A stretch of 64,000 bases of DNA. Source: Bradyrhizobium sp. 170 (GTDB lineage: Bacteria > Pseudomonadota > Alphaproteobacteria > Rhizobiales > Xanthobacteraceae). The position numbers were made by a program, and so were the translations under genes. This document shows, one piece after another, positions 1 to 64,000 of the stretch (position 1 is its first letter; every line of letters starts with the position of its first letter). The notes under the pieces are model-generated. The model had not been told where the DNA came from. It searched no databases and worked only from the letters and a program-made list of their open reading frames with translations. The DNA lies in NCBI RefSeq assembly GCF_023101085.1, contig NZ_CP064703.1:8122001-8186000 (forward strand), in the 5' to 3' direction.

Positions 1-4141
<4,141 letters not shown>

Positions 4142-4151
4142 GGAATCGAGG

Positions 4152-4256
4152 CCTCATCCTTCGAGACGCGGCGCAACGCGCCGCCGCTCGGGATGAGGAG
4201 AAAAGACTGAACGTTCCTCATGGTGAGAAGGCGCGAGGCCGTCTCGAACCATAGGG
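4152..4256. repeat. Pair of palindromic intergenic repeats between gltB and gltD
   Basis: Two adjacent imperfect palindromes. The first has outer arms CCTCATCC (4152-4159) and GGATGAGG (4191-4198). The second has arms CCTCATGGT (4216-4224) and ACCATAGG (4248-4255). Both look like dispersed repeats I recall from Bradyrhizobium spacers; copy number cannot be counted here. The first in-frame ATG of gltD (4220) lies inside the second palindrome, which argues for a later start. Confidence 0.7.
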
Positions 4257-4285
4257 CCAAGAAGATGCAAGGGCGTCAGGTTCAA

Positions 4286-5743
4286 ATGGGCAAGATCACA
4301 GGTTTTCTCGAGATCGACCGGAATGAGCGCAAGTACTCGCCGGTCGCCGAGCGTTTGAAGCATTATCGCGAATTCGTCATTCCCCTGAGCGAGAAAGACA
4401 CTCGCGACCAGGCCGCGCGCTGCATGAATTGCGGCATTCCCTATTGCCACGGCACCGGTTCGGTGGCGCCGGGCACGCCGGGCTGCCCGGTCAACAACCA
4501 GATCCCCGATTTCAACGACCTCGTCTATCAGGACAACTGGGAAGAAGCCTCGCGCAACCTGCACTCGACCAACAATTTCCCCGAGTTCACCGGCCGCATC
4601 TGCCCGGCCCCGTGCGAAGCTTCCTGCACGCTCAACATCGACGACAACCCGGTCACCATCAAGACCATCGAATGCGCCATTGTGGACCGCGCCTGGGACA
4701 ATGGCTGGCTGAAGCCGGAGATTGCGCCCGTCAAGACCGGCAAGAAGGTCGCGATCGTCGGCTCCGGACCCGCGGGCCTTGCGGCTGCGCAACAACTCGC
4801 GCGCGCCGGCCACGACGTCCACGTCTACGAAAAATTCGCCAAGGCCGGCGGCTTGCTCCGTTACGGCATTCCCGACTTCAAGATGGAAAAGCACGTCATC
4901 GACCGCCGCGTGGCGCAGATGGAAGCCGAAGGCGTGACGTTCCATTACGGCGTCCATGTCGGCGGCACTTCCGAGGGCGCGATCGATCCGCGCGAACTGC
5001 TCAACCAGTATGACGCAGTGGCATTGACCGGCGGCGCCGAAGCCGGCCGCGACCTGCCGATCCCCGGCCGCGACCTCGACGGCATCCACTTTGCGATGGA
5101 TTTCCTGCCGCAACAAAATCGCCGCGTCTCCTCCGAGCCGCTCGGCGAGGCCGCGGACATTCTCGCCGAAGGCAAGCATGTCGTCGTGATCGGCGGCGGC
5201 GACACCGGTTCGGACTGCATCGGCACGTCTTTCCGGCAGGGCGCAAAATCCGTCACGCAGCTCGAAATCATGGCGGCGCCGCCCGAGCACGAGAACAAGG
5301 GCGTGACCTGGCCGAACTGGCCATTGAAGATGCGGACCTCGTCGAGCCAGGCCGAAGGCGCCAAGCGTGAATTCGCCGTACTGACGCAAAAGTTCTCGGG
5401 CGTCGACGGCAAGGTGCAAAAGCTGCATTGCGTGCAGGTCGACGACAAGTTCAAGCCGATCGCGGGCACCGAATTCGAAATCGAGGCGCAGCTTGTGCTG
5501 CTCGCCATGGGCTTCGTGCATCCGGTGCACGAGGGCATGCTGAAGAACCTCGGCGTCGATCTCGACCAGCGCGGCAATGTCCGCGCCAATTTGCAGGACT
5601 ACAAGACCTCGCTGCCCAACGTCTTTTCCGCCGGCGACATGCGCCGTGGCCAGTCGCTGGTGGTCTGGGCAATCCGCGAGGGACGTCTGTGCGCGCGGGC
5701 GATCGACCAGTATCTGATGGGATCGACAACGCTGCCGAGATAG
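4286..5743 (+). CDS. gltD: Glutamate synthase small subunit
   Basis: Small subunit of glutamate synthase (485 residues), which takes electrons from NADPH through FAD and iron-sulfur centres to GltB. The N-terminus has the cysteine clusters [11 protein letters not shown] and CPAPCEASC that bind 4Fe-4S centres. An FAD dinucleotide fold follows ([18 protein letters not shown]), then an NADPH fold ([15 protein letters not shown]) and the C-terminal FAD segment ([18 protein letters not shown]). The start chosen begins [12 protein letters not shown], as is usual in alphaproteobacteria, with AGG five bases upstream. ATG at 4265 is an alternative; the ATG at 4220 lies in a repeat and is unlikely. Confidence 0.95.
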
Positions 5744-5770
5744 AGTCGCAACTCCAGCAATCACTCAAGC

Positions 5771-5872
5771 TGTCATCACCCGCGAAAGCGGGTGATCTAG
5801 TATTCCAGAGACGTCGGTGATATCCGGATAAGCCGCGGCGTACTGGATGCCCCGCCTGCGCGGGGCATGACG
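5771..5872. repeat. Double-hairpin intergenic repeat after gltD
   Basis: Two perfect stem-loops joined by about 50 bases: ATCACCCGC/GCGGGTGAT with a GAAA loop (5775-5796), and TGCCCCGC/GCGGGGCA (5848-5867). It resembles a common Bradyrhizobium spacer repeat. It lies between two convergent genes and may also act as a transcription barrier. Confidence 0.75.
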
Positions 5873-5899
5873 AGTTGAGCGTGGAGCGCCAGAGCAGTC

Positions 5900-7603
5900 C
5901 TAGTTCTGCAACCTCACCCCCAGCATCACCACCGTCGATGCCGTGCTATTCCCCGGCAAATTCGAATCCAGCCAGTCCCGCCGCAGCGTGCCCCTGAGCC
6001 AGACGTTGCGGTTCATCTTGTAGATGGCTTCGCCCGACAACGTGTAGATCTTGTCGCGCCTGGGATTGCCTTGATAGTCGAGATCCCCCCAGGTGAACTT
6101 GCCGATCGCGGTCAGCCAGCGGCGGAAGTCGTGGTCGACCTCAACGGTGTAGATGTGCGTCAACACGCCCGACGTACCTGGCAGCGTGGTCTCCGTGATC
6201 GTGGTGTCGGAATAGAACTTTGCCGTCGTCAGCGGCGTCGCGGTCCAGACCAGCGAGGACGAGACGAGCAGGCCTTCAAGGCGATTAAGCCTTGGATCGA
6301 TATAGTTGCGCGCGGCGTAGCCGACGCCGATTTCGCCGGTCAAGAGCCGCGAGAATTCGAAGGTGGTGCCGCCCTTGACGTAACCGCCCGCGGAATCGCG
6401 CGCAAAGCCGGCGCGGTCGAGCCTGACGTCATGCACGCGGCTGTCGCCCTGCATTTCCACGAACGGCTTCAGGCCAGGCCTCAAATCATAGCTGACGCGG
6501 CCGACGCCGCCGTACTGGCTGAAGTTGCGGTCGTCGTTGGTGGTCGAGGTGCCGTCGGTGAGTTTTGAGTTGGTGTAGTCGGTGCGGTCGACGGTGGCGC
6601 CGGCGGAAACCTGCAGCCGGTTGAAGCTCTGGTCGACGCCGACGGTGCCGCCGACCGTGGTGTAGATCGGATATCTGGCGAGGCCCGCCTGAACGTTCGG
6701 GCTGCCGGGATTGTCGGTCGAGACGAACAACCGCCCTTGCGCCAACAGCCTGGTGTCGCGGCTGACGTCGAGCCGGCCGTCGACATGGCCGATGAAGCTC
6801 GGACGATCGATATCGAGCGGCGCCGACAGCGGCGTACCGTCGGCGTTCGGCGTGAGATTGCTGGTGTAGCCGGTGAAGGAGCCGCGGAGATCGGCCACCA
6901 GCGCGTGACGTTCCCAGTCGGAGACCGCCAAAAATTCCGGCGCGATCACATAGAACGGCTTGGCTTGTTCTGCTGCGAGCCGGCCGGGATTGGTGTCGTA
7001 GCCGCCCGAGAATTCGACCGCGGATTTGATCAGGAAACTGCCGGCGTAATCACCGACCGCGCCGAACGGGTCGTCGTCGACCCTAAGACGCTTGCGCGGC
7101 GGCTGTCCCACCACTGTGCCCGCCATGGCCGGCGGGATGCGCGTCTTGTTGGCGGATTCCGAGGGCGGGATCGAGAGCCGCAGCGGCGTGTTCGACGCAA
7201 TCGGCGGCGGTGGACTGCCGGGGCCGACCGGCAGCTTCGGCTTCACCTGCCCGGGATAGTATTTCGGTTTCTTGCGCTTGCGGTTGAGCGAGTCGTAGCC
7301 GGAATCGGCTGCGCCGCTCGCCGCCGGCAGGCCGTATTTCGGGATCTGTCCGATCCGCGACGGCGCGGGCTTGTCACGCTCCTGCAGCTTCGGATTGTTG
7401 AGCGGATCGTTCGCCTCCGCCGCGGTCCGGCGCAGCGGAGAATCCGGCGACGTCACCTGGCTGGTGCGCGTTGAGCTGAACAGGTCCGGCGTGACGGTTT
7501 GCGCTCTCGCTGCGGTTCCCGCGAGAGCAATCAGCGCAAGGCACGGCAAGGCTGCGCGAAAGACGCGCGCGCGGCTGTTCCGGCCGGTTGCTGGCCTCGC
7601 CAT
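5900..7603 (-). CDS. Outer membrane beta-barrel protein, BBP2 type
   Basis: Predicted outer membrane barrel of 567 residues. The chosen start gives a positively charged n-region, a hydrophobic core and an ALAGTAARA-type cleavage site; an upstream in-frame start at 7651 would spoil the signal peptide. A proline-rich, low-complexity region of about 140 residues precedes the barrel. The barrel begins around SAVEFSGGYDTNPGR, the style of the BBP2 (OmpL-like) family, and alternates short hydrophobic strands to the end, which finishes in RLQN rather than in a terminal aromatic residue. Function and ligand are unknown. It is transcribed divergently from kdsD. Confidence 0.75.
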   Translation of the reverse strand: MARPATGRNSRARVFRAALPCLALIALAGTAARAQTVTPDLFSSTRTSQVTSPDSPLRRTAAEANDPLNNPKLQERDKPAPSRIGQIPKYGLPAASGAADSGYDSLNRKRKKPKYYPGQVKPKLPVGPGSPPPPIASNTPLRLSIPPSESANKTRIPPAMAGTVVGQPPRKRLRVDDDPFGAVGDYAGSFLIKSAVEFSGGYDTNPGRLAAEQAKPFYVIAPEFLAVSDWERHALVADLRGSFTGYTSNLTPNADGTPLSAPLDIDRPSFIGHVDGRLDVSRDTRLLAQGRLFVSTDNPGSPNVQAGLARYPIYTTVGGTVGVDQSFNRLQVSAGATVDRTDYTNSKLTDGTSTTNDDRNFSQYGGVGRVSYDLRPGLKPFVEMQGDSRVHDVRLDRAGFARDSAGGYVKGGTTFEFSRLLTGEIGVGYAARNYIDPRLNRLEGLLVSSSLVWTATPLTTAKFYSDTTITETTLPGTSGVLTHIYTVEVDHDFRRWLTAIGKFTWGDLDYQGNPRRDKIYTLSGEAIYKMNRNVWLRGTLRRDWLDSNLPGNSTASTVVMLGVRLQN

Positions 7604-7796
7604 CACGAGAAGAAATACTCCAACAAAAACAGATACTTGATTGATACGCACCGAGCGCGCGCGAGAGCACGTCGTTAATGGAGTTAAAACAATTATGGTT
7701 AATGAGCCGTTGAGAGCCGCGCCGTGCGCGTCGCTTCGCCCGACCGGTCATGCTATGGAGAGCTTCGGGGCGAAGCCCCCTCCTCCTGGAACAGAC

Positions 7797-8816
7797 ATGG
7801 CCAATCCGAACCCGCTGATGGCAAAATCATCCGGCACCGAACCCGCTGACGCTGCCGTCCAGTCGGCCCTGCGTACGCTCGATGCAGAAGGCGGCGGGAT
7901 CGCCGCGCTGTCAGCGGCGCTGCAATCCGATCTGCGGGCGCCGTTTGTCGCCGCCGTCGACCTGATCCGGAATGCCAAGGGACGGCTGATCGTCACGGGG
8001 CTCGGCAAATCAGGCCATATCGGCCGCAAGATCGCCGCGACCTTTGCTTCCACCGGCACGCCGGCGTTCTTCGTTCATGCCGCCGAAGCCAGCCATGGCG
8101 ACCTCGGCATGATCACGCCTGATGACGTCATCCTGGCGCTGTCCTGGTCCGGCGAGCAGCCGGAGATGAAGAACCTGATCAGCTATGCCGCGCGGTTCCG
8201 GATTTCCGTGATCGCGATGACGGCGGACCGGGAATCCTCGCTAGCCAAGGCGGCCGACGTCGCGGTGACGCTACCCAAGGCGCGCGAGGCCTGCCCGCAC
8301 AATCTCGCCCCCACCACCTCCTCGCTGATGATGCTGGCGCTCGGCGATGCGCTGGCGATTGCGCTCTTGGAAGGCCGCGGATTTACGTCCATCGATTTCA
8401 GCGTGCTGCATCCGGGCGGCAAACTCGGCGCGCTGCTGAAATACACCCGCGACCTCATGCATTCCGGCGACGCCGTGCCGCTGAAGCCGCTCGGCACCAA
8501 AATGTCCGACGCGCTGGTCGAGATGACGTCGAAGGGCTTTGGCTGCGTCGGCATCGTCGATGCCCGCGGACACCTCGCCGGCATCGTCACCGACGGCGAT
8601 TTGCGCCGCCACATGGACATGGGGCCCGGCCTGATGTCGGCCACCGTCGACGAGGTGATGACGAGGAATCCGAAGACGATCGACCGCGACGTGCTGGCCG
8701 GCGAGGCGCTGGAGATCCTCAACTCCTCGAAGATCACGACGCTGATCGTCACCGATGCCGACAAGCCGGTCGGCATCGTGCACCTGCACGATTTCTTGCG
8801 CGCGGGCGTGGCGTAG
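7797..8816 (+). CDS. kdsD: Arabinose-5-phosphate isomerase (KpsF/GutQ family)
   Basis: Interconverts ribulose 5-phosphate and arabinose 5-phosphate, the first step toward KDO for lipopolysaccharide. It has 339 residues, close to the family's usual 320-340. An N-terminal SIS sugar-phosphate domain carries GLGKSGHIGRKIAATFASTG and the conserved histidine segment AEASHGDLGM. Two CBS domains fill the C-terminal third (RDLMHSGDAVP onward and VDEVMTRNPKTIDRD onward). Reading upstream to 7641 is possible, but the sequence there is not family-like; ATG at 7797 with TGGA about seven bases upstream is preferred. Confidence 0.9.
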   Translation: MANPNPLMAKSSGTEPADAAVQSALRTLDAEGGGIAALSAALQSDLRAPFVAAVDLIRNAKGRLIVTGLGKSGHIGRKIAATFASTGTPAFFVHAAEASHGDLGMITPDDVILALSWSGEQPEMKNLISYAARFRISVIAMTADRESSLAKAADVAVTLPKAREACPHNLAPTTSSLMMLALGDALAIALLEGRGFTSIDFSVLHPGGKLGALLKYTRDLMHSGDAVPLKPLGTKMSDALVEMTSKGFGCVGIVDARGHLAGIVTDGDLRRHMDMGPGLMSATVDEVMTRNPKTIDRDVLAGEALEILNSSKITTLIVTDADKPVGIVHLHDFLRAGVA

Positions 8817-8820
8817 CGTT

Positions 8821-8919
8821 GGATTTGTAGGGAGGCAAAGGCGCACTTGCGCCGTGCCCACCATCACGCACTACGCTAGGAATGGTGGGCACGCTTCGCT
8901 TTGCCCACCCTACAAATCC
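8821..8919. repeat. REP-like palindrome, GTAGGGTGGGC family, intact copy
   Basis: Long imperfect palindrome bounded by GGATTTGTAGGG and CCCTACAAATCC. Between them lie an arm related to GCAAAGGCGCACTTGCGCC and a complementary arm with GGTGGGCACGCTTCGC. A second copy at 50896-50986 is interrupted by the IS110 element, so this copy shows the empty-site form of the insertion target. Confidence 0.85.
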
Positions 8920-8932
8920 TCGCAATGACGGT

Positions 8933-9493
8933 TCAGGCCGCCGGAAACCGGGCCGCCTTCTCCTCCAGCGGCAGCGCCAGCCCGTTCGCAAGATACGATA
9001 CGGTACGGTAGAATCCGCACAGCAGGATGATCTCGAATATCTGTGCCTCGTCGTATTGCGCCGACAACGCGGCGAATTCCGCATCGCTCAGGGTCGCGCG
9101 GTCGTGCAGCGCGTCGACGGCTGCGATCAGCGCCTGCTCTGCCTCCGACCAGCAGGCCTCGCTGGCGGCGCCGTGCACGGTGGCGCGGACCTGTTCATCG
9201 GTCAGTTTTGCGGCAGCCGCAAACGCCGCGACGTGCACGCCCCATTCGTACTCGCACCCTGTTCGCGTGCAGGTGCGGTCGATGACGATCTCACGCTCCC
9301 GCAAACCGAGCGGCCCGCGATCGAGCAGGCTGCCGGCGCGGAATTTTTCCCAGGCACGGGCGTTGCCCGCCATGACGCGAAACAGCATCAGTGGCGACGC
9401 GCCGCGCATGATGCGGTCGAACTGCTCGGCAATGTCAGGTGCGTAGGGCGGCTGAAGCGGCTCAATGCGCGGCGCGGTCTGGGACACGACCAA
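8933..9493 (-). CDS. Carboxymuconolactone decarboxylase (AhpD-like) family protein
   Basis: All-alpha CMD/AhpD-fold protein of 186 residues. The core LREREIVIDRTCTRTGCEYE, followed by WGVHVAAF, matches the family, but only one Cys plus a nearby Cys are seen rather than a textbook CxxC, so peroxidase-type redox activity is uncertain. It is transcribed divergently from an HxlR regulator with a twin operator between them, so it is probably that regulator's target. Family assignment is solid; substrate is unknown. Confidence 0.8.
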   Translation of the reverse strand: MVVSQTAPRIEPLQPPYAPDIAEQFDRIMRGASPLMLFRVMAGNARAWEKFRAGSLLDRGPLGLREREIVIDRTCTRTGCEYEWGVHVAAFAAAAKLTDEQVRATVHGAASEACWSEAEQALIAAVDALHDRATLSDAEFAALSAQYDEAQIFEIILLCGFYRTVSYLANGLALPLEEKAARFPAA

Positions 9494-9500
9494 CTCCTGT

Positions 9501-9539
9501 GCTACAATATATGTAGCAATACGCTACACATTCCGTAGC
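9501..9539. promoter_or_regulatory. Twin inverted-repeat operator between divergent genes
   Basis: Two 17-bp sites, each GCTAC-N7-GTAGC, at 9501-9517 and 9523-9539. Their centres are 22 bp apart, about two helical turns, and they sit 8 bases past the CMD start codon and 20 bases before the HxlR start. Dimeric winged-helix regulators bind such sites; autoregulation plus control of the CMD gene is inferred. Confidence 0.75.
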
Positions 9540-9559
9540 AAGAAGCAAGAGGGTTTTCG

Positions 9560-9901
9560 ATGGCGAAACAGGCCGACATCGCAGGGAAACGGGCAGTGCG
9601 GGGCTCCCGAACGGGCCGCCCGATCATGGCGCTGCTCGATCTATTGGGCCGACGCTGGAGCGGACGGATCATCTGGGAGCTGCGCGATGGCCCCCTGACC
9701 TCGCGGGCGCTGCGTACCGCCTGCGACGACGCCTCGCCGACGGTGGTTCACGCGCGGCTGTCAGAACTGCGAGAAGCCGGCTTCATCGAACTGGTGCAAG
9801 GCGACGGCTATCGCCTGACGGCACTCGGCCAGGAGCTGAACGAGACCTTCCTGCCGCTCCACCGTTTTGCCGAGCGGTGGAGCAAGCGAACAGCAAGCTA
9901 A
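9560..9901 (+). CDS. HxlR-family winged-helix transcriptional regulator
   Basis: DNA-binding regulator of 113 residues, the usual HxlR size. The winged helix covers residues 20-100 (ALLDLLGRRWSGRIIWELRD, SPTVVHARLSELREAGFI, GYRLTALGQEL). No Cys is present, so redox sensing of the HypR/QorR type is unlikely and a small ligand is more probable. The stop codon overlaps by 4 bp that of the convergent nfeD-like gene. Confidence 0.85.
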   Translation: MAKQADIAGKRAVRGSRTGRPIMALLDLLGRRWSGRIIWELRDGPLTSRALRTACDDASPTVVHARLSELREAGFIELVQGDGYRLTALGQELNETFLPLHRFAERWSKRTAS

Positions 9902-10344
9902 GCCGCCGCCACCGTCAGGCTTGCGCCATCGGCCTGCACGACCCTGACCCGGCTGCCGGCCGGTGCGTCGGGACCGGCCACGCGCCAGATCGTGTCGTCG
10001 ATCCGCACCGTGCCTGTTCCGTCGACGATCGGCTTCTCCAGCGTGAATTCCCGGCCGACCAGCGCTTCGGTCCGCCGGTTGAGGAACGGGTTGCTGACGC
10101 TGCGGCTTCCCGCGCTACGCGCAAAGTGCCGCCACGCCGGCACGGCGGCAACCGCGAAGATGGCAAACAACAACAGTTGCGTCTGCCAGGACGGGTTGAT
10201 CGCAAACGACAGCAATCCGACCAGCAGGGCGGCAAGCCCGAGCCAGAACAGGAAAATGCCCGGCGCCAGCAGCTCCAGCGCCATCAGGATGAAGCCGAAG
10301 ATCAGCCAGTTCCAGGTGCCCAACGTAGAGAACATTTCGGCCAT
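9898..10344 (-). CDS. NfeD-like membrane protein
   Basis: Short NfeD-family protein of 148 residues, partner of SPFH proteins. Hydrophobic segments span about residues 12-35 and 38-70, and a C-terminal OB-fold domain follows (TEALVGREFTLEKPIVDGTG). It lies 44 bp downstream of the SPFH gene on the same strand, the usual operon pair thought to organise membrane microdomains and act with membrane proteases. Confidence 0.85.
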   Translation of the reverse strand: MAEMFSTLGTWNWLIFGFILMALELLAPGIFLFWLGLAALLVGLLSFAINPSWQTQLLLFAIFAVAAVPAWRHFARSAGSRSVSNPFLNRRTEALVGREFTLEKPIVDGTGTVRIDDTIWRVAGPDAPAGSRVRVVQADGASLTVAAA

Positions 10345-10388
10345 GACACGAACCTCTAATCAAACAGTATGACCTTCCGGATCCGCCC

Positions 10389-11381
10389 CTATCGCTGCGG
10401 CGCGACCGGCGGCGGCGTGGTGTTCGGCACCGATCCCGTCCGCCGTGCGGCCGCGGCCGACGTCGCGGCTTCGCCGAAGGTTGCCTTGGCGATCTCGCCG
10501 ATGCCGGCCAGCGATCCCAAAATGCTCATCGCTTCGATCGGCAGCATGACGATCTTCTGGTTCGGCGAATCCGCGAGCTGCCCGAACGCCTTGATGTATT
10601 TGTCGGCGATGAAATAGTTCAACGCGGCGACGTCGCCCTTGGCGATGGCCTCGGAGACCATCTGGGTCGCCTTGGCCTCGGCTTCGGCGGAGCGCTCGCG
10701 CGCTTCGGCGTCGCGGAACGCAGCCTCCTTGCGGCCTTCGGCCTGCAGGATCTGGCCCTGCTTGGCGCCTTCCGCGCGCAGAATTTCCGATTGGCGCTGG
10801 CCCTCGGCCTGCAGAATGTCGGCGCGCTTGACGCGTTCGGCCTTCATCTGCCGTCCCATTGCTTCCACCAAGTCGGCCGGCGGCACGATATCCTTGATCT
10901 CGATGCGGTTGACCTTCAGCCCCCACGGCGACACCGCGGCGTCGACCACGCGCAACAGCCGCTCGTTGATCTCGTCGCGATGCGACAGCACCTGGTCGAG
11001 GTCCATCGCGCCCATCACCGAGCGGATGTTGGTCATGGTCAGCACGATGATCGCCTGATCGAGATTGGATACTTCGTAACTCGCCTTGGCGGCATCGAAC
11101 ACCTGATAGAAGGCGACGCCGTCCACCGTCACGGTGGCGTTGTCCTTGGTGATCACCTCCTGCTCGGGAATGCTGATCACCTGCTCCATCATGTTCATCT
11201 TGCGGCCGACGCGGTCGAAATAGGGAACGATGATGTTGAGCCCCGGCGCCAGCGTGCGGGTATATTTGCCGAACCGCTCGATGGTCCAGTCATAACCCTG
11301 CGGCACCGTCTTGACGCCCGCAAACAGCGTGACAATGACAAGCAGAACAAACGCGATCGCGAAAATGTCGAAGCCACTCAT
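10389..11381 (-). CDS. SPFH/Band 7 membrane protein (stomatin/QmcA-like)
   Basis: Membrane-anchored SPFH protein of 330 residues. A single N-terminal membrane helix (IFAIAFVLLVIVTLFAG) is followed by the SPFH domain (VPQGYDWTIERFGKYTRTL) and a long charged alanine/glutamate-rich coiled coil (about residues 170-250, KQGQILQAEGRKEAAFRDAE). The C-terminus is Ala/Pro rich. With the downstream NfeD gene it forms the common stomatin operon partner set. Confidence 0.9.
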   Translation of the reverse strand: MSGFDIFAIAFVLLVIVTLFAGVKTVPQGYDWTIERFGKYTRTLAPGLNIIVPYFDRVGRKMNMMEQVISIPEQEVITKDNATVTVDGVAFYQVFDAAKASYEVSNLDQAIIVLTMTNIRSVMGAMDLDQVLSHRDEINERLLRVVDAAVSPWGLKVNRIEIKDIVPPADLVEAMGRQMKAERVKRADILQAEGQRQSEILRAEGAKQGQILQAEGRKEAAFRDAEARERSAEAEAKATQMVSEAIAKGDVAALNYFIADKYIKAFGQLADSPNQKIVMLPIEAMSILGSLAGIGEIAKATFGEAATSAAAARRTGSVPNTTPPPVAPQR

Positions 11382-11554
11382 AAAATCCCTCCAAAGCCGG
11401 CAAGGTGCGCTGCCGGGCGCGGTCTCTCATTTTGTCCGCAACGCCGCGGCGCCGGTTCAGCCGGCCGCTCTCAAGTTATGGTTATATAGCTGGGGAATTG
11501 TTTGGCGGCCACCAGATGAATTCGATCCGAAAGGCCGCTTGTTCTGCAGGGTGG

Positions 11555-12592
11555 TTAAATCCAGCCTTGAAGCTCGCGCAAAACGAGCTGGCGGATGACG
11601 TCCATTCCGGGATCGCTGTCGTTGAGGCAAGGAATGGCGGAAAACTGCTCGCCGCCATTGTGCTTGAAGATCTCGGCATTCTCCTGCGCGATCTCTTCCA
11701 GCGTCTCCAGGCAATCGGCGGAGAAGCCGGGGGTCACGACGGCAATGCGTTTCACACCATCTTTCGCAAGTTTTTCGATGGTCTTGTCGGTATAGGGCTG
11801 CAACCACTGGTCGAAGCCGAAGCGTGATTGAAATGTAAGGATCAGTTTGGAGGCATCAAGCCCCAGGCGTTTGCGAAGCGCGTTCGTTGTTGCAACGCAC
11901 TGCGCCTGATAGGGATCGCCCTTGTCGACATATTTCTGCGGCATGCCGTGAAACGACGCGACGATCAGCTCGGGCTGAAACGACAACGTCGTCAGATGCG
12001 TGTTGATGGAGACGGCGAGTGCCTCGATATAGTCTGGATCGTCGTAATAAGGCGGCGTCACCCGCAGCGTCGGCTGCGCGCGCATCCCGGCCAGCACCCG
12101 AAACGCCTCGTCGCTGACGGTCGCCGAGGTCGCCGCGGAATATTGCGGATAGAGTGGCACGACGAGAATCCGGTCACAGCCTTGCGCGGTCAGCGCGTCG
12201 ATCCGCGAGCGGATCGACGGGTTGCCGTAGCGCATCGCCCAATCGACCACGACATGGTCGTGATCGGCGATGGCGTCGGCGAGCTTCTCGGCCTGCGCGC
12301 GGGTGATCGTCTTGAGCGGGGATTCGTCTCTCTCGGTGTTCCAGATCTTCTGGTAGTCGCGCGCCTTGCGGCCAGGACGCACGCGCAGAATGATGCCGTT
12401 GAGGATCAGCTTCCATACGAGGCCCTGATCCTCGATCACGCGCGGGTCGGACAGAAACTCCTTGAGATAAACCCGCACGCCCCGGGCGTCGGCGGTGTCA
12501 GGCGTGCCGAGATTGACCAGCAGCACGCCGACACGCTGCGGCTGGGCGGCCGATACCGGCTTGGGATTTCCAATGGGGGCTGCCGCGGTCAT
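11555..12592 (-). CDS. hemH: Ferrochelatase
   Basis: Inserts ferrous iron into protoporphyrin IX, the last step of heme synthesis. The 345-residue product has the N-terminal VGVLLVNLGTPD motif, the catalytic His segment VASFHGMPQKYVDKGDPY and the conserved acidic segment ADCLETLEEI. The frame extends upstream to 12685, but MTAAAPIGNP at 12592 gives a family-like length. No Irr-type (ICE) box was recognised upstream. Confidence 0.93.
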   Translation of the reverse strand: MTAAAPIGNPKPVSAAQPQRVGVLLVNLGTPDTADARGVRVYLKEFLSDPRVIEDQGLVWKLILNGIILRVRPGRKARDYQKIWNTERDESPLKTITRAQAEKLADAIADHDHVVVDWAMRYGNPSIRSRIDALTAQGCDRILVVPLYPQYSAATSATVSDEAFRVLAGMRAQPTLRVTPPYYDDPDYIEALAVSINTHLTTLSFQPELIVASFHGMPQKYVDKGDPYQAQCVATTNALRKRLGLDASKLILTFQSRFGFDQWLQPYTDKTIEKLAKDGVKRIAVVTPGFSADCLETLEEIAQENAEIFKHNGGEQFSAIPCLNDSDPGMDVIRQLVLRELQGWI

Positions 12593-12683
12593 GATTTCGA
12601 TGGCTTCGCGCGTTGCACTATCCTTGTCAAGATAATGGCCGGTTCGATACGCTTTGCCCATTGCCCCGGGGGCGGGAGGAACC

Positions 12684-13082
12684 ATGACGATCGCCGAATG
12701 GTGCGTTTTCGGAACGCTGATGCTCTATTTGCTGACGATCGCCTCGGTCAAATGGGCCGGGCATCGTCATTTCGACAATGCCAGGCCGCGCGATCCCGCG
12801 TTCTACGAGGACGCGATCCGTGCCCGCGCGCTCGGCGCCCACCAGAACGGCATCGAGGCGTTTCCGTTCTTTGCGGTCGCCGTGCTGCTGGCGGAATTCC
12901 GTCTCGGGCCGCAGCACCTGATCGACGAACTCGCGGTTCTCTTCCTGATCGTGCGGATCGCCTATGTCTTCACCTATCTCGGAAATCGCCCGACGCTGCG
13001 CTCGATTCTCTGGAGCATTGGCTTCGCGATCAACATCGCGATTTTCTTTCTGCCGGCGATCAGAGGGTATTTGCCGGCGTAA
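12684..13082 (+). CDS. MAPEG family membrane protein
   Basis: Four-helix membrane protein of 132 residues of the MAPEG superfamily (eicosanoid/glutathione metabolism in eukaryotes, mostly undefined in bacteria). The family segment ARALGAHQNGIEAFPFFA is present, followed by RIAYVFTYLGNRPTLRS and a final hydrophobic helix. The start is set by a strong GGGAGGA just upstream of ATG. It runs divergently from hemH. Confidence 0.85.
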   Translation: MTIAEWCVFGTLMLYLLTIASVKWAGHRHFDNARPRDPAFYEDAIRARALGAHQNGIEAFPFFAVAVLLAEFRLGPQHLIDELAVLFLIVRIAYVFTYLGNRPTLRSILWSIGFAINIAIFFLPAIRGYLPA

Positions 13083-13181
13083 GGTCGTCATATGATGGCG
13101 CGGGCCTAGCTCTCCGGAGGACCTTGAATTCCCGGTTCCCCGGCGATATCTAGGGAATACCTGTGCTACAATAGAGCCATC

Positions 13182-13598
13182 ATGCTGAAGCAACTGATCA
13201 TGCGAATTCTGGGAGCGGCGATCGTCCTGATCGTGCTTTCGTTCGCGCCGTCTGTTGCCAAGGCCCATATCGGCCATCAGCACCAGGCATCAGTTCATGG
13301 CGGCCAGAGCCAGGTCGCATCTCAAGCCGTTCTTCATGAATCCGCACGGTCGGCCAGGTCTGCATCGTTGCAGCAGCCTCAATGGAAGCAGGACAAGATG
13401 CCGCCGGCTTCGGACCGGAATTGTACCGGCGACTGCTGCTTGTCCGCATGTGCCGCCTGCTGCGCGGCCGGGTTGCCGAGCGCCGTGGAGTTCGTCCCGT
13501 TTCCCCGGTCGATAACGCGTGTTGCGTTCGTGCCGTCACAGGTATGGCCGGACCGCGAGCCTGAGTCGCTCAGGCGGCCTCCCAAACACTTCGTCTGA
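13182..13598 (+). CDS. Small secreted His/Cys-rich protein heading the RND metal-efflux operon
   Basis: Product of up to 138 residues with a signal peptide (cleavage near PSVAKAH), a His-rich stretch (HIGHQHQASVH) and a Cys cluster (CTGDCCLSACAACC). Not a named family I recognise. Its position 80 bp before the adaptor and the metal-ligand-rich sequence suggest a periplasmic metal-binding role. ATG at 13200 is an alternative start; a possible -10 (TACAAT, 13167-13172) lies so close that the mRNA would have almost no leader. Confidence 0.65.
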   Translation: MLKQLIMRILGAAIVLIVLSFAPSVAKAHIGHQHQASVHGGQSQVASQAVLHESARSARSASLQQPQWKQDKMPPASDRNCTGDCCLSACAACCAAGLPSAVEFVPFPRSITRVAFVPSQVWPDREPESLRRPPKHFV

Positions 13599-13678
13599 AT
13601 CCAACCGAACAGTGTGTTTGCGAGGCATGCCGTGGGCTGCCCGCAGGCGACGGCAATTCAGATTGAAGGACTACCAGT

Positions 13679-15340
13679 ATGCTTTCCCATTTCGGGCGTG
13701 CCCTGCGTGCTCTCGCGGTGACCGCAGTTCTATGCGCTGCGATTGCCCCCGCTTCCGCCCACGAGGGTCATGACCACGGGGAACAGCCGCCCGTCTCGAC
13801 AGGCGCGCTGCCACGCGGCGAGGCCGATTCCGACGCGTTCGAGATCGTCGCGATTGTCCGCGGCGAAAATCTCGAGATCTATCTCGACCGGTTCGCCACC
13901 AACGAGCCGGTGACCGGCGCAACGATTGAAGTCGAATCCCCTGGAGGTCCCGTAAAAGCCGTGGCGGGTGCCGACGGCACATACCGGGTGGCAGCGCCGT
14001 GGCTGGCAAAGAGCGGACGTGCGGACCTGATTTTCACGGTTACGGCGGGAGATAGCACTGACATTTTGCCGCTGACGATTCAGACGGCGCCAGGCGCCAC
14101 GCAAAGCGTCGCACAACAGGAAGCGGCTGCCGGCGAGCATATCAGCAAGGTTTCGGTTCTTCTTGTCCTGGGCGGCGCATTCATCGGGGCGCTGCTCTCC
14201 GCCATTGCACTGCGCGGTCGGCGCAGGGCGGCAGCCCTTGTTGCAATCCTTCCTCTACTCATGGGCGCGCGCGAGCCGGCGATGCATGAAGGCCATGGCC
14301 ATGAGGAAGAAAAGGCGAAAATCGCCATCAGCACCGTCTCGGGCGAGCGCGCCCAGCGCCTTCCGGATGCCGCGGTTTTTGTGCCCAAGACGGTGCAGCG
14401 GATATTTGCGGTGCGGACGCTGGTCGCCGAAAACGCGGAGCACAAGAAAATCACTGAACTTCCGGGGAGGATCATTCCCGATCCCAACGCCAGCGGGTAT
14501 GTGCAATCCGCCGTCGGCGGCCGTCTTTCTGCACCGCCGGGCGGCTTTCCCCGATTGGGCACGCGGGTGAAGCAAGGCGACATCCTCGGCTATGTCACGC
14601 CGCCTATTGCGGCGATCGATGTTTCGGACATGCGGCAGCGCCAGGGCGAACTCGATCAGCAGATCTCGATTGTTGAGCGCAGATACGCGCGTTACGAGCA
14701 GCTCGCGCCGTCGGGCGCGATATCGCGGACCCAACTCGAGGACACGCGGCTCGAACTGGAAGGGCTTCGCGAACGGCGCGCATCGATTGATAAGTCGCGC
14801 CGCGAGCCCGAAGCGCTGATCGCGCCGGTTGCCGGCGTGATCGCCGAAGGCAGCGCCGTGGCAGGCCAGATCGTTCAGCCGAGCTCCATCGTCTTCAACA
14901 TCATCGATCCCTCGCGGCTGTGGGTCGAGGCGCTGAGCTTCGAGAGCCTCGAACCGTCCCGCGGCGCGCGGGCGTCGACGTATACCGGCAGGAATTACGA
15001 CCTCGTCTATCAGGGCACCGGCTTCGCCGATCGCAGCCAATCGGTGCCGGTGCATTTCGCCGTGACGGGCGACACGGCAGGCCTCAGGGCCGGCCAGTTC
15101 CTGACCGTGCTGGTCACGACCGACGAAACGAAGGAGGGCCTCGCGGTGCCGCGCGGCAGCGTCGTCCGCGGCTCAAACGGCCAGGATTTTGTGTACGAGC
15201 ACACAGCGCCCGAGCGGTTCATGGCAAGGAGCGTGCGCACGGAGCCTCTCGACGGCGATCGTGTGCTGATCGTGTCCGGCTTCACGCCCGGCAAGCGGAT
15301 CGTGTCGCAAGGCGCGGACCTTCTCGATCACGTACGCTGA
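13679..15340 (+). CDS. RND efflux periplasmic adaptor, heavy-metal type (CzcB/CusB-like)
   Basis: Membrane-fusion subunit of an RND metal pump, 553 residues, longer than typical adaptors (about 400). A signal peptide is followed by HEGHDHGE, then an immunoglobulin-like domain of about 100 residues. A hydrophobic helix (VSVLLVLGGAFIGALLSAIA) is followed by a second His/Glu stretch (MHEGHGHEEE). The adaptor proper starts near residue 230, with a coiled-coil hairpin (QGELDQQISIVERRYARYEQ) inside a split lipoyl domain and beta-barrel (LWVEALSFESLEP). It ends 12 bases before the pump gene. The two His clusters point to cation handling. Confidence 0.88.
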   Translation: MLSHFGRALRALAVTAVLCAAIAPASAHEGHDHGEQPPVSTGALPRGEADSDAFEIVAIVRGENLEIYLDRFATNEPVTGATIEVESPGGPVKAVAGADGTYRVAAPWLAKSGRADLIFTVTAGDSTDILPLTIQTAPGATQSVAQQEAAAGEHISKVSVLLVLGGAFIGALLSAIALRGRRRAAALVAILPLLMGAREPAMHEGHGHEEEKAKIAISTVSGERAQRLPDAAVFVPKTVQRIFAVRTLVAENAEHKKITELPGRIIPDPNASGYVQSAVGGRLSAPPGGFPRLGTRVKQGDILGYVTPPIAAIDVSDMRQRQGELDQQISIVERRYARYEQLAPSGAISRTQLEDTRLELEGLRERRASIDKSRREPEALIAPVAGVIAEGSAVAGQIVQPSSIVFNIIDPSRLWVEALSFESLEPSRGARASTYTGRNYDLVYQGTGFADRSQSVPVHFAVTGDTAGLRAGQFLTVLVTTDETKEGLAVPRGSVVRGSNGQDFVYEHTAPERFMARSVRTEPLDGDRVLIVSGFTPGKRIVSQGADLLDHVR

Positions 15341-15352
15341 AGGGACACGCTC

Positions 15353-18300
15353 ATGTTCACATTCCTGGTCAGCGCCTCGCTCCGCAACCGCCTTCTCGTT
15401 CTTGCGATGGCGGGCATCCTGGTTCTTCTGGGCGCCTATACCGCGCGCCAGTTGCCCGTCGATGTGTTCCCGGACCTCAACCGTCCGACCGTTACCATCA
15501 TGACGGAATCCGAAGGCTACGCCCCGCCGGAAGTCGAGCAGCTCGTCAGCTTCCCGATCGAAACCCAGATGAACGGCGTGCCCGGCGTCAGCCGGGTACG
15601 ATCGGTCTCGGGCATCGGGCTTTCGATCGTCTACGTGGAGTTCGATTGGGGAACCGATATCTTCCGCAACCGTCAGCTGGTCGCGGAACGTCTCGCGCAA
15701 GTGCAGAGCCAGCTGCCCTTGAACGTCACGCCGCAGATCGGCCCGATCAGTTCGATCATGGGCCAGATTCTCCTGATCGCGGTAACGTCGAAGACGGCAT
15801 CGCCGATGGAGGTGCGCGAGATCGCCGATTTCACGATCAGGCCCCGGGTGCTCGCGATACCTGGCGTCGCGCAGGTGATCCCGATCGGCGGCGAGGTCCG
15901 TCAGTACCGGATTGCGCCGCTGCCTTCCGCGTTGCGCGCGCTCGGCGTGGGCTATGAGCAAATCGAGCAGGCCCTAAGGCAATTCGGCACCAACACAGGC
16001 GGCGGTTTCACCGACCAGAATGCCCGCGAATTCCTCATCCGAAACATCGGACGCACGACGAGCCTGGAAGACCTGCGCAACATCGTCGTTACCACCATCG
16101 AGGGACGCCCCATCCTGCTGCGGCAGGTAGCGAACGTTGAATTTTCGCCCAAGGTCAAGCGCGGCGACGCGGGCTATATGAGCAAGCCCGCCGTGATCGT
16201 CTCGGTCGAGAAGCAGCCCAATGTCGACACGGTGCAACTGACGCGGCAGATCACGCAGACGCTCGCGGAGCTGGAGCCAAGCCTGCCGTCCGGCGTGAAA
16301 GCCACCGAGATCATATTCAGGCAGGCCAGTTTCATCGAAAACTCGATCCAGAACGTGGAGCGGGTGCTGTTCGAAGCCGCCCTTGTCGTGGCCGTCATCC
16401 TGTTCGCGTTTCTTCTCAACTGGCGCACGACGGCCATTTCGCTCACCGCGATCCCGGTCTCGATCCTGACCACGGCCATCATCTTCAAGCTGCTTGGCCT
16501 GTCGATCAACACGATGACCCTGGGCGGCCTTGCGATCGCCATCGGCGAACTGGTCGATGACGCCGTCGTCGATGTCGAAAATATCTTCCGCCGGCTGCGC
16601 GAGAACAGGGAGCAAGGCAATCCCCGGTCCGTGTTCGACGTGGTGGTTTCGGCATCCAACGAAGTGCGATCGGGCATCGTCTACGCCACGATGATCATTG
16701 TCCTCGTGTTCGTGCCGCTGTTTGCGCTGTCGGGCATCGAGGGCCGGCTGTTCGCGCCGCTCGGTCACGCCTACATCATCTCGATCCTCGCGAGCCTGCT
16801 CGTTTCGATCACCCTCACCCCTGTCATGGCCTATTACCTGCTGCCGGGGATGAAACGCCTCGCAGAACGGGAGAGCTGGCTCGTCCGCAAGCTCAAATCC
16901 GCGAACCATGCGGCGCTCGGGTTTGCTTTCGCTCACAAGGGATTGCTGCTGGGCGTGACGGCGCTGGCGGTGCTGGGTGCCGGTGCGGGCGCACTTGGCC
17001 TGAAGCGCGCGTTCCTTCCGGCCTTCAACGAAGGTACGTTCACGATCAATATCGCGTTCAACCCCGGCGTTTCACTTTCCGAATCGACCCGGGTGGGGTC
17101 GATCGCTGAACGCCTTCTGCTCGATGTGCCTGAGGTGATCAGCGTCGGAAGGCGCACGGGGCGCGCGGAACTGGATGAACACGCGGAAGGCATCCATTCG
17201 TCCGACCTCGAAGTCGATCTCAAGCCCTCGCCGCGGCCGAAGCCCGAGATCGTCGCGGACATACGCTCCCGGCTTTCGGTGCTGCCGCTCTCGGTCAATG
17301 TCGGGCAGCCGATATCGCACCGGCTCGATCATCTGCTCTCGGGCGTCCGCGCCGAGCTCGCCCTGAAACTGTTCGGCGACGACCTCGACACGCTGCGAAA
17401 CAGTGCGGAAGAACTCCGTCAGCGACTTTCGAAGATCGAAGGCATCCAGGACCTGCAGGTTGAAAAGCAGGTGCGCATCCCGCAACTCGAAATCCGCGTC
17501 GATTATACGCGGGCCGCTTTGTACGGCGTGCAGCCGGGCGCCGTGACCGATCAGTTGTCACGCCTGTCGAGCGGGCGCGTCATCTCGCGCGTGGTCGACG
17601 GCTACAGGCGCTACGACGTCGTCATGAGGCTGCCCGACCGCCTTCGCACGACGGAGAAGCTCGGCGACCTCCTGATCAAGACCCCGTCGGGGTGGATCCC
17701 GGCGCGTCAGATCGCGGACGTGAAGGAGACCGATGGGCCAAATCAGATCCTGAGAGAGAACGGCCGCAGGCGCATCGTCATACTCGCGAACTCGGACGGC
17801 AAGACCGACATGGCGGAGATCGTGCGGCGCATTCGCACAGAACTGGATGCGGCGAGCCTGCCGCAGGGCGTCACCGCGAGCCTTGAAGGCACATTCCAGG
17901 CCCAGGAGGAAGCCAGCCTCAGAATCGGTATCCTTTCGGTTCTTTCACTCGCGCTGATCTTCGCAATTCTCTACAGCCGCTACCGCTCCGCCGTGCTGGC
18001 CCTGATCATTATGGGCGGCGTACCGCTGGCACTGATCGGCTCGGTAGCGGCGCTGGCGCTGACCGACCAGCCGCTATCTGTCGCCAGTATGATTGGCTTC
18101 ATAACCCTCACGGGGATCGCGACACGCAACGGCATTCTCAAGATCAGCCACTACATCAATCTCGCCTTGCGCGAGCAGATGGAGTTCGGGCCACAGCTTG
18201 TCATCCGCGGAAGCCTCGAGCGCATGACGCCCGTCCTGATGACCGCGCTGTCCGCGGGGCTGGCGCTGCTGCCGCTGCTGATCGCGGCCGACGAGCCGGG

Positions 18301-18481
18301 CAAGGAGATATTGCACCCCGTCGCCGTGACGATCTTCGGCGGACTTGCCAGCGCGACATTGCTCGATGCCCTGATCACGCCTGTGCTGTTCCTCACGTTC
18401 GGCAGGAAGCCGCTGATGCGCCTGATGCAACGGCAATCCGAGGAGCAACTCGCAGATCATGCTGCTTCGCACTCTTATTGA
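15353..18481 (+). CDS. RND efflux pump, heavy-metal type (CzcA/CusA family)
   Basis: Inner-membrane proton antiporter of 1042 residues, a normal RND length. It begins with a hydrophobic helix ([20 protein letters not shown]) and the RND segment [16 protein letters not shown]. The fourth-helix motif reads [13 protein letters not shown], related to but different from the classic CzcA and CusA versions, so the ion cannot be named from sequence. Two large periplasmic loops and twelve helices are apparent. No outer membrane factor lies next to it, so a TolC-type channel encoded elsewhere is required. It is co-transcribed with the adaptor and the 121-residue protein that follows. Confidence 0.92.
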
Positions 18482-18511
18482 TCGTTCCTATCTTCCCAAA
18501 GGAGACTGCGC

Positions 18512-18877
18512 ATGAAGTTCAGATATCTCACTCTCGGTGTTGCCCTGCTGGCCGCCCTGCCCGCCTACGCGCACGAGCCGAAAGCTTCACATGGCGGGCG
18601 TGTCGTCGATGCCGGCCCTTACCATGCGGAACTCGTCGCGAAGGATAAGACGGTTGAAATCTTCCTCATTGGCGAAAACGACAAGCCGGTTGATCCGAAG
18701 GGCTTCAAGGGCGTCGCTATCTTCAATCTGGGAGGAAAGACCGAACGCATCACGCTCGCACCATCGGAAAAGAACGTGCTGAGCGGAACAGCGGCCACGG
18801 CCCTGCCGGCCAAGTTCAAGGGAGCGGTCCAACTCACCGCACCGGACGGCAAGACTGCAACGGCGCGATTCGACTGA
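18512..18877 (+). CDS. Small periplasmic protein of the RND metal-efflux operon
   Basis: Secreted protein of 121 residues with a clean signal peptide (ALLAALPAYAHEP). The mature part starts with a possible metal site (HEPKASHGGRVVDAGPYHAE) and is otherwise a small beta-rich domain. A good ribosome site (AAAGGAGA) sits upstream. It is the last gene of the operon. It resembles small uncharacterised proteins often found beside heavy-metal pumps; a metal-chaperone role is inferred only from His content and context. Confidence 0.75.
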   Translation: MKFRYLTLGVALLAALPAYAHEPKASHGGRVVDAGPYHAELVAKDKTVEIFLIGENDKPVDPKGFKGVAIFNLGGKTERITLAPSEKNVLSGTAATALPAKFKGAVQLTAPDGKTATARFD

Positions 18878-18902
18878 CGCTGCTGGCTAATCAACCGCAG
18901 GA

Positions 18903-19340
18903 TTATGCGCCGAGATGATGTTCCCGCGCCGCGATCAGGTCCCGGATCGATTTCGATATCGGGACCGGGCGATGGGTTTCCTGGTTGGTATTGACCCAGA
19001 CGATCTCACCGGTCACGAGCGCCTCATTGCCGCCCTTCAGGAAGATCGCGAGTTCGAAGGTGAGGCTTGAATTGCCGATCCGCGCCACGCGCGCACCAAC
19101 GTCCAGTTCCCAGTCGAACCGGACCGGCGCCTTGTATTCGATGACCGATTTGACGACGTGGAAATCCTCGCCCGTCTGCTTGGCGTCGGCATACTGATCG
19201 TAACCGAGCGCCCGAAAATATTCGGTGATGGTGGTGTCGAAATAGGTCAGGTAATGCGCGTTGAAGACGACGCCCTGGCCGTCGATTTCGGAATAGCGCA
19301 CCCGGAACGGGTGAAAGAACCAGAATTGTTCGCGTGACAT
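18903..19340 (-). CDS. Acyl-CoA thioesterase, 4HBT/YbgC-like
   Basis: Hot-dog fold thioesterase of 145 residues. The active-site region RYSEIDGQGVVFNAHYLTYF carries the conserved Asp of the 4-hydroxybenzoyl-CoA thioesterase family. The start at 19340 has GGGAG five bases upstream; ATG at 19370 is less likely. It probably hydrolyses short or aromatic acyl-CoA esters; the substrate is not readable from sequence. Confidence 0.85.
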   Translation of the reverse strand: MSREQFWFFHPFRVRYSEIDGQGVVFNAHYLTYFDTTITEYFRALGYDQYADAKQTGEDFHVVKSVIEYKAPVRFDWELDVGARVARIGNSSLTFELAIFLKGGNEALVTGEIVWVNTNQETHRPVPISKSIRDLIAAREHHLGA

Positions 19341-19410
19341 CGGGACTCCCGGATATGCGTGTTCGGGCAATGGATAGCTTACCGGGCCAGTATGATAAAG
19401 CCGGCTGCTT

Positions 19411-19498
19411 GTAGCCCGGATGGAGCGCAGCGCAATCCGGGACTGGTGCGCCCGCAGGCTCTACGGCCCCGGGTTACGCGGCGCTTCACCCGGGCTAC
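19411..19498. repeat. Palindromic repeat, GTAGCCCGG family, copy 1
   Basis: Palindrome bounded by GTAGCCCGG and CCGGGCTAC, with the internal segment ATGGAGCGCAGCGCAATCCG. Copy 2 at 20736-20823 is nearly identical over its whole length, so the two flank the Omp25/31-type gene. Confidence 0.85.
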
Positions 19499-19520
19499 GA
19501 CCACTAGACGGATTACTACA

Positions 19521-19548
19521 AAAAAGCCCGGCGCAAAGCCGGGCTTTT
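19521..19548 (-). terminator. Rho-independent terminator of the Omp25/31-type gene
   Basis: Perfect hairpin AAAAGCCCGGC / GCCGGGCTTTT with a five-base loop, flanked by six A on the left, which read as U in the minus-strand transcript. It lies 26 bases after the stop of the minus-strand outer membrane gene and could also work on the plus strand. Confidence 0.85.
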
Positions 19549-19573
19549 CGTTGTCGATATCGCGGACCAGGGA

Positions 19574-20389
19574 CTACCTGATACCCATTGCACCGAACTT
19601 GTAGTTCAGGCCGGCGCGCACGATGTGGCCATCGTTTTCAAAACGGCTGTTGTAGCCGGTGCCACCGCCACCGCCGCCGGGAATGACGGCAACGTTCACC
19701 GTCTCGTCCCTGAAATCGTAGTACAGATATTCCGCCTTCACGGTCCAGTTTGAAGCAAATGCGTGCTCGATGCCGGCGCCGACGGTGTAACCGGTTTCGG
19801 TACGGCGATTGTTGCCTGCGAACTGGAACTGTCCTGCGGGACCGAAGAACGCGACGCTGTTCTCGATATCCGCATAGGCAAGACCACCCGTCGCATAGAC
19901 CAGGGTGCGATCCCAAGCGTAACCGATGCGGCCGCGCACGGTGCCGAAATATTCCATGCGCGTGCGGAAATTATTGTTGAGCGTGCCGATCCCGTTCAGC
20001 GGGATCGTCACGACATTCGTATCATTGCGAATGTCGACATAGGAGATGTCGGTTTCCAGACCCATCACCCAGTTCGGCGTGAGTTGCCAGTTGTAACCGG
20101 CCTGACCACCGCCGATGAAGCCGTCGCGATCGATACGAACCTGTCCCGGGCGTGCGCCGCCCGCGACATTGGCGATGTTCGCCGCGGCCTGTCCGGTCGT
20201 GGAGATGTTGTCGTCTTCACCGAATGTATAGCCCGCGTGAACGCCGAGATAGAAACCGGACCAGTCGTAGGCCGCCGCCGCGATCAAGGCGGGTGCCTTG
20301 GTCACGCGGGCGGGAAGATCGGCGGCAAGCGCCGGAAGCGACAGACACAGCGTCGCCAGTGCTGCCGTTCCAAGTAGAAAGCTCTTCAT
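19574..20389 (-). CDS. Omp25/Omp31-type outer membrane beta-barrel protein
   Basis: Small outer membrane barrel of 271 residues. A signal peptide (LCLSLPALAADLP) is followed by the hallmark YDWSGFYLGVHAGYTFG and GGGQAGYNWQLTPNWVMGLE; the chain ends NYKFGAMGIR. The family is abundant in rhizobia and Brucella as a structural or porin-like protein. A strong ribosome site (AGAGGA) precedes ATG and a terminator follows, so it is a monocistronic, likely well-expressed gene. Confidence 0.9.
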   Translation of the reverse strand: MKSFLLGTAALATLCLSLPALAADLPARVTKAPALIAAAAYDWSGFYLGVHAGYTFGEDDNISTTGQAAANIANVAGGARPGQVRIDRDGFIGGGQAGYNWQLTPNWVMGLETDISYVDIRNDTNVVTIPLNGIGTLNNNFRTRMEYFGTVRGRIGYAWDRTLVYATGGLAYADIENSVAFFGPAGQFQFAGNNRRTETGYTVGAGIEHAFASNWTVKAEYLYYDFRDETVNVAVIPGGGGGGTGYNSRFENDGHIVRAGLNYKFGAMGIR

Positions 20390-20735
20390 GTTAGTTCCTC
20401 TGAGGTATTTGAACGGTCCCGGAACAACGATCTACACATTCCAGAGTTGAATGCTGTGGCGCGGACATCACACATCGCCGGCTCCATGATTCCAGCCTGA
20501 CCGAACCGTGCATCCGGACCTGGGATCCGAAGCCGCGAACCTATCGAAAGTGCCTGCACTGTAACGACTTCTTACATTCGTCATACGCTGCAAAGAGCGT
20601 GACGAGTGCATCGATAGACGCGATGCGCGGCATGCGGCATCTGGGCGCGTATTATGATTGAAACCGATCTCGGGTTCGTTCGTAAGCGGCCGTTCGCGCC
20701 GGAATCGTCGACGCAAACCAAGCGTCACGCCGCTT
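20390..20735. other. Upstream region of the Omp25/31-type gene, no gene seen
   Basis: Spacer read for small genes and RNA signals. It should hold the promoter of the minus-strand outer membrane gene, but no convincing -35/-10 pair could be fixed by eye. Open frames across it have no ribosome sites and no recognisable protein sequence. The spacer's last part is the repeat at 20736-20823. Confidence 0.5.
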
Positions 20736-20823
20736 GTAGCCCGGATGGAGCGCAGCGCAATCCGGGACTGGTGCGCCCGCGGACTCTACGGCCCCGGGTT
20801 TCGCTACGCTTCACCCGGGCTAC
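20736..20823. repeat. Palindromic repeat, GTAGCCCGG family, copy 2
   Basis: Same palindrome and orientation as at 19411-19498, with only a few differences. It ends four bases before the stop codon of the minus-strand nickel/cobalt transporter gene, so it may shield that 3' end. Confidence 0.85.
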
Positions 20824-20826
20824 TGG

Positions 20827-21897
20827 TTACAAACACGTCGCGCGTTCGGCGGCGAGGTAGCCGAACAACAGGCCGAGGCCGAACAGCAGCACCAAGCCGG
20901 CCGCGCCGAATTCGATGCCGCGCATGATCAGCGTGCCGCCGCCTTCGCTTCCTGCGCTGAGCCTGCGGGCGAGCCCCTTGGCGGACACGGCAACGACGGC
21001 GATGGTCGCGACCGTGATCGCGGTGCCGAGCCCCATCACGAAGGTCGCGGCGATGCCGGCCCAGAACAGCCCCTGCGCCAGCGAAAACACCAGCACCAGG
21101 ATCGCGCCCGAGCAGGGCCGCATGCCCACGGCGAAGATCGCGCCCAGACCGCGTTGCCAGCCGCCGGGACCGGCGAGTTGATCCGGCGTCGGCCCATGGG
21201 AATGACCGCAATGCTCGTCGTGAACATGGTCGTGGCCATGAGCATGATCATGGTGGTGACCGTGGTCATGTCCGTGATCGTGGCCATGATCATGATGATG
21301 ATGCGCCATCGCAGGCGCCGGCTTCGCTTGCAGCGCGCGCATAAAACCGCCGCCCTTGGTCCAGACCAGCCGGGCGCCGAACGCCGCGATCAGGGCATAG
21401 CTTGCGATCTCGATCGCCTTCTCCGCGGAGCACATCGTCTTGGCGGTAGAGGAGAGCAGCCAGGCGAGAACCGCAACCAGCGCCACCGCCACCAGCGCCT
21501 GCAACAGCGCCGAGGCGAACGACAGCACGATGCCGCGCCGCGCGGTTTCCTCGTTGGCGACGAGGTAGGACGAGATCACCGCCTTGCCGTGGCCGGGCCC
21601 GGCGGCGTGAAAGATGCCGTAGGCAAAGGAAATCCCAAGCAGCGTCCAGACCGCGCTGCCATCCGACTTCGCCGCGCGGATGGTCGCCGACATCTCGCGA
21701 TAGAATTCGGACTGTTTCGCGAGAATCCACCCGATGATGCCGCCGACCTGCGGCTCGGCGGGAGGCCGCGAGCCGCCGAACGGATTCTGCGCCATCAACG
21801 CGTGCACGGCCGCGTCGAACACCATGACGGCCGCAAGCGCGGCAAGTGCGACCGTTATGCCTTGCGCGAGGCCTGCAGGCGTCCGCCTCACGGGCAA
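20827..21897 (-). CDS. NicO/RcnA-like nickel-cobalt transporter
   Basis: Polytopic membrane protein of 356 residues of the NicO family, which moves Ni(II) or Co(II). It shows FAYGIFHAAGPGHGKAVISS and VGMRPCSGAILVLVFSLAQG. Between them a very long His/Asp-rich cytoplasmic loop (about residues 193-232, HDHGHDHGH-type repeats) serves as a metal buffer or sensor. Translation likely starts at TTG 21897, overlapping the DUF1007 stop by 10 bp, so the two are translationally coupled. Efflux versus uptake cannot be decided from sequence. Confidence 0.85.
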   Translation of the reverse strand: MPVRRTPAGLAQGITVALAALAAVMVFDAAVHALMAQNPFGGSRPPAEPQVGGIIGWILAKQSEFYREMSATIRAAKSDGSAVWTLLGISFAYGIFHAAGPGHGKAVISSYLVANEETARRGIVLSFASALLQALVAVALVAVLAWLLSSTAKTMCSAEKAIEIASYALIAAFGARLVWTKGGGFMRALQAKPAPAMAHHHHDHGHDHGHDHGHHHDHAHGHDHVHDEHCGHSHGPTPDQLAGPGGWQRGLGAIFAVGMRPCSGAILVLVFSLAQGLFWAGIAATFVMGLGTAITVATIAVVAVSAKGLARRLSAGSEGGGTLIMRGIEFGAAGLVLLFGLGLLFGYLAAERATCL

Positions 21898-22523
21898 TCA
21901 ACCATGATCTTGTTGGCGAACATCGCGCCATAGTTGGAATTGTCGCCGTTCATGAAATTGTTTTCGTTGAGGCGCTGCGCATTGGCGGTGCCGTCGTTCG
22001 GTCGCTGGAACTGCATCTTGCAGGCGGCGGGCGCACCGTTGAGCTTGATCGGATCCTTGTCGTCGAATTTGAAGTCGATGAAGTAGGACGGGTCGAAGAC
22101 TTCAAGCGCCGTCTGCTTCGCCTTGAACGGCGTCTTGAGCGGCAGCATGAAATGCAGCGTCAGTTCGTTGTCCTTGTATTCGAGGAAGTAATCGACCGGC
22201 TCGACAAACTTCTCCTTCTTGCCGTCGGCCTTGGCGAAGGTGAAGAAGTTAAACTCCTTCAGCGACTCGACATTGGTCTGGGCCAGCGGCGCCAGCTCTT
22301 CGCGGGTGTAGACCCCCTTGGTCTTGGTCGCGAGCCCCTGCAGCGCGTAGGTGGTGAACATTTCGTCAAACGTCCAGGCGTGGCGGACGCCCGTGATCGA
22401 GCCGTCGGACGCGTAGACCACCTCGCTCTTGGCGGTGATCCAGACATGCGGATGCGCCTCGGCCGTGGCCGTGCCGAGCACGATGCCGGCAGTCAGGAGA
22501 AGCAAACCGAGTAACCTGTGCAT
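21888..22523 (-). CDS. DUF1007 family periplasmic protein
   Basis: Secreted protein of 211 residues with a signal peptide (LLLLTAGIVLGTATAEAHPH). The mature N-terminus HPHVWITAKSEVVYA is the hallmark of DUF1007, whose members pair with NicO transporters and probably deliver or sense the metal. ATG at 22523 has GAGGTGA upstream; that ribosome site overlaps the stop codon of the peptidase gene, indicating tight coupling. Confidence 0.88.
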   Translation of the reverse strand: MHRLLGLLLLTAGIVLGTATAEAHPHVWITAKSEVVYASDGSITGVRHAWTFDEMFTTYALQGLATKTKGVYTREELAPLAQTNVESLKEFNFFTFAKADGKKEKFVEPVDYFLEYKDNELTLHFMLPLKTPFKAKQTALEVFDPSYFIDFKFDDKDPIKLNGAPAACKMQFQRPNDGTANAQRLNENNFMNGDNSNYGAMFANKIMVDCP

Positions 22524-22536
22524 CGTTGCTGTCACC

Positions 22537-24627
22537 TCAGGCCGCCGGTGTTGCTTCGAGCAGTCCCCGCCGGCGCAACAGCGCGTCGGCTTCCGGCTCG
22601 CGGCCTCGGAACGCGACATAGGCCTCTTCCGGCTCGCGCGAGCCGCCCGACGAATAGATGTCGTCATGCAGGCGTTTTGCCGTGGCGGGATCGAAGATGT
22701 CGCCAGCCTCCTCGAAGGCGCCGAACGCATCAGCGTCCATCACTTCCGACCACATGTAGCTGTAATAGCCGGACGCATAATGATCGCCGGAAAAGATATG
22801 GCCGAACTGCGTGGGCCGGTGCCGCAGCGCGATTTCCGCGGGCATGCCGATCTTCTCGAGCTCCGCCTTCTCGAACGCCGAGACATCCCGGCTGGCCTCG
22901 GCCGGCTGGGTATGGAACTCGAGGTCGATCAGCGCCGAGGAGACGAACTCCACGGTGGCAAAGCCCTGGTTGAACTTGCGGGCGGCGAGGAAGCGGGCCA
23001 GCAGGTCGTCCGGCAGCGGCTCGCCGGTCTGGTAGTGCTTTGCGAACTGCCGCAGCACCTGCGGCTGCTCCTGCCAGTGCTCGTAGAGCTGCGAGGGCAG
23101 CTCTACGAAGTCGGTGAACACCGACGTCCCCGACAGCGAGGGATAGGTCACGTTGGACAGCATGCCGTGCAGGCCATGGCCGAACTCATGGAACAGCGTG
23201 CGCGCATCGTCCGGCGACAGCAGCGACGGCTCGCCACCCGCGCCTTTGGCGAAGTTGCAGACATTGATGATCAGCGGGGCGATCTCGCCATCGAGCTTCT
23301 GCTGGTCGCGCAGCGAGGTCATCCAGGCGCCCGAGCGCTTCGAGGGCCTGGCAAAGTAATCGCCGTAGAACAGCGCCTTGTGCTTGCCGTCGGCATCCCT
23401 GACCTCCCAGACCCGGACGTCCGGATGCCAGACCGGGATATCCTTGCGCTCGGAGAAGGTAATCCCGAACAGCCGGGTGGCGCAGTCGAAGGCGGCCTCG
23501 ATCATGTGGTCGAGGACGAGATAGGGCTTTATGGCAGCGTCGTCGAAATCGGCGCGGCGCTGGCGAAGCTTCTCGGCGTAGTAGCGCCAGTCCCAGGGGG
23601 CGAGACTGAAATTGCCGCCCTCCTCTGTGATCAGCTCCTGCAGGGCGTCGCGGTCGGCAAGCGCTCGCGTCCGGGCCGGCTTCCAGACCCGCTCCAGCAG
23701 GCCGCGCACCGCCTCCGGCGTCTTGGCCATGGAATCCTCCAGCCGGTAGGCGGCGTAGGTCGGAAAGCCCATGATCTTGGCGGCCTCCTCGCGCAGCGCG
23801 AGGATCTCCACCACGGTGGCGTTGTTGTCGTTGGCGTTGCCATTGTCGCCACGCGCGGTGAAGGCCTTGAAGAGCTTCTCGCGCAGGTCGCGGCGCGACG
23901 AGCCCTTCAGGAACGGCTCGACCGAGGAGCGCGACAGCGTCACGATCGCCTTGCCGGCCATGCCCCGCTCTTCCGCAGTCGCCCTGGCCGCGGCGACAAA
24001 GGCCTCGGGAAGGCCGGCGGTGTCGTCGTCACCGAGCTCCATGAACCAGTCCTGCTCGTCGCCAAGCAGATGGTGGCTGAACGAGGTGCCGAGCTGGGCC
24101 AGCCGCTCGTTGATCTCGGCCCGCCGCTTCTTGGCAACCTCGTCGAGGCCGGCGCCAGCGCGGTAGAAGTTGGTGTAGGTGCGCTCCAGGAGCCGCGTCT
24201 GCTCAGCCGTCAGGGCGAGCGCGGCGCGCTTCTCGTGCAGCATCGCGATGCGGCCGAACAGCACCGCGTTCATCATGATCGGGTTCCAGTGCCGCGCCAT
24301 CCGCAAGGAGACTTCCTTGTCGATCTCGAGAATCGCCGGATTGGAGTGCGCCGAAACCAGGTCGTAGAACACGGCTGCGACCTTGGAGAGCAGCTTGCCG
24401 GAGCGCTCCAGCGCCGTGATGGTGTTGGCGAAGTCCGGCAGGGTGGGATCATGGGTGATCGCCGCGATCTCGGCGGCATGGTCGGCAAAGGCCTGCTCGA
24501 AGGCGGGCAGGAAGTGCTCCGGCTCGATCTCGGCGAAAGGCGGCGTCTCGAACGGCGTCTGCCACGGCTTGAGCAGTGGATTTGCTCCGGCTTCCGGAGC
24601 GGCTGCCGTCTGCAGGGTTTCTGACAT
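22537..24627 (-). CDS. M3 family zinc metallopeptidase (oligopeptidase A / Dcp type)
   Basis: Cytoplasmic oligopeptidase of 696 residues, the normal length for the family. The zinc site HEFGHGLH is present in LFHEFGHGLHGMLSN, with the downstream conserved Glu region and the C-terminal segment SGYYSYMWSEVMDADAFGAF. It degrades short peptides, such as cleaved signal peptides. It heads a three-gene minus-strand run with DUF1007 and NicO genes; a functional link to metal transport is not obvious. Confidence 0.93.
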   Translation of the reverse strand: MSETLQTAAAPEAGANPLLKPWQTPFETPPFAEIEPEHFLPAFEQAFADHAAEIAAITHDPTLPDFANTITALERSGKLLSKVAAVFYDLVSAHSNPAILEIDKEVSLRMARHWNPIMMNAVLFGRIAMLHEKRAALALTAEQTRLLERTYTNFYRAGAGLDEVAKKRRAEINERLAQLGTSFSHHLLGDEQDWFMELGDDDTAGLPEAFVAAARATAEERGMAGKAIVTLSRSSVEPFLKGSSRRDLREKLFKAFTARGDNGNANDNNATVVEILALREEAAKIMGFPTYAAYRLEDSMAKTPEAVRGLLERVWKPARTRALADRDALQELITEEGGNFSLAPWDWRYYAEKLRQRRADFDDAAIKPYLVLDHMIEAAFDCATRLFGITFSERKDIPVWHPDVRVWEVRDADGKHKALFYGDYFARPSKRSGAWMTSLRDQQKLDGEIAPLIINVCNFAKGAGGEPSLLSPDDARTLFHEFGHGLHGMLSNVTYPSLSGTSVFTDFVELPSQLYEHWQEQPQVLRQFAKHYQTGEPLPDDLLARFLAARKFNQGFATVEFVSSALIDLEFHTQPAEASRDVSAFEKAELEKIGMPAEIALRHRPTQFGHIFSGDHYASGYYSYMWSEVMDADAFGAFEEAGDIFDPATAKRLHDDIYSSGGSREPEEAYVAFRGREPEADALLRRRGLLEATPAA

Positions 24628-24649
24628 GACAAATCCCGTCTTTTCCTCT

Positions 24650-24687
24650 GGAGCCCTCTCGGCCCTGATTGATCAGGGCCGGGCTCC
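24650..24687. promoter_or_regulatory. Nested palindrome upstream of the M3 peptidase gene
   Basis: Inner arms CGGCCCTGAT/ATCAGGGCCG (loop TG) are nested in outer arms GGAGCCC/GGGCTCC. It lies 23-60 bases upstream of the peptidase start codon, so it could form a stable hairpin in the mRNA leader or be a protein site. No such regulator site is known to me. Confidence 0.45.
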
Positions 24688-24693
24688 AACTTT

Positions 24694-24751
24694 GGTTTGA
24701 CGCGTTTTCTTTAGCGCGAACCGGTCACCACTTCGCTCGAAAACGCTCTGG
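24694..24751. repeat. Intergenic repeat with GCGTTTTC/GAAAACGC arms
   Basis: A short element reading GACGCGTTTTCTTTAGCGCG on its left and CACTTCGCTCGAAAACGCTC on its right. It matches, from memory, one of the most frequent dispersed spacer sequences of Bradyrhizobium. It lies in the divergent spacer between the peptidase and a small membrane protein. Confidence 0.6.
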
Positions 24752-24856
24752 AACATGCGGCAATCTATATCACGCGATGCGGCATTTTTGGGCCTTTTAA
24801 GCTTGATAGATCGGGCCTTTTCGGAGAGATTGCGCCCCTTGAACAGGACCTTTTCC

Positions 24857-25117
24857 ATGAGCCCACAGCCCTCTTCCACCTCCTCCCGCGCGATCGTCTG
24901 GCCGAGCGTCGTCACCGTCATCTCGGCGGCGATCCTGATCGGCGCCGAAGTGTTCGGCGCGGCGTTTGCCGGCGGCTGGGCGCTCGCGATCCTGTTCGGC
25001 CTCGACGACACCGCCGCACATATCCTCCAGGCGGTGCTGTTCGGGATCGGCGTGCTGATCATGGTGGCGTTCATCCGCGCTGCGCAACGCATCGAGCCGT
25101 TCTTCAAGCGCGCCTGA
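24857..25117 (+). CDS. Small two-helix membrane protein, unknown function
   Basis: Product of 86 residues. After a polar N-terminus (MSPQPSSTSSRAIVWPS) come two hydrophobic helices (VVTVISAAILIGAEVFGAAF and ILQAVLFGIGVLIMVAFI) and a short basic tail. AGGA lies eight bases before ATG. It looks like a conserved rhizobial small membrane protein; no function can be given. Confidence 0.7.
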   Translation: MSPQPSSTSSRAIVWPSVVTVISAAILIGAEVFGAAFAGGWALAILFGLDDTAAHILQAVLFGIGVLIMVAFIRAAQRIEPFFKRA

Positions 25118-25329
25118 CGCGCGCGTACAAGAAAGCGCTGCGGCACAGGCGTTGAAGCGCTCGCGCATCTTTCAGAAATCTTAACGTCCGTTCATGTTTG
25201 TTCATCGGCCCCGCGCGCCGCGAACCAATTTGTAAGCACACGTTGGGGAAATTTGTCCCCAGCCTAAAAAAATTGTTGCGAAGCAGAATCAAAAGTCTTA
25301 TTTCCAGCCTTGCCCAATTTCGCACGTGC
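25118..25329. other. Spacer upstream of the ornithine decarboxylase leader
   Basis: No gene seen. It contains a hairpin or operator-like palindrome TGGGGA-N6-TCCCCA at 25244-25261 followed by a seven-A run. The promoter of the decarboxylase transcript must lie here or at the leader's edge, but no -35/-10 pair is convincing. Confidence 0.5.
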
Positions 25330-25560
25330 CTGTGGTCGTGTGTCAGTCGGTAGGTATCCGGACAAGAGGCCGGACAGCCGCCAAGGGATGAAGAACCGAG
25401 GGTCGCTCCTGTTCGAGTGGCCAGCATCTCTCTCAAGAGATGCCGTTGAAGGTCTCTGCATCCTTTGCAACCGTGACTGGCAGCCGGAGGCGAACCGGCG
25501 CACCCCGCTCTCAACGGGGGACGCGACTTAAAGCAACGACGGATCGGGCTTTTTTGGTCT
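25330..25560 (+). ncRNA. Structured 5' leader of ornithine decarboxylase, speF-motif candidate
   Basis: A chain of stem-loops: TCCGG/CCGGA (25357-25374); GCATCTCT/AGAGATGC with a CTCA loop (25424-25443); CCGG/CCGG (25484-25498); CCCCG/CGGGG (25503-25519). A run of six T follows (25550-25555), about 220 bases before the start codon. A conserved alphaproteobacterial RNA called the speF motif precedes ornithine decarboxylase genes; position, gene and hairpin-rich form fit it. The ligand or mechanism is not established, and a covariance-model scan would decide. Confidence 0.65.
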
Positions 25561-25772
25561 CTACCGGCATTCCAACGCCGGCGCGGGCTACTGAAAAGGC
25601 TTGTCCTTCATTGCCAGGTGTGCGGGCGGGAAATTCCCAACCAATCCACGGCAGCACAATTCGGTCTGAGTTCAAGGCCTTGTCGCGTCTCCATCGTGCG
25701 ACAACGCCGAAGCACTCATGTCCGAGATCAAAATTTGAACGGGTCCCGTCGCTGGGCCGTTTGGAGGGTGCT

Positions 25773-26915
25773 ATGACCGAACGTATTCAGGAATTCCTGC
25801 GTAACCGCCGCAGCGAGGGCCAGGACACCGAGCCGTGCCTCGTGGTCGACCTCGAAGTCGTGCGCGACAATTACCAGACCTTCGCGAAGGCCTTGCCGGA
25901 CAGCCGCGTGTTCTACGCGGTGAAGGCGAATCCTGCGCCCGAAGTGCTGCAGCTTTTGGCCTCCATGGGCTCCTGCTTTGACACCGCGACTGTCGCCGAG
26001 ATCGAAATGGCGCTGGCTGCCGGTGCGACCCCGGACCGCATCTCCTATGGCAATACGATCAAGAAGGAGCGCGACATCGCGCGCGCCTTCGCGCTCGGCA
26101 TTCGCCTGTTCGCGGTCGACTGCGCCGCAGAGGTCGAGAAGATCGCGCGTGCCGCCCCCGGCGCCAAAGTGTTCTGCCGCATTCTCTATGACTGCGCAGG
26201 CGCCGAGTGGCCGCTGTCGCGCAAGTTCGGCTGCGACCCGGAGATGGCGGTCGAGGTGCTCGACCTCGCCAAGCGCTTAGGGTTGGAGCCGTGCGGCATC
26301 TCGTTCCATGTCGGCTCGCAGCAGCGCAAGGTGAAGGCGTGGGACCGCGCGCTGGCGATGGCCTCGACGGTGTTCCGGGACTGCGCGGAGCGCGGGATCA
26401 GCCTGTCCATGGTCAACATGGGCGGCGGCTTCCCGACCAGGTACCTCAAGGACGTTCCTCCGGTCGTGCAATACGGCCGGTCGATCTTCCGTGCGCTGCG
26501 CAAGCATTTCGGCAACCAGATCCCGGAAACCATCATCGAGCCGGGTCGCGGCATGGTCGGAAATGCCGGGATCATCGAGACCGAAGTCGTTCTGATTTCC
26601 AAGAAGAGCGACGAGGACGAGGTGCGCTGGGTGTATCTCGACATCGGCAAGTTCGGCGGTCTCGCCGAGACGATGGACGAGTCGATCCGCTACGCCATCC
26701 GCACGCCGCATGACGGCGCGGAGATGACGCCGTGCGTGCTCGCTGGGCCCACCTGCGACAGCGCCGACGTGCTGTACGAGAAGCTGCCGTATCCGCTTCC
26801 GGTGACGCTCGAGATCGGCGACAAGCTGCTGATCGAAGGTACCGGAGCCTATACGTCGACCTACTCGTCGGTGGCGTTCAACGGCATCCCGCCGCTGCGG
26901 ACCTACCACATCTGA
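25773..26915 (+). CDS. Ornithine (lysine/ornithine) decarboxylase, fold III PLP enzyme
   Basis: Makes putrescine (or cadaverine) by decarboxylation. The 380-residue product is of the alanine-racemase-fold eukaryotic-type ODC family. The PLP lysine lies in FYAVKANPAPEVL. Further motifs are FHVGSQ, the phosphate-binding NMGGGFPTRY, EPGRGMVGNAG and the catalytic Cys in AGPTCDSADVL. A perfect GGAGG seven bases upstream fixes ATG at 25773 although the frame is open to 25440. The gene sits behind a structured leader and near homospermidine synthase, which uses putrescine. Confidence 0.93.
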   Translation: MTERIQEFLRNRRSEGQDTEPCLVVDLEVVRDNYQTFAKALPDSRVFYAVKANPAPEVLQLLASMGSCFDTATVAEIEMALAAGATPDRISYGNTIKKERDIARAFALGIRLFAVDCAAEVEKIARAAPGAKVFCRILYDCAGAEWPLSRKFGCDPEMAVEVLDLAKRLGLEPCGISFHVGSQQRKVKAWDRALAMASTVFRDCAERGISLSMVNMGGGFPTRYLKDVPPVVQYGRSIFRALRKHFGNQIPETIIEPGRGMVGNAGIIETEVVLISKKSDEDEVRWVYLDIGKFGGLAETMDESIRYAIRTPHDGAEMTPCVLAGPTCDSADVLYEKLPYPLPVTLEIGDKLLIEGTGAYTSTYSSVAFNGIPPLRTYHI

Positions 26916-26939
26916 CGCCTCGTTTGAGGCTTGAATAAC

Positions 26940-26961
26940 GGGAGCCGGTGCGCCGGCTCCC
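26940..26961 (+). terminator. Hairpin after ornithine decarboxylase
   Basis: Perfect nine-bp stem GGGAGCCGG/CCGGCTCCC with a TGCG tetraloop, 25 bases after the stop. No long T run follows, so it is a strong hairpin but only a likely terminator. Confidence 0.55.
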
Positions 26962-27034
26962 TCCCCGTCATTTGCGAATTTGAAGACAACGCCTCGCGCG
27001 GCTTGCCTGCCGTGGAAGCGGGGACTGACGTGCC

Positions 27035-27633
27035 ATGACTGCTTTGCGGAAGACCACGATTGCCCTCAAATCTGACGCCGCTCCGTTTGCGATCCGCAGC
27101 GAGCGGGCCTCGGACGTCGCTGCGCGCGAGGCGCTGCTGGATGCCTGCTTTGGCGACAATCGCCATACGCGCACCTGCCAGCGCCTGCGCGACGGACGTG
27201 CGCCCGCCGAGGGCCTCAGCCTGTCGGCGGTGACGCAGGGCCGTCTGGTGGGCACCGTGCGGTTGTGGCACGTCAGCGCAGGGGGTTGCCCTGCGCTCAT
27301 ACTCGGCCCGCTGGCGGTGGAGGCTTCCTCCCGCCAGCTCGGCGTCGGGGCTGCGCTGATGGACCACGCGCTCGCGGCGGCGAAGGCGCGTGGCCATCGC
27401 GCGGTAATTTGCTGGGCGACGCGCCCTATTACGCCCGCTTCGGCTTCTCGGCCGCCAAGACCGGCGGGCTGTCGCTCCCGGGCGCGTTCGAGCGCGACCG
27501 GCTGCTCGGCCTCGAACTCCGTGCGGGCGCGCTCGACGATGCCTGGGGCATCATCGCGCCGACTGGCACGCCGCTGCCTAGACCCAAGGCAGGCCGCGCC
27601 AGGAAGGCGCTGCTCGTGCCGCGCGTGGCTTGA
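27035..27633 (+). pseudogene. GNAT N-acetyltransferase broken by a one-base frameshift
   Basis: The first part (27035 to about 27410) encodes a GNAT start (FAIRSERASDVAAREALLDA, GRLVGTVRLWHV, LGPLAVEASSRQLGVGAALM). Coding then continues in the next frame with LLGDAPYYARFGFSAAKTGG to the TGA at 27631-27633. The junction is GTAATTTGCTGGGC near 27410-27420. One extra base, for example a fourth T, would read VILLGD and restore one product of about 199 residues, the usual size for YhbS-like GNATs. Either a real inactivating deletion or a sequencing error in a T run. Confidence 0.85.
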
Positions 27634-27637
27634 TGCC

Positions 27638-27808
27638 ATGCCGGAGAGCCTTCCCGAGCCAGGTGCCGGCGCGCGCCCACGCTTCCGCAGCGCCGTCACC
27701 ACGGTGCTCCTGATCATGATCTCGGTCATGATCGCGCGGGACATCCTCCTGCGCCGCTGGGGCGGCACCGAGCCCCCGGCCTCCGACGTCGCCAGGCCAT
27801 CCCGGTAG
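27638..27808 (+). CDS. Small single-helix membrane protein
   Basis: A 56-residue product beginning MPESLPEPGAGARPR, with one hydrophobic helix (AVTTVLLIMISVMIARDILL) and a short charged tail. It begins four bases after the acetyltransferase stop, so it is likely co-translated. The clear membrane segment and coupling support a real gene; function unknown. Confidence 0.6.
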   Translation: MPESLPEPGAGARPRFRSAVTTVLLIMISVMIARDILLRRWGGTEPPASDVARPSR

Positions 27809-27892
27809 CCCCGCGAGGGGTTGCGCGCGCAGCCGAAAAGCCCTTAAACCGCGCCAAACCCACTCCCCAATCAAGCTTGGACCGAGGTACCT

Positions 27893-28282
27893 ATGCCCCG
27901 CCGCCTGATTTCCACTGGCTCGCCCCTTGAGAAGACCGTCGGCTACAGCCGCGCTGTCGTCGACGGCGACTTCGCCTTCGTCGCCGGGACCACCGGCTAC
28001 GACTACGCCACCATGACGATGCCGGCGGATGTCACGAGCCAGTCACGGAACTGCTTCAAGACCATCGAGGCTGCCCTGAAAGAGGGCGGCTTTGCGATGG
28101 CCGATATCGTCCGCGCGACCTATTACGTCACCGACGCAAAGGACGTGGATGCCCACTTCGCCGTCTGCGGCGAAGTCCTCGGCGACATTCGCCCCGCGGC
28201 GACGTTGCTGATCGTCGTTGGCCTCGCAAGACCCGAGATGAAGGTCGAGATCGAAGTCACCGCGAAGCGCCGCACCGCCTGA
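27893..28282 (+). CDS. RidA/YjgF family protein
   Basis: Enamine/imine deaminase-fold protein of 129 residues. Family features are GYSRAVVDGDFAFVAGTTG, the segment TYYVTDAKDVDAHF and IRPAATLLIVVGLARPEMKV, which carries the conserved Arg of the active pocket. RidA proteins remove reactive intermediates made by PLP enzymes, which fits a place next to the PLP-dependent decarboxylase, though this link is inference. Confidence 0.88.
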   Translation: MPRRLISTGSPLEKTVGYSRAVVDGDFAFVAGTTGYDYATMTMPADVTSQSRNCFKTIEAALKEGGFAMADIVRATYYVTDAKDVDAHFAVCGEVLGDIRPAATLLIVVGLARPEMKVEIEVTAKRRTA

Positions 28283-28323
28283 TCCCCGTTCAAGACAGAC
28301 CGCATTTTTTCGGAGAGCCGCTC

Positions 28324-29766
28324 ATGAGCCCCGCCTCGCAGATCTACGCGAAGATTACCGGCCCCATCGTCATGGTTGGCTTCGGCTCCATTGGCAAAGG
28401 CACGCTGCCGCTGATCGAGCGGCACCTCGATTATGACAAGTCGCGCATCACCGTGATCGATCCCAAGGACGAGGGCCGCAAGGCGCATTGCGAGAAGCAC
28501 AATGTAAGATTCATCCAACAGGGCGTGACCAAGGACAATTATCGCGAATTGCTGACCCCGCTGCTCGCTGATGGCGGCGGCCAGGGTTTTTGCGTCAATC
28601 TCTCAGTCGATACCGGCTCTACCGACATCATGGAACTCTGCAACGAACTTGGCGCTCTTTATATCGACACCGTCAACGAGCCTTGGCTCGGCTTCTATTT
28701 CGATTCTTCGAAGGGCCCGGAAGCCCGCTCCAACTACGCCCTGCGCGAAGCGACACTGGCCGCCAAGAAGGCGCGCCCCGCAGGCTCGACGACGGCCGTC
28801 TCCTGCTGTGGCGCCAATCCCGGCATGGTCTCCTTTTTCGTCAAGCAGGCGCTACTCAATGTCTCCGCTGACCTGAAGCTCAATGCCCCCAAGCCGAAGA
28901 CCAAAGCCGAATGGGCGGACTTGATGCGGCAGGCTGGTGTCAAGGGCATCCACATCGCCGAACGCGACACCCAGCGCTCCAAGTCGCCGAAAGAGCCCGA
29001 CGTCTTCGTCAACACCTGGTCGGTGGAAGGTTTCCTGTCGGAAGGCGTACAGCCGTCCGAACTCGGTTGGGGCACCCATGAAAAATGGATGCCCGAGAAT
29101 GCGCGTACCCACGAAGCCGGCTGCGGCGCCGCCATCTATCTGATGCAGCCCGGCGCCAACACGCGCGTGCGCACCTGGTGCCCGACCCGCGGCGCACAGT
29201 ATGGCTTCCTCGTCACCCACAACGAGTCGATCTCGATCTCCGATTACTTCACGGTGCGTGACGCATCGGGCACGGCAATCTATCGGCCGACCTGCCACTA
29301 TGCCTATCATCCGGCTGACGATGCCGTGCTGTCGCTGCATGAAATGTTCGGCCGCGCAGCGAAGATGCAGGAAAAGCACCACATCCTTGATGAGAACGAA
29401 ATCGTCGATGGCATCGACGAACTCGGCGTGCTGCTGTTCGGCCATGACAACAATGCCTACTGGTACGGCTCGCAGCTCTCAATCGAAGAGACCCGCAAAC
29501 TCGCGCCCTATCAGAACGCCACCGGCCTGCAAGTGACCTCCGCCGTGCTCGGCGGCATGGTGTGGGCGCTGGAAAACCCGAACGAAGGCATCGTCGAAGC
29601 CGACGAGATGGATTTCGATCGTCTGCTGGATATCCAGATGCCGTATCTCGGCCCGGTGAAAGGCTTTTACACCGACTGGACGCCGCTCACCGACCGGCCG
29701 GGACTTTTCCCGGAAGACATCGACACCTCGGACCCCTGGCAGTTCAGGAACGTTCTGGTGCGGTAG
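28324..29766 (+). CDS. hss: Homospermidine synthase
   Basis: NAD-dependent enzyme that joins two putrescines into homospermidine, the main polyamine of many rhizobia. It has 480 residues, as is usual. The nucleotide-binding fold opens with PIVMVGFGSIGKGTLPLIER; other family segments are VDTGSTDIMELCNELGALYI, CCGANPGMVSFFVKQAL and HNESISISDYFTV. A ribosome site lies just before ATG. Together with the decarboxylase 1.4 kb upstream it forms a short putrescine-to-homospermidine pathway. Confidence 0.95.
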   Translation: MSPASQIYAKITGPIVMVGFGSIGKGTLPLIERHLDYDKSRITVIDPKDEGRKAHCEKHNVRFIQQGVTKDNYRELLTPLLADGGGQGFCVNLSVDTGSTDIMELCNELGALYIDTVNEPWLGFYFDSSKGPEARSNYALREATLAAKKARPAGSTTAVSCCGANPGMVSFFVKQALLNVSADLKLNAPKPKTKAEWADLMRQAGVKGIHIAERDTQRSKSPKEPDVFVNTWSVEGFLSEGVQPSELGWGTHEKWMPENARTHEAGCGAAIYLMQPGANTRVRTWCPTRGAQYGFLVTHNESISISDYFTVRDASGTAIYRPTCHYAYHPADDAVLSLHEMFGRAAKMQEKHHILDENEIVDGIDELGVLLFGHDNNAYWYGSQLSIEETRKLAPYQNATGLQVTSAVLGGMVWALENPNEGIVEADEMDFDRLLDIQMPYLGPVKGFYTDWTPLTDRPGLFPEDIDTSDPWQFRNVLVR

Positions 29767-29941
29767 CCGCGACGGCACGGTACAGCCGGGGGACGGCGCG
29801 GCCATTGCCGAAATCCACGTAGCGCCACTTCGCCGCCCGGTCGGTTCCCGCTGCAGTGCACAGCGTGCGGCTCTATCCCGGGCGTAGAACTACGCAGCAG
29901 GAAACCCGATCCCTTGTAACACTCGATTAATTCAATCGCGC

Positions 29942-29960
29942 GACCCTGAGGGGTCATTTT
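29942..29960 (+). terminator. Weak hairpin after homospermidine synthase
   Basis: GACCC-TGAG-GGGTC followed by ATTTT. It lies 175 bases past the stop; too short for certainty. The remaining spacer (29767-30024) shows no gene. Confidence 0.3.
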
Positions 29961-30024
29961 CTGCGAGGGCCTAGGGCCGTCGCCACAGCTTTAAGAGCGA
30001 GGGCTCCCGGTTGGAGCGACCAAC

Positions 30025-30246
30025 ATGCGCGCCATCATTGCCATCGTCCTGTCGGCCGCGGCCCTGGCCGCGTGCACGCCTGAGAGCAGCAACGACGTCA
30101 CGGGCTCGATCGACAACTGCGCCCGCAAGCTTTACAGCCAGTACAATCCCAAGGACAAGAAACAGTGCGTCGCGGTGTGCATCGCCTGCGAGCGCGGCGT
30201 GACCACGACCTGCTCGACCGCCTGTACGTTGAGGGGCGCGCAGTAA
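30025..30246 (+). CDS. Small Cys-rich lipoprotein
   Basis: A 73-residue product with a lipoprotein signal peptide (IVLSAAALAAC; lipid-bearing Cys at 17) and six further cysteines in the mature part (CARKL, QCVAVCIACERG, CSTAC), probably disulfide bonded. TTGGAG lies nine bases before the start. Family not recognised. Confidence 0.75.
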   Translation: MRAIIAIVLSAAALAACTPESSNDVTGSIDNCARKLYSQYNPKDKKQCVAVCIACERGVTTTCSTACTLRGAQ

Positions 30247-30268
30247 CGGCGAACAAACGGCTCGCCCA

Positions 30269-31009
30269 TCACTTCGCCATGTAATCGAACGCCACCGTCC
30301 CGAGCCCCAGCGTCAGGTCCGCCTTGAAATGCAGCGCGGAGACCACCTCGCGCACCGGCAGCCGCGCCACGTCCGCGAGCGCGTGCGGAAACAGCCCCAG
30401 CGCCGCTGGGCCGGTCCATGCTTCCTTCAGCGTGATGTCTTCCAGATAATAACGCACCAGTTCGCAGATGCGCGGGGTGCCGTCGACATGCGGGATGATC
30501 TTGAGCATGAAGTTCGGCGCCTTCATCCCCTTCAGCACCGCATCGTGATCGACCGGGCGGTGCTTGTAGCCCATGGTGGCGGAGGCGCACAGCACCGAGC
30601 CGTAGTGCAACGTGCCGACCAGCACGTCGCTCTCGACGGCGATTTTCGGCTTCGCCAGCTTTTTGGGAAAGCCCCAGAGCTCGCGGCCGCCGGCGATGGG
30701 TCCCTCGTCGTCCAGATACATCGAATGAACGTAGACGCCCTCCTCGCCCTTGAACCGGACCGGGATCACCTGGCCGGTTTCGGTGTAATCGCCAAAGCCG
30801 GTTGAATCAGGCATGCGGATGAATTCGTATTTGACGACCGCCTCAGTGACTTCGAGCGGCTCGGGCACCACGGCGGCAAGCGCTTCGGGGTCGGTGCGAT
30901 AGGTGATGATGAAATATTCGCGGTTGAAAAAGCGATAGGGTCCCGGCGGGAATGACGGGTTGGTCAGCGGCATCGAATAGGCGGTTCGCCTGACATCGTC
31001 GATCTTCAT
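30269..31009 (-). CDS. Acetoacetate decarboxylase family protein
   Basis: Likely decarboxylates acetoacetate to acetone and CO2, or a related beta-keto acid. The 246-residue product contains the Schiff-base lysine in [12 protein letters not shown], the preceding Arg/Glu region [20 protein letters not shown] and the C-terminal [17 protein letters not shown]. The start at 31009 is preceded by GGGG; an ATG 12 bases upstream is also possible. It stands alone next to the Liv operon. Confidence 0.9.
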
Positions 31010-31130
31010 CGCTTGCCCCATCTGTCGTCTGCACTGACGCGATGAGAGATTATGGGACAGCCGGCGACAACAGGCGAGGCTGTAAAACCGGCAGAACGGC
31101 GCAGACACCGTCACGATGCCGTTATATCCG

Positions 31131-31868
31131 TTAGGCGACGCCGCCGAGATAGAGCCGCTTGACGATGTCGTTGGCCTTCAACTCGTCAACCGACTGCGCG
31201 GCGACCGCGATCTCGCCATGGACGATGATGTAGCCGCGGTCGGCGATCCGGATCGCCTGGTTGAAATTCTGCTCCGCCATCAGCACCGTCAGGCCAACCC
31301 GCTCCTTGAGTTCGCCGATCTTGGTGATCGTCTGCGATACCAATAGCGGCGACAGCCCGACCGATGGCTCGTCGATCAGCAACAGGCGCGGCGAGGACAT
31401 CAGCGCGCGCGCAATCGCGAGCATCTGCTGCTGTCCGCCGGACATGGTGCCGGCGAGCTGGTTGCGGCGCTCCTTCAGGGCCGGAAAGGTCTCGAACGCC
31501 AGCGCGAGATTTTGCCGGATGGCGCTGCGGGCCGATTTCCGGAAAGCACCCAGCATCAGGTTTTCCGTCACCGTCAGCTTGGGAAACAGCCGCCGTCCCT
31601 CCGGCACCAGCGCCACGCCGAGATCGACGATCATTTCGGGCGAGAGCTTAGTCAGATCGTGCACCTGCCCGTCGATCGTCAGCGACAGACGGCCACGGTC
31701 CGGGCGAACCAGGCCCATGACGCATTTCATCAGCGTGCTCTTGCCGTTGCCGTTGGTGCCGAGCAAGGCAACGGTCTCGCCGGCTTCGACATGGAGCGTC
31801 ACACCGCGCAGCGCCTTGACGGCGCCGTAGCCGGCATCGAGGCCCTCGATGGCAAGGCTAAGTGCCAA
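31131..31868 (-). CDS. Liv-type ABC transporter ATP-binding protein (LivF)
   Basis: Second ATPase of a branched-chain amino acid type (HAAT) importer, 245 residues. Walker A is [13 protein letters not shown], the signature [15 protein letters not shown] and Walker [14 protein letters not shown]. It appears to start at TTG 31868, overlapping the stop of the preceding ATPase gene by 11 bp, so it is translationally coupled and last in the operon. Confidence 0.93.
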
Positions 31869-32595
31869 GATAGGCCTCCTGCACCCGCTTGTTGGCCATC
31901 ACCTCGGCCGGCGCGCCGATCGCGATGATCTTTCCGGCGTCGAGGCACATCACCCGCTCCGAAAAGCGCATCACGGCCTGCATGATGTGCTCGATCATGA
32001 TGATGGTGATGTCCTCCTCGCCGAGGCTGATCAGGAGATCCAGCACCTCGTCGACTTCGGAACTGGAAAGCCCCGCCATGGCCTCGTCCGAAATCAGGAG
32101 TTTCGGCCGCACCGCCATCGCGCGCGCAAGCTCCATCTTGCGCAATTCCACCTGGCTCAGCGTACCGGTCGGCGCGCCGGCCTTCGAGGCAAGGCCCATC
32201 CGCGTCAGGATCGACATCGCGACATCTTCCTCGGGCAGGCTCGAACCGACGGTGGCAAAATCGAGCCCGACCATGAGGTTCTCGAGCACCGTCATGCTCT
32301 TGAACGGCCGTGGAATCTGGAAGCTGCGGGCGATACCGCGGCGCGCACGCAGGTGCGGCGGCAGTTGGGTAATGTCCTCGCCGCAGAACACCACGCTGCC
32401 GGTTTGCGGACGCAGCGCACCGGAAATGCAGTTGATCAGCGTGGTCTTGCCCGAGCCGTTCGGGCCGATCAGGCCGAACCGTTCGCCTTTCCTGATATCG
32501 ACGCTGATATTGTCGAGCGCGGTGAAGCCGCCGAAAGTCTTGGTAAGGGTTCCGACTTGCAGCAGGGGTGCGTCCGGCGCGGCTGTTACCGTCAT
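31858..32595 (-). CDS. Liv-type ABC transporter ATP-binding protein (LivG), degenerate signature
   Basis: First ATPase of the importer, 245 residues. Walker A is intact (LIGPNGSGKTTLINCISG). The signature reads TLSQVELRKMELARAM rather than the usual LSxGQ form, and Walker B reads LLISDEAMAGLSSSE with Ala in place of Pro. The catalytic Glu and switch His (IIMIEHIMQAVM) remain, so it is probably active in a heterodimer with LivF. ATG at 32595 overlaps the livM stop by 4 bp. Confidence 0.9.
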   Translation of the reverse strand: MTVTAAPDAPLLQVGTLTKTFGGFTALDNISVDIRKGERFGLIGPNGSGKTTLINCISGALRPQTGSVVFCGEDITQLPPHLRARRGIARSFQIPRPFKSMTVLENLMVGLDFATVGSSLPEEDVAMSILTRMGLASKAGAPTGTLSQVELRKMELARAMAVRPKLLISDEAMAGLSSSEVDEVLDLLISLGEEDITIIMIEHIMQAVMRFSERVMCLDAGKIIAIGAPAEVMANKRVQEAYLGT

Positions 32596-33557
32596 GGCTT
32601 GCCTCCCGCACGCAGACGATAGCGCGGCCGCAACAGCCCGATAATGCCCTTGGGGGCGGCGACCACGAACAGCACCAGCATGATGCCGAGCACCAGCACG
32701 TTGACTTCCGAAGAGATGGTCACGGCGAGAAGCTGTTGCGTCGAGCCGAGCAGGATGGCACCGAGCACCGGGCCGATCCAGTGCGCAGTTCCGCCGATCA
32801 GCGCCATCGCCAGCGCCGACACCGAGTAGCTCAAATTGAATGCCGAGGAGGGATCGGCATATTGCAGGTACATGGCGGCGGGCGCCCCGGCCGCGGAAAT
32901 CAGCGCGCCCGAGATCATGCAGGCGACCAGTTTCAGCTTCAGGGTCGGCACCCCCGTGCATTCGGCGGCGAGTTCGTCGTCCCTGAGCGCCTGCAGGCCG
33001 CGGCCGATCCGGGAATTCTGGATGTAGCGCGCAATCGAGACGGCAATGACGACCAGGAGCGCCTGCACGAAAAACAGCATCTTCACGTAACTGTCGAACG
33101 GCGCCATCACCGGCGGCCGTTGCAACTGGATGCCGGCCGCACCACCGACGAACCGCCAGTTCATCACGAAGGTCTCGATGATGATCGCCAGCGCGATCGT
33201 CGCGATCGAGAAAAAGATACCACGCATCCGTAAGGTCAACAGGCCAACGCCAAAACCGAGCGCCATGCCGACGAGGGCGGCAGCTCCGATCTGCACCACG
33301 AGTGGCGCCCCCGTCGCCTTGAACAGGGCCACCGCCGTGTAGACGCCGACGCCGAAAAAGGCGTTGGTGCCGAAATTGACGTAACCGGCATAGCCGCCGA
33401 GGATGCTCCAGGCGACAGCGAGCGCGATGAATTGCAGGATGACGTAGCCGGCAAAAAATGGATATTCGTTGCGGACGATTTGCGTCATCGACAGCACGGC
33501 GGCGAGGAAGATGGCTACGCCGGCCCAGAATGCGATGGTGTTGCGATGCTTCATCAT
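32592..33557 (-). CDS. Liv-type ABC transporter permease (LivM)
   Basis: Inner-membrane permease of 321 residues with about nine hydrophobic helices. Family segments are GGYAGYVNFGTNAFFGVGVY, RMRGIFFSIATIALAIII, RIGRGLQALRDDELAAECTG (cytoplasmic coupling loop) and GGTAHWIGPVLGAILLG. Start and stop overlap neighbours by 4 bp on both sides (ATGA), a compact operon. Confidence 0.92.
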   Translation of the reverse strand: MMKHRNTIAFWAGVAIFLAAVLSMTQIVRNEYPFFAGYVILQFIALAVAWSILGGYAGYVNFGTNAFFGVGVYTAVALFKATGAPLVVQIGAAALVGMALGFGVGLLTLRMRGIFFSIATIALAIIIETFVMNWRFVGGAAGIQLQRPPVMAPFDSYVKMLFFVQALLVVIAVSIARYIQNSRIGRGLQALRDDELAAECTGVPTLKLKLVACMISGALISAAGAPAAMYLQYADPSSAFNLSYSVSALAMALIGGTAHWIGPVLGAILLGSTQQLLAVTISSEVNVLVLGIMLVLFVVAAPKGIIGLLRPRYRLRAGGKP

Positions 33558-34429
33558 CGGCCGAGCAGACCTTGCGGCCGGACGGCGAGCACGCCGAGCA
33601 GCATCGCGAACGAGATCGCCGGAGCCCAGGAGGCGCCGAACATCGTCAGCACGATGGACTCGGCGACGCCGAGGATGATGGCGGCGATCAGCGTGCCGCT
33701 GATGCTGCCGAGGCCGGCCATGACCACGACGCAGAAGGTCCGCCCGATATAGGCACGGTCGAGTGTCGGTTCGACCGGCGCCACGATAATCAACAGCGCG
33801 CCCGCGATCCCGAGCACGGCGGTGGCGATGCCGAAGGCAAATTGCTTGATGCGGACCGGATTGGCGCCCATCAGCCGCAGCGCCTCCTCGTCCTGCGCGA
33901 CGGCACGGATCGCGCGGCCCATGAAGGTTTTCGACAGATACACGGCGAGCAGCACCGTCAGCCCCAGCGCGACCGCGAACGCGACGAGCTGCCGGATCGG
34001 GATCCGAAACTCGCCGAACCGCCAGGACTTGCCGATATAGGTCGCGGAGACCGAGCGCTGGTCGACGCCGAATTGCATAATGATCAGCACCTCGATGATG
34101 AAGGCGATGCCGAAGAAAAACGCGATGCCGCGCACGCCGGCGTCGCTGCCGCGCCGCTCGAAGGTCTCGTAATAAACGCGGTAGGCGAGCAGGCCGAACA
34201 GGAAAAACAGCGGCGTGATGGCGAGCCCGGCCAGCAACGGGTCGATGTCGTAGCTCTCGTTGAGCTGGTACACGCCGTAGGACGCGAGCACCAGGAAGGC
34301 CGGATGCGCGACATGGGGAACGTCGAGCAATCCGAACGAGACGGACAGCCCGACGCTGACGGCTGCATAGAAGCAGCCGAGCAGTACCCCAAGCACGACA
34401 GCACCTAGCAGCAGGTCCATCGAAAACAA
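33554..34429 (-). CDS. Liv-type ABC transporter permease (LivH)
   Basis: Second permease, 291 residues, with GLSVSFGLLDVPHVAHPAFL and the coupling-loop region SKTFMGRAIRAVAQDEEALR; it ends GVLAVRPQGLLGR. The best start is TTG 34429, six bases after GGGGGA; ATG at 34420 is the alternative. Pairs with LivM to form the membrane channel. Confidence 0.92.
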   Translation of the reverse strand: MFSMDLLLGAVVLGVLLGCFYAAVSVGLSVSFGLLDVPHVAHPAFLVLASYGVYQLNESYDIDPLLAGLAITPLFFLFGLLAYRVYYETFERRGSDAGVRGIAFFFGIAFIIEVLIIMQFGVDQRSVSATYIGKSWRFGEFRIPIRQLVAFAVALGLTVLLAVYLSKTFMGRAIRAVAQDEEALRLMGANPVRIKQFAFGIATAVLGIAGALLIIVAPVEPTLDRAYIGRTFCVVVMAGLGSISGTLIAAIILGVAESIVLTMFGASWAPAISFAMLLGVLAVRPQGLLGR

Positions 34430-34477
34430 TTCAGATCCCCCTTGGCCCGTTCTGGACCGGAAAAAAAGGCCGCTAGC

Positions 34478-35722
34478 CTATTTGCGGGCAGCCTCGAAGG
34501 GACTGATGAGATTTCCAGTCTTCAGTTTGTCCGGGAACAGGATCACCTGCTTGCCAGAGGAGCGGAACTGTTCGATGTCCTTGTCCTTCACGCCCCGGAA
34601 TTGCGCCTGCAGCGTCGCGGTTTCCTTGCGCTCGCCATCCGCCGAAAACGCGATCGGCCCGACGATGGTCTTGTGCTCGTTCTCGCGCAGATATTTGGCG
34701 ATGCCCTTCTGGTCGAGCGACTTGGTTGAATTGACCGCCGCGTCGATCATCTGGCCCATCGCATAGCCGAACGGGGCCAGGTAATAGCCGAGCGGATCGA
34801 CCTTGGCCTCCACCGCGCGCTTGGTGTATTTCTCGAAAAAGTCCTTGGTGCCGTCGAAATACATGCTCGGTTCCGGCAGCCAGGTGTTGTAGTTGACGAC
34901 ACCGTTGAGCAACGAACCCAGATTGGACATCACGGCCGCGAACTGCAGGCCGACCATGCCGCCGCCGAAAATCTTGACGTCGTCGCCGATCCCGATCTCG
35001 TTCACGGCACGCAGAATGCCGGCTGAATCCGGTGGATAGGACGCGACATAGACGATATCGGGCTTGGCGGCCTTGAGCGCGCGGATGATGGAGGCGAATT
35101 CCACCGTGTTCGGCGGATAGGACTGGTCGAAGACAACCGGGATGTTGCGCTTCTTGGCGACGTCGCGTGCGGTCAGCGCGAGGTTCTGGGCGAATTCCTG
35201 ATCCGCCGTGAGCAGCGCCATGCTCTTGCCGCCGGCCTTCTGCGCCAGATCGAGGAACGAGGCCGCCCAACTATCGGCCGGGCCCCAGGGCGCATTGTTG
35301 AACCACATGTCGTGGCCGACCTTGCTGTTCACCTGGAACGAGAAATTGCCCATCAGCAGCAGGCCGCGCTGCTTGACGAACGGCATGATCGGCGCGGTCG
35401 GCACGGTCGCATAAGGCGCGAACAGGAGATCGACCTTGTCGACATCGACCAGCTTGGCGTAGATCGCCGGCGTCTCGGATGCGCTCGACTTGTCGTCATA
35501 GACGACCAGCTCGACCTTGCGGCCGAGCAGGCCGCCCTTGGCGTTGATATCGTCGCGCCAGATTTCGATGCCGAGCAGCGAAGCCTTGCCGCCGCCGGCG
35601 AGACCGCCGGTTTGCGGCATCGACATGCCGATCTTGATCGGCGGCTGCTGCGCCAGCGCGCGCGAGCCCTGCCCAACCACCGCGACGGCCATCGCGCCGC
35701 CAAGGAATGTCCTGCGTTTCAT
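34478..35722 (-). CDS. Liv-type ABC transporter substrate-binding protein
   Basis: Periplasmic binding protein of 414 residues in the Leu/Ile/Val-binding (type I) fold. The signal peptide has a twin-arginine motif (MKRRTFLGGAMAVAVVG), suggesting Tat export. Family features are IKIGMSMPQTGGLAGGG, YDDKSSASETPAIYAKLVD and KPDIVYVASYPPDSAGI. GAGGGGG precedes ATG. Position just downstream of an intradiol dioxygenase suggests an aromatic or related organic acid as ligand rather than an amino acid, but this is inference. Confidence 0.9.
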   Translation of the reverse strand: MKRRTFLGGAMAVAVVGQGSRALAQQPPIKIGMSMPQTGGLAGGGKASLLGIEIWRDDINAKGGLLGRKVELVVYDDKSSASETPAIYAKLVDVDKVDLLFAPYATVPTAPIMPFVKQRGLLLMGNFSFQVNSKVGHDMWFNNAPWGPADSWAASFLDLAQKAGGKSMALLTADQEFAQNLALTARDVAKKRNIPVVFDQSYPPNTVEFASIIRALKAAKPDIVYVASYPPDSAGILRAVNEIGIGDDVKIFGGGMVGLQFAAVMSNLGSLLNGVVNYNTWLPEPSMYFDGTKDFFEKYTKRAVEAKVDPLGYYLAPFGYAMGQMIDAAVNSTKSLDQKGIAKYLRENEHKTIVGPIAFSADGERKETATLQAQFRGVKDKDIEQFRSSGKQVILFPDKLKTGNLISPFEAARK

Positions 35723-35811
35723 TGAATCCCCCTCATTTGTCGTTGTTGTCAGTCATTACGGCTCCGCCGGATCTCCGTCCGGTCGCTGCGAATGGTTAGG
35801 TCAGATCGAGG

Positions 35812-36753
35812 CTATTTGGCTCCCACCGGCGCGGGTTCATTTTTGGCCGATTTTTTCATGATCGCCGACGGATCGGCGCCGACGCGCCCGCTGGTCTTGT
35901 CGGCCTCGCTTTCGCGCGAGACCCGCATGTCGAAACGGATGCTCGGCATGCCCTTGATCGGGCAGTCCGGATCGTTTGCCGCCACGTCGACGGCGAGATC
36001 GCCCGACGAACCGAACACAACGTCATCTGCGAGATGCGGATCGTCGCGCAGGTAGAGCGCGGTAACCAGCTCGCGATAGCCCGGCGCGCCGACCAGGAAA
36101 TGAATATGCGCTGGCCGCATCCCATGCCGTGCCTGCGCCTTCACCATGGCGCCGACCGGCCCGTCCATCGGGATCGAATATCCGAGCGGCTTGACGGTGC
36201 GCAGCACATAGAGCCCATCGGCATCGGTTGCGAATACGCCGCGATAATCGACCGACGTCGCGCTGGCCTGAATGTCATAGAGGCCGTCGGCGCCGGTCTG
36301 CCAGATCGAGACGGTGGCGTTGGCGACCGGCTTGCCGGTGGCATCGGTGACGCGGCCATAAAGCACGCATTCGCTGCCCGGCTTCGGATTCTTGGCGATC
36401 GAACTGCCGGCCGCGAGCGTCGGCGTGGCCTCGCGGTAAAACGGGCCGAGCAGGCTGGTATGCGTGGCCTCCTCGAGGGCGGTGGCGTCGTGCAGGCCGT
36501 TGACGAGCGCCGAGAGGCCGAGGGTGTCGGACAGCAGGATGAATTCCTGCCGTTCCGGCGAACACATCTTGCCGGCGGCGGTCATGAATTCGATGCCCTT
36601 GATCCATTCCGCCGGCGTCAGATTGACCTCACGGGCGAAGGCATGGAGGTGCTTGACCGCCGACGCCATGATCGTCTTCAGGCGCGGGTCCGGCGTTGTC
36701 GCCATCTGGTCGAGCACGGCGTCCGTGATCGTTTCAGGCGTTAACTCACGCAT
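35812..36753 (-). CDS. Intradiol ring-cleavage dioxygenase (hydroxyquinol/catechol 1,2-dioxygenase type)
   Basis: Non-heme Fe(III) dioxygenase of 313 residues that opens catechol-like rings between the hydroxyls. The N-terminal helical dimerisation domain (TPETITDAVLDQM to LGLSALVNGLHD) is typical of catechol and hydroxyquinol 1,2-dioxygenases. Predicted iron ligands are the Tyr in ADGLYDIQ, the Tyr in LGYSIPMDGPVG and two His in RPAHIHF. GGGAG precedes ATG. It is the first gene of the operon that continues with the Liv-type transporter (89-bp gap), so uptake and cleavage of an aromatic compound may be linked. Confidence 0.9.
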   Translation of the reverse strand: MRELTPETITDAVLDQMATTPDPRLKTIMASAVKHLHAFAREVNLTPAEWIKGIEFMTAAGKMCSPERQEFILLSDTLGLSALVNGLHDATALEEATHTSLLGPFYREATPTLAAGSSIAKNPKPGSECVLYGRVTDATGKPVANATVSIWQTGADGLYDIQASATSVDYRGVFATDADGLYVLRTVKPLGYSIPMDGPVGAMVKAQARHGMRPAHIHFLVGAPGYRELVTALYLRDDPHLADDVVFGSSGDLAVDVAANDPDCPIKGMPSIRFDMRVSRESEADKTSGRVGADPSAIMKKSAKNEPAPVGAK

Positions 36754-36992
36754 GCGTCACTCCCTGACCTGCCGGCTGTTTGTTCGAGCTGCCGGCCGTT
36801 ATTGCAGCAAGCCTAACCGCTTGTTGGGGATCAACACAAGGCGTTCGGAGGCGACGCCTGCGCCCCGTCCTACGAATTGATACGAGCGGATATAGCTCGC
36901 ATGGCTGCACAATGGCGCGTCAGAGCGCGCGCCGCAGGCCTCTGCCAGCCCACGAATTTTGCGATTGCACAATCGGAGCAGCGAAAGTGGGA

Positions 36993-37337
36993 TCATTTCT
37001 CGCGGATCGGCGGCGCAACCTTCTCCGCCGGCGCCGGCGGCAGCGCGGGCTGAGCGCCCGCCTTCTGCGCGTCCGGGTCGGGACGGGCCGGCTGCGGCGG
37101 AATGTCTGACGGCCTTTGGCCGGTCGTGCCCGGTTCGGCTGGCGCGGGCGGTTTCGTTTCCGCGCCCGGCGTCGATTGCGTCGGCTGCGTCGGCTGCGTC
37201 GCCTGCGCGATCTGTTGAGGATCGCGCGCGCTGAGCGCGGTCAGCGCGAGCGCTGAAACGGCCAGCCCGGCCGCGATCAGCGCGGACGCGAGCAGCATTT
37301 CCCGTCGGTATTCGCGCTTGTCGTCATCGGCAGACAT
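36993..37337 (-). CDS. Pro-rich membrane-anchored protein, unknown
   Basis: A 114-residue product with a short charged N-terminus, one hydrophobic helix (LLASALIAAGLAVSALALTA) and a long Pro/Ala/Gln/Thr-rich periplasmic tail. It has no recognised domain. It lies 84 bp downstream of the WD40 gene on the same strand and may be its distal operon partner. The spacer 36754-36992 beyond it shows no gene. Confidence 0.6.
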   Translation of the reverse strand: MSADDDKREYRREMLLASALIAAGLAVSALALTALSARDPQQIAQATQPTQPTQSTPGAETKPPAPAEPGTTGQRPSDIPPQPARPDPDAQKAGAQPALPPAPAEKVAPPIREK

Positions 37338-37421
37338 CGTTCAACCCCACGAAATTGGTCGCGAGATCAACGGCCGGCGGGGCGCATGGTTCCGCGGGGA
37401 ACCAGTGCCTGTCCGAAACAC

Positions 37422-38438
37422 CTAAAATTCGAGGATTCCGGCGTCGCCATCCTCGGTGCCGAACGCCAGCAGCGTGCCTTTGGCGTTCCAGGCCAGTGCC
37501 GAGACCGGCTCGCTGCCATTGCGGCGCACCAGGATTTCCGCGCCGTCCTCGAGCCGCACGATCAGCACGGTACCGTCGCTGTAGCCGGCCGCCATGATGT
37601 CCTGCTTCGGATGACAGGCGACCATGGAGACGCGCGCCTGCAGCGGCGCCAGCATCGCGGGCTCCTTGCCCATCGGACCGTCCTTGCTGGCGAACGGCCA
37701 GATGATCACGGTATCGGCGCCCGAGGTGGCGAGGCCCTTGCCACCCGTGCTCCACGACATCGAACGGACACGGCCCGGGTAGCCGCTCATCCGCATGTGC
37801 CTGTTATCGGCAAGCCGCCAGCCGTGCAGCGCCGGCTCGTGCATGGCGGTGACCAGGAATTTGTTGTCGGGGCTGAAGGTGACGGCGAGATGCGATCCAG
37901 CCCATTCCAGAAACTCCGGCTTCGCCGCCATGTTGGGAAACCACAGCGTCACGCCGTTGTAATGGGCGACCGCCACGCGCAATCCCTTGGGCGCGAAGGC
38001 GAGCCCGCCGACGGTCGACGGCGCATCGAAGCTTTTCTCATCGCCCTTGCCGCTGCGGACGAACGCGGTCTTGCCGGCCGACCAGGCAAACGCGCCATCG
38101 GGATGCAGCGCGACGTTATCGATCCAGCGCCGTTTTGCGTCGGTCGCGAGCACCGTGACCTCGCCCTTGGTGTCGAGCGCGACGACCTTGCCATCGTCGC
38201 CGCCGGTGACGATGCGCTTGCCGTCAGACGCCGCACACAGGACGGCGCCGCCATGGATTGCGACTTTCGAGACTTCGCCCGCCTGGTTCACCATTGCCGC
38301 GTACTCCTCGGCGCCGACGAACACCGCGGTATCGCCGAGGAAATAGATCGAGGTGACGGGCATGCCGACCGGCAACGTCCGCACCTGGTCGGTGATGGAA
38401 GCGATGGAGGGCATTTCGCCCGGATCGAACTGTGTCAT
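37422..38438 (-). CDS. WD40-repeat beta-propeller protein of the zinc operon
   Basis: Cytoplasmic beta-propeller of 338 residues with no signal peptide. Repeats of about 40 residues are visible (GKRIVTGGDDGKVVALDTKG, GAFAWSAGKTAFVRSGKGDE, VTFSPDNKFLVTAMHEPALH, GGKGLATSGADTVIIWPFAS, QDIMAAGYSDGTVLIVRLED, GTLLAFGTEDGDAGILEF). Start and stop codons overlap as TGATG with the preceding COG0523 gene, so the proteins are made together and probably interact. GTG at 38441 is an alternative start. No biochemical role is known to me. Confidence 0.85.
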   Translation of the reverse strand: MTQFDPGEMPSIASITDQVRTLPVGMPVTSIYFLGDTAVFVGAEEYAAMVNQAGEVSKVAIHGGAVLCAASDGKRIVTGGDDGKVVALDTKGEVTVLATDAKRRWIDNVALHPDGAFAWSAGKTAFVRSGKGDEKSFDAPSTVGGLAFAPKGLRVAVAHYNGVTLWFPNMAAKPEFLEWAGSHLAVTFSPDNKFLVTAMHEPALHGWRLADNRHMRMSGYPGRVRSMSWSTGGKGLATSGADTVIIWPFASKDGPMGKEPAMLAPLQARVSMVACHPKQDIMAAGYSDGTVLIVRLEDGAEILVRRNGSEPVSALAWNAKGTLLAFGTEDGDAGILEF

Positions 38439-39496
38439 CACGTCGTGATACAGCTTTCAAAACCGTCGCGGATCATCTGCTCCGGCAATTCGCGGCCGAT
38501 GAAGACGACGCGGCTTTCGCGCGCCTCGCCGTCCTTCCACTTTCGCTGGTGATCGCCTTCCAGCATCATGTGCACGCCCTGGAACACGTAGCGGTCATCG
38601 TCGTCGGTGAAGGCGAGGATGCCCTTCGAGCGCAAAATCTTCTGGCCCTCGGTGGCGACGAGGTTCTGCAGCCACGGCATGAATAGGGTCGGGTCGAGCG
38701 GCTTGTCGGACCGCAGCGACAGCGATTGCATCTCCTCGTCGTGGTAATGCTTTAGCCCGCCATGGCTGTGGCCGTGATCGTGGTGATGGCCATGGCCGTG
38801 ATGATGATCGTGGTCGTGGTGATGATCATGGCCATCGCCGGCATCGAGGAATTCCGGCTCGATCTCGAGGATGCGATCCAGATCGAACGCGCCACGCTCC
38901 AGCACATCCGACAGCGCCACCTTGCAGCGCTCGGTGCGGTGCAGCTTTGCGTAAGGGTTGATGCCGCGGATGCGGGCCTCGACCTCGGCGAGTTCGGGCT
39001 TTGAAACAAGGTCGGTCTTGTTCAGCACGATCACGTCGGCGAATGCGATCTGGTTCTTGGCCTCCGGCGCATCCTTTAGGCGATCGCTCAGCCATTTGGC
39101 GTCGGCCACCGTCACGACCGCATCGAGGCGCGCGTTCTTCTGCACGTCCTCGTCAACGAAGAAGGTCTGCGCCACCGGGGCCGGATCGGCGAGGCCCGTG
39201 GTCTCCACGATGATGGCGTCGAACTTGCCCTTGCGCTTCATCAGCCCGTCGAGAATGCGCACGAGGTCGCCGCGCACGGTGCAGCAGACGCAGCCATTGT
39301 TCATCTCGAACACTTCTTCATCGGCGCCGATGATGAGGTCGTTGTCGATGCCGATCTCGCCGAATTCGTTGACAATGACGGCGTATTTCTTGCCGTGGTT
39401 TTCCGACAGGATGCGGTTGAGCAGCGTGGTTTTGCCGGCGCCGAGATAGCCCGTCAGCACGGTCACTGGAATTTTCTGGGACGAAGGTTCAGACAT
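38438..39496 (-). CDS. COG0523 (CobW/ZNG1-like) GTPase, zinc metallochaperone candidate
   Basis: G3E-type GTPase of 352 residues. It shows Walker A GYLGAGKTTLLNRIL, the CxCC metal motif in NNGCVCCTVRGDL, Walker B IIVETTGLADP and the guanine motif LNKTDL. A His/Asp-rich stretch (about residues 220-245, DHHHDHDHHHGHGHHHD) leads into the C-terminal CobW domain. In bacteria such proteins, when in Zur regulons, help survival of zinc starvation by feeding zinc to client enzymes. It lies 17 bp after znuA. Confidence 0.92.
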   Translation of the reverse strand: MSEPSSQKIPVTVLTGYLGAGKTTLLNRILSENHGKKYAVIVNEFGEIGIDNDLIIGADEEVFEMNNGCVCCTVRGDLVRILDGLMKRKGKFDAIIVETTGLADPAPVAQTFFVDEDVQKNARLDAVVTVADAKWLSDRLKDAPEAKNQIAFADVIVLNKTDLVSKPELAEVEARIRGINPYAKLHRTERCKVALSDVLERGAFDLDRILEIEPEFLDAGDGHDHHHDHDHHHGHGHHHDHGHSHGGLKHYHDEEMQSLSLRSDKPLDPTLFMPWLQNLVATEGQKILRSKGILAFTDDDDRYVFQGVHMMLEGDHQRKWKDGEARESRVVFIGRELPEQMIRDGFESCITT

Positions 39497-39513
39497 AACG
39501 GCTCCGGAGATAT

Positions 39514-40404
39514 TCAGCGTATTGGGCCAGGACCATACCCAATCCCGTTCCTCAGGGTCCTTATATTGTGCCTTACCATATCAATGTAAGTGGGGGCGTC
39601 GCCCTTTTCGTCCGTCAAGCTGTCCGAGTAAAGGGTGCCGCCGACCCTGGCGCCGGTCTCCGCGGAGATCCGCTCGATCAGGCGCGGATCGCTGATATTT
39701 TCCAGAAAAACCGCCGGAATTTTCTTGGTTTTGATCTGGGTGATGATCCCGGCAATATCCCGGGCACTCGGCTCGGACTCGGTTGAGACGCCGCGTGGCG
39801 CGATGAACTCGATACCGTACGCTTTTGCGAAATAGCCAAAGGCAGTATGGGTCGAGATCACCTTGCGATGCTCCGGCGGAATTGACCCGACCCACGGGCT
39901 TATCTCGCCCTCAAGGGCCTCGAGCTTCACCCGATAGGCTTCGGCATTGGCCTCGAAAAGCGCCGCATCTGCGGGAGCTGCCGCGCTGAGCGCATTACGA
40001 ATATTGTAGACGTATGTTTTGGCATTGGTGACTGTTTGCCATGCATGCGGGTCGGTACTGGAGCCGAGCTTGAGCGGCGTAATGTTGGTGCTTGCCACAA
40101 CAACCGTTGCCTTGCTGCCAGATGATTGCACCAGCCGCTGCATCCAGCCCTCGAACCCAAGGCCGTTGACGAAGACGAGTTTCGCGTCCGCCACCTTTTT
40201 CGCATCCGCCGGCGTCGGCACGTAGACATGTGCATCGCTGTTGGGGCCGACCAGCGTGGTGACATTGACGCGATCGCCGCCGACATTGCGGACGAAATCG
40301 CCGAGGATCGAGAAGCTGGCAACGACGTTGAGGCGAGCCTGCGCCCACGCCGGACCGCTGACCGCGATCAATCCCAGACATATCAGCCAACACAGTCGTC
40401 GCAT
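39514..40404 (-). CDS. znuA: Zinc ABC transporter substrate-binding protein (ZnuA-like)
   Basis: Cluster A-I metal-binding protein of 296 residues. A signal peptide (LICLGLIAVSGPAWAQA) precedes LNVVASFSILGDFVRNVGGD. Probable ligands are His in NSDAHVYVPT or DPHAWQT, His in STHTAFGYFAKAYG and Asp in LYSDSLT. The His-rich loop common in ZnuA is absent, so specificity for Zn over Mn rests on the operon. ATG at 40404 has GAGG upstream and starts two bases after the permease stop. Confidence 0.88.
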   Translation of the reverse strand: MRRLCWLICLGLIAVSGPAWAQARLNVVASFSILGDFVRNVGGDRVNVTTLVGPNSDAHVYVPTPADAKKVADAKLVFVNGLGFEGWMQRLVQSSGSKATVVVASTNITPLKLGSSTDPHAWQTVTNAKTYVYNIRNALSAAAPADAALFEANAEAYRVKLEALEGEISPWVGSIPPEHRKVISTHTAFGYFAKAYGIEFIAPRGVSTESEPSARDIAGIITQIKTKKIPAVFLENISDPRLIERISAETGARVGGTLYSDSLTDEKGDAPTYIDMVRHNIRTLRNGIGYGPGPIR

Positions 40405-40406
40405 CT

Positions 40407-41276
40407 TCACGCCTCGAGATGACGGCGGGGAAACAACTGCCGCACCAGTCCGCTGACATTGCCGAACAACAGCGACGCCAGATAGAGCCCTGCCGCCACA
40501 AGGATGATCGCCGGCCCCGAGGGAATCCGGGTCTGGAACGATAGCACCAGCCCGGCATAGCCGCAGACAATGGCGCTGGCGACTGCGATGCAGATCATGC
40601 CGGTGATGTCGCGCGACCAGAACCGCGCGATGCCGGCGGGCAGGATCATCAACCCGACGCCGAGCAGCGTACCGAGCGCGTGAAAGCCGTTGACGAGATT
40701 GATCACGACCAGTGCCAAAAACGCCAGATGCGCGGGCGCGCCGGCGCGAGAGACGGTGCGCAGGAACACCGGATCGACGCATTCGATCACCAGCGGCCGG
40801 TAGATCACCGCCATTACCAGCAGCGTGATGGTGGCATTGAACGCGATCACCAGCAGCGTCTGGTCGTCCATCGCCAGAATGTTGCCGAACAGCACATGCA
40901 GCAGATCGATATTGGTGCCTTTGACGGAAACGATGGTAACGCCGAGCGCCAATGACACCAGATAGAAGGTCGCGAGCGAGGCGTCTTCCTTCAGCTCGGT
41001 ATTGCGCGCGACGAGGCCCGCGAGCAGCGCGACCGTAAAGCCCGCGATCAGCCCGCCCGTCGTCATCGCGAACAGATTGAGCCCGGACACGAGGAAGCCG
41101 ATCGCCGCTCCCGGCAGGATCGCGTGCGCCATGGCGTCGCCGACGAGGCTCATCCGCCGCAGCATCAGGAACACGCCGATCGGCGCGGCGCCCAGCGCAA
41201 GCGCGATCACGGCGGCAAGCGCGCGGCGCATGAACTCGAATTCGGTGAAGGGTGCGATCAGCGCGTCGTAGAGCAT
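40407..41276 (-). CDS. znuB: Zinc ABC transporter permease (ZnuB-like)
   Basis: Membrane permease of 289 residues in the ABC-3 family with eight or more helices. Family segments are LMLRRMSLVGDAMAHAILPG, EDASLATFYLVSLALGV and VVINLVNGFHALGTLLGVGL. Starts at ATG 41276 in a TGATG overlap with znuC; the upstream frame is shadow sequence. Confidence 0.92.
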   Translation of the reverse strand: MLYDALIAPFTEFEFMRRALAAVIALALGAAPIGVFLMLRRMSLVGDAMAHAILPGAAIGFLVSGLNLFAMTTGGLIAGFTVALLAGLVARNTELKEDASLATFYLVSLALGVTIVSVKGTNIDLLHVLFGNILAMDDQTLLVIAFNATITLLVMAVIYRPLVIECVDPVFLRTVSRAGAPAHLAFLALVVINLVNGFHALGTLLGVGLMILPAGIARFWSRDITGMICIAVASAIVCGYAGLVLSFQTRIPSGPAIILVAAGLYLASLLFGNVSGLVRQLFPRRHLEA

Positions 41277-42031
41277 CAGGCGGCCTGTGACGGCAAATCG
41301 TCCGCGCAGGCGGCGGCGGTGTCGTCGAACGCCTCGCACATCCGCAAGGCGACCATCAGGTTTTCGGCGGTCAGCACCTCTGCGGTCGCGCCCCAGGCCA
41401 CCGGTCCGCGCGCCAGCAGCAGGGTTTCCGGGAAATGGTCGCGCACCAGTTCCATGTCGTGCAGCGCCGCCAGCACGGTACGGCCCTCGCCGTGCCAGCG
41501 CTTGACCAGCGCCAGCAGATCGGCCGATGTCTTCGTGTCGATGGCGTTGAACGGCTCGTCCAGCACGATCAGTCGTGCATTCTGCAGCAGCACGCGCGCG
41601 AACAGCATGCGCTGCATCTGGCCGCCGGACAGCGTGCCTATGCTGCGGTTCTCAAAACCGTTGAGGCCGACGGCGGCGAGCGCGTGCGTGATCTTGTCCC
41701 GCTCCGCCTTGCCCATGCCGCCGAAAAATCCGGTGGAGCGCCACAGGCCGGTGCCGACCAGATCGAACACCGAGATCGGAAAGCTGCGGTCGATGTCGAC
41801 GCTCTGCGGCAGATAGGCGATGTCGCGGATATCGAGGCCGCCGAGATCGATCGATCCCGAGAGCGGCTTCAAAATGCCGGCGAGCCCGCGAAACAGCGTC
41901 GACTTGCCGGCGCCGTTCGGCCCGATCACCGCCACCAGCGCGCCGGCGGCAACCTCGCCGTTGAGGTGATGCACGGCCGGGTGACGATCGTAGCCGAGCG
42001 TGACGTTGTGGAATTTGAGCCGCGCCGCCAT
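41276..42031 (-). CDS. znuC: Zinc ABC transporter ATP-binding protein (ZnuC-like)
   Basis: ATPase of 251 residues: Walker A VIGPNGAGKSTLFRGLAG, signature LSGGQMQRMLFARVLL, Walker B LIVLDEPFNAID and switch His in ALHDMELVRDHFP. ATG at 42031 has GAGG six bases upstream, in the stop region of the His-rich microprotein gene. It powers ZnuB with ZnuA as the binding protein. Confidence 0.93.
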   Translation of the reverse strand: MAARLKFHNVTLGYDRHPAVHHLNGEVAAGALVAVIGPNGAGKSTLFRGLAGILKPLSGSIDLGGLDIRDIAYLPQSVDIDRSFPISVFDLVGTGLWRSTGFFGGMGKAERDKITHALAAVGLNGFENRSIGTLSGGQMQRMLFARVLLQNARLIVLDEPFNAIDTKTSADLLALVKRWHGEGRTVLAALHDMELVRDHFPETLLLARGPVAWGATAEVLTAENLMVALRMCEAFDDTAAACADDLPSQAA

Positions 42032-42033
42032 GC

Positions 42034-42225
42034 TCACCTCATCGCCACCAGGACGACGGCCCACAGGCCGGCGCTGACCGCGAGCGCCGCGGCAAGGCGC
42101 GCGGTCACGGTCATGCGCAGGATCGACCAGGGAGCCGGTTGCGCCGGATGCGGCGTCGCCGGGCCATGGGAATGGGCGTGGCTATGGTGATGGTGCCCGT
42201 GGTCGTGGGAATGTTTGTGAGGCAT
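42034..42225 (-). CDS. His-rich small membrane protein leading the zinc operon
   Basis: A 63-residue product. Eleven of its first 20 residues are His (MPHKHSHDHGHHHHSHAHSH), followed by a short Pro-rich linker and one membrane helix (LAAALAVSAGLWAVVLVAM). It ends two bases before znuC. There is no ribosome site and only about six bases of predicted leader, so translation is likely of the leaderless type. A zinc-binding role is inferred from composition and operon. Confidence 0.75.
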   Translation of the reverse strand: MPHKHSHDHGHHHHSHAHSHGPATPHPAQPAPWSILRMTVTARLAAALAVSAGLWAVVLVAMR

Positions 42226-42230
42226 GGGTA

Positions 42231-42249
42231 AATGTTACATTATAACATT
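42231..42249 (-). promoter_or_regulatory. Zur-like operator overlapping a -10 element
   Basis: Perfect inverted repeat AATGTTA-N5-TAACATT (42231-42249). It resembles AT-rich Zur boxes of alphaproteobacteria. On the minus strand it contains TATAAT (42239-42244), 13 bases before the ATG of the His-rich protein, so a repressor here would block RNA polymerase under zinc-replete conditions. No convincing -35 was seen. Confidence 0.75.
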
Positions 42250-42274
42250 ACGGGAGTCTACGCGTTGGCTGCCA

Positions 42275-42352
42275 TAGGATGGGTAGAGCGGAGCGAAACC
42301 CATCAATGCTGGCGCGCGTGACGATGGGTTTCGCTTCGCTCTACCCATCCTA
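42275..42352. repeat. Palindromic repeat, TAGGATGGGTAGAGCG family
   Basis: Arms TAGGATGGGTAGAGCGGAGC (42275-42294) and its near-complement GCTTCGCTCTACCCATCCTA (42332-42351). Typical Bradyrhizobium-style REP spacer sequence next to the zinc promoter. Confidence 0.8.
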
Positions 42353-42364
42353 CGACACGCCTTC

Positions 42365-42735
42365 GCGATCTCGCGACGCGTTCGCCCGAGGTTTGCTCGA
42401 ATTCATGCCCCCCTGAAAAACAGAGGGTGCAGGGAAGACCGGGTGCACGCTGCACCCGCGGTCTCGTGTGCAATTTGCGCACAAGAAGACGCACACGAGC
42501 ATACAGGTTCAGCGGAGGCATCCGGCCTTCCCTGCGCAGTGGTTTTACGGCTTACTTCGTGCTCTTCCCGGCGAACGGCTTTCTTGCCACCGTCATCGGC
42601 GGGACACTTCCCGCCGACTTGACGCCAGCACCGCGGCGTCAGAACCACACGACTTCGCCGTACGCGTCATGCCAGCCTCGTCAGTCATGGCTTCCGCGTC
42701 CACCGCATCCCACCGCGCGTTTCGTGACGATCGCG
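42365..42735. repeat. Large composite repeat block with nested hairpins
   Basis: About 370 bases holding several perfect stems: GGGTGCA-CGC-TGCACCC (42441-42457), extended by outer GACC/GGTC pairs; GGCGGGA-CACT-TCCCGCC (42598-42615); GACGCC-N8-GGCGTC (42621-42640). From memory the whole block recurs in Bradyrhizobium genomes and its open frames are often mis-called as proteins. I treat it as a non-coding repeat, possibly transcribed. Confidence 0.6.
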
Positions 42736-42937
42736 AGCCGCCCCTCTTGCCGGGTGGGACAGGTGCATGGATGAACTGATTTGCGAGGGAACAAAAGGGG
42801 AATATCTTTGCACCGGGTACTGGACCAAGCGCTGGCGTGATTTGCCCGACGGGCAACACAGGCTTTGGTAGGCCGGCCGGGACAGAAGCCGAGTCATCGC
42901 ATGAACGCGGCGGCCAATTGAGGCGACCAATTCCCCG
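42736..42937. other. Spacer before the four-helix membrane protein
   Basis: No gene recognised. It should contain the promoter of the gene at 42938, but no clear -35/-10 pair is visible. Confidence 0.4.
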
Positions 42938-43405
42938 ATGACCCAGAACTGCAAACCAGAGAAATGTCTGAGCGATCGATTTCGCGACAGGACCGGTGAA
43001 TTCCTGGTCGAAACCCTGTCTCTGGCCATGGGTGTCTTGGCCGTTTACTGGTGCAAGCCGGAAGGCATGGTTGCCGGGATAATCATTTTCGGCGTTGCTT
43101 ACTTCGTCACGGATTTCCTGCATCCGATATTCTGGGCACTATTGCCCACCCTTCTCAGCTTGCTCGGGGCTGTCATCGTTCTGCACACCATCTCCCTGGC
43201 ATCTCAATCCGGAATCCCGGCAATGGTCGCTGCGATGTTCCTTCCGGTGGTTGCCCAAGCCTATTGGATTTGGGTCCAGGGGGCGGATACGGGCACCCTG
43301 TTTCACGCCCTGCCCCTGTTGTGTGCGGCATGGCTAATCCTGCTTGGTCTCTGGTTTCTTACGCGGACCATCTTCACCGACTGGCTTCCCCAGCAATCAA
43401 ACTGA
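42938..43405 (+). CDS. Four-helix membrane protein, unknown
   Basis: A 155-residue product with about four hydrophobic helices (LSLAMGVLAVYW, GIIIFGVAYFVTDFLHPIFW, LLSLLGAVIVLHTISLA and LLCAAWLILLGLWFLTRTIF). No family recognised. The ribosome site is weak. Protein-like helices support a real gene, but it lies in an accessory region without informative neighbours. Confidence 0.6.
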   Translation: MTQNCKPEKCLSDRFRDRTGEFLVETLSLAMGVLAVYWCKPEGMVAGIIIFGVAYFVTDFLHPIFWALLPTLLSLLGAVIVLHTISLASQSGIPAMVAAMFLPVVAQAYWIWVQGADTGTLFHALPLLCAAWLILLGLWFLTRTIFTDWLPQQSN

Positions 43406-43449
43406 GAGACTGTCGAGGCTGGGTCCGCATCTGGAGCACGGAGGCGGCC

Positions 43450-43587
43450 TTAATTTCGAACGCCAATCGATGAGACCGTAGACCGGATCATCCGCATGCC
43501 AGCGTCGGTGTAACGGGCGCCGTTGAAGTTGACGTCAACGACCCACAAAACGAACAGAGCAACAAATGCGGCGGCAACAGCTTTCAT
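43450..43587 (-). CDS. 45-residue single-helix protein
   Basis: Short product beginning MKAVAAAFVALFVLWVVDVN and ending IRSTVSSIGVRN. It has a hydrophobic first half followed by NFNGARYTDAGMRMIRS. From memory, near-identical small proteins with a VDxxxNxGRYTDA core occur in many paralogs in Bradyrhizobium. No function is known. There is no clear ribosome site. Confidence 0.6.
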   Translation of the reverse strand: MKAVAAAFVALFVLWVVDVNFNGARYTDAGMRMIRSTVSSIGVRN

Positions 43588-43656
43588 AAACTGTTAACGA
43601 TTGGGGTACGGCATGCGTTCCGCGGCCGCGATCACCTGCGGGGATGCTCCCGGCCC

Positions 43657-43863
43657 CTAGGGCATCGGGGATCGCCGATGAGTGATCCGAGCAACCCACG
43701 CATTGGCTTTTTCCCATTCAAGGAGAGAGGTTTCGAGACATTTATCCGCCGCGACCTGATCGTTCGGGTGTGCTTTTTGGCATCCCTCACGTTCCTTTGC
43801 CTCGTCAAAACGAGAACATCCGACCAAAAGCAATAGCGCGGCAATCGTCGACAGGTTTCTCAC
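43657..43863 (-). CDS. Small Cys-containing lipoprotein
   Basis: A 68-residue product with lipoprotein signal MRNLSTIAALLLLVGC (lipid Cys at 16) and a charged mature part with two more Cys (EREGCQKAHPNDQVAADKCL). GTG at 43863 with AGGA just upstream is preferred to GTG at 43899. Unknown function. Confidence 0.7.
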   Translation of the reverse strand: MRNLSTIAALLLLVGCSRFDEAKEREGCQKAHPNDQVAADKCLETSLLEWEKANAWVARITHRRSPMP

Positions 43864-44025
43864 GATCCTCGTCCTACGTTGCGATAGCGTGGTCGTCACC
43901 GAGACGGGTCAGGTCTCGACAGGTCGAGATGAGACGGTGAGACGGATCAGTCGTGCGGGTTACCCTTGCAGCAGACATCACCGCGGTCACCAGTGCTTTG
44001 GCGGCGGCTGAACAACACAGGTGTT

Positions 44026-44056
44026 GGGCCAGGTCGCCATCATCGCAACCTGGCCC
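44026..44056 (-). terminator. Hairpin after the secreted protein gene
   Basis: Nine-bp perfect stem GGGCCAGGT/ACCTGGCCC with a 13-base loop, 17 bases past the stop of the minus-strand gene. No T run, so termination is only likely. Confidence 0.45.
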
Positions 44057-44072
44057 CACGTAAAAATAAACC

Positions 44073-44411
44073 CTACTGACAGACGTACATGATGCTGTCG
44101 CCGCCCTTGATGGCAGTACCGGGCGTGCAGCCAATGCCATTGCGCGCTGCGTAGTCAGGCCAGCCGGTGTAGCTGTACCCACGACCACTCCAGGGGCCAC
44201 CGAAGTAGTAGGCCCTCACGGCGTACCAGGAGCCCGGCTCGACGTAGGCCGCCCTCGCGGCGTAACCACGGGTGATATAGACCCGCTTCTGCGCCTCGGC
44301 TTTATTGATCGACAGCGATATCCCGCCTTGATCGGACCAGCCAGGCGAAAACAACGCCGCACATGCGAACGTCGACGCAGCGATGGCCACCGCTCTCAAA
44401 GTCATTTTCAT
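44073..44411 (-). CDS. Secreted Tyr/Gly-rich protein, unknown
   Basis: A 112-residue product with a signal peptide (VAIAASTFACAALFSPG) and a mature part rich in Tyr, Gly and Ala (VYITRGYAARAAYVEPGSWY, GRGYSYTGWPDY). It ends with two Cys (GIGCTPGTAIKGGDSIMYVC) that may form a disulfide. No family recognised. A FixK/FNR-type box lies 60 bases upstream. Confidence 0.65.
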   Translation of the reverse strand: MKMTLRAVAIAASTFACAALFSPGWSDQGGISLSINKAEAQKRVYITRGYAARAAYVEPGSWYAVRAYYFGGPWSGRGYSYTGWPDYAARNGIGCTPGTAIKGGDSIMYVCQ

Positions 44412-44470
44412 GCTCTACTCCATTGCTAATCCCCGCGGCTTAAACCGTGCTTTTGCCGGTGGCGCGCCCT

Positions 44471-44484
44471 TTGACATAGATCAA
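44471..44484 (-). promoter_or_regulatory. FixK2/FNR-type box
   Basis: TTGACATAGATCAA, a full match to the TTGA-N6-TCAA form bound by FixK2/FNR proteins. It is centred about 66 bases before the start of the secreted protein gene, the only gene whose promoter lies here. Low-oxygen control is inferred. Confidence 0.55.
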
Positions 44485-44569
44485 GCGCCCTGACCGTTCG
44501 GTTGGGGCTCTAGCCGCGGGTGCTGGGCGGTAGCGTTGCGCAATTCGCGGCACGATGTGAGGCCGCGGC

Positions 44570-45208
44570 CTAAGCCGTCGCTGCGGCCGGCTGCTTCAGT
44601 TCGGCCAGGGCGTGCCGCACGACGGCCACCGAGCCTTGCAGCGCAAGCACGGCCATAATCGCGGCGACGATAATGTCGGGCCAGCCGGTGCCGGTACCGA
44701 ACACGCCAAGCGCAGCCAGCAACACAGCCAGATTGCCCAACACGTCATTGCGCGTGCAAATCCAGGCCGACCGCATGTTGGCGTCGCCCGTGCGGTGCCG
44801 CCACAACAGGTAAAAGGACAGCGCGTTGGCGGCCAGCGCGGCAAAGCCGACACTGCCCATGGTGATCGCCTGCGGCAGCGTCCCATGCAGGGCATGCCAG
44901 CCGGCGACGCCGATAACCCATAGCCCGAAAACGCCCATCGTGACGCCCTTGGCAAGCGCGGCGCCGGCCCGATAGCGCAAGGCCATGCCGACCACGAACA
45001 AGCTGATCGCGTAGTTCGCGGCGTCGCCCAGAAAGTCGAGCGCGTCGGCTTGGAGGGAGGCAGACCCCGCAGCCAGGCCCGCGCCGATTTCAACCAGGAA
45101 CATCGCAGCATTGATGCCGAGCACGGCCCACAGGACGCGACGAAAGGCGCTCACGTCCTGGCGCGGGCCGAGGTTCAGGGGTGGTGGTGCGCAGCAGTGA
45201 TCCGCCAT
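44570..45208 (-). CDS. Short CDF-family cation transporter with an altered metal site
   Basis: Membrane protein of 212 residues with six helices and no C-terminal cytoplasmic domain (typical CDF proteins have about 300). The second-helix site is DFLGD in LQADALDFLGDAANYAISLF. The fifth-helix site, usually HxxxD, reads CTRND in WICTRNDVLGNLAVLLAALG, so a Cys replaces the His. A Cys pair sits at the N-terminus (MADHCCAPPP). These features suggest a thiophilic or otherwise unusual metal. It lies 28 bp after the GDCCVxC gene. Confidence 0.82.
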   Translation of the reverse strand: MADHCCAPPPLNLGPRQDVSAFRRVLWAVLGINAAMFLVEIGAGLAAGSASLQADALDFLGDAANYAISLFVVGMALRYRAGAALAKGVTMGVFGLWVIGVAGWHALHGTLPQAITMGSVGFAALAANALSFYLLWRHRTGDANMRSAWICTRNDVLGNLAVLLAALGVFGTGTGWPDIIVAAIMAVLALQGSVAVVRHALAELKQPAAATA

Positions 45209-45236
45209 GACTGGAAGATAGTCGCAGGCAGCAACG

Positions 45237-45455
45237 TTACACAATCACGCTGCAACACGCTCCCTTGCCGTCGATCTGGACCGGCGGGCACGGTATGGTT
45301 CCGTAAGAGCAGTAAACGCAGCAATCGCCCGGCCTGGGCTTGAGCCGGGTGCCGCAGTTCCGACAGTCGTAGAAGAACTGGCAGGCGTCTGTCGGCATGG
45401 TCTCGGTGGCCTGGTGCCCACACGCGGGACAGGTCAGTGTCGATTCAAGCTGCAT
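45237..45455 (-). CDS. GDCCVxC-domain protein
   Basis: A 72-residue Cys-rich protein: an N-terminal zinc-ribbon-like part (CPACGHQATE, CRNCGTRL) and the hallmark GDCCVYCSYGTIPCPPVQ, then GACCSVIV. In some relatives one of these Cys is selenocysteine; here all are Cys codons. Such genes often sit beside heavy-metal transporters, as here with a CDF gene, but the function is unknown. Confidence 0.82.
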   Translation of the reverse strand: MQLESTLTCPACGHQATETMPTDACQFFYDCRNCGTRLKPRPGDCCVYCSYGTIPCPPVQIDGKGACCSVIV

Positions 45456-45485
45456 GGCCTCAGACTGAACTAGGACACCCCAAAT

Positions 45486-45623
45486 TCACAACCCATGCTT
45501 TGCCCAGACGGCGCGGACCTCTTCATCCGTCGCGAACTCACCCTTCGCGGCTTCGGCGAGCGAAGCATCGAGGTCGGCGGCTTCCTCAGGCGTGAGCTCA
45601 TAGGGTTCGAGCAAGCGGGTCAT
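45486..45623 (-). CDS. Orphan antitoxin-like protein, 45 residues
   Basis: Short acidic product: it begins MTRLLEPYELTPEEAADLDA and ends GEFATDEEVRAVWAKHGL. It resembles small antitoxins whose genes precede RelE/ParE-family toxins. No toxin frame follows; 30 bases further the GDCCVxC gene begins. Probably a remnant or a solo antitoxin. Confidence 0.6.
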   Translation of the reverse strand: MTRLLEPYELTPEEAADLDASLAEAAKGEFATDEEVRAVWAKHGL

Positions 45624-45680
45624 GCTGCAAACATAGTGCTCCCAGCATCTCTTAGGAAGCCTTGTGGTCCGTCTCTCAGC

Positions 45681-46184
45681 TCACGGCTTCCCGATCACCA
45701 TCGCGATCGCCGCTGCCAGGAACGGAAACGGCACCGAGACCGCCGCGCGAAACCAGACGAACCGGGCCGGCATGAACGGGATTTCCCACAAGATCATGCG
45801 CTGGAAGGCGAACAGCGCCCAAGCGACGACATAGGCGATCACCTGCGGCGGGCCGCCGCCGACTTTCAGCGCCACCGCGCCGATCGAGAAACCGACCACG
45901 GGGCCGCCGGGGGTTGCGGCGCCGGCGATCACTGCGGTCAACACGCCGAACCAGCCGCTGTCCGGCCCGAGCCAGCCGGTGATGACTTCCGGCGGGATGA
46001 CGGCGGCGATGTAGCCCGAGCCGATCACGCCGAGCGCGATGCGCGGCACGATGTTGATGAAGTCCATGCTGCCTTCGCGCACCGACGACACCAGCACGAC
46101 GCGCCCGCGCTGCCAGGCCATGAAGCCGAGCACGGCGACCGAGCCCCACAGGGTGATGTCGATGATCAGCGCGGAGAGGGTCAT
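45681..46184 (-). CDS. Permease, YraQ/ArsP-like, second half-protein
   Basis: Membrane protein of 167 residues with four to five helices and the motif AGAATPGGPVVGFSIGAVAL, matching one half of COG0701-type permeases (normally one chain of about 330 residues). ATG at 46184 overlaps the stop of the upstream half by 4 bp. The two likely assemble as a heterodimer. Substrate unknown. Confidence 0.75.
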   Translation of the reverse strand: MTLSALIIDITLWGSVAVLGFMAWQRGRVVLVSSVREGSMDFINIVPRIALGVIGSGYIAAVIPPEVITGWLGPDSGWFGVLTAVIAGAATPGGPVVGFSIGAVALKVGGGPPQVIAYVVAWALFAFQRMILWEIPFMPARFVWFRAAVSVPFPFLAAAIAMVIGKP

Positions 46185-46783
46185 GACGGCGGCTCCGGCT
46201 CGCCCTTCGGGTACATCCGCACGAAGACGAAGCGGCCGAGCGCGCCGGCCAGCACCGGGATCGGCAGCGAGATCACGATCCGCCACAGCGTGAACTCCGT
46301 GCCGAGAATCGGCAATTCCCAGGCGACCGCGCGGCCGTAGCCGATCAGCGTCCAGCTCACGACCATGGCGATGGTGGCGCCGAAATCGGCGCCGACGGTC
46401 AAAAGCGCCGCCGCCACCGGATAGGCGGTGAAGGGACCGCCGGGCAGGATCGCGCCGAACGCCGTTCCGATCAAAAGTCCCTTCAGGCCCGAGTTCGGCC
46501 CCAGCGCTCGCGATACTTTGTCGTGCGGCAGAATTTCCGCGATGAAGCCGCCGAGCAGGCAGCCGGCCAGCACGCGCGGCATGATTTCCCCGAACAGCCA
46601 GAGATCATGCGTGAGGATTTTTAGCACGCCATCAACGCCGTCGCGCCGCCAGACCAGCGCGGCGCAGACCACGACCAGCGCGCCGATCACGATCATCGAC
46701 CAGCCCACCGGCTTGCGGGCGCGCCGGGGCTTCGGCTCGGCGTCATCGGCAGGCGCCGGGTCTTTTATCTGATGTTCTGACAA
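46181..46783 (-). CDS. Permease, YraQ/ArsP-like, first half-protein
   Basis: Membrane protein of 200 residues with a charged N-terminal tail, about five helices and the motif GAILPGGPFTAYPVAAALLT, which mirrors the motif of the downstream half. AGCCLLGGFIAEILPHDKVS is also family-like. Translationally coupled (ATGA) to the second half. Confidence 0.75.
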   Translation of the reverse strand: MSEHQIKDPAPADDAEPKPRRARKPVGWSMIVIGALVVVCAALVWRRDGVDGVLKILTHDLWLFGEIMPRVLAGCLLGGFIAEILPHDKVSRALGPNSGLKGLLIGTAFGAILPGGPFTAYPVAAALLTVGADFGATIAMVVSWTLIGYGRAVAWELPILGTEFTLWRIVISLPIPVLAGALGRFVFVRMYPKGEPEPPS

Positions 46784-46921
46784 GGGCGATGGGTTCGGCG
46801 GGTGATGCTATTTCGTCCCTGCTTAGTCCCGCCATGGTGGCGACGCAACGATAGCCATGCGCATCTCAGGCATGCCCATGCGAGGGCGTCACGCGGCCCT
46901 GCCCGCCCGCGGGCCATTCGT

Positions 46922-47296
46922 TCAGGTGAACTGGCGGACCAGCGCAAGGCCGGCAAACAGCCCGGCAATCGAGAGCACGACCGAGCCAACGACATAAAGC
47001 GCCGCAAGGCCAAGTTCGCCGCGCTCGTAGAGCAGCGCTGCATCGAGCGAGTAGGCCGAAAACGTCGTGTAGCCGCCGAGGATGCCGGTCATCAAAAACA
47101 GCCGCCAGGGCTGCGACGCCTCGCCCTTGAAGGCGAGATAGCCCGCGATCAGCCCCATCACGGTCGAGCCCGTGACGTTGATGATGAAGGTGCCCCAGGG
47201 AAATCCGGTGCCGAGAATGCGGGCGCAGGTGAGGTTGATGAGATGGCGCAGCGTCGCGCCAAGGCCGCCACCGACAAAGACCAGCAGATAGCTCAT
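46922..47296 (-). CDS. crcB: Fluoride exporter CrcB/Fluc
   Basis: Small four-helix fluoride channel subunit of 124 residues that acts as a dual-topology dimer. Motifs are VGGGLGATLRHLINL, WGTFIINVTGS (pore Asn) and GILGGYTTFSAYSLDAALLY (the TTFS selectivity region). Start at 47296; the upstream extension lies in a repeat. No fluoride riboswitch could be recognised upstream. Confidence 0.93.
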   Translation of the reverse strand: MSYLLVFVGGGLGATLRHLINLTCARILGTGFPWGTFIINVTGSTVMGLIAGYLAFKGEASQPWRLFLMTGILGGYTTFSAYSLDAALLYERGELGLAALYVVGSVVLSIAGLFAGLALVRQFT

Positions 47297-47440
47297 CGCA
47301 GCATTTTTCCACGTAGCAAAGGCACCCGGCATGCCGCTTGTGCCGGATGGCAGCGATCCCTGCAAGGATCGGGACGGCGCCGGCGAACGAATAAGGGCGG
47401 CAGCCGCACGACCACCGCCCTTCGAACTCTTATCCGCTGT

Positions 47441-47560
47441 CATTCCGGGGCAGCCCCGCAGGGCTGAGCCCGGAATCCATTTCACGGCAGGCACGCGGCC
47501 CGATCGATTCTACGATGTGCAATTGCACATCGTAGCTCGCGCTACGCGCGCCCCGGAATG
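47441..47560. repeat. Palindromic repeat with a 26-bp perfect core
   Basis: Outer arms CATTCCGGGG (47441-47450) and CCCCGGAATG (47551-47560). Inside is a perfect 26-bp palindrome (47510-47535) centred on GCAATTGC with arms CTACGATGTGC. It lies between crcB and sodB. It is of the Bradyrhizobium spacer-repeat type. Confidence 0.8.
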
Positions 47561-47568
47561 ACGGAGTG

Positions 47569-48165
47569 TCACACCTTGCCGAACAGCTCGTCGACATAGT
47601 CCCAGTTGATCAGACTATCGCAGAACGCCTTCAGATAGTCGGGACGGCGGTTGCGATAGTCGATGTAGTAGGAGTGCTCCCAGACGTCGCAGCCGAGAAT
47701 GGGCGTTGCGCCATGGACCAGCGGGCTTTCGCCGTTCGCGGTCTTGGAGATTTCGAGCTTGCCGTTCTTGACCGACAGCCAGCACCAGCCGGAGCCGAAC
47801 TGACCGACGCCGGCGGCGGCGAAATCGGCCTTGAACTTGTCAAGACCGCCGAGGTCCTCGGTGATCTTCTTTTCCAGACGGCCGGGCAGCTTGCTGCCGC
47901 CGCCATTCGGCTTCATCCAGTTCCAAAAATGCAGATGGTTGTAGTGCTGGCCGGCATTGTTGAACACGGCCGGATTCTTGCCAAACGAACCCTTGACGAT
48001 CTCCTCCAGGGACTTGCCTTCGAATTCGGTCCCCTTGATCGCGTTGTTTCCGTTGGTCACGTAAGCCTGGTGATGCTTGTCGTGGTGGTATTCCAGCGTT
48101 TCCTTGGACATGTGGGGCGCAAGGGCGTCGTGGGAATAGGGAAGATTGGGCAGCGTGAAGGTCAT
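47569..48165 (-). CDS. sodB: Superoxide dismutase, Fe/Mn family
   Basis: Converts superoxide to oxygen and peroxide. The 198-residue product has metal ligands His in LEYHHDKHHQAYV, His in AGQHYNHLHFWNWM, and Asp and His in DVWEHSYYIDY. The Gln in AGQHYNH sits where Fe-type enzymes place it, so Fe or cambialistic use is more likely than strict Mn. ATG at 48165; the upstream frame is not protein-like. Confidence 0.93.
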   Translation of the reverse strand: MTFTLPNLPYSHDALAPHMSKETLEYHHDKHHQAYVTNGNNAIKGTEFEGKSLEEIVKGSFGKNPAVFNNAGQHYNHLHFWNWMKPNGGGSKLPGRLEKKITEDLGGLDKFKADFAAAGVGQFGSGWCWLSVKNGKLEISKTANGESPLVHGATPILGCDVWEHSYYIDYRNRRPDYLKAFCDSLINWDYVDELFGKV

Positions 48166-48347
48166 GGGGTGATGTCCGAACTGATGGGAGACGTGGTCTG
48201 GTCTAACGGGAACCGTTATAGAAGGTTCCATTGCGCATAAACACCGCAATTTGGCAAGAACGCGCAAGGTTCTGGGTAACGCCCCTCCGCGTCCAGCGTA
48301 TGACGGATATGGCGCCCATGCGGATTTGGCGCCGATGAGGGAACGAA

Positions 48348-48887
48348 ATGAGCATCGAGATCGACGTCCTGAACGGGGACGCATCATGGCCACGGGCCGA
48401 ACCGCTGATGCAGGCGGTCTGGCCGGCGCATGTGGTCGAAAAGTTGTCGTGGGGTCACGTCAAATGGGCCCACGCCGACCTGCGCGTACTGATCGACGCA
48501 CCGGAGGACGGGCTTAAGCCGGGTCTCGCCTGCCATGTCGGCATTTTCTTCCGTGACGCGACCTGGGACGGGCGCAAGGTTCATATCGGCGGCATCGGCG
48601 GCGTTTCGACGCGGGCGGATTGCCGGGGACGCGGCTACGCCTCGCTGGCGCTGAACGCCGCCATCAGGACCCTACGCGATCACGAGGCGGTGCGGTTTGC
48701 GATGCTGTTCTGCGAGCCGCACAATGAAGCATTCTATGAAGCGCGCGGCTGGCATCGCTTCCAGGGCGAGGTCTATGCCGAACAGCCGGAGGGGCGGGTG
48801 CGTTTCGAGGCGATGGCGCCGTTCGTGTTCGATTTCACCCGCAAGCCGCGCGACGGCGTCATCGACCTATGCGGCCTGCCGTGGTGA
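48348..48887 (+). CDS. GNAT acetyltransferase, AAC(2')-like
   Basis: A 179-residue product with the acetyl-CoA motif VSTRADCRGRGYASLALNAA and a C-terminal EGRVRFEAMAPFVFDF plus VIDLCGLPW reminiscent of aminoglycoside 2'-N-acetyltransferases. GAGGGAACGAA precedes ATG. Resistance activity cannot be claimed; many such chromosomal genes act on other amines. Confidence 0.78.
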   Translation: MSIEIDVLNGDASWPRAEPLMQAVWPAHVVEKLSWGHVKWAHADLRVLIDAPEDGLKPGLACHVGIFFRDATWDGRKVHIGGIGGVSTRADCRGRGYASLALNAAIRTLRDHEAVRFAMLFCEPHNEAFYEARGWHRFQGEVYAEQPEGRVRFEAMAPFVFDFTRKPRDGVIDLCGLPW

Positions 48888-48973
48888 CCCCTGCACCGGG
48901 CGCGGGTGGCTTGCACGGAGCCGGCCGGATAATATGTCATCCATAATCTATTCATTTGGATGACCGGTGACGC

Positions 48974-50359
48974 ATGACCATGGACGCCCAGCTCGACATG
49001 CGCCCCACCGCCGCGGCTCCATCAGCGTCGGCCAACGGCCTGCTCACCTCGCCGATCCTGCCGACGCTGCTAAAGCTCACGCTGCCCAATGCGATCGCCA
49101 TGGCCGGCACGACGCTGGTTGCGGTGGCCGAGACCTCCTATATCGGCCGGCTCGGCACCGAGCCGCTCGCCGGCATCGCGCTGGTATTTCCCTTCGTCAT
49201 GCTGACGCAAATGATGTCGGCGGGCGCGATGGGCGGCGGCGTGTCCTCGGCGATCAGCCGTGCCATCGGCGCGGGCGATCGCGACCGCGCAGCTGATCTG
49301 GCGCTGCATGCTGCGATGATCGGCGCCTGCGCCGGAATCTTTTTCACCGCGATGATGCTGATTTTCGGCCGCGCATTTTACACGCTGCTCGGCGGGCGCG
49401 GCGGCGTGATCGATCAGGCCATGCAATATTCGCACGTGCTGTTCTCCGGCGCGATCGCGATCTGGCTGGTGAACACGCTGGCCTCGGTGGTGCGCGGCAC
49501 CGGCGACATGCGGATTCCATCGGTGACCCTGATCGGCACCGCGCTGGTCCAGATCACCGTTGGCGGCGCGCTGGGCCTTGGGCTGTTCGGCCTGCCGAAA
49601 TTCGGCATGAGCGGCGTCGCCGCGGGCCAGCTTGCAGCTTTCACGCTGGGGGCGGTGTTCCTGGCCTGCTACCTCATCAGCGGCCGCAGCCGGCTGACGC
49701 TGAACTTCGCAGGCTTCAAATTCCAGCGCGACATGTTCTTCGACATTCTCAAGGTCGGCGCGGTGTCCTGCCTGTCGCCGCTGCAAACCGTGCTGACGGT
49801 GCTGATCTTCACCAAAATCCTGGCCGGCTATGGCACCGAGACGCTGGCCGGCTATGGCATGGGCTCGCGGCTGGAATTTCTGCTGACGCCGATCGCGTTC
49901 GCCTTCGGCGTCGCCTCGGTGCCGATGGTCGGCATGGCGATGGGCGCGGGGCTGGTGACGCGCGCGCGGCAGGTGGCGTGGATCGCGGGAGCCGCAGCCG
50001 GCATCACCGTGGGCGCCATCGGGCTGATCGTCGCAGCGATGCCGTCGCTCTGGATTTCGCTGTTCACCAGCGATCCCGGCGTCACCGCCGCGGCTTCTTC
50101 CTATCTCGTCTGGGCCGGCCCGGCGTTCGCCTTTTTCGGGATGGGCGTCTGCCTCTATTTCTCTTCGCAGGGGGCAGCAAAGGTCGGCGGTCCCGTGATT
50201 GCCGGCACCGCGCGATTGCTGATCGTCGGCATCGGCGGCTGGTGGCTGGCCTCAATGGGCGCGCCGGCATGGACATTGTTCGCGCTGGTCGGCGCGGCGA
50301 TGGTCGTGTACGGCCTCGGTACGGCGTTGTCGATCCGCCTCACCCGCTGGAGCAAATGA
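48974..50359 (+). CDS. MATE family efflux transporter
   Basis: Na+ or H+ coupled multidrug exporter of 461 residues with about twelve helices. Family segments are PNAIAMAGTTLVAVAETSYI and LGTEPLAGIALVFPFVMLTQ in the first half and SCLSPLQTVLTVLIFTKILA opening the second. Stands alone on the plus strand; substrate unknown. Confidence 0.92.
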   Translation: MTMDAQLDMRPTAAAPSASANGLLTSPILPTLLKLTLPNAIAMAGTTLVAVAETSYIGRLGTEPLAGIALVFPFVMLTQMMSAGAMGGGVSSAISRAIGAGDRDRAADLALHAAMIGACAGIFFTAMMLIFGRAFYTLLGGRGGVIDQAMQYSHVLFSGAIAIWLVNTLASVVRGTGDMRIPSVTLIGTALVQITVGGALGLGLFGLPKFGMSGVAAGQLAAFTLGAVFLACYLISGRSRLTLNFAGFKFQRDMFFDILKVGAVSCLSPLQTVLTVLIFTKILAGYGTETLAGYGMGSRLEFLLTPIAFAFGVASVPMVGMAMGAGLVTRARQVAWIAGAAAGITVGAIGLIVAAMPSLWISLFTSDPGVTAAASSYLVWAGPAFAFFGMGVCLYFSSQGAAKVGGPVIAGTARLLIVGIGGWWLASMGAPAWTLFALVGAAMVVYGLGTALSIRLTRWSK

Positions 50360-50434
50360 TCGCCTTCGCGCAATCCGACGTTGCACAAATCTGATTTGTT
50401 GCTATGCAGGCCTGCTTTTTTGGGGAAATGATTC

Positions 50435-50878
50435 ATGGCTTGCAGACCGGCTTTCATCATCGCGATCTCGGCGGCACTGCTGGCCGCGCCGTCCGCCTAC
50501 GCGCAAGGCGCCGGCGAGCCGACCGGCGTCTGGCTGACCCAGGCCGGCGACGCGCGGGTGAAAGTCAGCAAATGCGGCGGCGGCATCTGCGGCGTGATCG
50601 TCGGCCTCAAAGAGCCGGTCGATCCCGCTACCGGCAACCCCCAGGTCGATGACAAGAATCCGAACCCGGCGCTGAAGAAGCGGCCGATGATCGGCCTGCC
50701 GCTGTTCAGCGGCATGCAGCCGGTAGCGCCCAACAAATGGTCGGGCCAGATCTACAACGCCGATGACGGCGGCACCTACGCGAGCAGCGTCTCGGTGACG
50801 GGGACCGATACGCTGAAAGTCGAAGGCTGCGTCGGCGCACTCTGCGGCGGCGAAAACTGGACGCGGGTGGGACGGTAG
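50435..50878 (+). CDS. DUF2147 domain secreted protein
   Basis: A 147-residue exported protein. A signal peptide (AALLAAPSAYAQG) is followed by the DUF2147 start GVWLTQAGDARVKVSKCGGG and the segments NPNPALKKRPMIGLPLFSGM and WSGQIYNADDGGTY. Four Cys near the ends may pair. DUF2147 is a small lipocalin-like domain of unknown function. Confidence 0.88.
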   Translation: MACRPAFIIAISAALLAAPSAYAQGAGEPTGVWLTQAGDARVKVSKCGGGICGVIVGLKEPVDPATGNPQVDDKNPNPALKKRPMIGLPLFSGMQPVAPNKWSGQIYNADDGGTYASSVSVTGTDTLKVEGCVGALCGGENWTRVGR

Positions 50879-50895
50879 TAGCGATCTCGATGGCC

Positions 50896-50986
50896 GTAGG
50901 GTGGGCAAAGCGAAGCGTGCCCACCATTCATTCGGGTGGTGTCGGATAGATGGTGGGCACGGCGCAAGTGCGCCTTTGCCCACCCT
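50896..50986. repeat. REP-like palindrome, GTAGGGTGGGC family, split by IS110
   Basis: Same repeat as at 8821-8919, in opposite orientation. It runs from GTAGGGTGGGCAAAG to TTTGCCCACCCT and then stops short; the expected closing AC is found at 52572-52573, on the far side of the insertion element. Confidence 0.85.
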
Positions 50987-51144
50987 CATATGAGGCCTTT
51001 TGAGTCAAGCATCCCAACCGAGGCTTGGATGTAATTTTTTGCATTCGGTGGAGCGGCGGCGCGCGGAGCCATGCGTAGCGCAGCGTGCCGCCGCGGTCGG
51101 TGCGCTCAGGAACTGGCTTCCGGCGATTTATGCAGCAGCTCACT

Positions 51145-51300
51145 GCATCACCTCATATCCGGTCGGGCGGTTGCAGCCCGGTACCCACATTCCGCATGCT
51201 TGCGGCGAGGAAGCCACAGGGATGAGACCCATCTACGAAGCGGCCTGTTGATTTGGCCCAAGGGTGGCACGGTCATCATCCATTCCGCGCTGACCGCGGC
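51145..51300 (-). ncRNA. Predicted bridge RNA / seekRNA of the IS110 element
   Basis: Read in the transposase sense, this region holds in order: CCACCCU (from 51267-51261), equal to the left target; a GGCC/GGCC hairpin; UUCGUAG (from 51239-51233), complementary to the right target CTACGAA; GGAAUGU (from 51193-51187), equal to the left element end GGAATCT except one base; a GGGC/GCCC hairpin; AUAUGAG (from 51158-51152), equal to the right element end including the core. This matches the target-loop then donor-loop layout of bridge RNAs. The boundaries are approximate. Confidence 0.7.
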
Positions 51301-51334
51301 CGATGCCGCGACGCTGACGCGTTGCTTGAAACGT

Positions 51335-52498
51335 TTACGGCTTCGCGGCCTTGAGCAGGGCTCCTTCGGGGACCAGGCCAGTTGTGAGGTAGCGCCAGAG
51401 CGCCACCATCAGCTTGCGCGCCAGGGCCACGATGGCGATGCGCTTGTTGCGCTTGCTGGCATTGTTGTGGGTGCGGCTGCGGAACCATCGGGTGAGCGCA
51501 CTCTCCGGCTGATGCCGCAGCCACAGCCAGGAAAGTTCGATCGCGGCGCAGCGGGCGCGCGGATTGCCTGCCTTGCTGATGCCCTGGTCGCGGTCGATTC
51601 CGCCGCTCTGCCATGGGCTGGGCGTCAGCCCGAAATAGCTCGCGACCTCACGCCGGTTGCGGAAATCCTTGTAGAACACCTCGCTGGCCAGCGTCGTCGC
51701 GAACGCCGGGCCGAGGCATTTGAGCCGGAGCAATAGTTCGCTGCGCTCTGCCATCTGAACCGCCGCAGGTGCCGGATCCGCTTGAGCCGACGCCTGTGCG
51801 AGCGCCTCGAGCTGTTCGCGTACCAGCATCAGCCGCGCGTGCTCGTACTTGATCTCCGCCAGCATCTGCCGTGGCACCGCCTGGCCCTGCCAATCCCGCT
51901 GCGCCGCCAGCCAGTTCAGCCAGTCGCGCCGGCGCGGGTTCCCGACCGCCATGCCCAACAGCCGCAGCAGCGCCTTGATCCGGCTGGTGTGAGCGGTCTG
52001 TTCCTTGATCAGCCGGCCGCGTTCGCGGCTGGCGCGGCGGGCGTCCTCTTGCTCCGGCGCTGGTACCTGAACGATCCGTACCACCCGCGGCTCACCGCGC
52101 AGATACGCCATCAGCGTCCGCAGCATCTTCTCGCCATCGATCCGGTCGGTCTTCACCCGTCGCGCCCGTTGATCAACCGCAATGCTCGCAGGGTCAAACA
52201 CGTAGTTCGTGATCCCGGCCGCCATCAGAAGCCGGTGCAGCCAGAACCCATCGTAGCCCGCTTCGTAGCAGCTCACCACCGCCGGAATGGCTCCCAGCGC
52301 CCGAGCCGCCCGGTCGCGCTCCCGACCGACCAACGCCAACAGCTCGGCATGATCGCCCCCCTCCAGCCTATGGCGGGACATCTTACCTTTGTCCGGGCTG
52401 TGCAGCGTCACCAGCCAGCTCTTCTGACTCAGTTCGATTGCAACGAAAATTGTGCCACAATGCTCAACGGTGGGCGTGGCTACGGTCGATGCTTGCAT
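51335..52498 (-). CDS. IS110-family transposase (DEDD recombinase)
   Basis: A 387-residue RuvC-like/serine-containing recombinase. The first acidic residue is in IFVAIELSQKSW, where Glu replaces the usual Asp. It is followed by Glu in SCYEAGYDGF and two Asp in VKTDRIDGEKMLR. The C-terminal Tnp_20 domain has LKCLGPAFATTLASEVFY, YFGLTPSPWQSGGIDRDQGI and SKAGNPRARCAAIELSWLWL. Full length with no frameshift, so the element may be active. It recombines element and target DNA under guide-RNA control. Confidence 0.92.
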   Translation of the reverse strand: MQASTVATPTVEHCGTIFVAIELSQKSWLVTLHSPDKGKMSRHRLEGGDHAELLALVGRERDRAARALGAIPAVVSCYEAGYDGFWLHRLLMAAGITNYVFDPASIAVDQRARRVKTDRIDGEKMLRTLMAYLRGEPRVVRIVQVPAPEQEDARRASRERGRLIKEQTAHTSRIKALLRLLGMAVGNPRRRDWLNWLAAQRDWQGQAVPRQMLAEIKYEHARLMLVREQLEALAQASAQADPAPAAVQMAERSELLLRLKCLGPAFATTLASEVFYKDFRNRREVASYFGLTPSPWQSGGIDRDQGISKAGNPRARCAAIELSWLWLRHQPESALTRWFRSRTHNNASKRNKRIAIVALARKLMVALWRYLTTGLVPEGALLKAAKP

Positions 52499-52586
52499 CT
52501 GACTCTCCGATGGTTCGAGTGTGGAAACCCAAACCTACCGGAAAGGCCACGCTCACCGCCCCATGGAATCTACGAATCACCGCAAA

Positions 52587-53741
52587 TCACGCCGCCATCG
52601 CCTTCAGCGCTGACGCCGCCGAGGCATAGCCGCCGCGGGCGCCGTCGATGAAGTGGACGTGATCGCTGCGCATCACCGATGGCGTGAAGCAGGTCATCAT
52701 CGCCGCGTCCTGCCGGTGCAGGCCGTAGCGCACCACCCTTGCTGAAGCCGCGTTGGCCAGAATCTCCGCCAGCGCGCGCTCCAGTTCCTCCGTGCAATCG
52801 AGGATCATCCGCAGGCCGTCGTCATATTTGCGGAAGTCGGAATTCTCCACCACCTGCTGCACGTAATTCTTCGGCACGAAATTGCCGACCTTGATGCCGA
52901 ACCGCATCACGACATAGGCCCACAGCGTCACCGCGAGCACGACGGTGCGCCGCTTCAACAGCGGCCCGCCACGCGCGGCGCGCGCTTCATACTCCACGCC
53001 GGCCGGCGGCCAGCGCAGCGGCGGCCCGCCCGGCGGCACCGGCCGCCCGGCATCCGGAGACTGTTCGACCAGCCTGATGATGTCCTCGATCACCTTGCGG
53101 AAGGCGAGCGGATCGGCGCCCCTGGCCGGCACCACCAGCACCGACAGAATGAGCCCGCGCGTGGAAGGAATTTCCTCGAACCGGCAAGACAATCCAGACA
53201 GATCGGGCTGCGTACCCGGCGCTGCCGCCGGCACCGCAAACTCGCCCCGCTTCATCGCGGCATCCGCCCAGCCAAGCCCGCCGCCGGAAAACATCGCATA
53301 GGACAGATTGGCCGACGGGCCGAAGCGGGCCACCTTGATATCGAGACCCTGCGCGCGGATGTCCCTGACCGGCACCAGCGCCACCCGCATCAGCAGATCG
53401 AGATCTTGGCTGACCCATGCCGCCGTCGCCGCGAGCGCCTCGCGGGCGCGCGCGAGGTCGCCGGGCGACACCGCGAAGCTGGCGCCATCGCCGCCGAACA
53501 CGAACGGAAATTCGCGCCCGTCAAGCGCGTTGGTGACGGCGGCAATCACGGCGGCACCCGCCATGTTGACCGCCTTGTAGCGCTGGTTCGCGATCGCCCT
53601 GGTCGATTCCACGATGTCGGCGACGCCGACGGTCCAGTCATCCGGCAGCGGCGAATACATCGCCGGGTCCATCAGGCTGCCAAAGCCGCGAAAGACCGGG
53701 ATCGCGCCGTAGAAAATGTCGGTGCCGTCAGGCGTCGTCAT
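52587..53741 (-). CDS. DUF3095 protein, class III cyclase-like
   Basis: A 384-residue product of the DUF3095 family. The N-terminal part has VGVADIVESTRAI and FPFVFGGDGASFAV, the two Asp-bearing segments of class III nucleotide cyclase domains. A later hydrophobic stretch (TVVLAVTLWAYVVMRFGIKV) divides it from a C-terminal family domain ending HVHFIDGARGGYASAASALK. Whether it makes a cyclic nucleotide is unknown. The IS110 element lies 15 bases past its stop codon, leaving it intact. Confidence 0.85.
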   Translation of the reverse strand: MTTPDGTDIFYGAIPVFRGFGSLMDPAMYSPLPDDWTVGVADIVESTRAIANQRYKAVNMAGAAVIAAVTNALDGREFPFVFGGDGASFAVSPGDLARAREALAATAAWVSQDLDLLMRVALVPVRDIRAQGLDIKVARFGPSANLSYAMFSGGGLGWADAAMKRGEFAVPAAAPGTQPDLSGLSCRFEEIPSTRGLILSVLVVPARGADPLAFRKVIEDIIRLVEQSPDAGRPVPPGGPPLRWPPAGVEYEARAARGGPLLKRRTVVLAVTLWAYVVMRFGIKVGNFVPKNYVQQVVENSDFRKYDDGLRMILDCTEELERALAEILANAASARVVRYGLHRQDAAMMTCFTPSVMRSDHVHFIDGARGGYASAASALKAMAA

Positions 53742-53818
53742 GGCGATGAAGGCCCCCCGGGGTTTCAGCTTTCCAGCAGATACGGTCGATTTTAAAATCC
53801 GGTTCGCGACAGATCGTC

Positions 53819-55687
53819 CTACCCCTTTGCCAGCCCCCGCAGCACCAGCGCATTGAGCCGGTTGGCGAACGCCGCCGGGTCTTCCGGCAACTCGCCGTCG
53901 AGGATCTGCGCCTGCTCCAGCAGCAGGAACGACAGGTCCTTGCCCGCCTCCTTGTCGCCGGCGATCGCCGCGACCACGGGATGGCGCATGTTGATCTCCA
54001 GGATCGGCTTGGTGGCGGGCGCCTTGTTCTGCATCGCCAAGAGCCGCTCGAGCATGCGGTCATGCGCGTCGCCGCCGGCGACCAGGCATGACGCGCTCGA
54101 GGTCAGCCGCTGCGAGGCGCGAACGTCGGAGACGCGCTCGCCGAGCGCGTCCTTGATCAGCGCGATCGTCGTGGCCTCGTCGGCGCCAGCCTCGTCCTTC
54201 TTGTCCTCCGCCTTGTCATCCAGCAGCGGGATCAGGACGAAATCGATATCGCCCTGGCTCAGCGACTTCAGCGGCTTGCCGCCGAAATCGAGCGGCGCCG
54301 AGGTCCAGAATGCATCGACCGGATCGGTGAGCAGCAATACCTCGATGCCGCGCGCGGTCGCGGACTCCAGTTTCGGGTTCGCCTTCAGCCGTTCGATGCT
54401 GTCGCCGGTCAGGTAATAGATGTCGGTCTGGTTCGGCTTGAGGTCCTCGACATATTGCTTGAGCGAGCGCTTCTCGCCCGTGGTCGTGGTGAAGCGCGAC
54501 AAGCCCAACAATTTCTCGCGGCGCTCAAAGTCCTCCCAGATGCCTTCCTTGATCACGGGGCCGAACGCGTCCCAGATTTTGGCGAACGCTTCCGGCTCCT
54601 TTTCGCCGAGGTTTTCCAGCTCCGATATCACGCGGCCGGTGACGGCTTTGCGGATCTGCGCGAGTTGCGGATTGTTCTGCAGCATCTCTCTGGAGATGTT
54701 GAGCGGCAAATCCTCGCTGTCGATCACGCCGCGGATGAAGCGCAAATAAGCCGGCAGGACATCGGCGTCGTCGGCGATGAAGACGCGGCGGACATAGAGC
54801 TTGACCTTGCCCTTGCGCGCCTGGTCGAACAGATCGAACGGCTTCGTCGATGGTGCGAACAGCAGCACCGCATAGGACTGCCGACCTTCGGCGCGATAAT
54901 GCAGCGTCATCGCCGGATCGTCGAACGCGCCGGCGATCTGCTGGTAGGCCTGCTTGTAGTCCTCCGGCGAGAGCTCCGATTTCGGCCGCTGCCACAGCGC
55001 GCTGGCCGAATTGATCTGGCGCGGCTCGCCCTCCTCCGGCACGAGTTCGATCGGAAACTGAATGTTGTCGGACCAGGCGCGGACGATGCGCTCGATCTCG
55101 TGAGCTTCGACATATTTCGCTGCGTCCTTCTTCAGGTGCAGGACGATCTCGGTGCCGCGCGTGACGCGAGCCGCATCCTCCTCGCTGGCCGGCGCAATTT
55201 CAAACCCGCTCCCCCCCGAGGACGACCAGACAAAAACCTCATCCGAACCGGCGCGGCGGCTGGTGACGACGATGCGATCGGCAACCATGAACGCCGCATA
55301 GAAGCCGACTCCGAACTGGCCGATCAGATTGGTGCCGTCCTTGGCCTCGGTCAGGCGGGAGAGAAAGGATTTCGTGCCTGATCGTGCGATGGTGCCGAGA
55401 TTGTCGATCAGCTCCTGCCGGTCCATGCCGATGCCGCTGTCGACAACGGAAAGCGTATCGGCCGCCTTGTTCGGCACGATGCGGATCCTGGGCGGCGCAC
55501 CGTCGGCGATCAGCTCGGGCGCCGATATCGCCTCATAGCGCAGCTTGTCGCAGGCGTCGGACGCGTTCGAAATCAGCTCGCGCAGGAAGATGTCGGTCTC
55601 CGAATAGACCGAGTGCACCATCAGGTTCAGAAGTTCGGCAACCTCGGCCTGGAACGGCTGGGATTCGGGGGCAGTGGTAGTGGTCAT
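53819..55687 (-). CDS. htpG: Molecular chaperone HtpG (Hsp90)
   Basis: Bacterial Hsp90 of 622 residues, the normal length. The GHKL ATPase domain shows [41 protein letters not shown] and [17 protein letters not shown]. The middle domain has [20 protein letters not shown] and [20 protein letters not shown]; the C-terminal dimer domain follows. It assists client protein folding in stress. It appears monocistronic. Confidence 0.96.
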
Positions 55688-55786
55688 CAGGGGCTCGCAG
55701 GGAACAGGGCCAAAGCAAAGCCCTGATATAGCGATACCATCTGGAGTGGCAAGATTTAGCCTCGCTGCAACCCGGTATTGCCCCCC

Positions 55787-57799
55787 TCACCGCTCGACAA
55801 AAGCGCGCTGGAACTGATCCAGGATCGGCTTGAACAGATAGCTGAGCATGGTCCGGCTGCCGGTCTGCATGAACACTTCCGCGGGCATGCCCGAGGAGAG
55901 TTGCAGCCCGGCCAGCCGCCGGCGCTCTTCTTCCGGCAGCATGATCCGGACCGTGAAATAGGACGTGTTGGTCTGCTGGTCGCGGGTGGTGTCGGGCGAG
56001 ACATACGACACCTGACCGATCAACTGCGGCGTCACCCGCTGGTTGAAGGCCGAGAAGCGGACAAAAGCCTGCTGGCCTTTCCGCACCTGGTCGATGTCAT
56101 TCGGCTGCAACCGCGCCTCGATCTGCAGATCGTCGGAATCCGGCACCACCTCCATGACGGCGTCGCCGGCGCGAATGACGCCACCGATGGTGTGCGCGGT
56201 CAGCTGATGGATCACACCCGACGTCGGCGCGCGCATCTCGATCCGCTCGAGGACGTCGCGCGCTGCGACACTTCGTTCGCTGAGTTCGGCTTCCTTGCCC
56301 TGCGCCTCGCCGAGCTCCTTGACGACTTCCGTCCGCACATCCTGGTCGAGCCTGACCATCTGAAGCTTCGCCTCGTCGACCTTGGTTCTGGTCTCGGCGA
56401 TGGTTGAGATCAACTGGCCACGTTCACCTTCGATTCTGGCGCTCTCGCGCTGCAAGGCCGTGAGCCGCGCGATCGGCACGAGACGCTTGTCGAAGAGCTC
56501 CTGCACTCCCGTGAGCTCGCCCGTGATCAGGTCCAGTTGCTTGACCTTGGACGCGACCTGCGCCTCCAGGCCCACGATCTCCTCGCCAAGCTGCGATACC
56601 TTGCTCTTGAGCAGCTCCTTTTGACTCTCTCGGGCCGTCACCCGCGCCCTGAACAGCGACGCCTCCGAAGCAAGCAGCGTCTTGACATTGTTGTCTTCCA
56701 GCCGGGCCGACATTTCCGGCGGGATCGCCGGCCGGGGCAGACCGTCGCGCTCGGCGACCAGCCGCGCGATCTTCGCCCGGAATTCGTCGAGTTGCTTGCT
56801 GACCACCTGAAGGCTGGCCTGCGCCTGCGTCGCGTCCAGCCGCAGCAGCAGATCGCCGGCGTTGATCCGCATGCCGTTATGGACCGGGATCTGCGCGACC
56901 ACGCCGCCGGTCGGATGCTGGATGGTCTTGACGTTGGACTGCACCACCAGATTGCCCGGCACCACGACGGCGCCCGACAACGGCACCAGCGTCATCCAGC
57001 CGCCTGCCAGCCCGCCGACGACGAGCAGCGCCCGCAAGCCGGTGCGCAGTTCGCCCTCAAAGGCGCGCGCCGCCCGGACGACGATGCTTTCGCCGGGCGC
57101 GCCCGCCACATCCGTCGATCCATCGCGATTGGCAAGAAAGGCGACGCCAGCGGTCAGGCTGTTGCGGACGACCCCGGTCACGGAACGATCGCGCGGCACC
57201 GGGCCCGCCGGGCTCGGCGGCGCCAATTGGGGAGCCTCGATGCGCGGCGGCAGCCGTGTGTCCTCGATCGACAAAACCTCCGGCCGCGACCTCGGCATGT
57301 TCATGAGCGACGGATCGTCGGGCGCGATCATCGGACCGCGTGCCTGCCGTTCATTCCGCCAGGAATTGCTTGAGGGAGCATTGTTTGCCGGAGCATTACC
57401 CGCCGGGCCACGCGCGCTGCCCGCCGGTGGCGGGGTCATGAACTGCGGCTCACGCGTGACGCGTCCGCGACGTGGCGCCGGAGGCTCGGCATCAAAGCCG
57501 TCGGACTGGGATCCAAAGGGGCCGAGCCAATCCAGCACCCGTCCCATCTTGCCTTTCTTTTTCGACCGCTTCGGCCGGGCCTGGCGCGAACGCCGCGCGC
57601 CCGGACCTGATTCGTCATTCGCCGGGCGGCGAAGCGGCGGCCGCTGGTCCTGCAGATTGTCGTGCTCGAAAGCCTGCCGCAATCGCTGCAGTTCGAGGAT
57701 CAGCGCCTGGCCTTGCGGCGCCGCGACGTCCTCATCCGTCCCGCCGATCCGGTGGCGCGCAACTCTTTCATCGGCATGCACGTGATCAAAACTCTTCAT
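55787..57799 (-). CDS. Type I secretion membrane-fusion protein with a long cytoplasmic extension
   Basis: HlyD/PrtE-family adaptor of 670 residues (typical 430-480). The first 255 residues are a disordered, Pro/Arg-rich cytoplasmic region (RRSRQARPKRSKKKGK; RGPAGNAPANNAPSSNSW) before the single membrane helix ([20 protein letters not shown]). The rest is standard: VQSNVKTIQHPTGGVVAQIP, a long coiled coil, IEMRAPTSGVIHQLTAHTIG and PAEVFMQTGSRTMLSYLFKP. It overlaps the ABC gene stop by 4 bp. The outer membrane channel is not in this window. Confidence 0.9.
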   Translation of the reverse strand: MKSFDHVHADERVARHRIGGTDEDVAAPQGQALILELQRLRQAFEHDNLQDQRPPLRRPANDESGPGARRSRQARPKRSKKKGKMGRVLDWLGPFGSQSDGFDAEPPAPRRGRVTREPQFMTPPPAGSARGPAGNAPANNAPSSNSWRNERQARGPMIAPDDPSLMNMPRSRPEVLSIEDTRLPPRIEAPQLAPPSPAGPVPRDRSVTGVVRNSLTAGVAFLANRDGSTDVAGAPGESIVVRAARAFEGELRTGLRALLVVGGLAGGWMTLVPLSGAVVVPGNLVVQSNVKTIQHPTGGVVAQIPVHNGMRINAGDLLLRLDATQAQASLQVVSKQLDEFRAKIARLVAERDGLPRPAIPPEMSARLEDNNVKTLLASEASLFRARVTARESQKELLKSKVSQLGEEIVGLEAQVASKVKQLDLITGELTGVQELFDKRLVPIARLTALQRESARIEGERGQLISTIAETRTKVDEAKLQMVRLDQDVRTEVVKELGEAQGKEAELSERSVAARDVLERIEMRAPTSGVIHQLTAHTIGGVIRAGDAVMEVVPDSDDLQIEARLQPNDIDQVRKGQQAFVRFSAFNQRVTPQLIGQVSYVSPDTTRDQQTNTSYFTVRIMLPEEERRRLAGLQLSSGMPAEVFMQTGSRTMLSYLFKPILDQFQRAFVER

Positions 57800-59643
57800 G
57801 ATGAAACACTCTCGGCAAGTGATGCGCGCTGTTCTGCCTTGGCCTGCGGCGGCGGCTGCGGCGATCCCGGCGGCGCCTTGCCGCCAGCGTTTCGGACGCG
57901 CGCGAACACTTCTGCGCTCGGGCCGAACGCGATCGCCTTGCCTTCGTAGAGCACCATCGTCATATCAAGCGCGGAGAGCGCGCTCGGGCGATGCGAGATG
58001 ACGACGACGATGGATTTGTTCTGGCGCATGATCCCGATGGCGCGCGTCAAGGCGTTCTCGCCGTCGGCATCCAGATTGGCGTTGGGCTCATCGAGCACGA
58101 GCAGGAACGGATCACCGAACACCGCCCGCGCCAGGCCAACCCGCTGCTTCTGGCCAGCCGACAGCGACATGCCGCCCTGCCCTATTCGCGTCGCGTAGCC
58201 CTCCGGCAGCCGCAGGATGATGTCGTGGACACCCGCGATCTGCGCGGCCTTCAGGATGGCGTCGGAGGTCGCGTGTTCGTCGAAGCGGCAGATGTTCTCC
58301 GCCACGGTGCCGTCGAACAGGCCGACATCCTGCGGGAGATAGCCGATATGCCGGCCGAGATCCTCGTTGCGCCATTGATCGAGCGCCGCGCCGTCGAGCC
58401 GCACGGCACCCCGATGCGCCGGCCAGATTCCAACCAGCGCCTTCGAGAGCGAGGTCTTGCCCGACGCGCTCGCGCCCAATAGCGCCAGTCCCGCGCCGGC
58501 CTTGAGCGAAAACGTGACACCCGACACGATCGGCATGTCGAATCCGGGTGCTGCCACCGCGAGATTCTGCACGGACAATTCGCGGCAGGGGCGCGGCAAC
58601 ATGACCGGCGGCGCCGGCGGCGGCGCGGTCGCCTTGCAGATGTCGCGCAGACGCGTGAGGCCCTGGCGGGCGGCGGCCAGTTGCTTCCAGGTGCCGAGCG
58701 CGATTTCGACGGGCGCGAGCGCGCGCCCCATCAGGATCGAGGACGCGATCATGATGCCGCCCGACGCCTTGTCGGCGATGACGAGATAGGCGCCTATGGC
58801 CAGCATTCCCGATTGCAGGATGTAGCGCAGCACCTTCGCGGCCGAGCCGAGATTGGCATAGACGTCGGTCGCGCGGATGTTTTCCTGCAGGTAGCGCTCG
58901 TTGGCTTGCGACCAGCGCGCCGTCAACCGATCCGTCATGCCGAGGGCGCGCACGATTTCCGCGTTGCGCTGCGTCGCATCCGCCAGCACCTGCCGCTGCG
59001 CGTTCAAGTCCATCGCCGCCTTGGTCGCGCCGCGCGAGATCCGCTCGGTCACCAATGTCATGGCAACGATCGCCGCGGTGCCAAGCAGCGCCGTGAAGCC
59101 GATCAGCGGGTGAAACAGAAACAGCCCGATCAGAAAGACCGGGATCCACGGCATGTCCAGGAACGCCGTCGGCCCCATGCCCGACATGAAGGTGCGCACC
59201 TGATCGAGATCGCGCAGCGGCTGCTGCATCAGGACCGGCTTCACCCCGCGCAGCGGCAAGGTGGCGAGCGCCGAATGGATCGACCCCTGCAGCGCGCCAT
59301 CGAACAGCGTTGCGATGCGGCAAAGCATCCGCGACCGCATCGCATCGAAATATCCCTGCACCAGGTAGGCGATCAGCACCATCAGGGACAGGCCGAACAG
59401 GGTCGCGAGGTTACGGCTCGGAATCACCCGATCGTACACCTGCAACATATAAAGGGACCCCGACAGCATCAGGATGTTGATGACGCCGCTGAAGACGGCA
59501 ACGCCGATCAAGCGGCGCGCGCTCGCGCGCATCGCGGTCGCGACGGGATCGTCGGCAGCCAGCGTCGACAACAGGCCGGAAATTGCGCGGGGCGTCGGCG
59601 CTGCCCGCGCTCGGCCGTGTGCCTGCCCCTGAGCGATACTCAT
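57796..59643 (-). CDS. Type I secretion ABC transporter (PrtD-like)
   Basis: Exporter ABC protein of 615 residues with an N-terminal six-helix domain (VFSGVINILMLSGSLYMLQV, LMVLIAYLVQGYFDAMRSRM) and a C-terminal ATPase: Walker A LLGASASGKTSLSKALVG, signature MSLSAGQKQRVGLARA, Walker B FLLVLDEPNANLD. There is no C39 peptidase domain, so it secretes cargo with an uncleaved C-terminal signal. ATG at 59643 has AAGGG upstream. Coupled to the adaptor gene. Confidence 0.93.
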   Translation of the reverse strand: MSIAQGQAHGRARAAPTPRAISGLLSTLAADDPVATAMRASARRLIGVAVFSGVINILMLSGSLYMLQVYDRVIPSRNLATLFGLSLMVLIAYLVQGYFDAMRSRMLCRIATLFDGALQGSIHSALATLPLRGVKPVLMQQPLRDLDQVRTFMSGMGPTAFLDMPWIPVFLIGLFLFHPLIGFTALLGTAAIVAMTLVTERISRGATKAAMDLNAQRQVLADATQRNAEIVRALGMTDRLTARWSQANERYLQENIRATDVYANLGSAAKVLRYILQSGMLAIGAYLVIADKASGGIMIASSILMGRALAPVEIALGTWKQLAAARQGLTRLRDICKATAPPPAPPVMLPRPCRELSVQNLAVAAPGFDMPIVSGVTFSLKAGAGLALLGASASGKTSLSKALVGIWPAHRGAVRLDGAALDQWRNEDLGRHIGYLPQDVGLFDGTVAENICRFDEHATSDAILKAAQIAGVHDIILRLPEGYATRIGQGGMSLSAGQKQRVGLARAVFGDPFLLVLDEPNANLDADGENALTRAIGIMRQNKSIVVVISHRPSALSALDMTMVLYEGKAIAFGPSAEVFARVRNAGGKAPPGSPQPPPQAKAEQRASLAESVSS

Positions 59644-60086
59644 TGAACTGCCCTTCGACCCATCGACCGGGTCTCCCTGCAAGTCTCCTTGACGCGCGAT
59701 GCAGACCATTTTTCGGCGAGAATGCGACGAATGCCGATTGTTCAAGTTCGCTCGTGGGTAGAACGGTGGCAAAGGCCTCGTTGTCGCTTATCCAGTGTGC
59801 GTGCGGCCGGGCAAAATTTCGGCACGGGGGACAGCGTCCTGGATTCGCGCGACGGGCGCCGACACGGGCTGCGATACCCTTCTTTGGAGCGCGTCTAACT
59901 CGCCGTTTTTCGGCGCGGCGCCCGTCATGGATTCGTCCGTCTATAACCTTGCTTCGGCGCTCAATAGTCGCTGTGTCGGCCGAATGACGCCACGAAGCTC
60001 CGCGATCCTTCGTCGTGCGCACATCCTGCTCCCTCGCGGAGGATTGCGCCCATACGTCATGTAACAGAGTGAATAGCAGGGGACGA
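59644..60086. other. Divergent spacer between the secretion operon and candidate cargo
   Basis: No gene supported: the frames here lack ribosome sites and protein-like composition. It should hold promoters in both directions, but none could be defined by eye. Confidence 0.5.
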
Positions 60087-61163
60087 ATGATGGCGGGCTT
60101 CGCTGACAAGGAGTATCTTCGCGACGCCGATTTGCCGATCGATGAGGTCGCGAGTCCGCATGCCGCCCCGGAATCGCCGTCCGTCGTGCCCCCTCCCGAC
60201 GAAACGCTGCCGGCCAGCCAAACGACAACCCGACCGATCGGCTCGAGTTTCTCCGACCTCGGCGCCACCTTCATCGGCATGGCGCGGCCGCCGATGGATG
60301 CTTCGTCGCAAAGCGCCCTCGACCAAGGCGGCCAGCGAACCGGCAGCATGGCAAACCACACCAACGATCTCGCGACGGTGCAAAACAATGTGCTGGCCGA
60401 ACTCAATACAGGCCAGTTTTCCGGCGCCGCGCTGGGTCATGTTCAGGCGATCCTGTCCGACATCACCGCCGCCATCTCGGCAGCCAACGCCTCGGCGAGC
60501 GGTGGAGGCATGCCCGGCGCAGAACAAGCGCTCCGCGCCAGCCATCTCAGTATTCTCAACACCGTCAATACCGATCCCGTGCTGGCGAATCCGGCGGCGC
60601 CGGTAACCGAACCAATCGCGGCGCGCGAGGCTGTTCCCGCTGACAAGACGGCGGCCACCGCGCCTGACGCCAATTCGGCGGAAACCACCAATCTGGCGGA
60701 GGCCGGCGACGCCGAGAACACGGCGCAGACCGACGAGAACCTCGCTGCTGCGATAGCAGAGATGGAAGCGTTGATAGCTGCAAACCCTGAACTGTTCGTT
60801 GGGTTGACCGTCGAGGATGCCGACGAGATCGTGCAGCAGATCCAGCTCGAACTCAGCCATATCAACCAGGGGAACGTCCCCCCTGGTGCGGTACAGGACG
60901 GCAGTGGCGATATCACCAATATCGTTACGGGCGATATCAATCTGGCAAGCATGACGGTGCAAGGCCCGCCGAACTCGCCTGGACAGCATGCCGTCAACAT
61001 CGCCGGCGCCAGCGAAACCCAGGTCTCGCCGCAAATTGCCACCATCGCGACCGGCGATGTGCCGGTCACGATCGTAACGACGGAAGCCCCCACGGTCGTC
61101 GTCGATCACGGCCATTCGGACATGTCCGAACTGACGCATCATTTACATCACACGTGGGGATAG
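60087..61163 (+). CDS. Acidic repeat-poor protein, candidate type I secretion cargo
   Basis: A 358-residue product without signal peptide or Cys, rich in Ala, Asp, Glu, Thr and Asn. The middle has helical stretches (NLAEAGDAENTAQTDENLAA) and the C-terminal third is beta-like (ITNIVTGDINLASMTVQGPP), ending HGHSDMSELTHHLHHTWG. No RTX nonapeptides. AGGGGA precedes ATG. Its composition and place, divergent from the secretion genes, are those of secreted type I cargo; that is inference. The spacer 61164-61427 shows no gene. Confidence 0.65.
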   Translation: MMAGFADKEYLRDADLPIDEVASPHAAPESPSVVPPPDETLPASQTTTRPIGSSFSDLGATFIGMARPPMDASSQSALDQGGQRTGSMANHTNDLATVQNNVLAELNTGQFSGAALGHVQAILSDITAAISAANASASGGGMPGAEQALRASHLSILNTVNTDPVLANPAAPVTEPIAAREAVPADKTAATAPDANSAETTNLAEAGDAENTAQTDENLAAAIAEMEALIAANPELFVGLTVEDADEIVQQIQLELSHINQGNVPPGAVQDGSGDITNIVTGDINLASMTVQGPPNSPGQHAVNIAGASETQVSPQIATIATGDVPVTIVTTEAPTVVVDHGHSDMSELTHHLHHTWG

Positions 61164-61427
61164 CGGCGCGCGGCGCGGCCTCCAGCCGTCCCCATGTCCC
61201 GGGGATGCTGGAGGCCGATACATCGAGCAAAGAACGCGTTCGCCGATCCGGCGCACGCAGCGGGCGCGCAGAGAACAGGTTTTAGCCGGCCTGCGCCGCA
61301 AAGGACGATCTTTAGACGATGGCCTCAACGACGGCTTTGGGGACCATCATTGGTACGGCAGCGACATCGGCGGTTGGAGGAAATCGGCGCGGTTGCTGCC
61401 TCGGAAGTGAAGTAGCGGGGCGTATGC

Positions 61428-63311
61428 GTGAGGCAGCGTAAGACGGATTATGGGACCATCATTCTACACTGGACGTTCGTGGCAGCCTTCGCCGTTGCGC
61501 TCGTTACCGGCTTACGCATTGCGACTGAAACGCCCGACCGAACCTGGATCAACTGGTTCGATGCCGTGCTGCCGCGTGACGGCGTATGGCTCGCCCATAT
61601 GCAGGCCGCGATCGTCCTGGTCGCAGTCGCGATCGGCTACATCGTCTATATGCTCCGCTCCGGCCTCGGGCGCCGCGTCCAGCTCGACAAGGTTCGCCTG
61701 CGCGGGTTGTTCGGCCGCGGGCAGGCGAGGTTGAGCGCCGTGATCGCCCTGATGTACTGGATTTTCTTTGTCACGATGTCGGGGCTAATGATCAGCGGCG
61801 GCGCACTCTATTTCGGCTTCTACTCCGGCTACGACGTCGCGATGCTGCACTGGGTGGGGACTTGGGTGATCCTCGCCTTCGTCGTCCTGCATGTCCTGAC
61901 CCAGTTCAAGAGCGGCGGCGCTGCGCAACTGCTGCGCATCTTTCGTCCCGCCCCGCTGCCTGCGCCGCCGCCACGGCTCGATGCCGTCGAACTATTGGGC
62001 CTCCTGGCCGAGCAGTCGGCGCGTTCGAAGGAATCCGAAAACGTCGATGTGCCGCCCAAGGTTTCGTCCCACCCGCTGCAGCCCCGCGCCGAGGTGCGCC
62101 GCGATCGGACGCCTGAAACAGACCCGGCGCCGCGACCCAACGCCGGCCCCGCACGATCGCGAAACCCGACCCTGCAGGCCAATGCGTTCGTGGTCGCGAC
62201 CGCCGCCGCGATCACTGGCGCCTCGCTCATCGTAGCTACCGATCGGCTGGCGGTGGATAGTGTGCAGATTCGCCGCATCAACGCCGCCGACGCGCCGATC
62301 CTCGACGGCGACACGTCCGATCGGGCCTGGCGTGGCGTCAAGCCGTTTTCGCTGCTGACCGGCGAAGGCGGAAATTTCGACGGCAAAGGAGAAGCCAGAA
62401 TCGAGGTCCGCGCGGTGCACGACGGCACCTATGCGTACTTCCTCTTCACCTGGCAGGATTCGACACGCTCGCTGAAGCACCTGCCGCTCGTCAAGGAAGC
62501 CGACGGATGGCACCTGCTTCATTCCGGCTTTCAGCTCGGCGACGAGCATCGATACAACGAAGACAAGTTTTCGGTGCTGCTGACCACCTCGGATGTCACG
62601 TTGGCCGGCGGCCGAACCTTTCATCCAGGGCCGCAGCCGGTCGCCGGCGCGCCGGCCACCATGAGCGGCCGCGGACTGCACTACACGGAGACCGGCTATG
62701 CCGACGTCTGGCAGTGGAAGGCGACGAGCGGCGCGACCGGATGGATGGACGACGCCCATTTCGGGCCTCCGTTGAATCCGACCCCGATGCAGGCGGCCAA
62801 CGTCGTTCCGTACAAAGGCGGCTTCGCGCCCGACCCGGGAACGGCAAACTACCGGGACAATTTCACCGTCGAGGCCGACACGTCAGGCGGTCCGCGCCGC
62901 AGCCGCCTGGTCGCCCCGCTGCGCCTGCCCAAAGTCGTCGCCGCCACGACGGACGCGCTGGGGGATATCGACCTCGATCCCAACCACGGCGAAAGCGACG
63001 GCGCGCGCTGGTTCATGACCGAGAAGGATTCAGTTCCCTATTCGACCGACGTCGACGCCCGCATCCCGACCGGGACTGTGATCCCGGGCGTCATCCTGAG
63101 CGGCGAATTTTCAGGCGATCGCGCAGACGTTCGAAGTGCAGCCCGCTGGGCTTCCGGCCATTGGGCGCTCGAGGTGAAACGTCGGCTCGACACAACAAGC
63201 AAGTTCGACGTGCCGATCAGAAGCGGCGTCTTTATGCGGGTCGCCGCCTTCGATCACAGCCAGATCAGACATACACGGCACGTTCGGCCGATTCGTATCG
63301 AGGTGGAATAA
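61428..63311 (+). CDS. Cytochrome b561 fused to an ethylbenzene-dehydrogenase-type heme domain
   Basis: A 627-residue membrane cytochrome starting at GTG 61428. Residues 1-170 form a four-helix b-type cytochrome with His in IILHWTFVAAF, LAHMQAAI, MLHWVGTW and FVVLHVLTQF as candidate heme ligands. A Pro-rich linker (175-245) and a fifth helix (NAFVVATAAAITGASLIVAT) precede a periplasmic domain of about 340 residues resembling the heme subunit of ethylbenzene dehydrogenase (DAPILDGDTSDRAWRGVKPF, WKATSGATGWMDDAHFGPPL). The stop abuts the ATG of the reductase gene, so electrons may pass NADH, reductase, heme b, periplasmic heme. Confidence 0.82.
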   Translation: MRQRKTDYGTIILHWTFVAAFAVALVTGLRIATETPDRTWINWFDAVLPRDGVWLAHMQAAIVLVAVAIGYIVYMLRSGLGRRVQLDKVRLRGLFGRGQARLSAVIALMYWIFFVTMSGLMISGGALYFGFYSGYDVAMLHWVGTWVILAFVVLHVLTQFKSGGAAQLLRIFRPAPLPAPPPRLDAVELLGLLAEQSARSKESENVDVPPKVSSHPLQPRAEVRRDRTPETDPAPRPNAGPARSRNPTLQANAFVVATAAAITGASLIVATDRLAVDSVQIRRINAADAPILDGDTSDRAWRGVKPFSLLTGEGGNFDGKGEARIEVRAVHDGTYAYFLFTWQDSTRSLKHLPLVKEADGWHLLHSGFQLGDEHRYNEDKFSVLLTTSDVTLAGGRTFHPGPQPVAGAPATMSGRGLHYTETGYADVWQWKATSGATGWMDDAHFGPPLNPTPMQAANVVPYKGGFAPDPGTANYRDNFTVEADTSGGPRRSRLVAPLRLPKVVAATTDALGDIDLDPNHGESDGARWFMTEKDSVPYSTDVDARIPTGTVIPGVILSGEFSGDRADVRSAARWASGHWALEVKRRLDTTSKFDVPIRSGVFMRVAAFDHSQIRHTRHVRPIRIEVE

Positions 63312-64000
63312 ATGTCAAAGATTTGCAAGGTCACGATCAATGACGAGCCGTTTCTGGCGAATCGCGGCGAGCTTCTGCTCGATTGGGCGTTGATGAACGG
63401 CGTCGATCTTCCGCACGATTGCCGCGCCGGAATCTGCGGCGCCTGCCGCGTGCGCCTGGTCGACGGCCAGGTGTTCGGCGGCCACAGCCGGGGCGACGAC
63501 ATGATCCATGCCTGCCAGGCCCGGATCGTCTCCGATCTCGAGATCGCGATCGAGGCCGCGCCCGAGCCGGTGGCGCTGTCGGCGGAAGTGGCGCAAACCG
63601 TTCAGCTCGCGCCCGACGTGGTTGGCGTCGACATCGAACTGCCGAAGCCGCTCGACTATCTTCCCGGCCAGTATTGCAAGCTGCAGTTTCAGGGCTTTCC
63701 GGCGAGGTCCTACAGCCCGACTTTTCCGCTGGAAGGCGCTCCCAACGATCACATGCTGCACTTTCACATCCGAAAGGTTACGGACGGGCTGGTATCCTCG
63801 GCGCTCGGCCAGGAAATCCGCGCCGGGCATCGCGTCAGACTGACGGGACCGTACGGCCGCGCCTTTTTCAGGAAAGGCCATGCCGGCCGCATCGTTCTCG
63901 TCGCCAGCGGCACCGGTTTCGCCCCGATGTGGTCGGTCGCGGTCGCCGCGATCATGGAGCAGCCGCAGCGCGAAATGGTCTTCATCGTGCAGGCCCGCAG
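63312..64000 (+). CDS. [2Fe-2S] flavoprotein reductase, 3' partial
   Basis: At least 229 residues before the window edge. The N-terminal plant-type ferredoxin domain has ligands in CRAGICGACRVRL and a further Cys in MIHACQARIVSD. The FAD domain has ARSYSPTFPL (RxYS motif), and the NAD domain begins IVLVASGTGFAPMWSV. This is the architecture of ring-hydroxylating oxygenase reductases and CDP-6-deoxy-glucoseen reductase. Directly coupled to the cytochrome gene with no spacer, so it is likely its electron donor. Confidence 0.9.
   Translation, partial: MSKICKVTINDEPFLANRGELLLDWALMNGVDLPHDCRAGICGACRVRLVDGQVFGGHSRGDDMIHACQARIVSDLEIAIEAAPEPVALSAEVAQTVQLAPDVVGVDIELPKPLDYLPGQYCKLQFQGFPARSYSPTFPLEGAPNDHMLHFHIRKVTDGLVSSALGQEIRAGHRVRLTGPYGRAFFRKGHAGRIVLVASGTGFAPMWSVAVAAIMEQPQREMVFIVQAR

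Follow-up and report, generated by a model that had tools for sequence, protein, structure and literature searches.

The closest described relatives of the element examined here belong to the IS110 superfamily and include: (i) IS621 and ISCro4, which have Asp as the first catalytic residue and chains of 328 and 341 residues, (ii) ISEc11, ISPa11 and ISKpn4 of the IS1111 group, for which Siddiquee et al. 2024 describe seekRNAs from a downstream noncoding region (PMC11187229), and (iii) the rhizobial IS110-family elements ISRel9 (Rhizobium, NZ_CP013600.1) and ISRm19 (Sinorhizobium meliloti). In IS621, D11 takes part in metal-ion holding and its mutation abolishes recombination; once strands have been exchanged, the bases that follow the right donor guide form pairs with the incoming target (PMC11208158). 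For the IS1111-like layout, prior evidence in the publications considered comes from target guides (Siddiquee et al., PMC11187229) and from six diverse elements inspected by hand (Durrant et al., PMC11208160); the latter work also describes donor guides in a multiloop for many IS1111 orthologues.

The window (the 64,000-nucleotide stretch of Bradyrhizobium sp. 170 analysed here) carries an insertion sequence of the IS110 superfamily, with a recombinase very probably steered by the element's own predicted RNA. The predicted RNA is encoded downstream of the transposase gene, whereas that of IS621 lies upstream; compared to IS621 and ISCro4, the guide order relative to the element is reversed, the first catalytic Asp is replaced by Glu and the transposase (387 aa) is longer. 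Similarly to ISEc11, ISPa11 and ISKpn4, the element has its noncoding region downstream, a top-strand match located 5' of the bottom-strand match (guide 1 then guide 2) and extensions of 7 bp (left) and 3 bp (right) outside the inverted repeats (PMC11187229), and it shares a REP target with ISPa11. By contrast, the inverted repeats of these three elements are usually 11-13 bp, compared to 6 bp with a mismatch in the window and 5-11 bp in the clade, their transposases are 330-350 aa, and donor guides are undescribed in the parts of Siddiquee et al. 2024 considered. ISRel9, compared by its transposase alone, is 46% identical and has the same Glu; ISRm19, compared by description only, is likewise rhizobial and resides in REP sequences in four of four copies (Tobes and Pareja 2006, PMC1525189).

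Set against the group definitions, the long downstream noncoding region, the top-strand match in first place and the 7/3 extensions are those of the IS1111 group; the inverted repeats of 7-17 bp and the transposase of 330-350 aa given for that group are not found. The upstream noncoding region and leading bottom-strand match of the narrow IS110 group are both reversed in the window element. IS110-family elements with a downstream noncoding region are noted by Siddiquee et al. (PMC11187229), and the clade described here may be those elements. The clade mixes an IS1111-like position and guide order of the predicted RNA with a longer transposase and a Glu at the putative first catalytic place.

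Element, Ends and Recombinase

The element boundaries (Table 1) were set from an alignment of three genomic copies in different surroundings, with the guides unused. The left junction reads ..TTCGTAG/ATTCCATGG.. and the right junction ..CATATGAG/GGTGGGC.. (slash, junction); the AG core is counted at the right end of the insertion sequence and matches the AG at the left junction. In the second genomic copy (L010), three codons are missing from the transposase gene a little ahead of the catalytic KTD motif; the third copy (L011) is one codon short at another place, and the window copy has neither deletion. The noncoding regions of the window element are 350 bp to the right and 71 bp to the left of the gene, and the clade medians, as measured from tblastn ends in 53 loci, are 315 and 107 bp.

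Table 1. Features of the insertion sequence and its predicted RNA (positions within the window; guides written in the transposase sense).
Feature	Position	Strand	Remarks
Left flank, left half of target, TTCGTAG	52570..52576	minus	core AG 52571-52570
Insertion sequence	50985..52569	minus	1585 bp; core AG counted at right end
Left subterminal inverted repeat ATGGGG	52564-52559	minus	7 bp inside left junction, core counted
Transposase/recombinase gene, IS110 family	51335..52498	minus	387 aa
Codon of E22	52433..52435	minus	putatively at the first catalytic Asp place (D11 of IS621); tetrad with E79, D118, D121
Predicted bridge RNA/seekRNA	51281-51114	minus	about 168 nt; downstream of transposase, same sense; 192 bits with model R1, the window being one of its 20 sequences
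Predicted target-binding loop	51220..51281	minus	closing helix 51281-51271/51229-51220
Guide 1 CCACCCU	51267-51261	minus	7/7 letters; would pair top strand of right flank and core
Guide 2 UUCGUAG	51239-51233	minus	7/7 letters; would pair bottom strand of left flank and core
Predicted donor-binding multiloop	51115..51215	minus	closing helix 51215-51209/51121-51115
Guide 3 GGAAUGU	51193-51187	minus	6/7 letters (GGAATCT), core mismatch; would pair top strand of left element end; weak
Guide 4 AUAUGAG	51158-51152	minus	7/7 letters; would pair bottom strand of right element end and core
Handshake base after guide 4	51151..51151	minus	would pair first right-flank base after strand exchange
TTGACT, -35-like box in right end	51003..51008	minus	directed across the circle junction
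Right subterminal inverted repeat CCTCAT	50995-50990	minus	3 bp before core
Right flank, REP-like palindrome pair	50895..50984	minus	GGTGGGC at junction; repeat at many genome places

The initial annotation had seen no subterminal inverted repeats. Short ones are present, with the 7/3 spacing of the IS1111 type, and are degenerate in the window copy: five of six positions are paired in the window and all six in a second copy of the same genome. A guide-free search finds a repeat pair of at least 5 bp with this spacing in 53 of 81 clade loci, compared to 0-3 of 81 for nine other seed triplets. The repeats of the clade span 5-11 bp and reach at least 7 bp in 27 of the 53 calls. TTGA(C/T) occurs close to the right end in 52 of the 53 junction calls; a promoter scan of the linear element matched no full promoter.

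The transposase is assigned to the IS110 superfamily by models NF033542 (184.1 bits, cut-off 140) and PF02371 (53 bits, cut-off 21.3), while PF01548 scores 25.3 bits, below its cut-off of 29. It has a RuvC-like domain, a coiled coil and a Tnp domain with Ser-Gly, and its fold matches IS621 and ISCro4 in structural comparison. The catalytic tetrad reads E-E-D-D rather than DEDD letter for letter. E22 probably aligns with D11 of IS621, as judged from a structural alignment of which the register starts at 15 versus 4. All 118 clade proteins that were aligned have Glu at this place (a 119th distinct one, of fewer than 300 residues, was left out), as do four further relatives of 39-47% identity, namely ISRel9 and three beta- or gammaproteobacterial proteins. 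By contrast, all six distant IS110 proteins examined have Asp, including ISCro4 and a further protein of this same genome (L015). The main text of PMC11208160 has no 'glutam' passage, and no 'EEDD' passage was met in the main text of PMC11187229 as far as consulted.

Predicted RNA and Its Guides

The initial annotation had placed four guide segments, read in the transposase sense, in the noncoding region, and these stand with 27 of 28 ordered letters matching. Among 5000 dinucleotide shuffles of the 156-nt region, the ordered chain of four 7-mers reaches a maximum of 23 (mean 18.5), such that 0 of 5000 attain the observed value; the maximum is 20 in 202 windows of the transposase gene and 19 on the opposite strand of the region. 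The short hairpins said to separate the members of each guide pair, GGCC 51258-51255/GGCC 51245-51242 and GGGC 51179-51176/GCCC 51168-51165, are part of the predicted fold.

In the proposed mechanism, the RNA (51281-51114) would fold into two loops. The first would read the target, with guide 1 on the top strand to the right of the two-base core and guide 2 on the bottom strand to the left, and the second would likewise read the joined element ends, with guide 3 on the left end and guide 4 on the right. The recombinase would then join both DNAs at the shared core (AG in the transposase sense, CT on the other strand), cut beside the core and swap strands, and the base after guide 4 would subsequently pair with the incoming target and lock the exchange. 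The host offers hundreds of REP-like palindromes whose edge fits guides 1 and 2. Guide order, position, strand logic, guide covariation, RNA helices and the handshake base of this predicted scheme are read from sequence; transcription, binding, circle formation, serine chemistry and the order of steps would follow by analogy with IS621 and seekRNA work.

The predicted fold was captured in a covariance model (R1) built on a hand-drawn structure and 20 close Bradyrhizobium sequences (transposase identity of at least 70%). R1 matches in 81 of 85 diverged loci, all 81 downstream of the transposase and 42-103 nt past the tblastn end; it misses L128, L142, L144 and L151, and its match to L167 is partial. 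In the 81-row alignment (A5), which is fitted to the same structure it supports, 92.0% of cells are paired compared to 72.0% when shuffled, two-sided changes occur in 37 of 39 pairs, and the covariation score, which leans towards the structure for the same reason, is 0.461 compared to 0.140 when shuffled and at most 0.081 for slid versions. The closing helix of the target-binding loop has two-sided changes in 10 of 10 pairs across the clade (95.4% of cells paired), and that of the donor-binding multiloop in seven of seven (92.2%). The fold energy of the window RNA gives no signal against shuffles (z -0.38, 69 of 200 shuffles folding as well). Support for the predicted fold comes from covariation, not from stability.

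RNAalifold returned only eight pairs for 39 diverse noncoding regions that MAFFT had aligned unguided, because the guide regions were misaligned, and was dropped. At gathering scores, Rfam has no family that matches the predicted RNA; the two matches in the window lie elsewhere. These two, an ar45 alphaproteobacterial sRNA (25312-25553) and a speF leader (25562-25719), adjoin on the plus strand at window positions 25312-25719, both above the gathering score. An R1 search of 385 genomes of the class returned three at E 1e-5, the own genome included, a count that reflects a close-relative model with strict filters and gives no prevalence.

Target Guides and Insertion Sites

REP-like palindromes, each about 38 bp long and often arranged as inverted pairs spaced by some 70-85 bp, are very abundant in the genome and form the landing pad of the element; we take them to resemble the REPIN-type family. 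As the target is a repeat of this kind, the element has hundreds of landing sites: the genome has 248 intact GTAGGGTGGGC sites, compared to six when the pattern is read backwards. All three copies in this genome are inserted at the same point of the palindrome. Among relatives with at least 70% identical transposases, 38 distinct insertions with both flanks read have right flanks that start with GGTGG (35), GATGGG (2) or GGGTGG (1) and left flanks that end in GTAG (37) or ATAG (1). The reading of guide 2 as TTCGTAG is correct in all seven letters in the window; its two outer U residues matter little, since TTCGTAG precedes eight of the 38 insertions and GTAG precedes 37.

Unchanged elements at unrelated targets were named at the outset as the pattern that would speak against guide-directed insertion. 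This pattern is absent among close relatives, where the three copies in this genome and all 38 insertions fit. It is approached in a distant relative of 46% identity (L121-L123), in which three copies with the same RNA region and a common left flank, GGTACGAG, have right flanks whose agreement beyond the core is limited to GA and which differ in their fit to guide 1. Another locus (L118, genome G193) has the usual left flank and an unrelated right flank, perhaps by later deletion or rearrangement.

Guide 1 reads CCAUCCU in place of CCACCCU in the four copies of genome G095 (L076-L079; CCAUCU in L079), of which two are inserted at GATGGG and two at GGTGGG. A guide U able to pair with A or G would allow insertion at both. 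At position -3, read by guide 2, the three copies at CGTAG in this genome carry no information, since 188 of the 248 sites already are CGTAG; in G095, where the guide has a U, TGTAG is found at three of four copies compared to nine of 48 sites, which is no more than suggestive. A 72% identical element with the same REP-type target is observed in a Nevskia (gammaproteobacterial) metagenome bin (L136), perhaps as misbinned rhizobial DNA.

A relative at E 1e-60 or better is found in 62 of 265 Bradyrhizobium genomes, the own genome included. The more distant relatives are inserted in other repeats or at other sites, including GTAG/CCCGGGTG, CGAAG/CAATCC, GAGAG/GTTCTGG, GCAG/TCATGCGC, GGAAG/TTGTGGCC, CCAG/TATTCC and more, and have at the guide 1 place, in the same order, the complements ACCCGGGCU, GGAUUGC, CCAGAACC, GCGCAUGACU, GCCACAACU and GGAAUAC. 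The expectation that guides 1 and 2 covary with the target flanks was examined by an unanchored 9-mer scan of the whole 190-nt region in 15 types, in which cognate and non-cognate pairs were compared over 20,000 permutations. Guide 1 matches its cognate target at 7.60 of 9 letters, compared to 6.16 for non-cognate targets (0/20,000 permutations), with the best match at its own place in 13 of 15 types, and guide 2 at 6.77 compared to 6.20 (68/20,000 permutations, 13 types). Imperfect cases for guide 1 are L045 and L121, which fit at 6/9, and L030 and L032, whose best unanchored match lies elsewhere.

The same expectation holds in elements outside Bradyrhizobium. Of the 85 loci used, 64 come from the genome collection, taken from the best 80 of 564 and mostly alphaproteobacterial by title; junctions were called free of the guides in 53 of the 81 model hits, and 28 of 81 have no junction pair. 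Removal of 18 Bradyrhizobium loci, three with N or a cut flank and one duplicate leaves 31 held-out elements with 30 distinct right flanks, among which L136 looks Bradyrhizobium-like. Guide 1 matches 6.29 of 8 letters of its cognate flank compared to 3.72 in non-cognate pairs, and guide 2 matches 6.42 compared to 4.23 of 8 (0/20,000 permutations each); the calling rule fixes two of the compared letters (the core; four for guide 4, adding AT) in cognate and non-cognate pairs alike, and all permutation tests treat elements as independent of descent. Poor fits of guide 1 are noted for L171 (2/8, its compared stretch being cut short by the alignment) and for L161, L165, L166, L170, L191 and L192 (5/8). 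Guide covariation supports the initial reading of the segments as a bridge RNA, with the order and strand logic of bridge-RNA loops.

The positions read were analysed in 44 of the 81 hits (both junctions called, no N, distinct flanks), with the best-fitting register chosen in the same way for cognate and for other partners. Guide 1 pairs with right-flank positions 1-7 at strict frequencies of 0.75-0.95, compared to 0.32-0.48 with other partners, and its last core letter pairs in only 0.45. Guide 2 pairing is 0.98 beside the core and fades to 0.64 over five positions, compared to 0.45-0.52 with other partners.

Donor Guides, Handshake Base and Alternative Explanations

Guides 3 and 4 had been expected to covary with the element ends, which is borne out for guide 4 and in part for guide 3. 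Among the held-out elements, guide 4 matches every letter in 31 of 31 (7.00 of 7 compared to 5.75 non-cognate, 0/20,000 permutations), all three of its free letters included, and in Bradyrhizobium it scores 7.07 compared to 6.19 (0/20,000) in an unanchored test that is partly circular, the region having been cut out by the guide 4 motif. Guide 3 matches the left end of held-out elements when anchored (5.16 compared to 4.76 of 7, 0/20,000) and fails when unanchored: in 14 Bradyrhizobium types there is no signal (5.86 compared to 5.96, reached by 18,324 of 20,000 permutations), and the best match falls at its own place in only 2 of 14. In the 44 elements, guide 3 is informative only at the third left-end base (0.98 compared to 0.61), its core letters pair poorly (0.14 for the first and 0.59), and its first two bases belong to a hairpin arm that is conserved.

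In 44 of 44 elements the base that follows guide 4 agrees with the first right-flank base, being identical in 31 and G-U compatible in the others (0/20,000 permutations, whether identity alone or both kinds are counted). The pairing was used in finding neither guides nor ends. No signal is seen at positions +2 to +4; at five other DNA positions the fit is 21-32 of 44. The base after guide 2 is A in 39 of 44, hardly varies and is uninformative as a handshake.

The most durable alternative, which we consider improbable, is that the RNA guides target choice only, in the seekRNA sense, while the protein reads the ends by way of the subterminal repeats; the likeness of guides 3 and 4 to the ends would then have a different cause, for instance shared ancestry of ends and RNA. 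The 7/3-spaced repeats are real, guide 3 is weak, and Siddiquee et al. 2024, in the parts considered, put the target matches in a short form of 70-100 nt, with no mention of donor guides (PMC11187229). Right ends and guide 4 are also of only eight types in the held-out elements, and with three free letters this means that shared descent contributes to the guide 4 signal. Against target-only guidance, guide 4 pairs at all seven positions in 44 of 44 elements (1.00), compared to 0.51-0.70 with other partners at the three variable positions, with the rare right ends ATAAAAG and ATGCGAG included. Moreover, the target is tracked by the handshake base immediately after guide 4, an arrangement that makes sense only with guide 4 on the donor strand at the core.

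Far less probable still is a reading without any RNA, in which the segments would be DNA sites bound by protein inside the element, or decayed copies of its ends. This would be compatible with a predicted fold no more stable than shuffles; however, the helices covary, the matches agree in strand and order and share the register of a fold common to 81 loci, and RNA of elements with the same order co-purifies with the transposase (PMC11187229). Chance matches chosen by a reader who knew what to seek have a negligible probability. Single 7-letter matches are easily found when sought, but the ordered chain occurs in 0 of 5000 shuffles and independent covariation is seen in 31 held-out elements; these two results already refute chance.

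Implications for the IS110 Family

A recombinase steered by its own predicted RNA, the preferred reading, is a mechanism already known, of which this element is a variant, its layout mixed and its active site altered. We tentatively suggest, as a possibility somewhat short of an even chance, that the clade stands apart from both textbook groups. It would be centred on the alphaproteobacteria and combine an RNA of IS1111 order, with a handshake base and complete guides for target and donor, with subterminal repeats that are short and covary and with Glu for the metal-holding Asp; drift in two guides would repeatedly retarget it to different host repeats. If true, the clade would be a compact programmable-recombination system that has diversified naturally.

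Rules known from IS621, for the target guides, right donor guide and handshake alike, also appear to hold in the reversed, IS1111-like layout, as judged by natural variation alone. The Asp-to-Glu change at the predicted metal ligand, present in every examined clade protein, poses a direct biochemical question. Relatives that are aimed elsewhere, with correspondingly changed guides, show how elements of this type pick a target and switch to another. As read from these predicted guides, the clade is unusually clear natural evidence for guide-directed targeting, and its dozens of natural guide-target pairs open retargeting to study as evolution in action.
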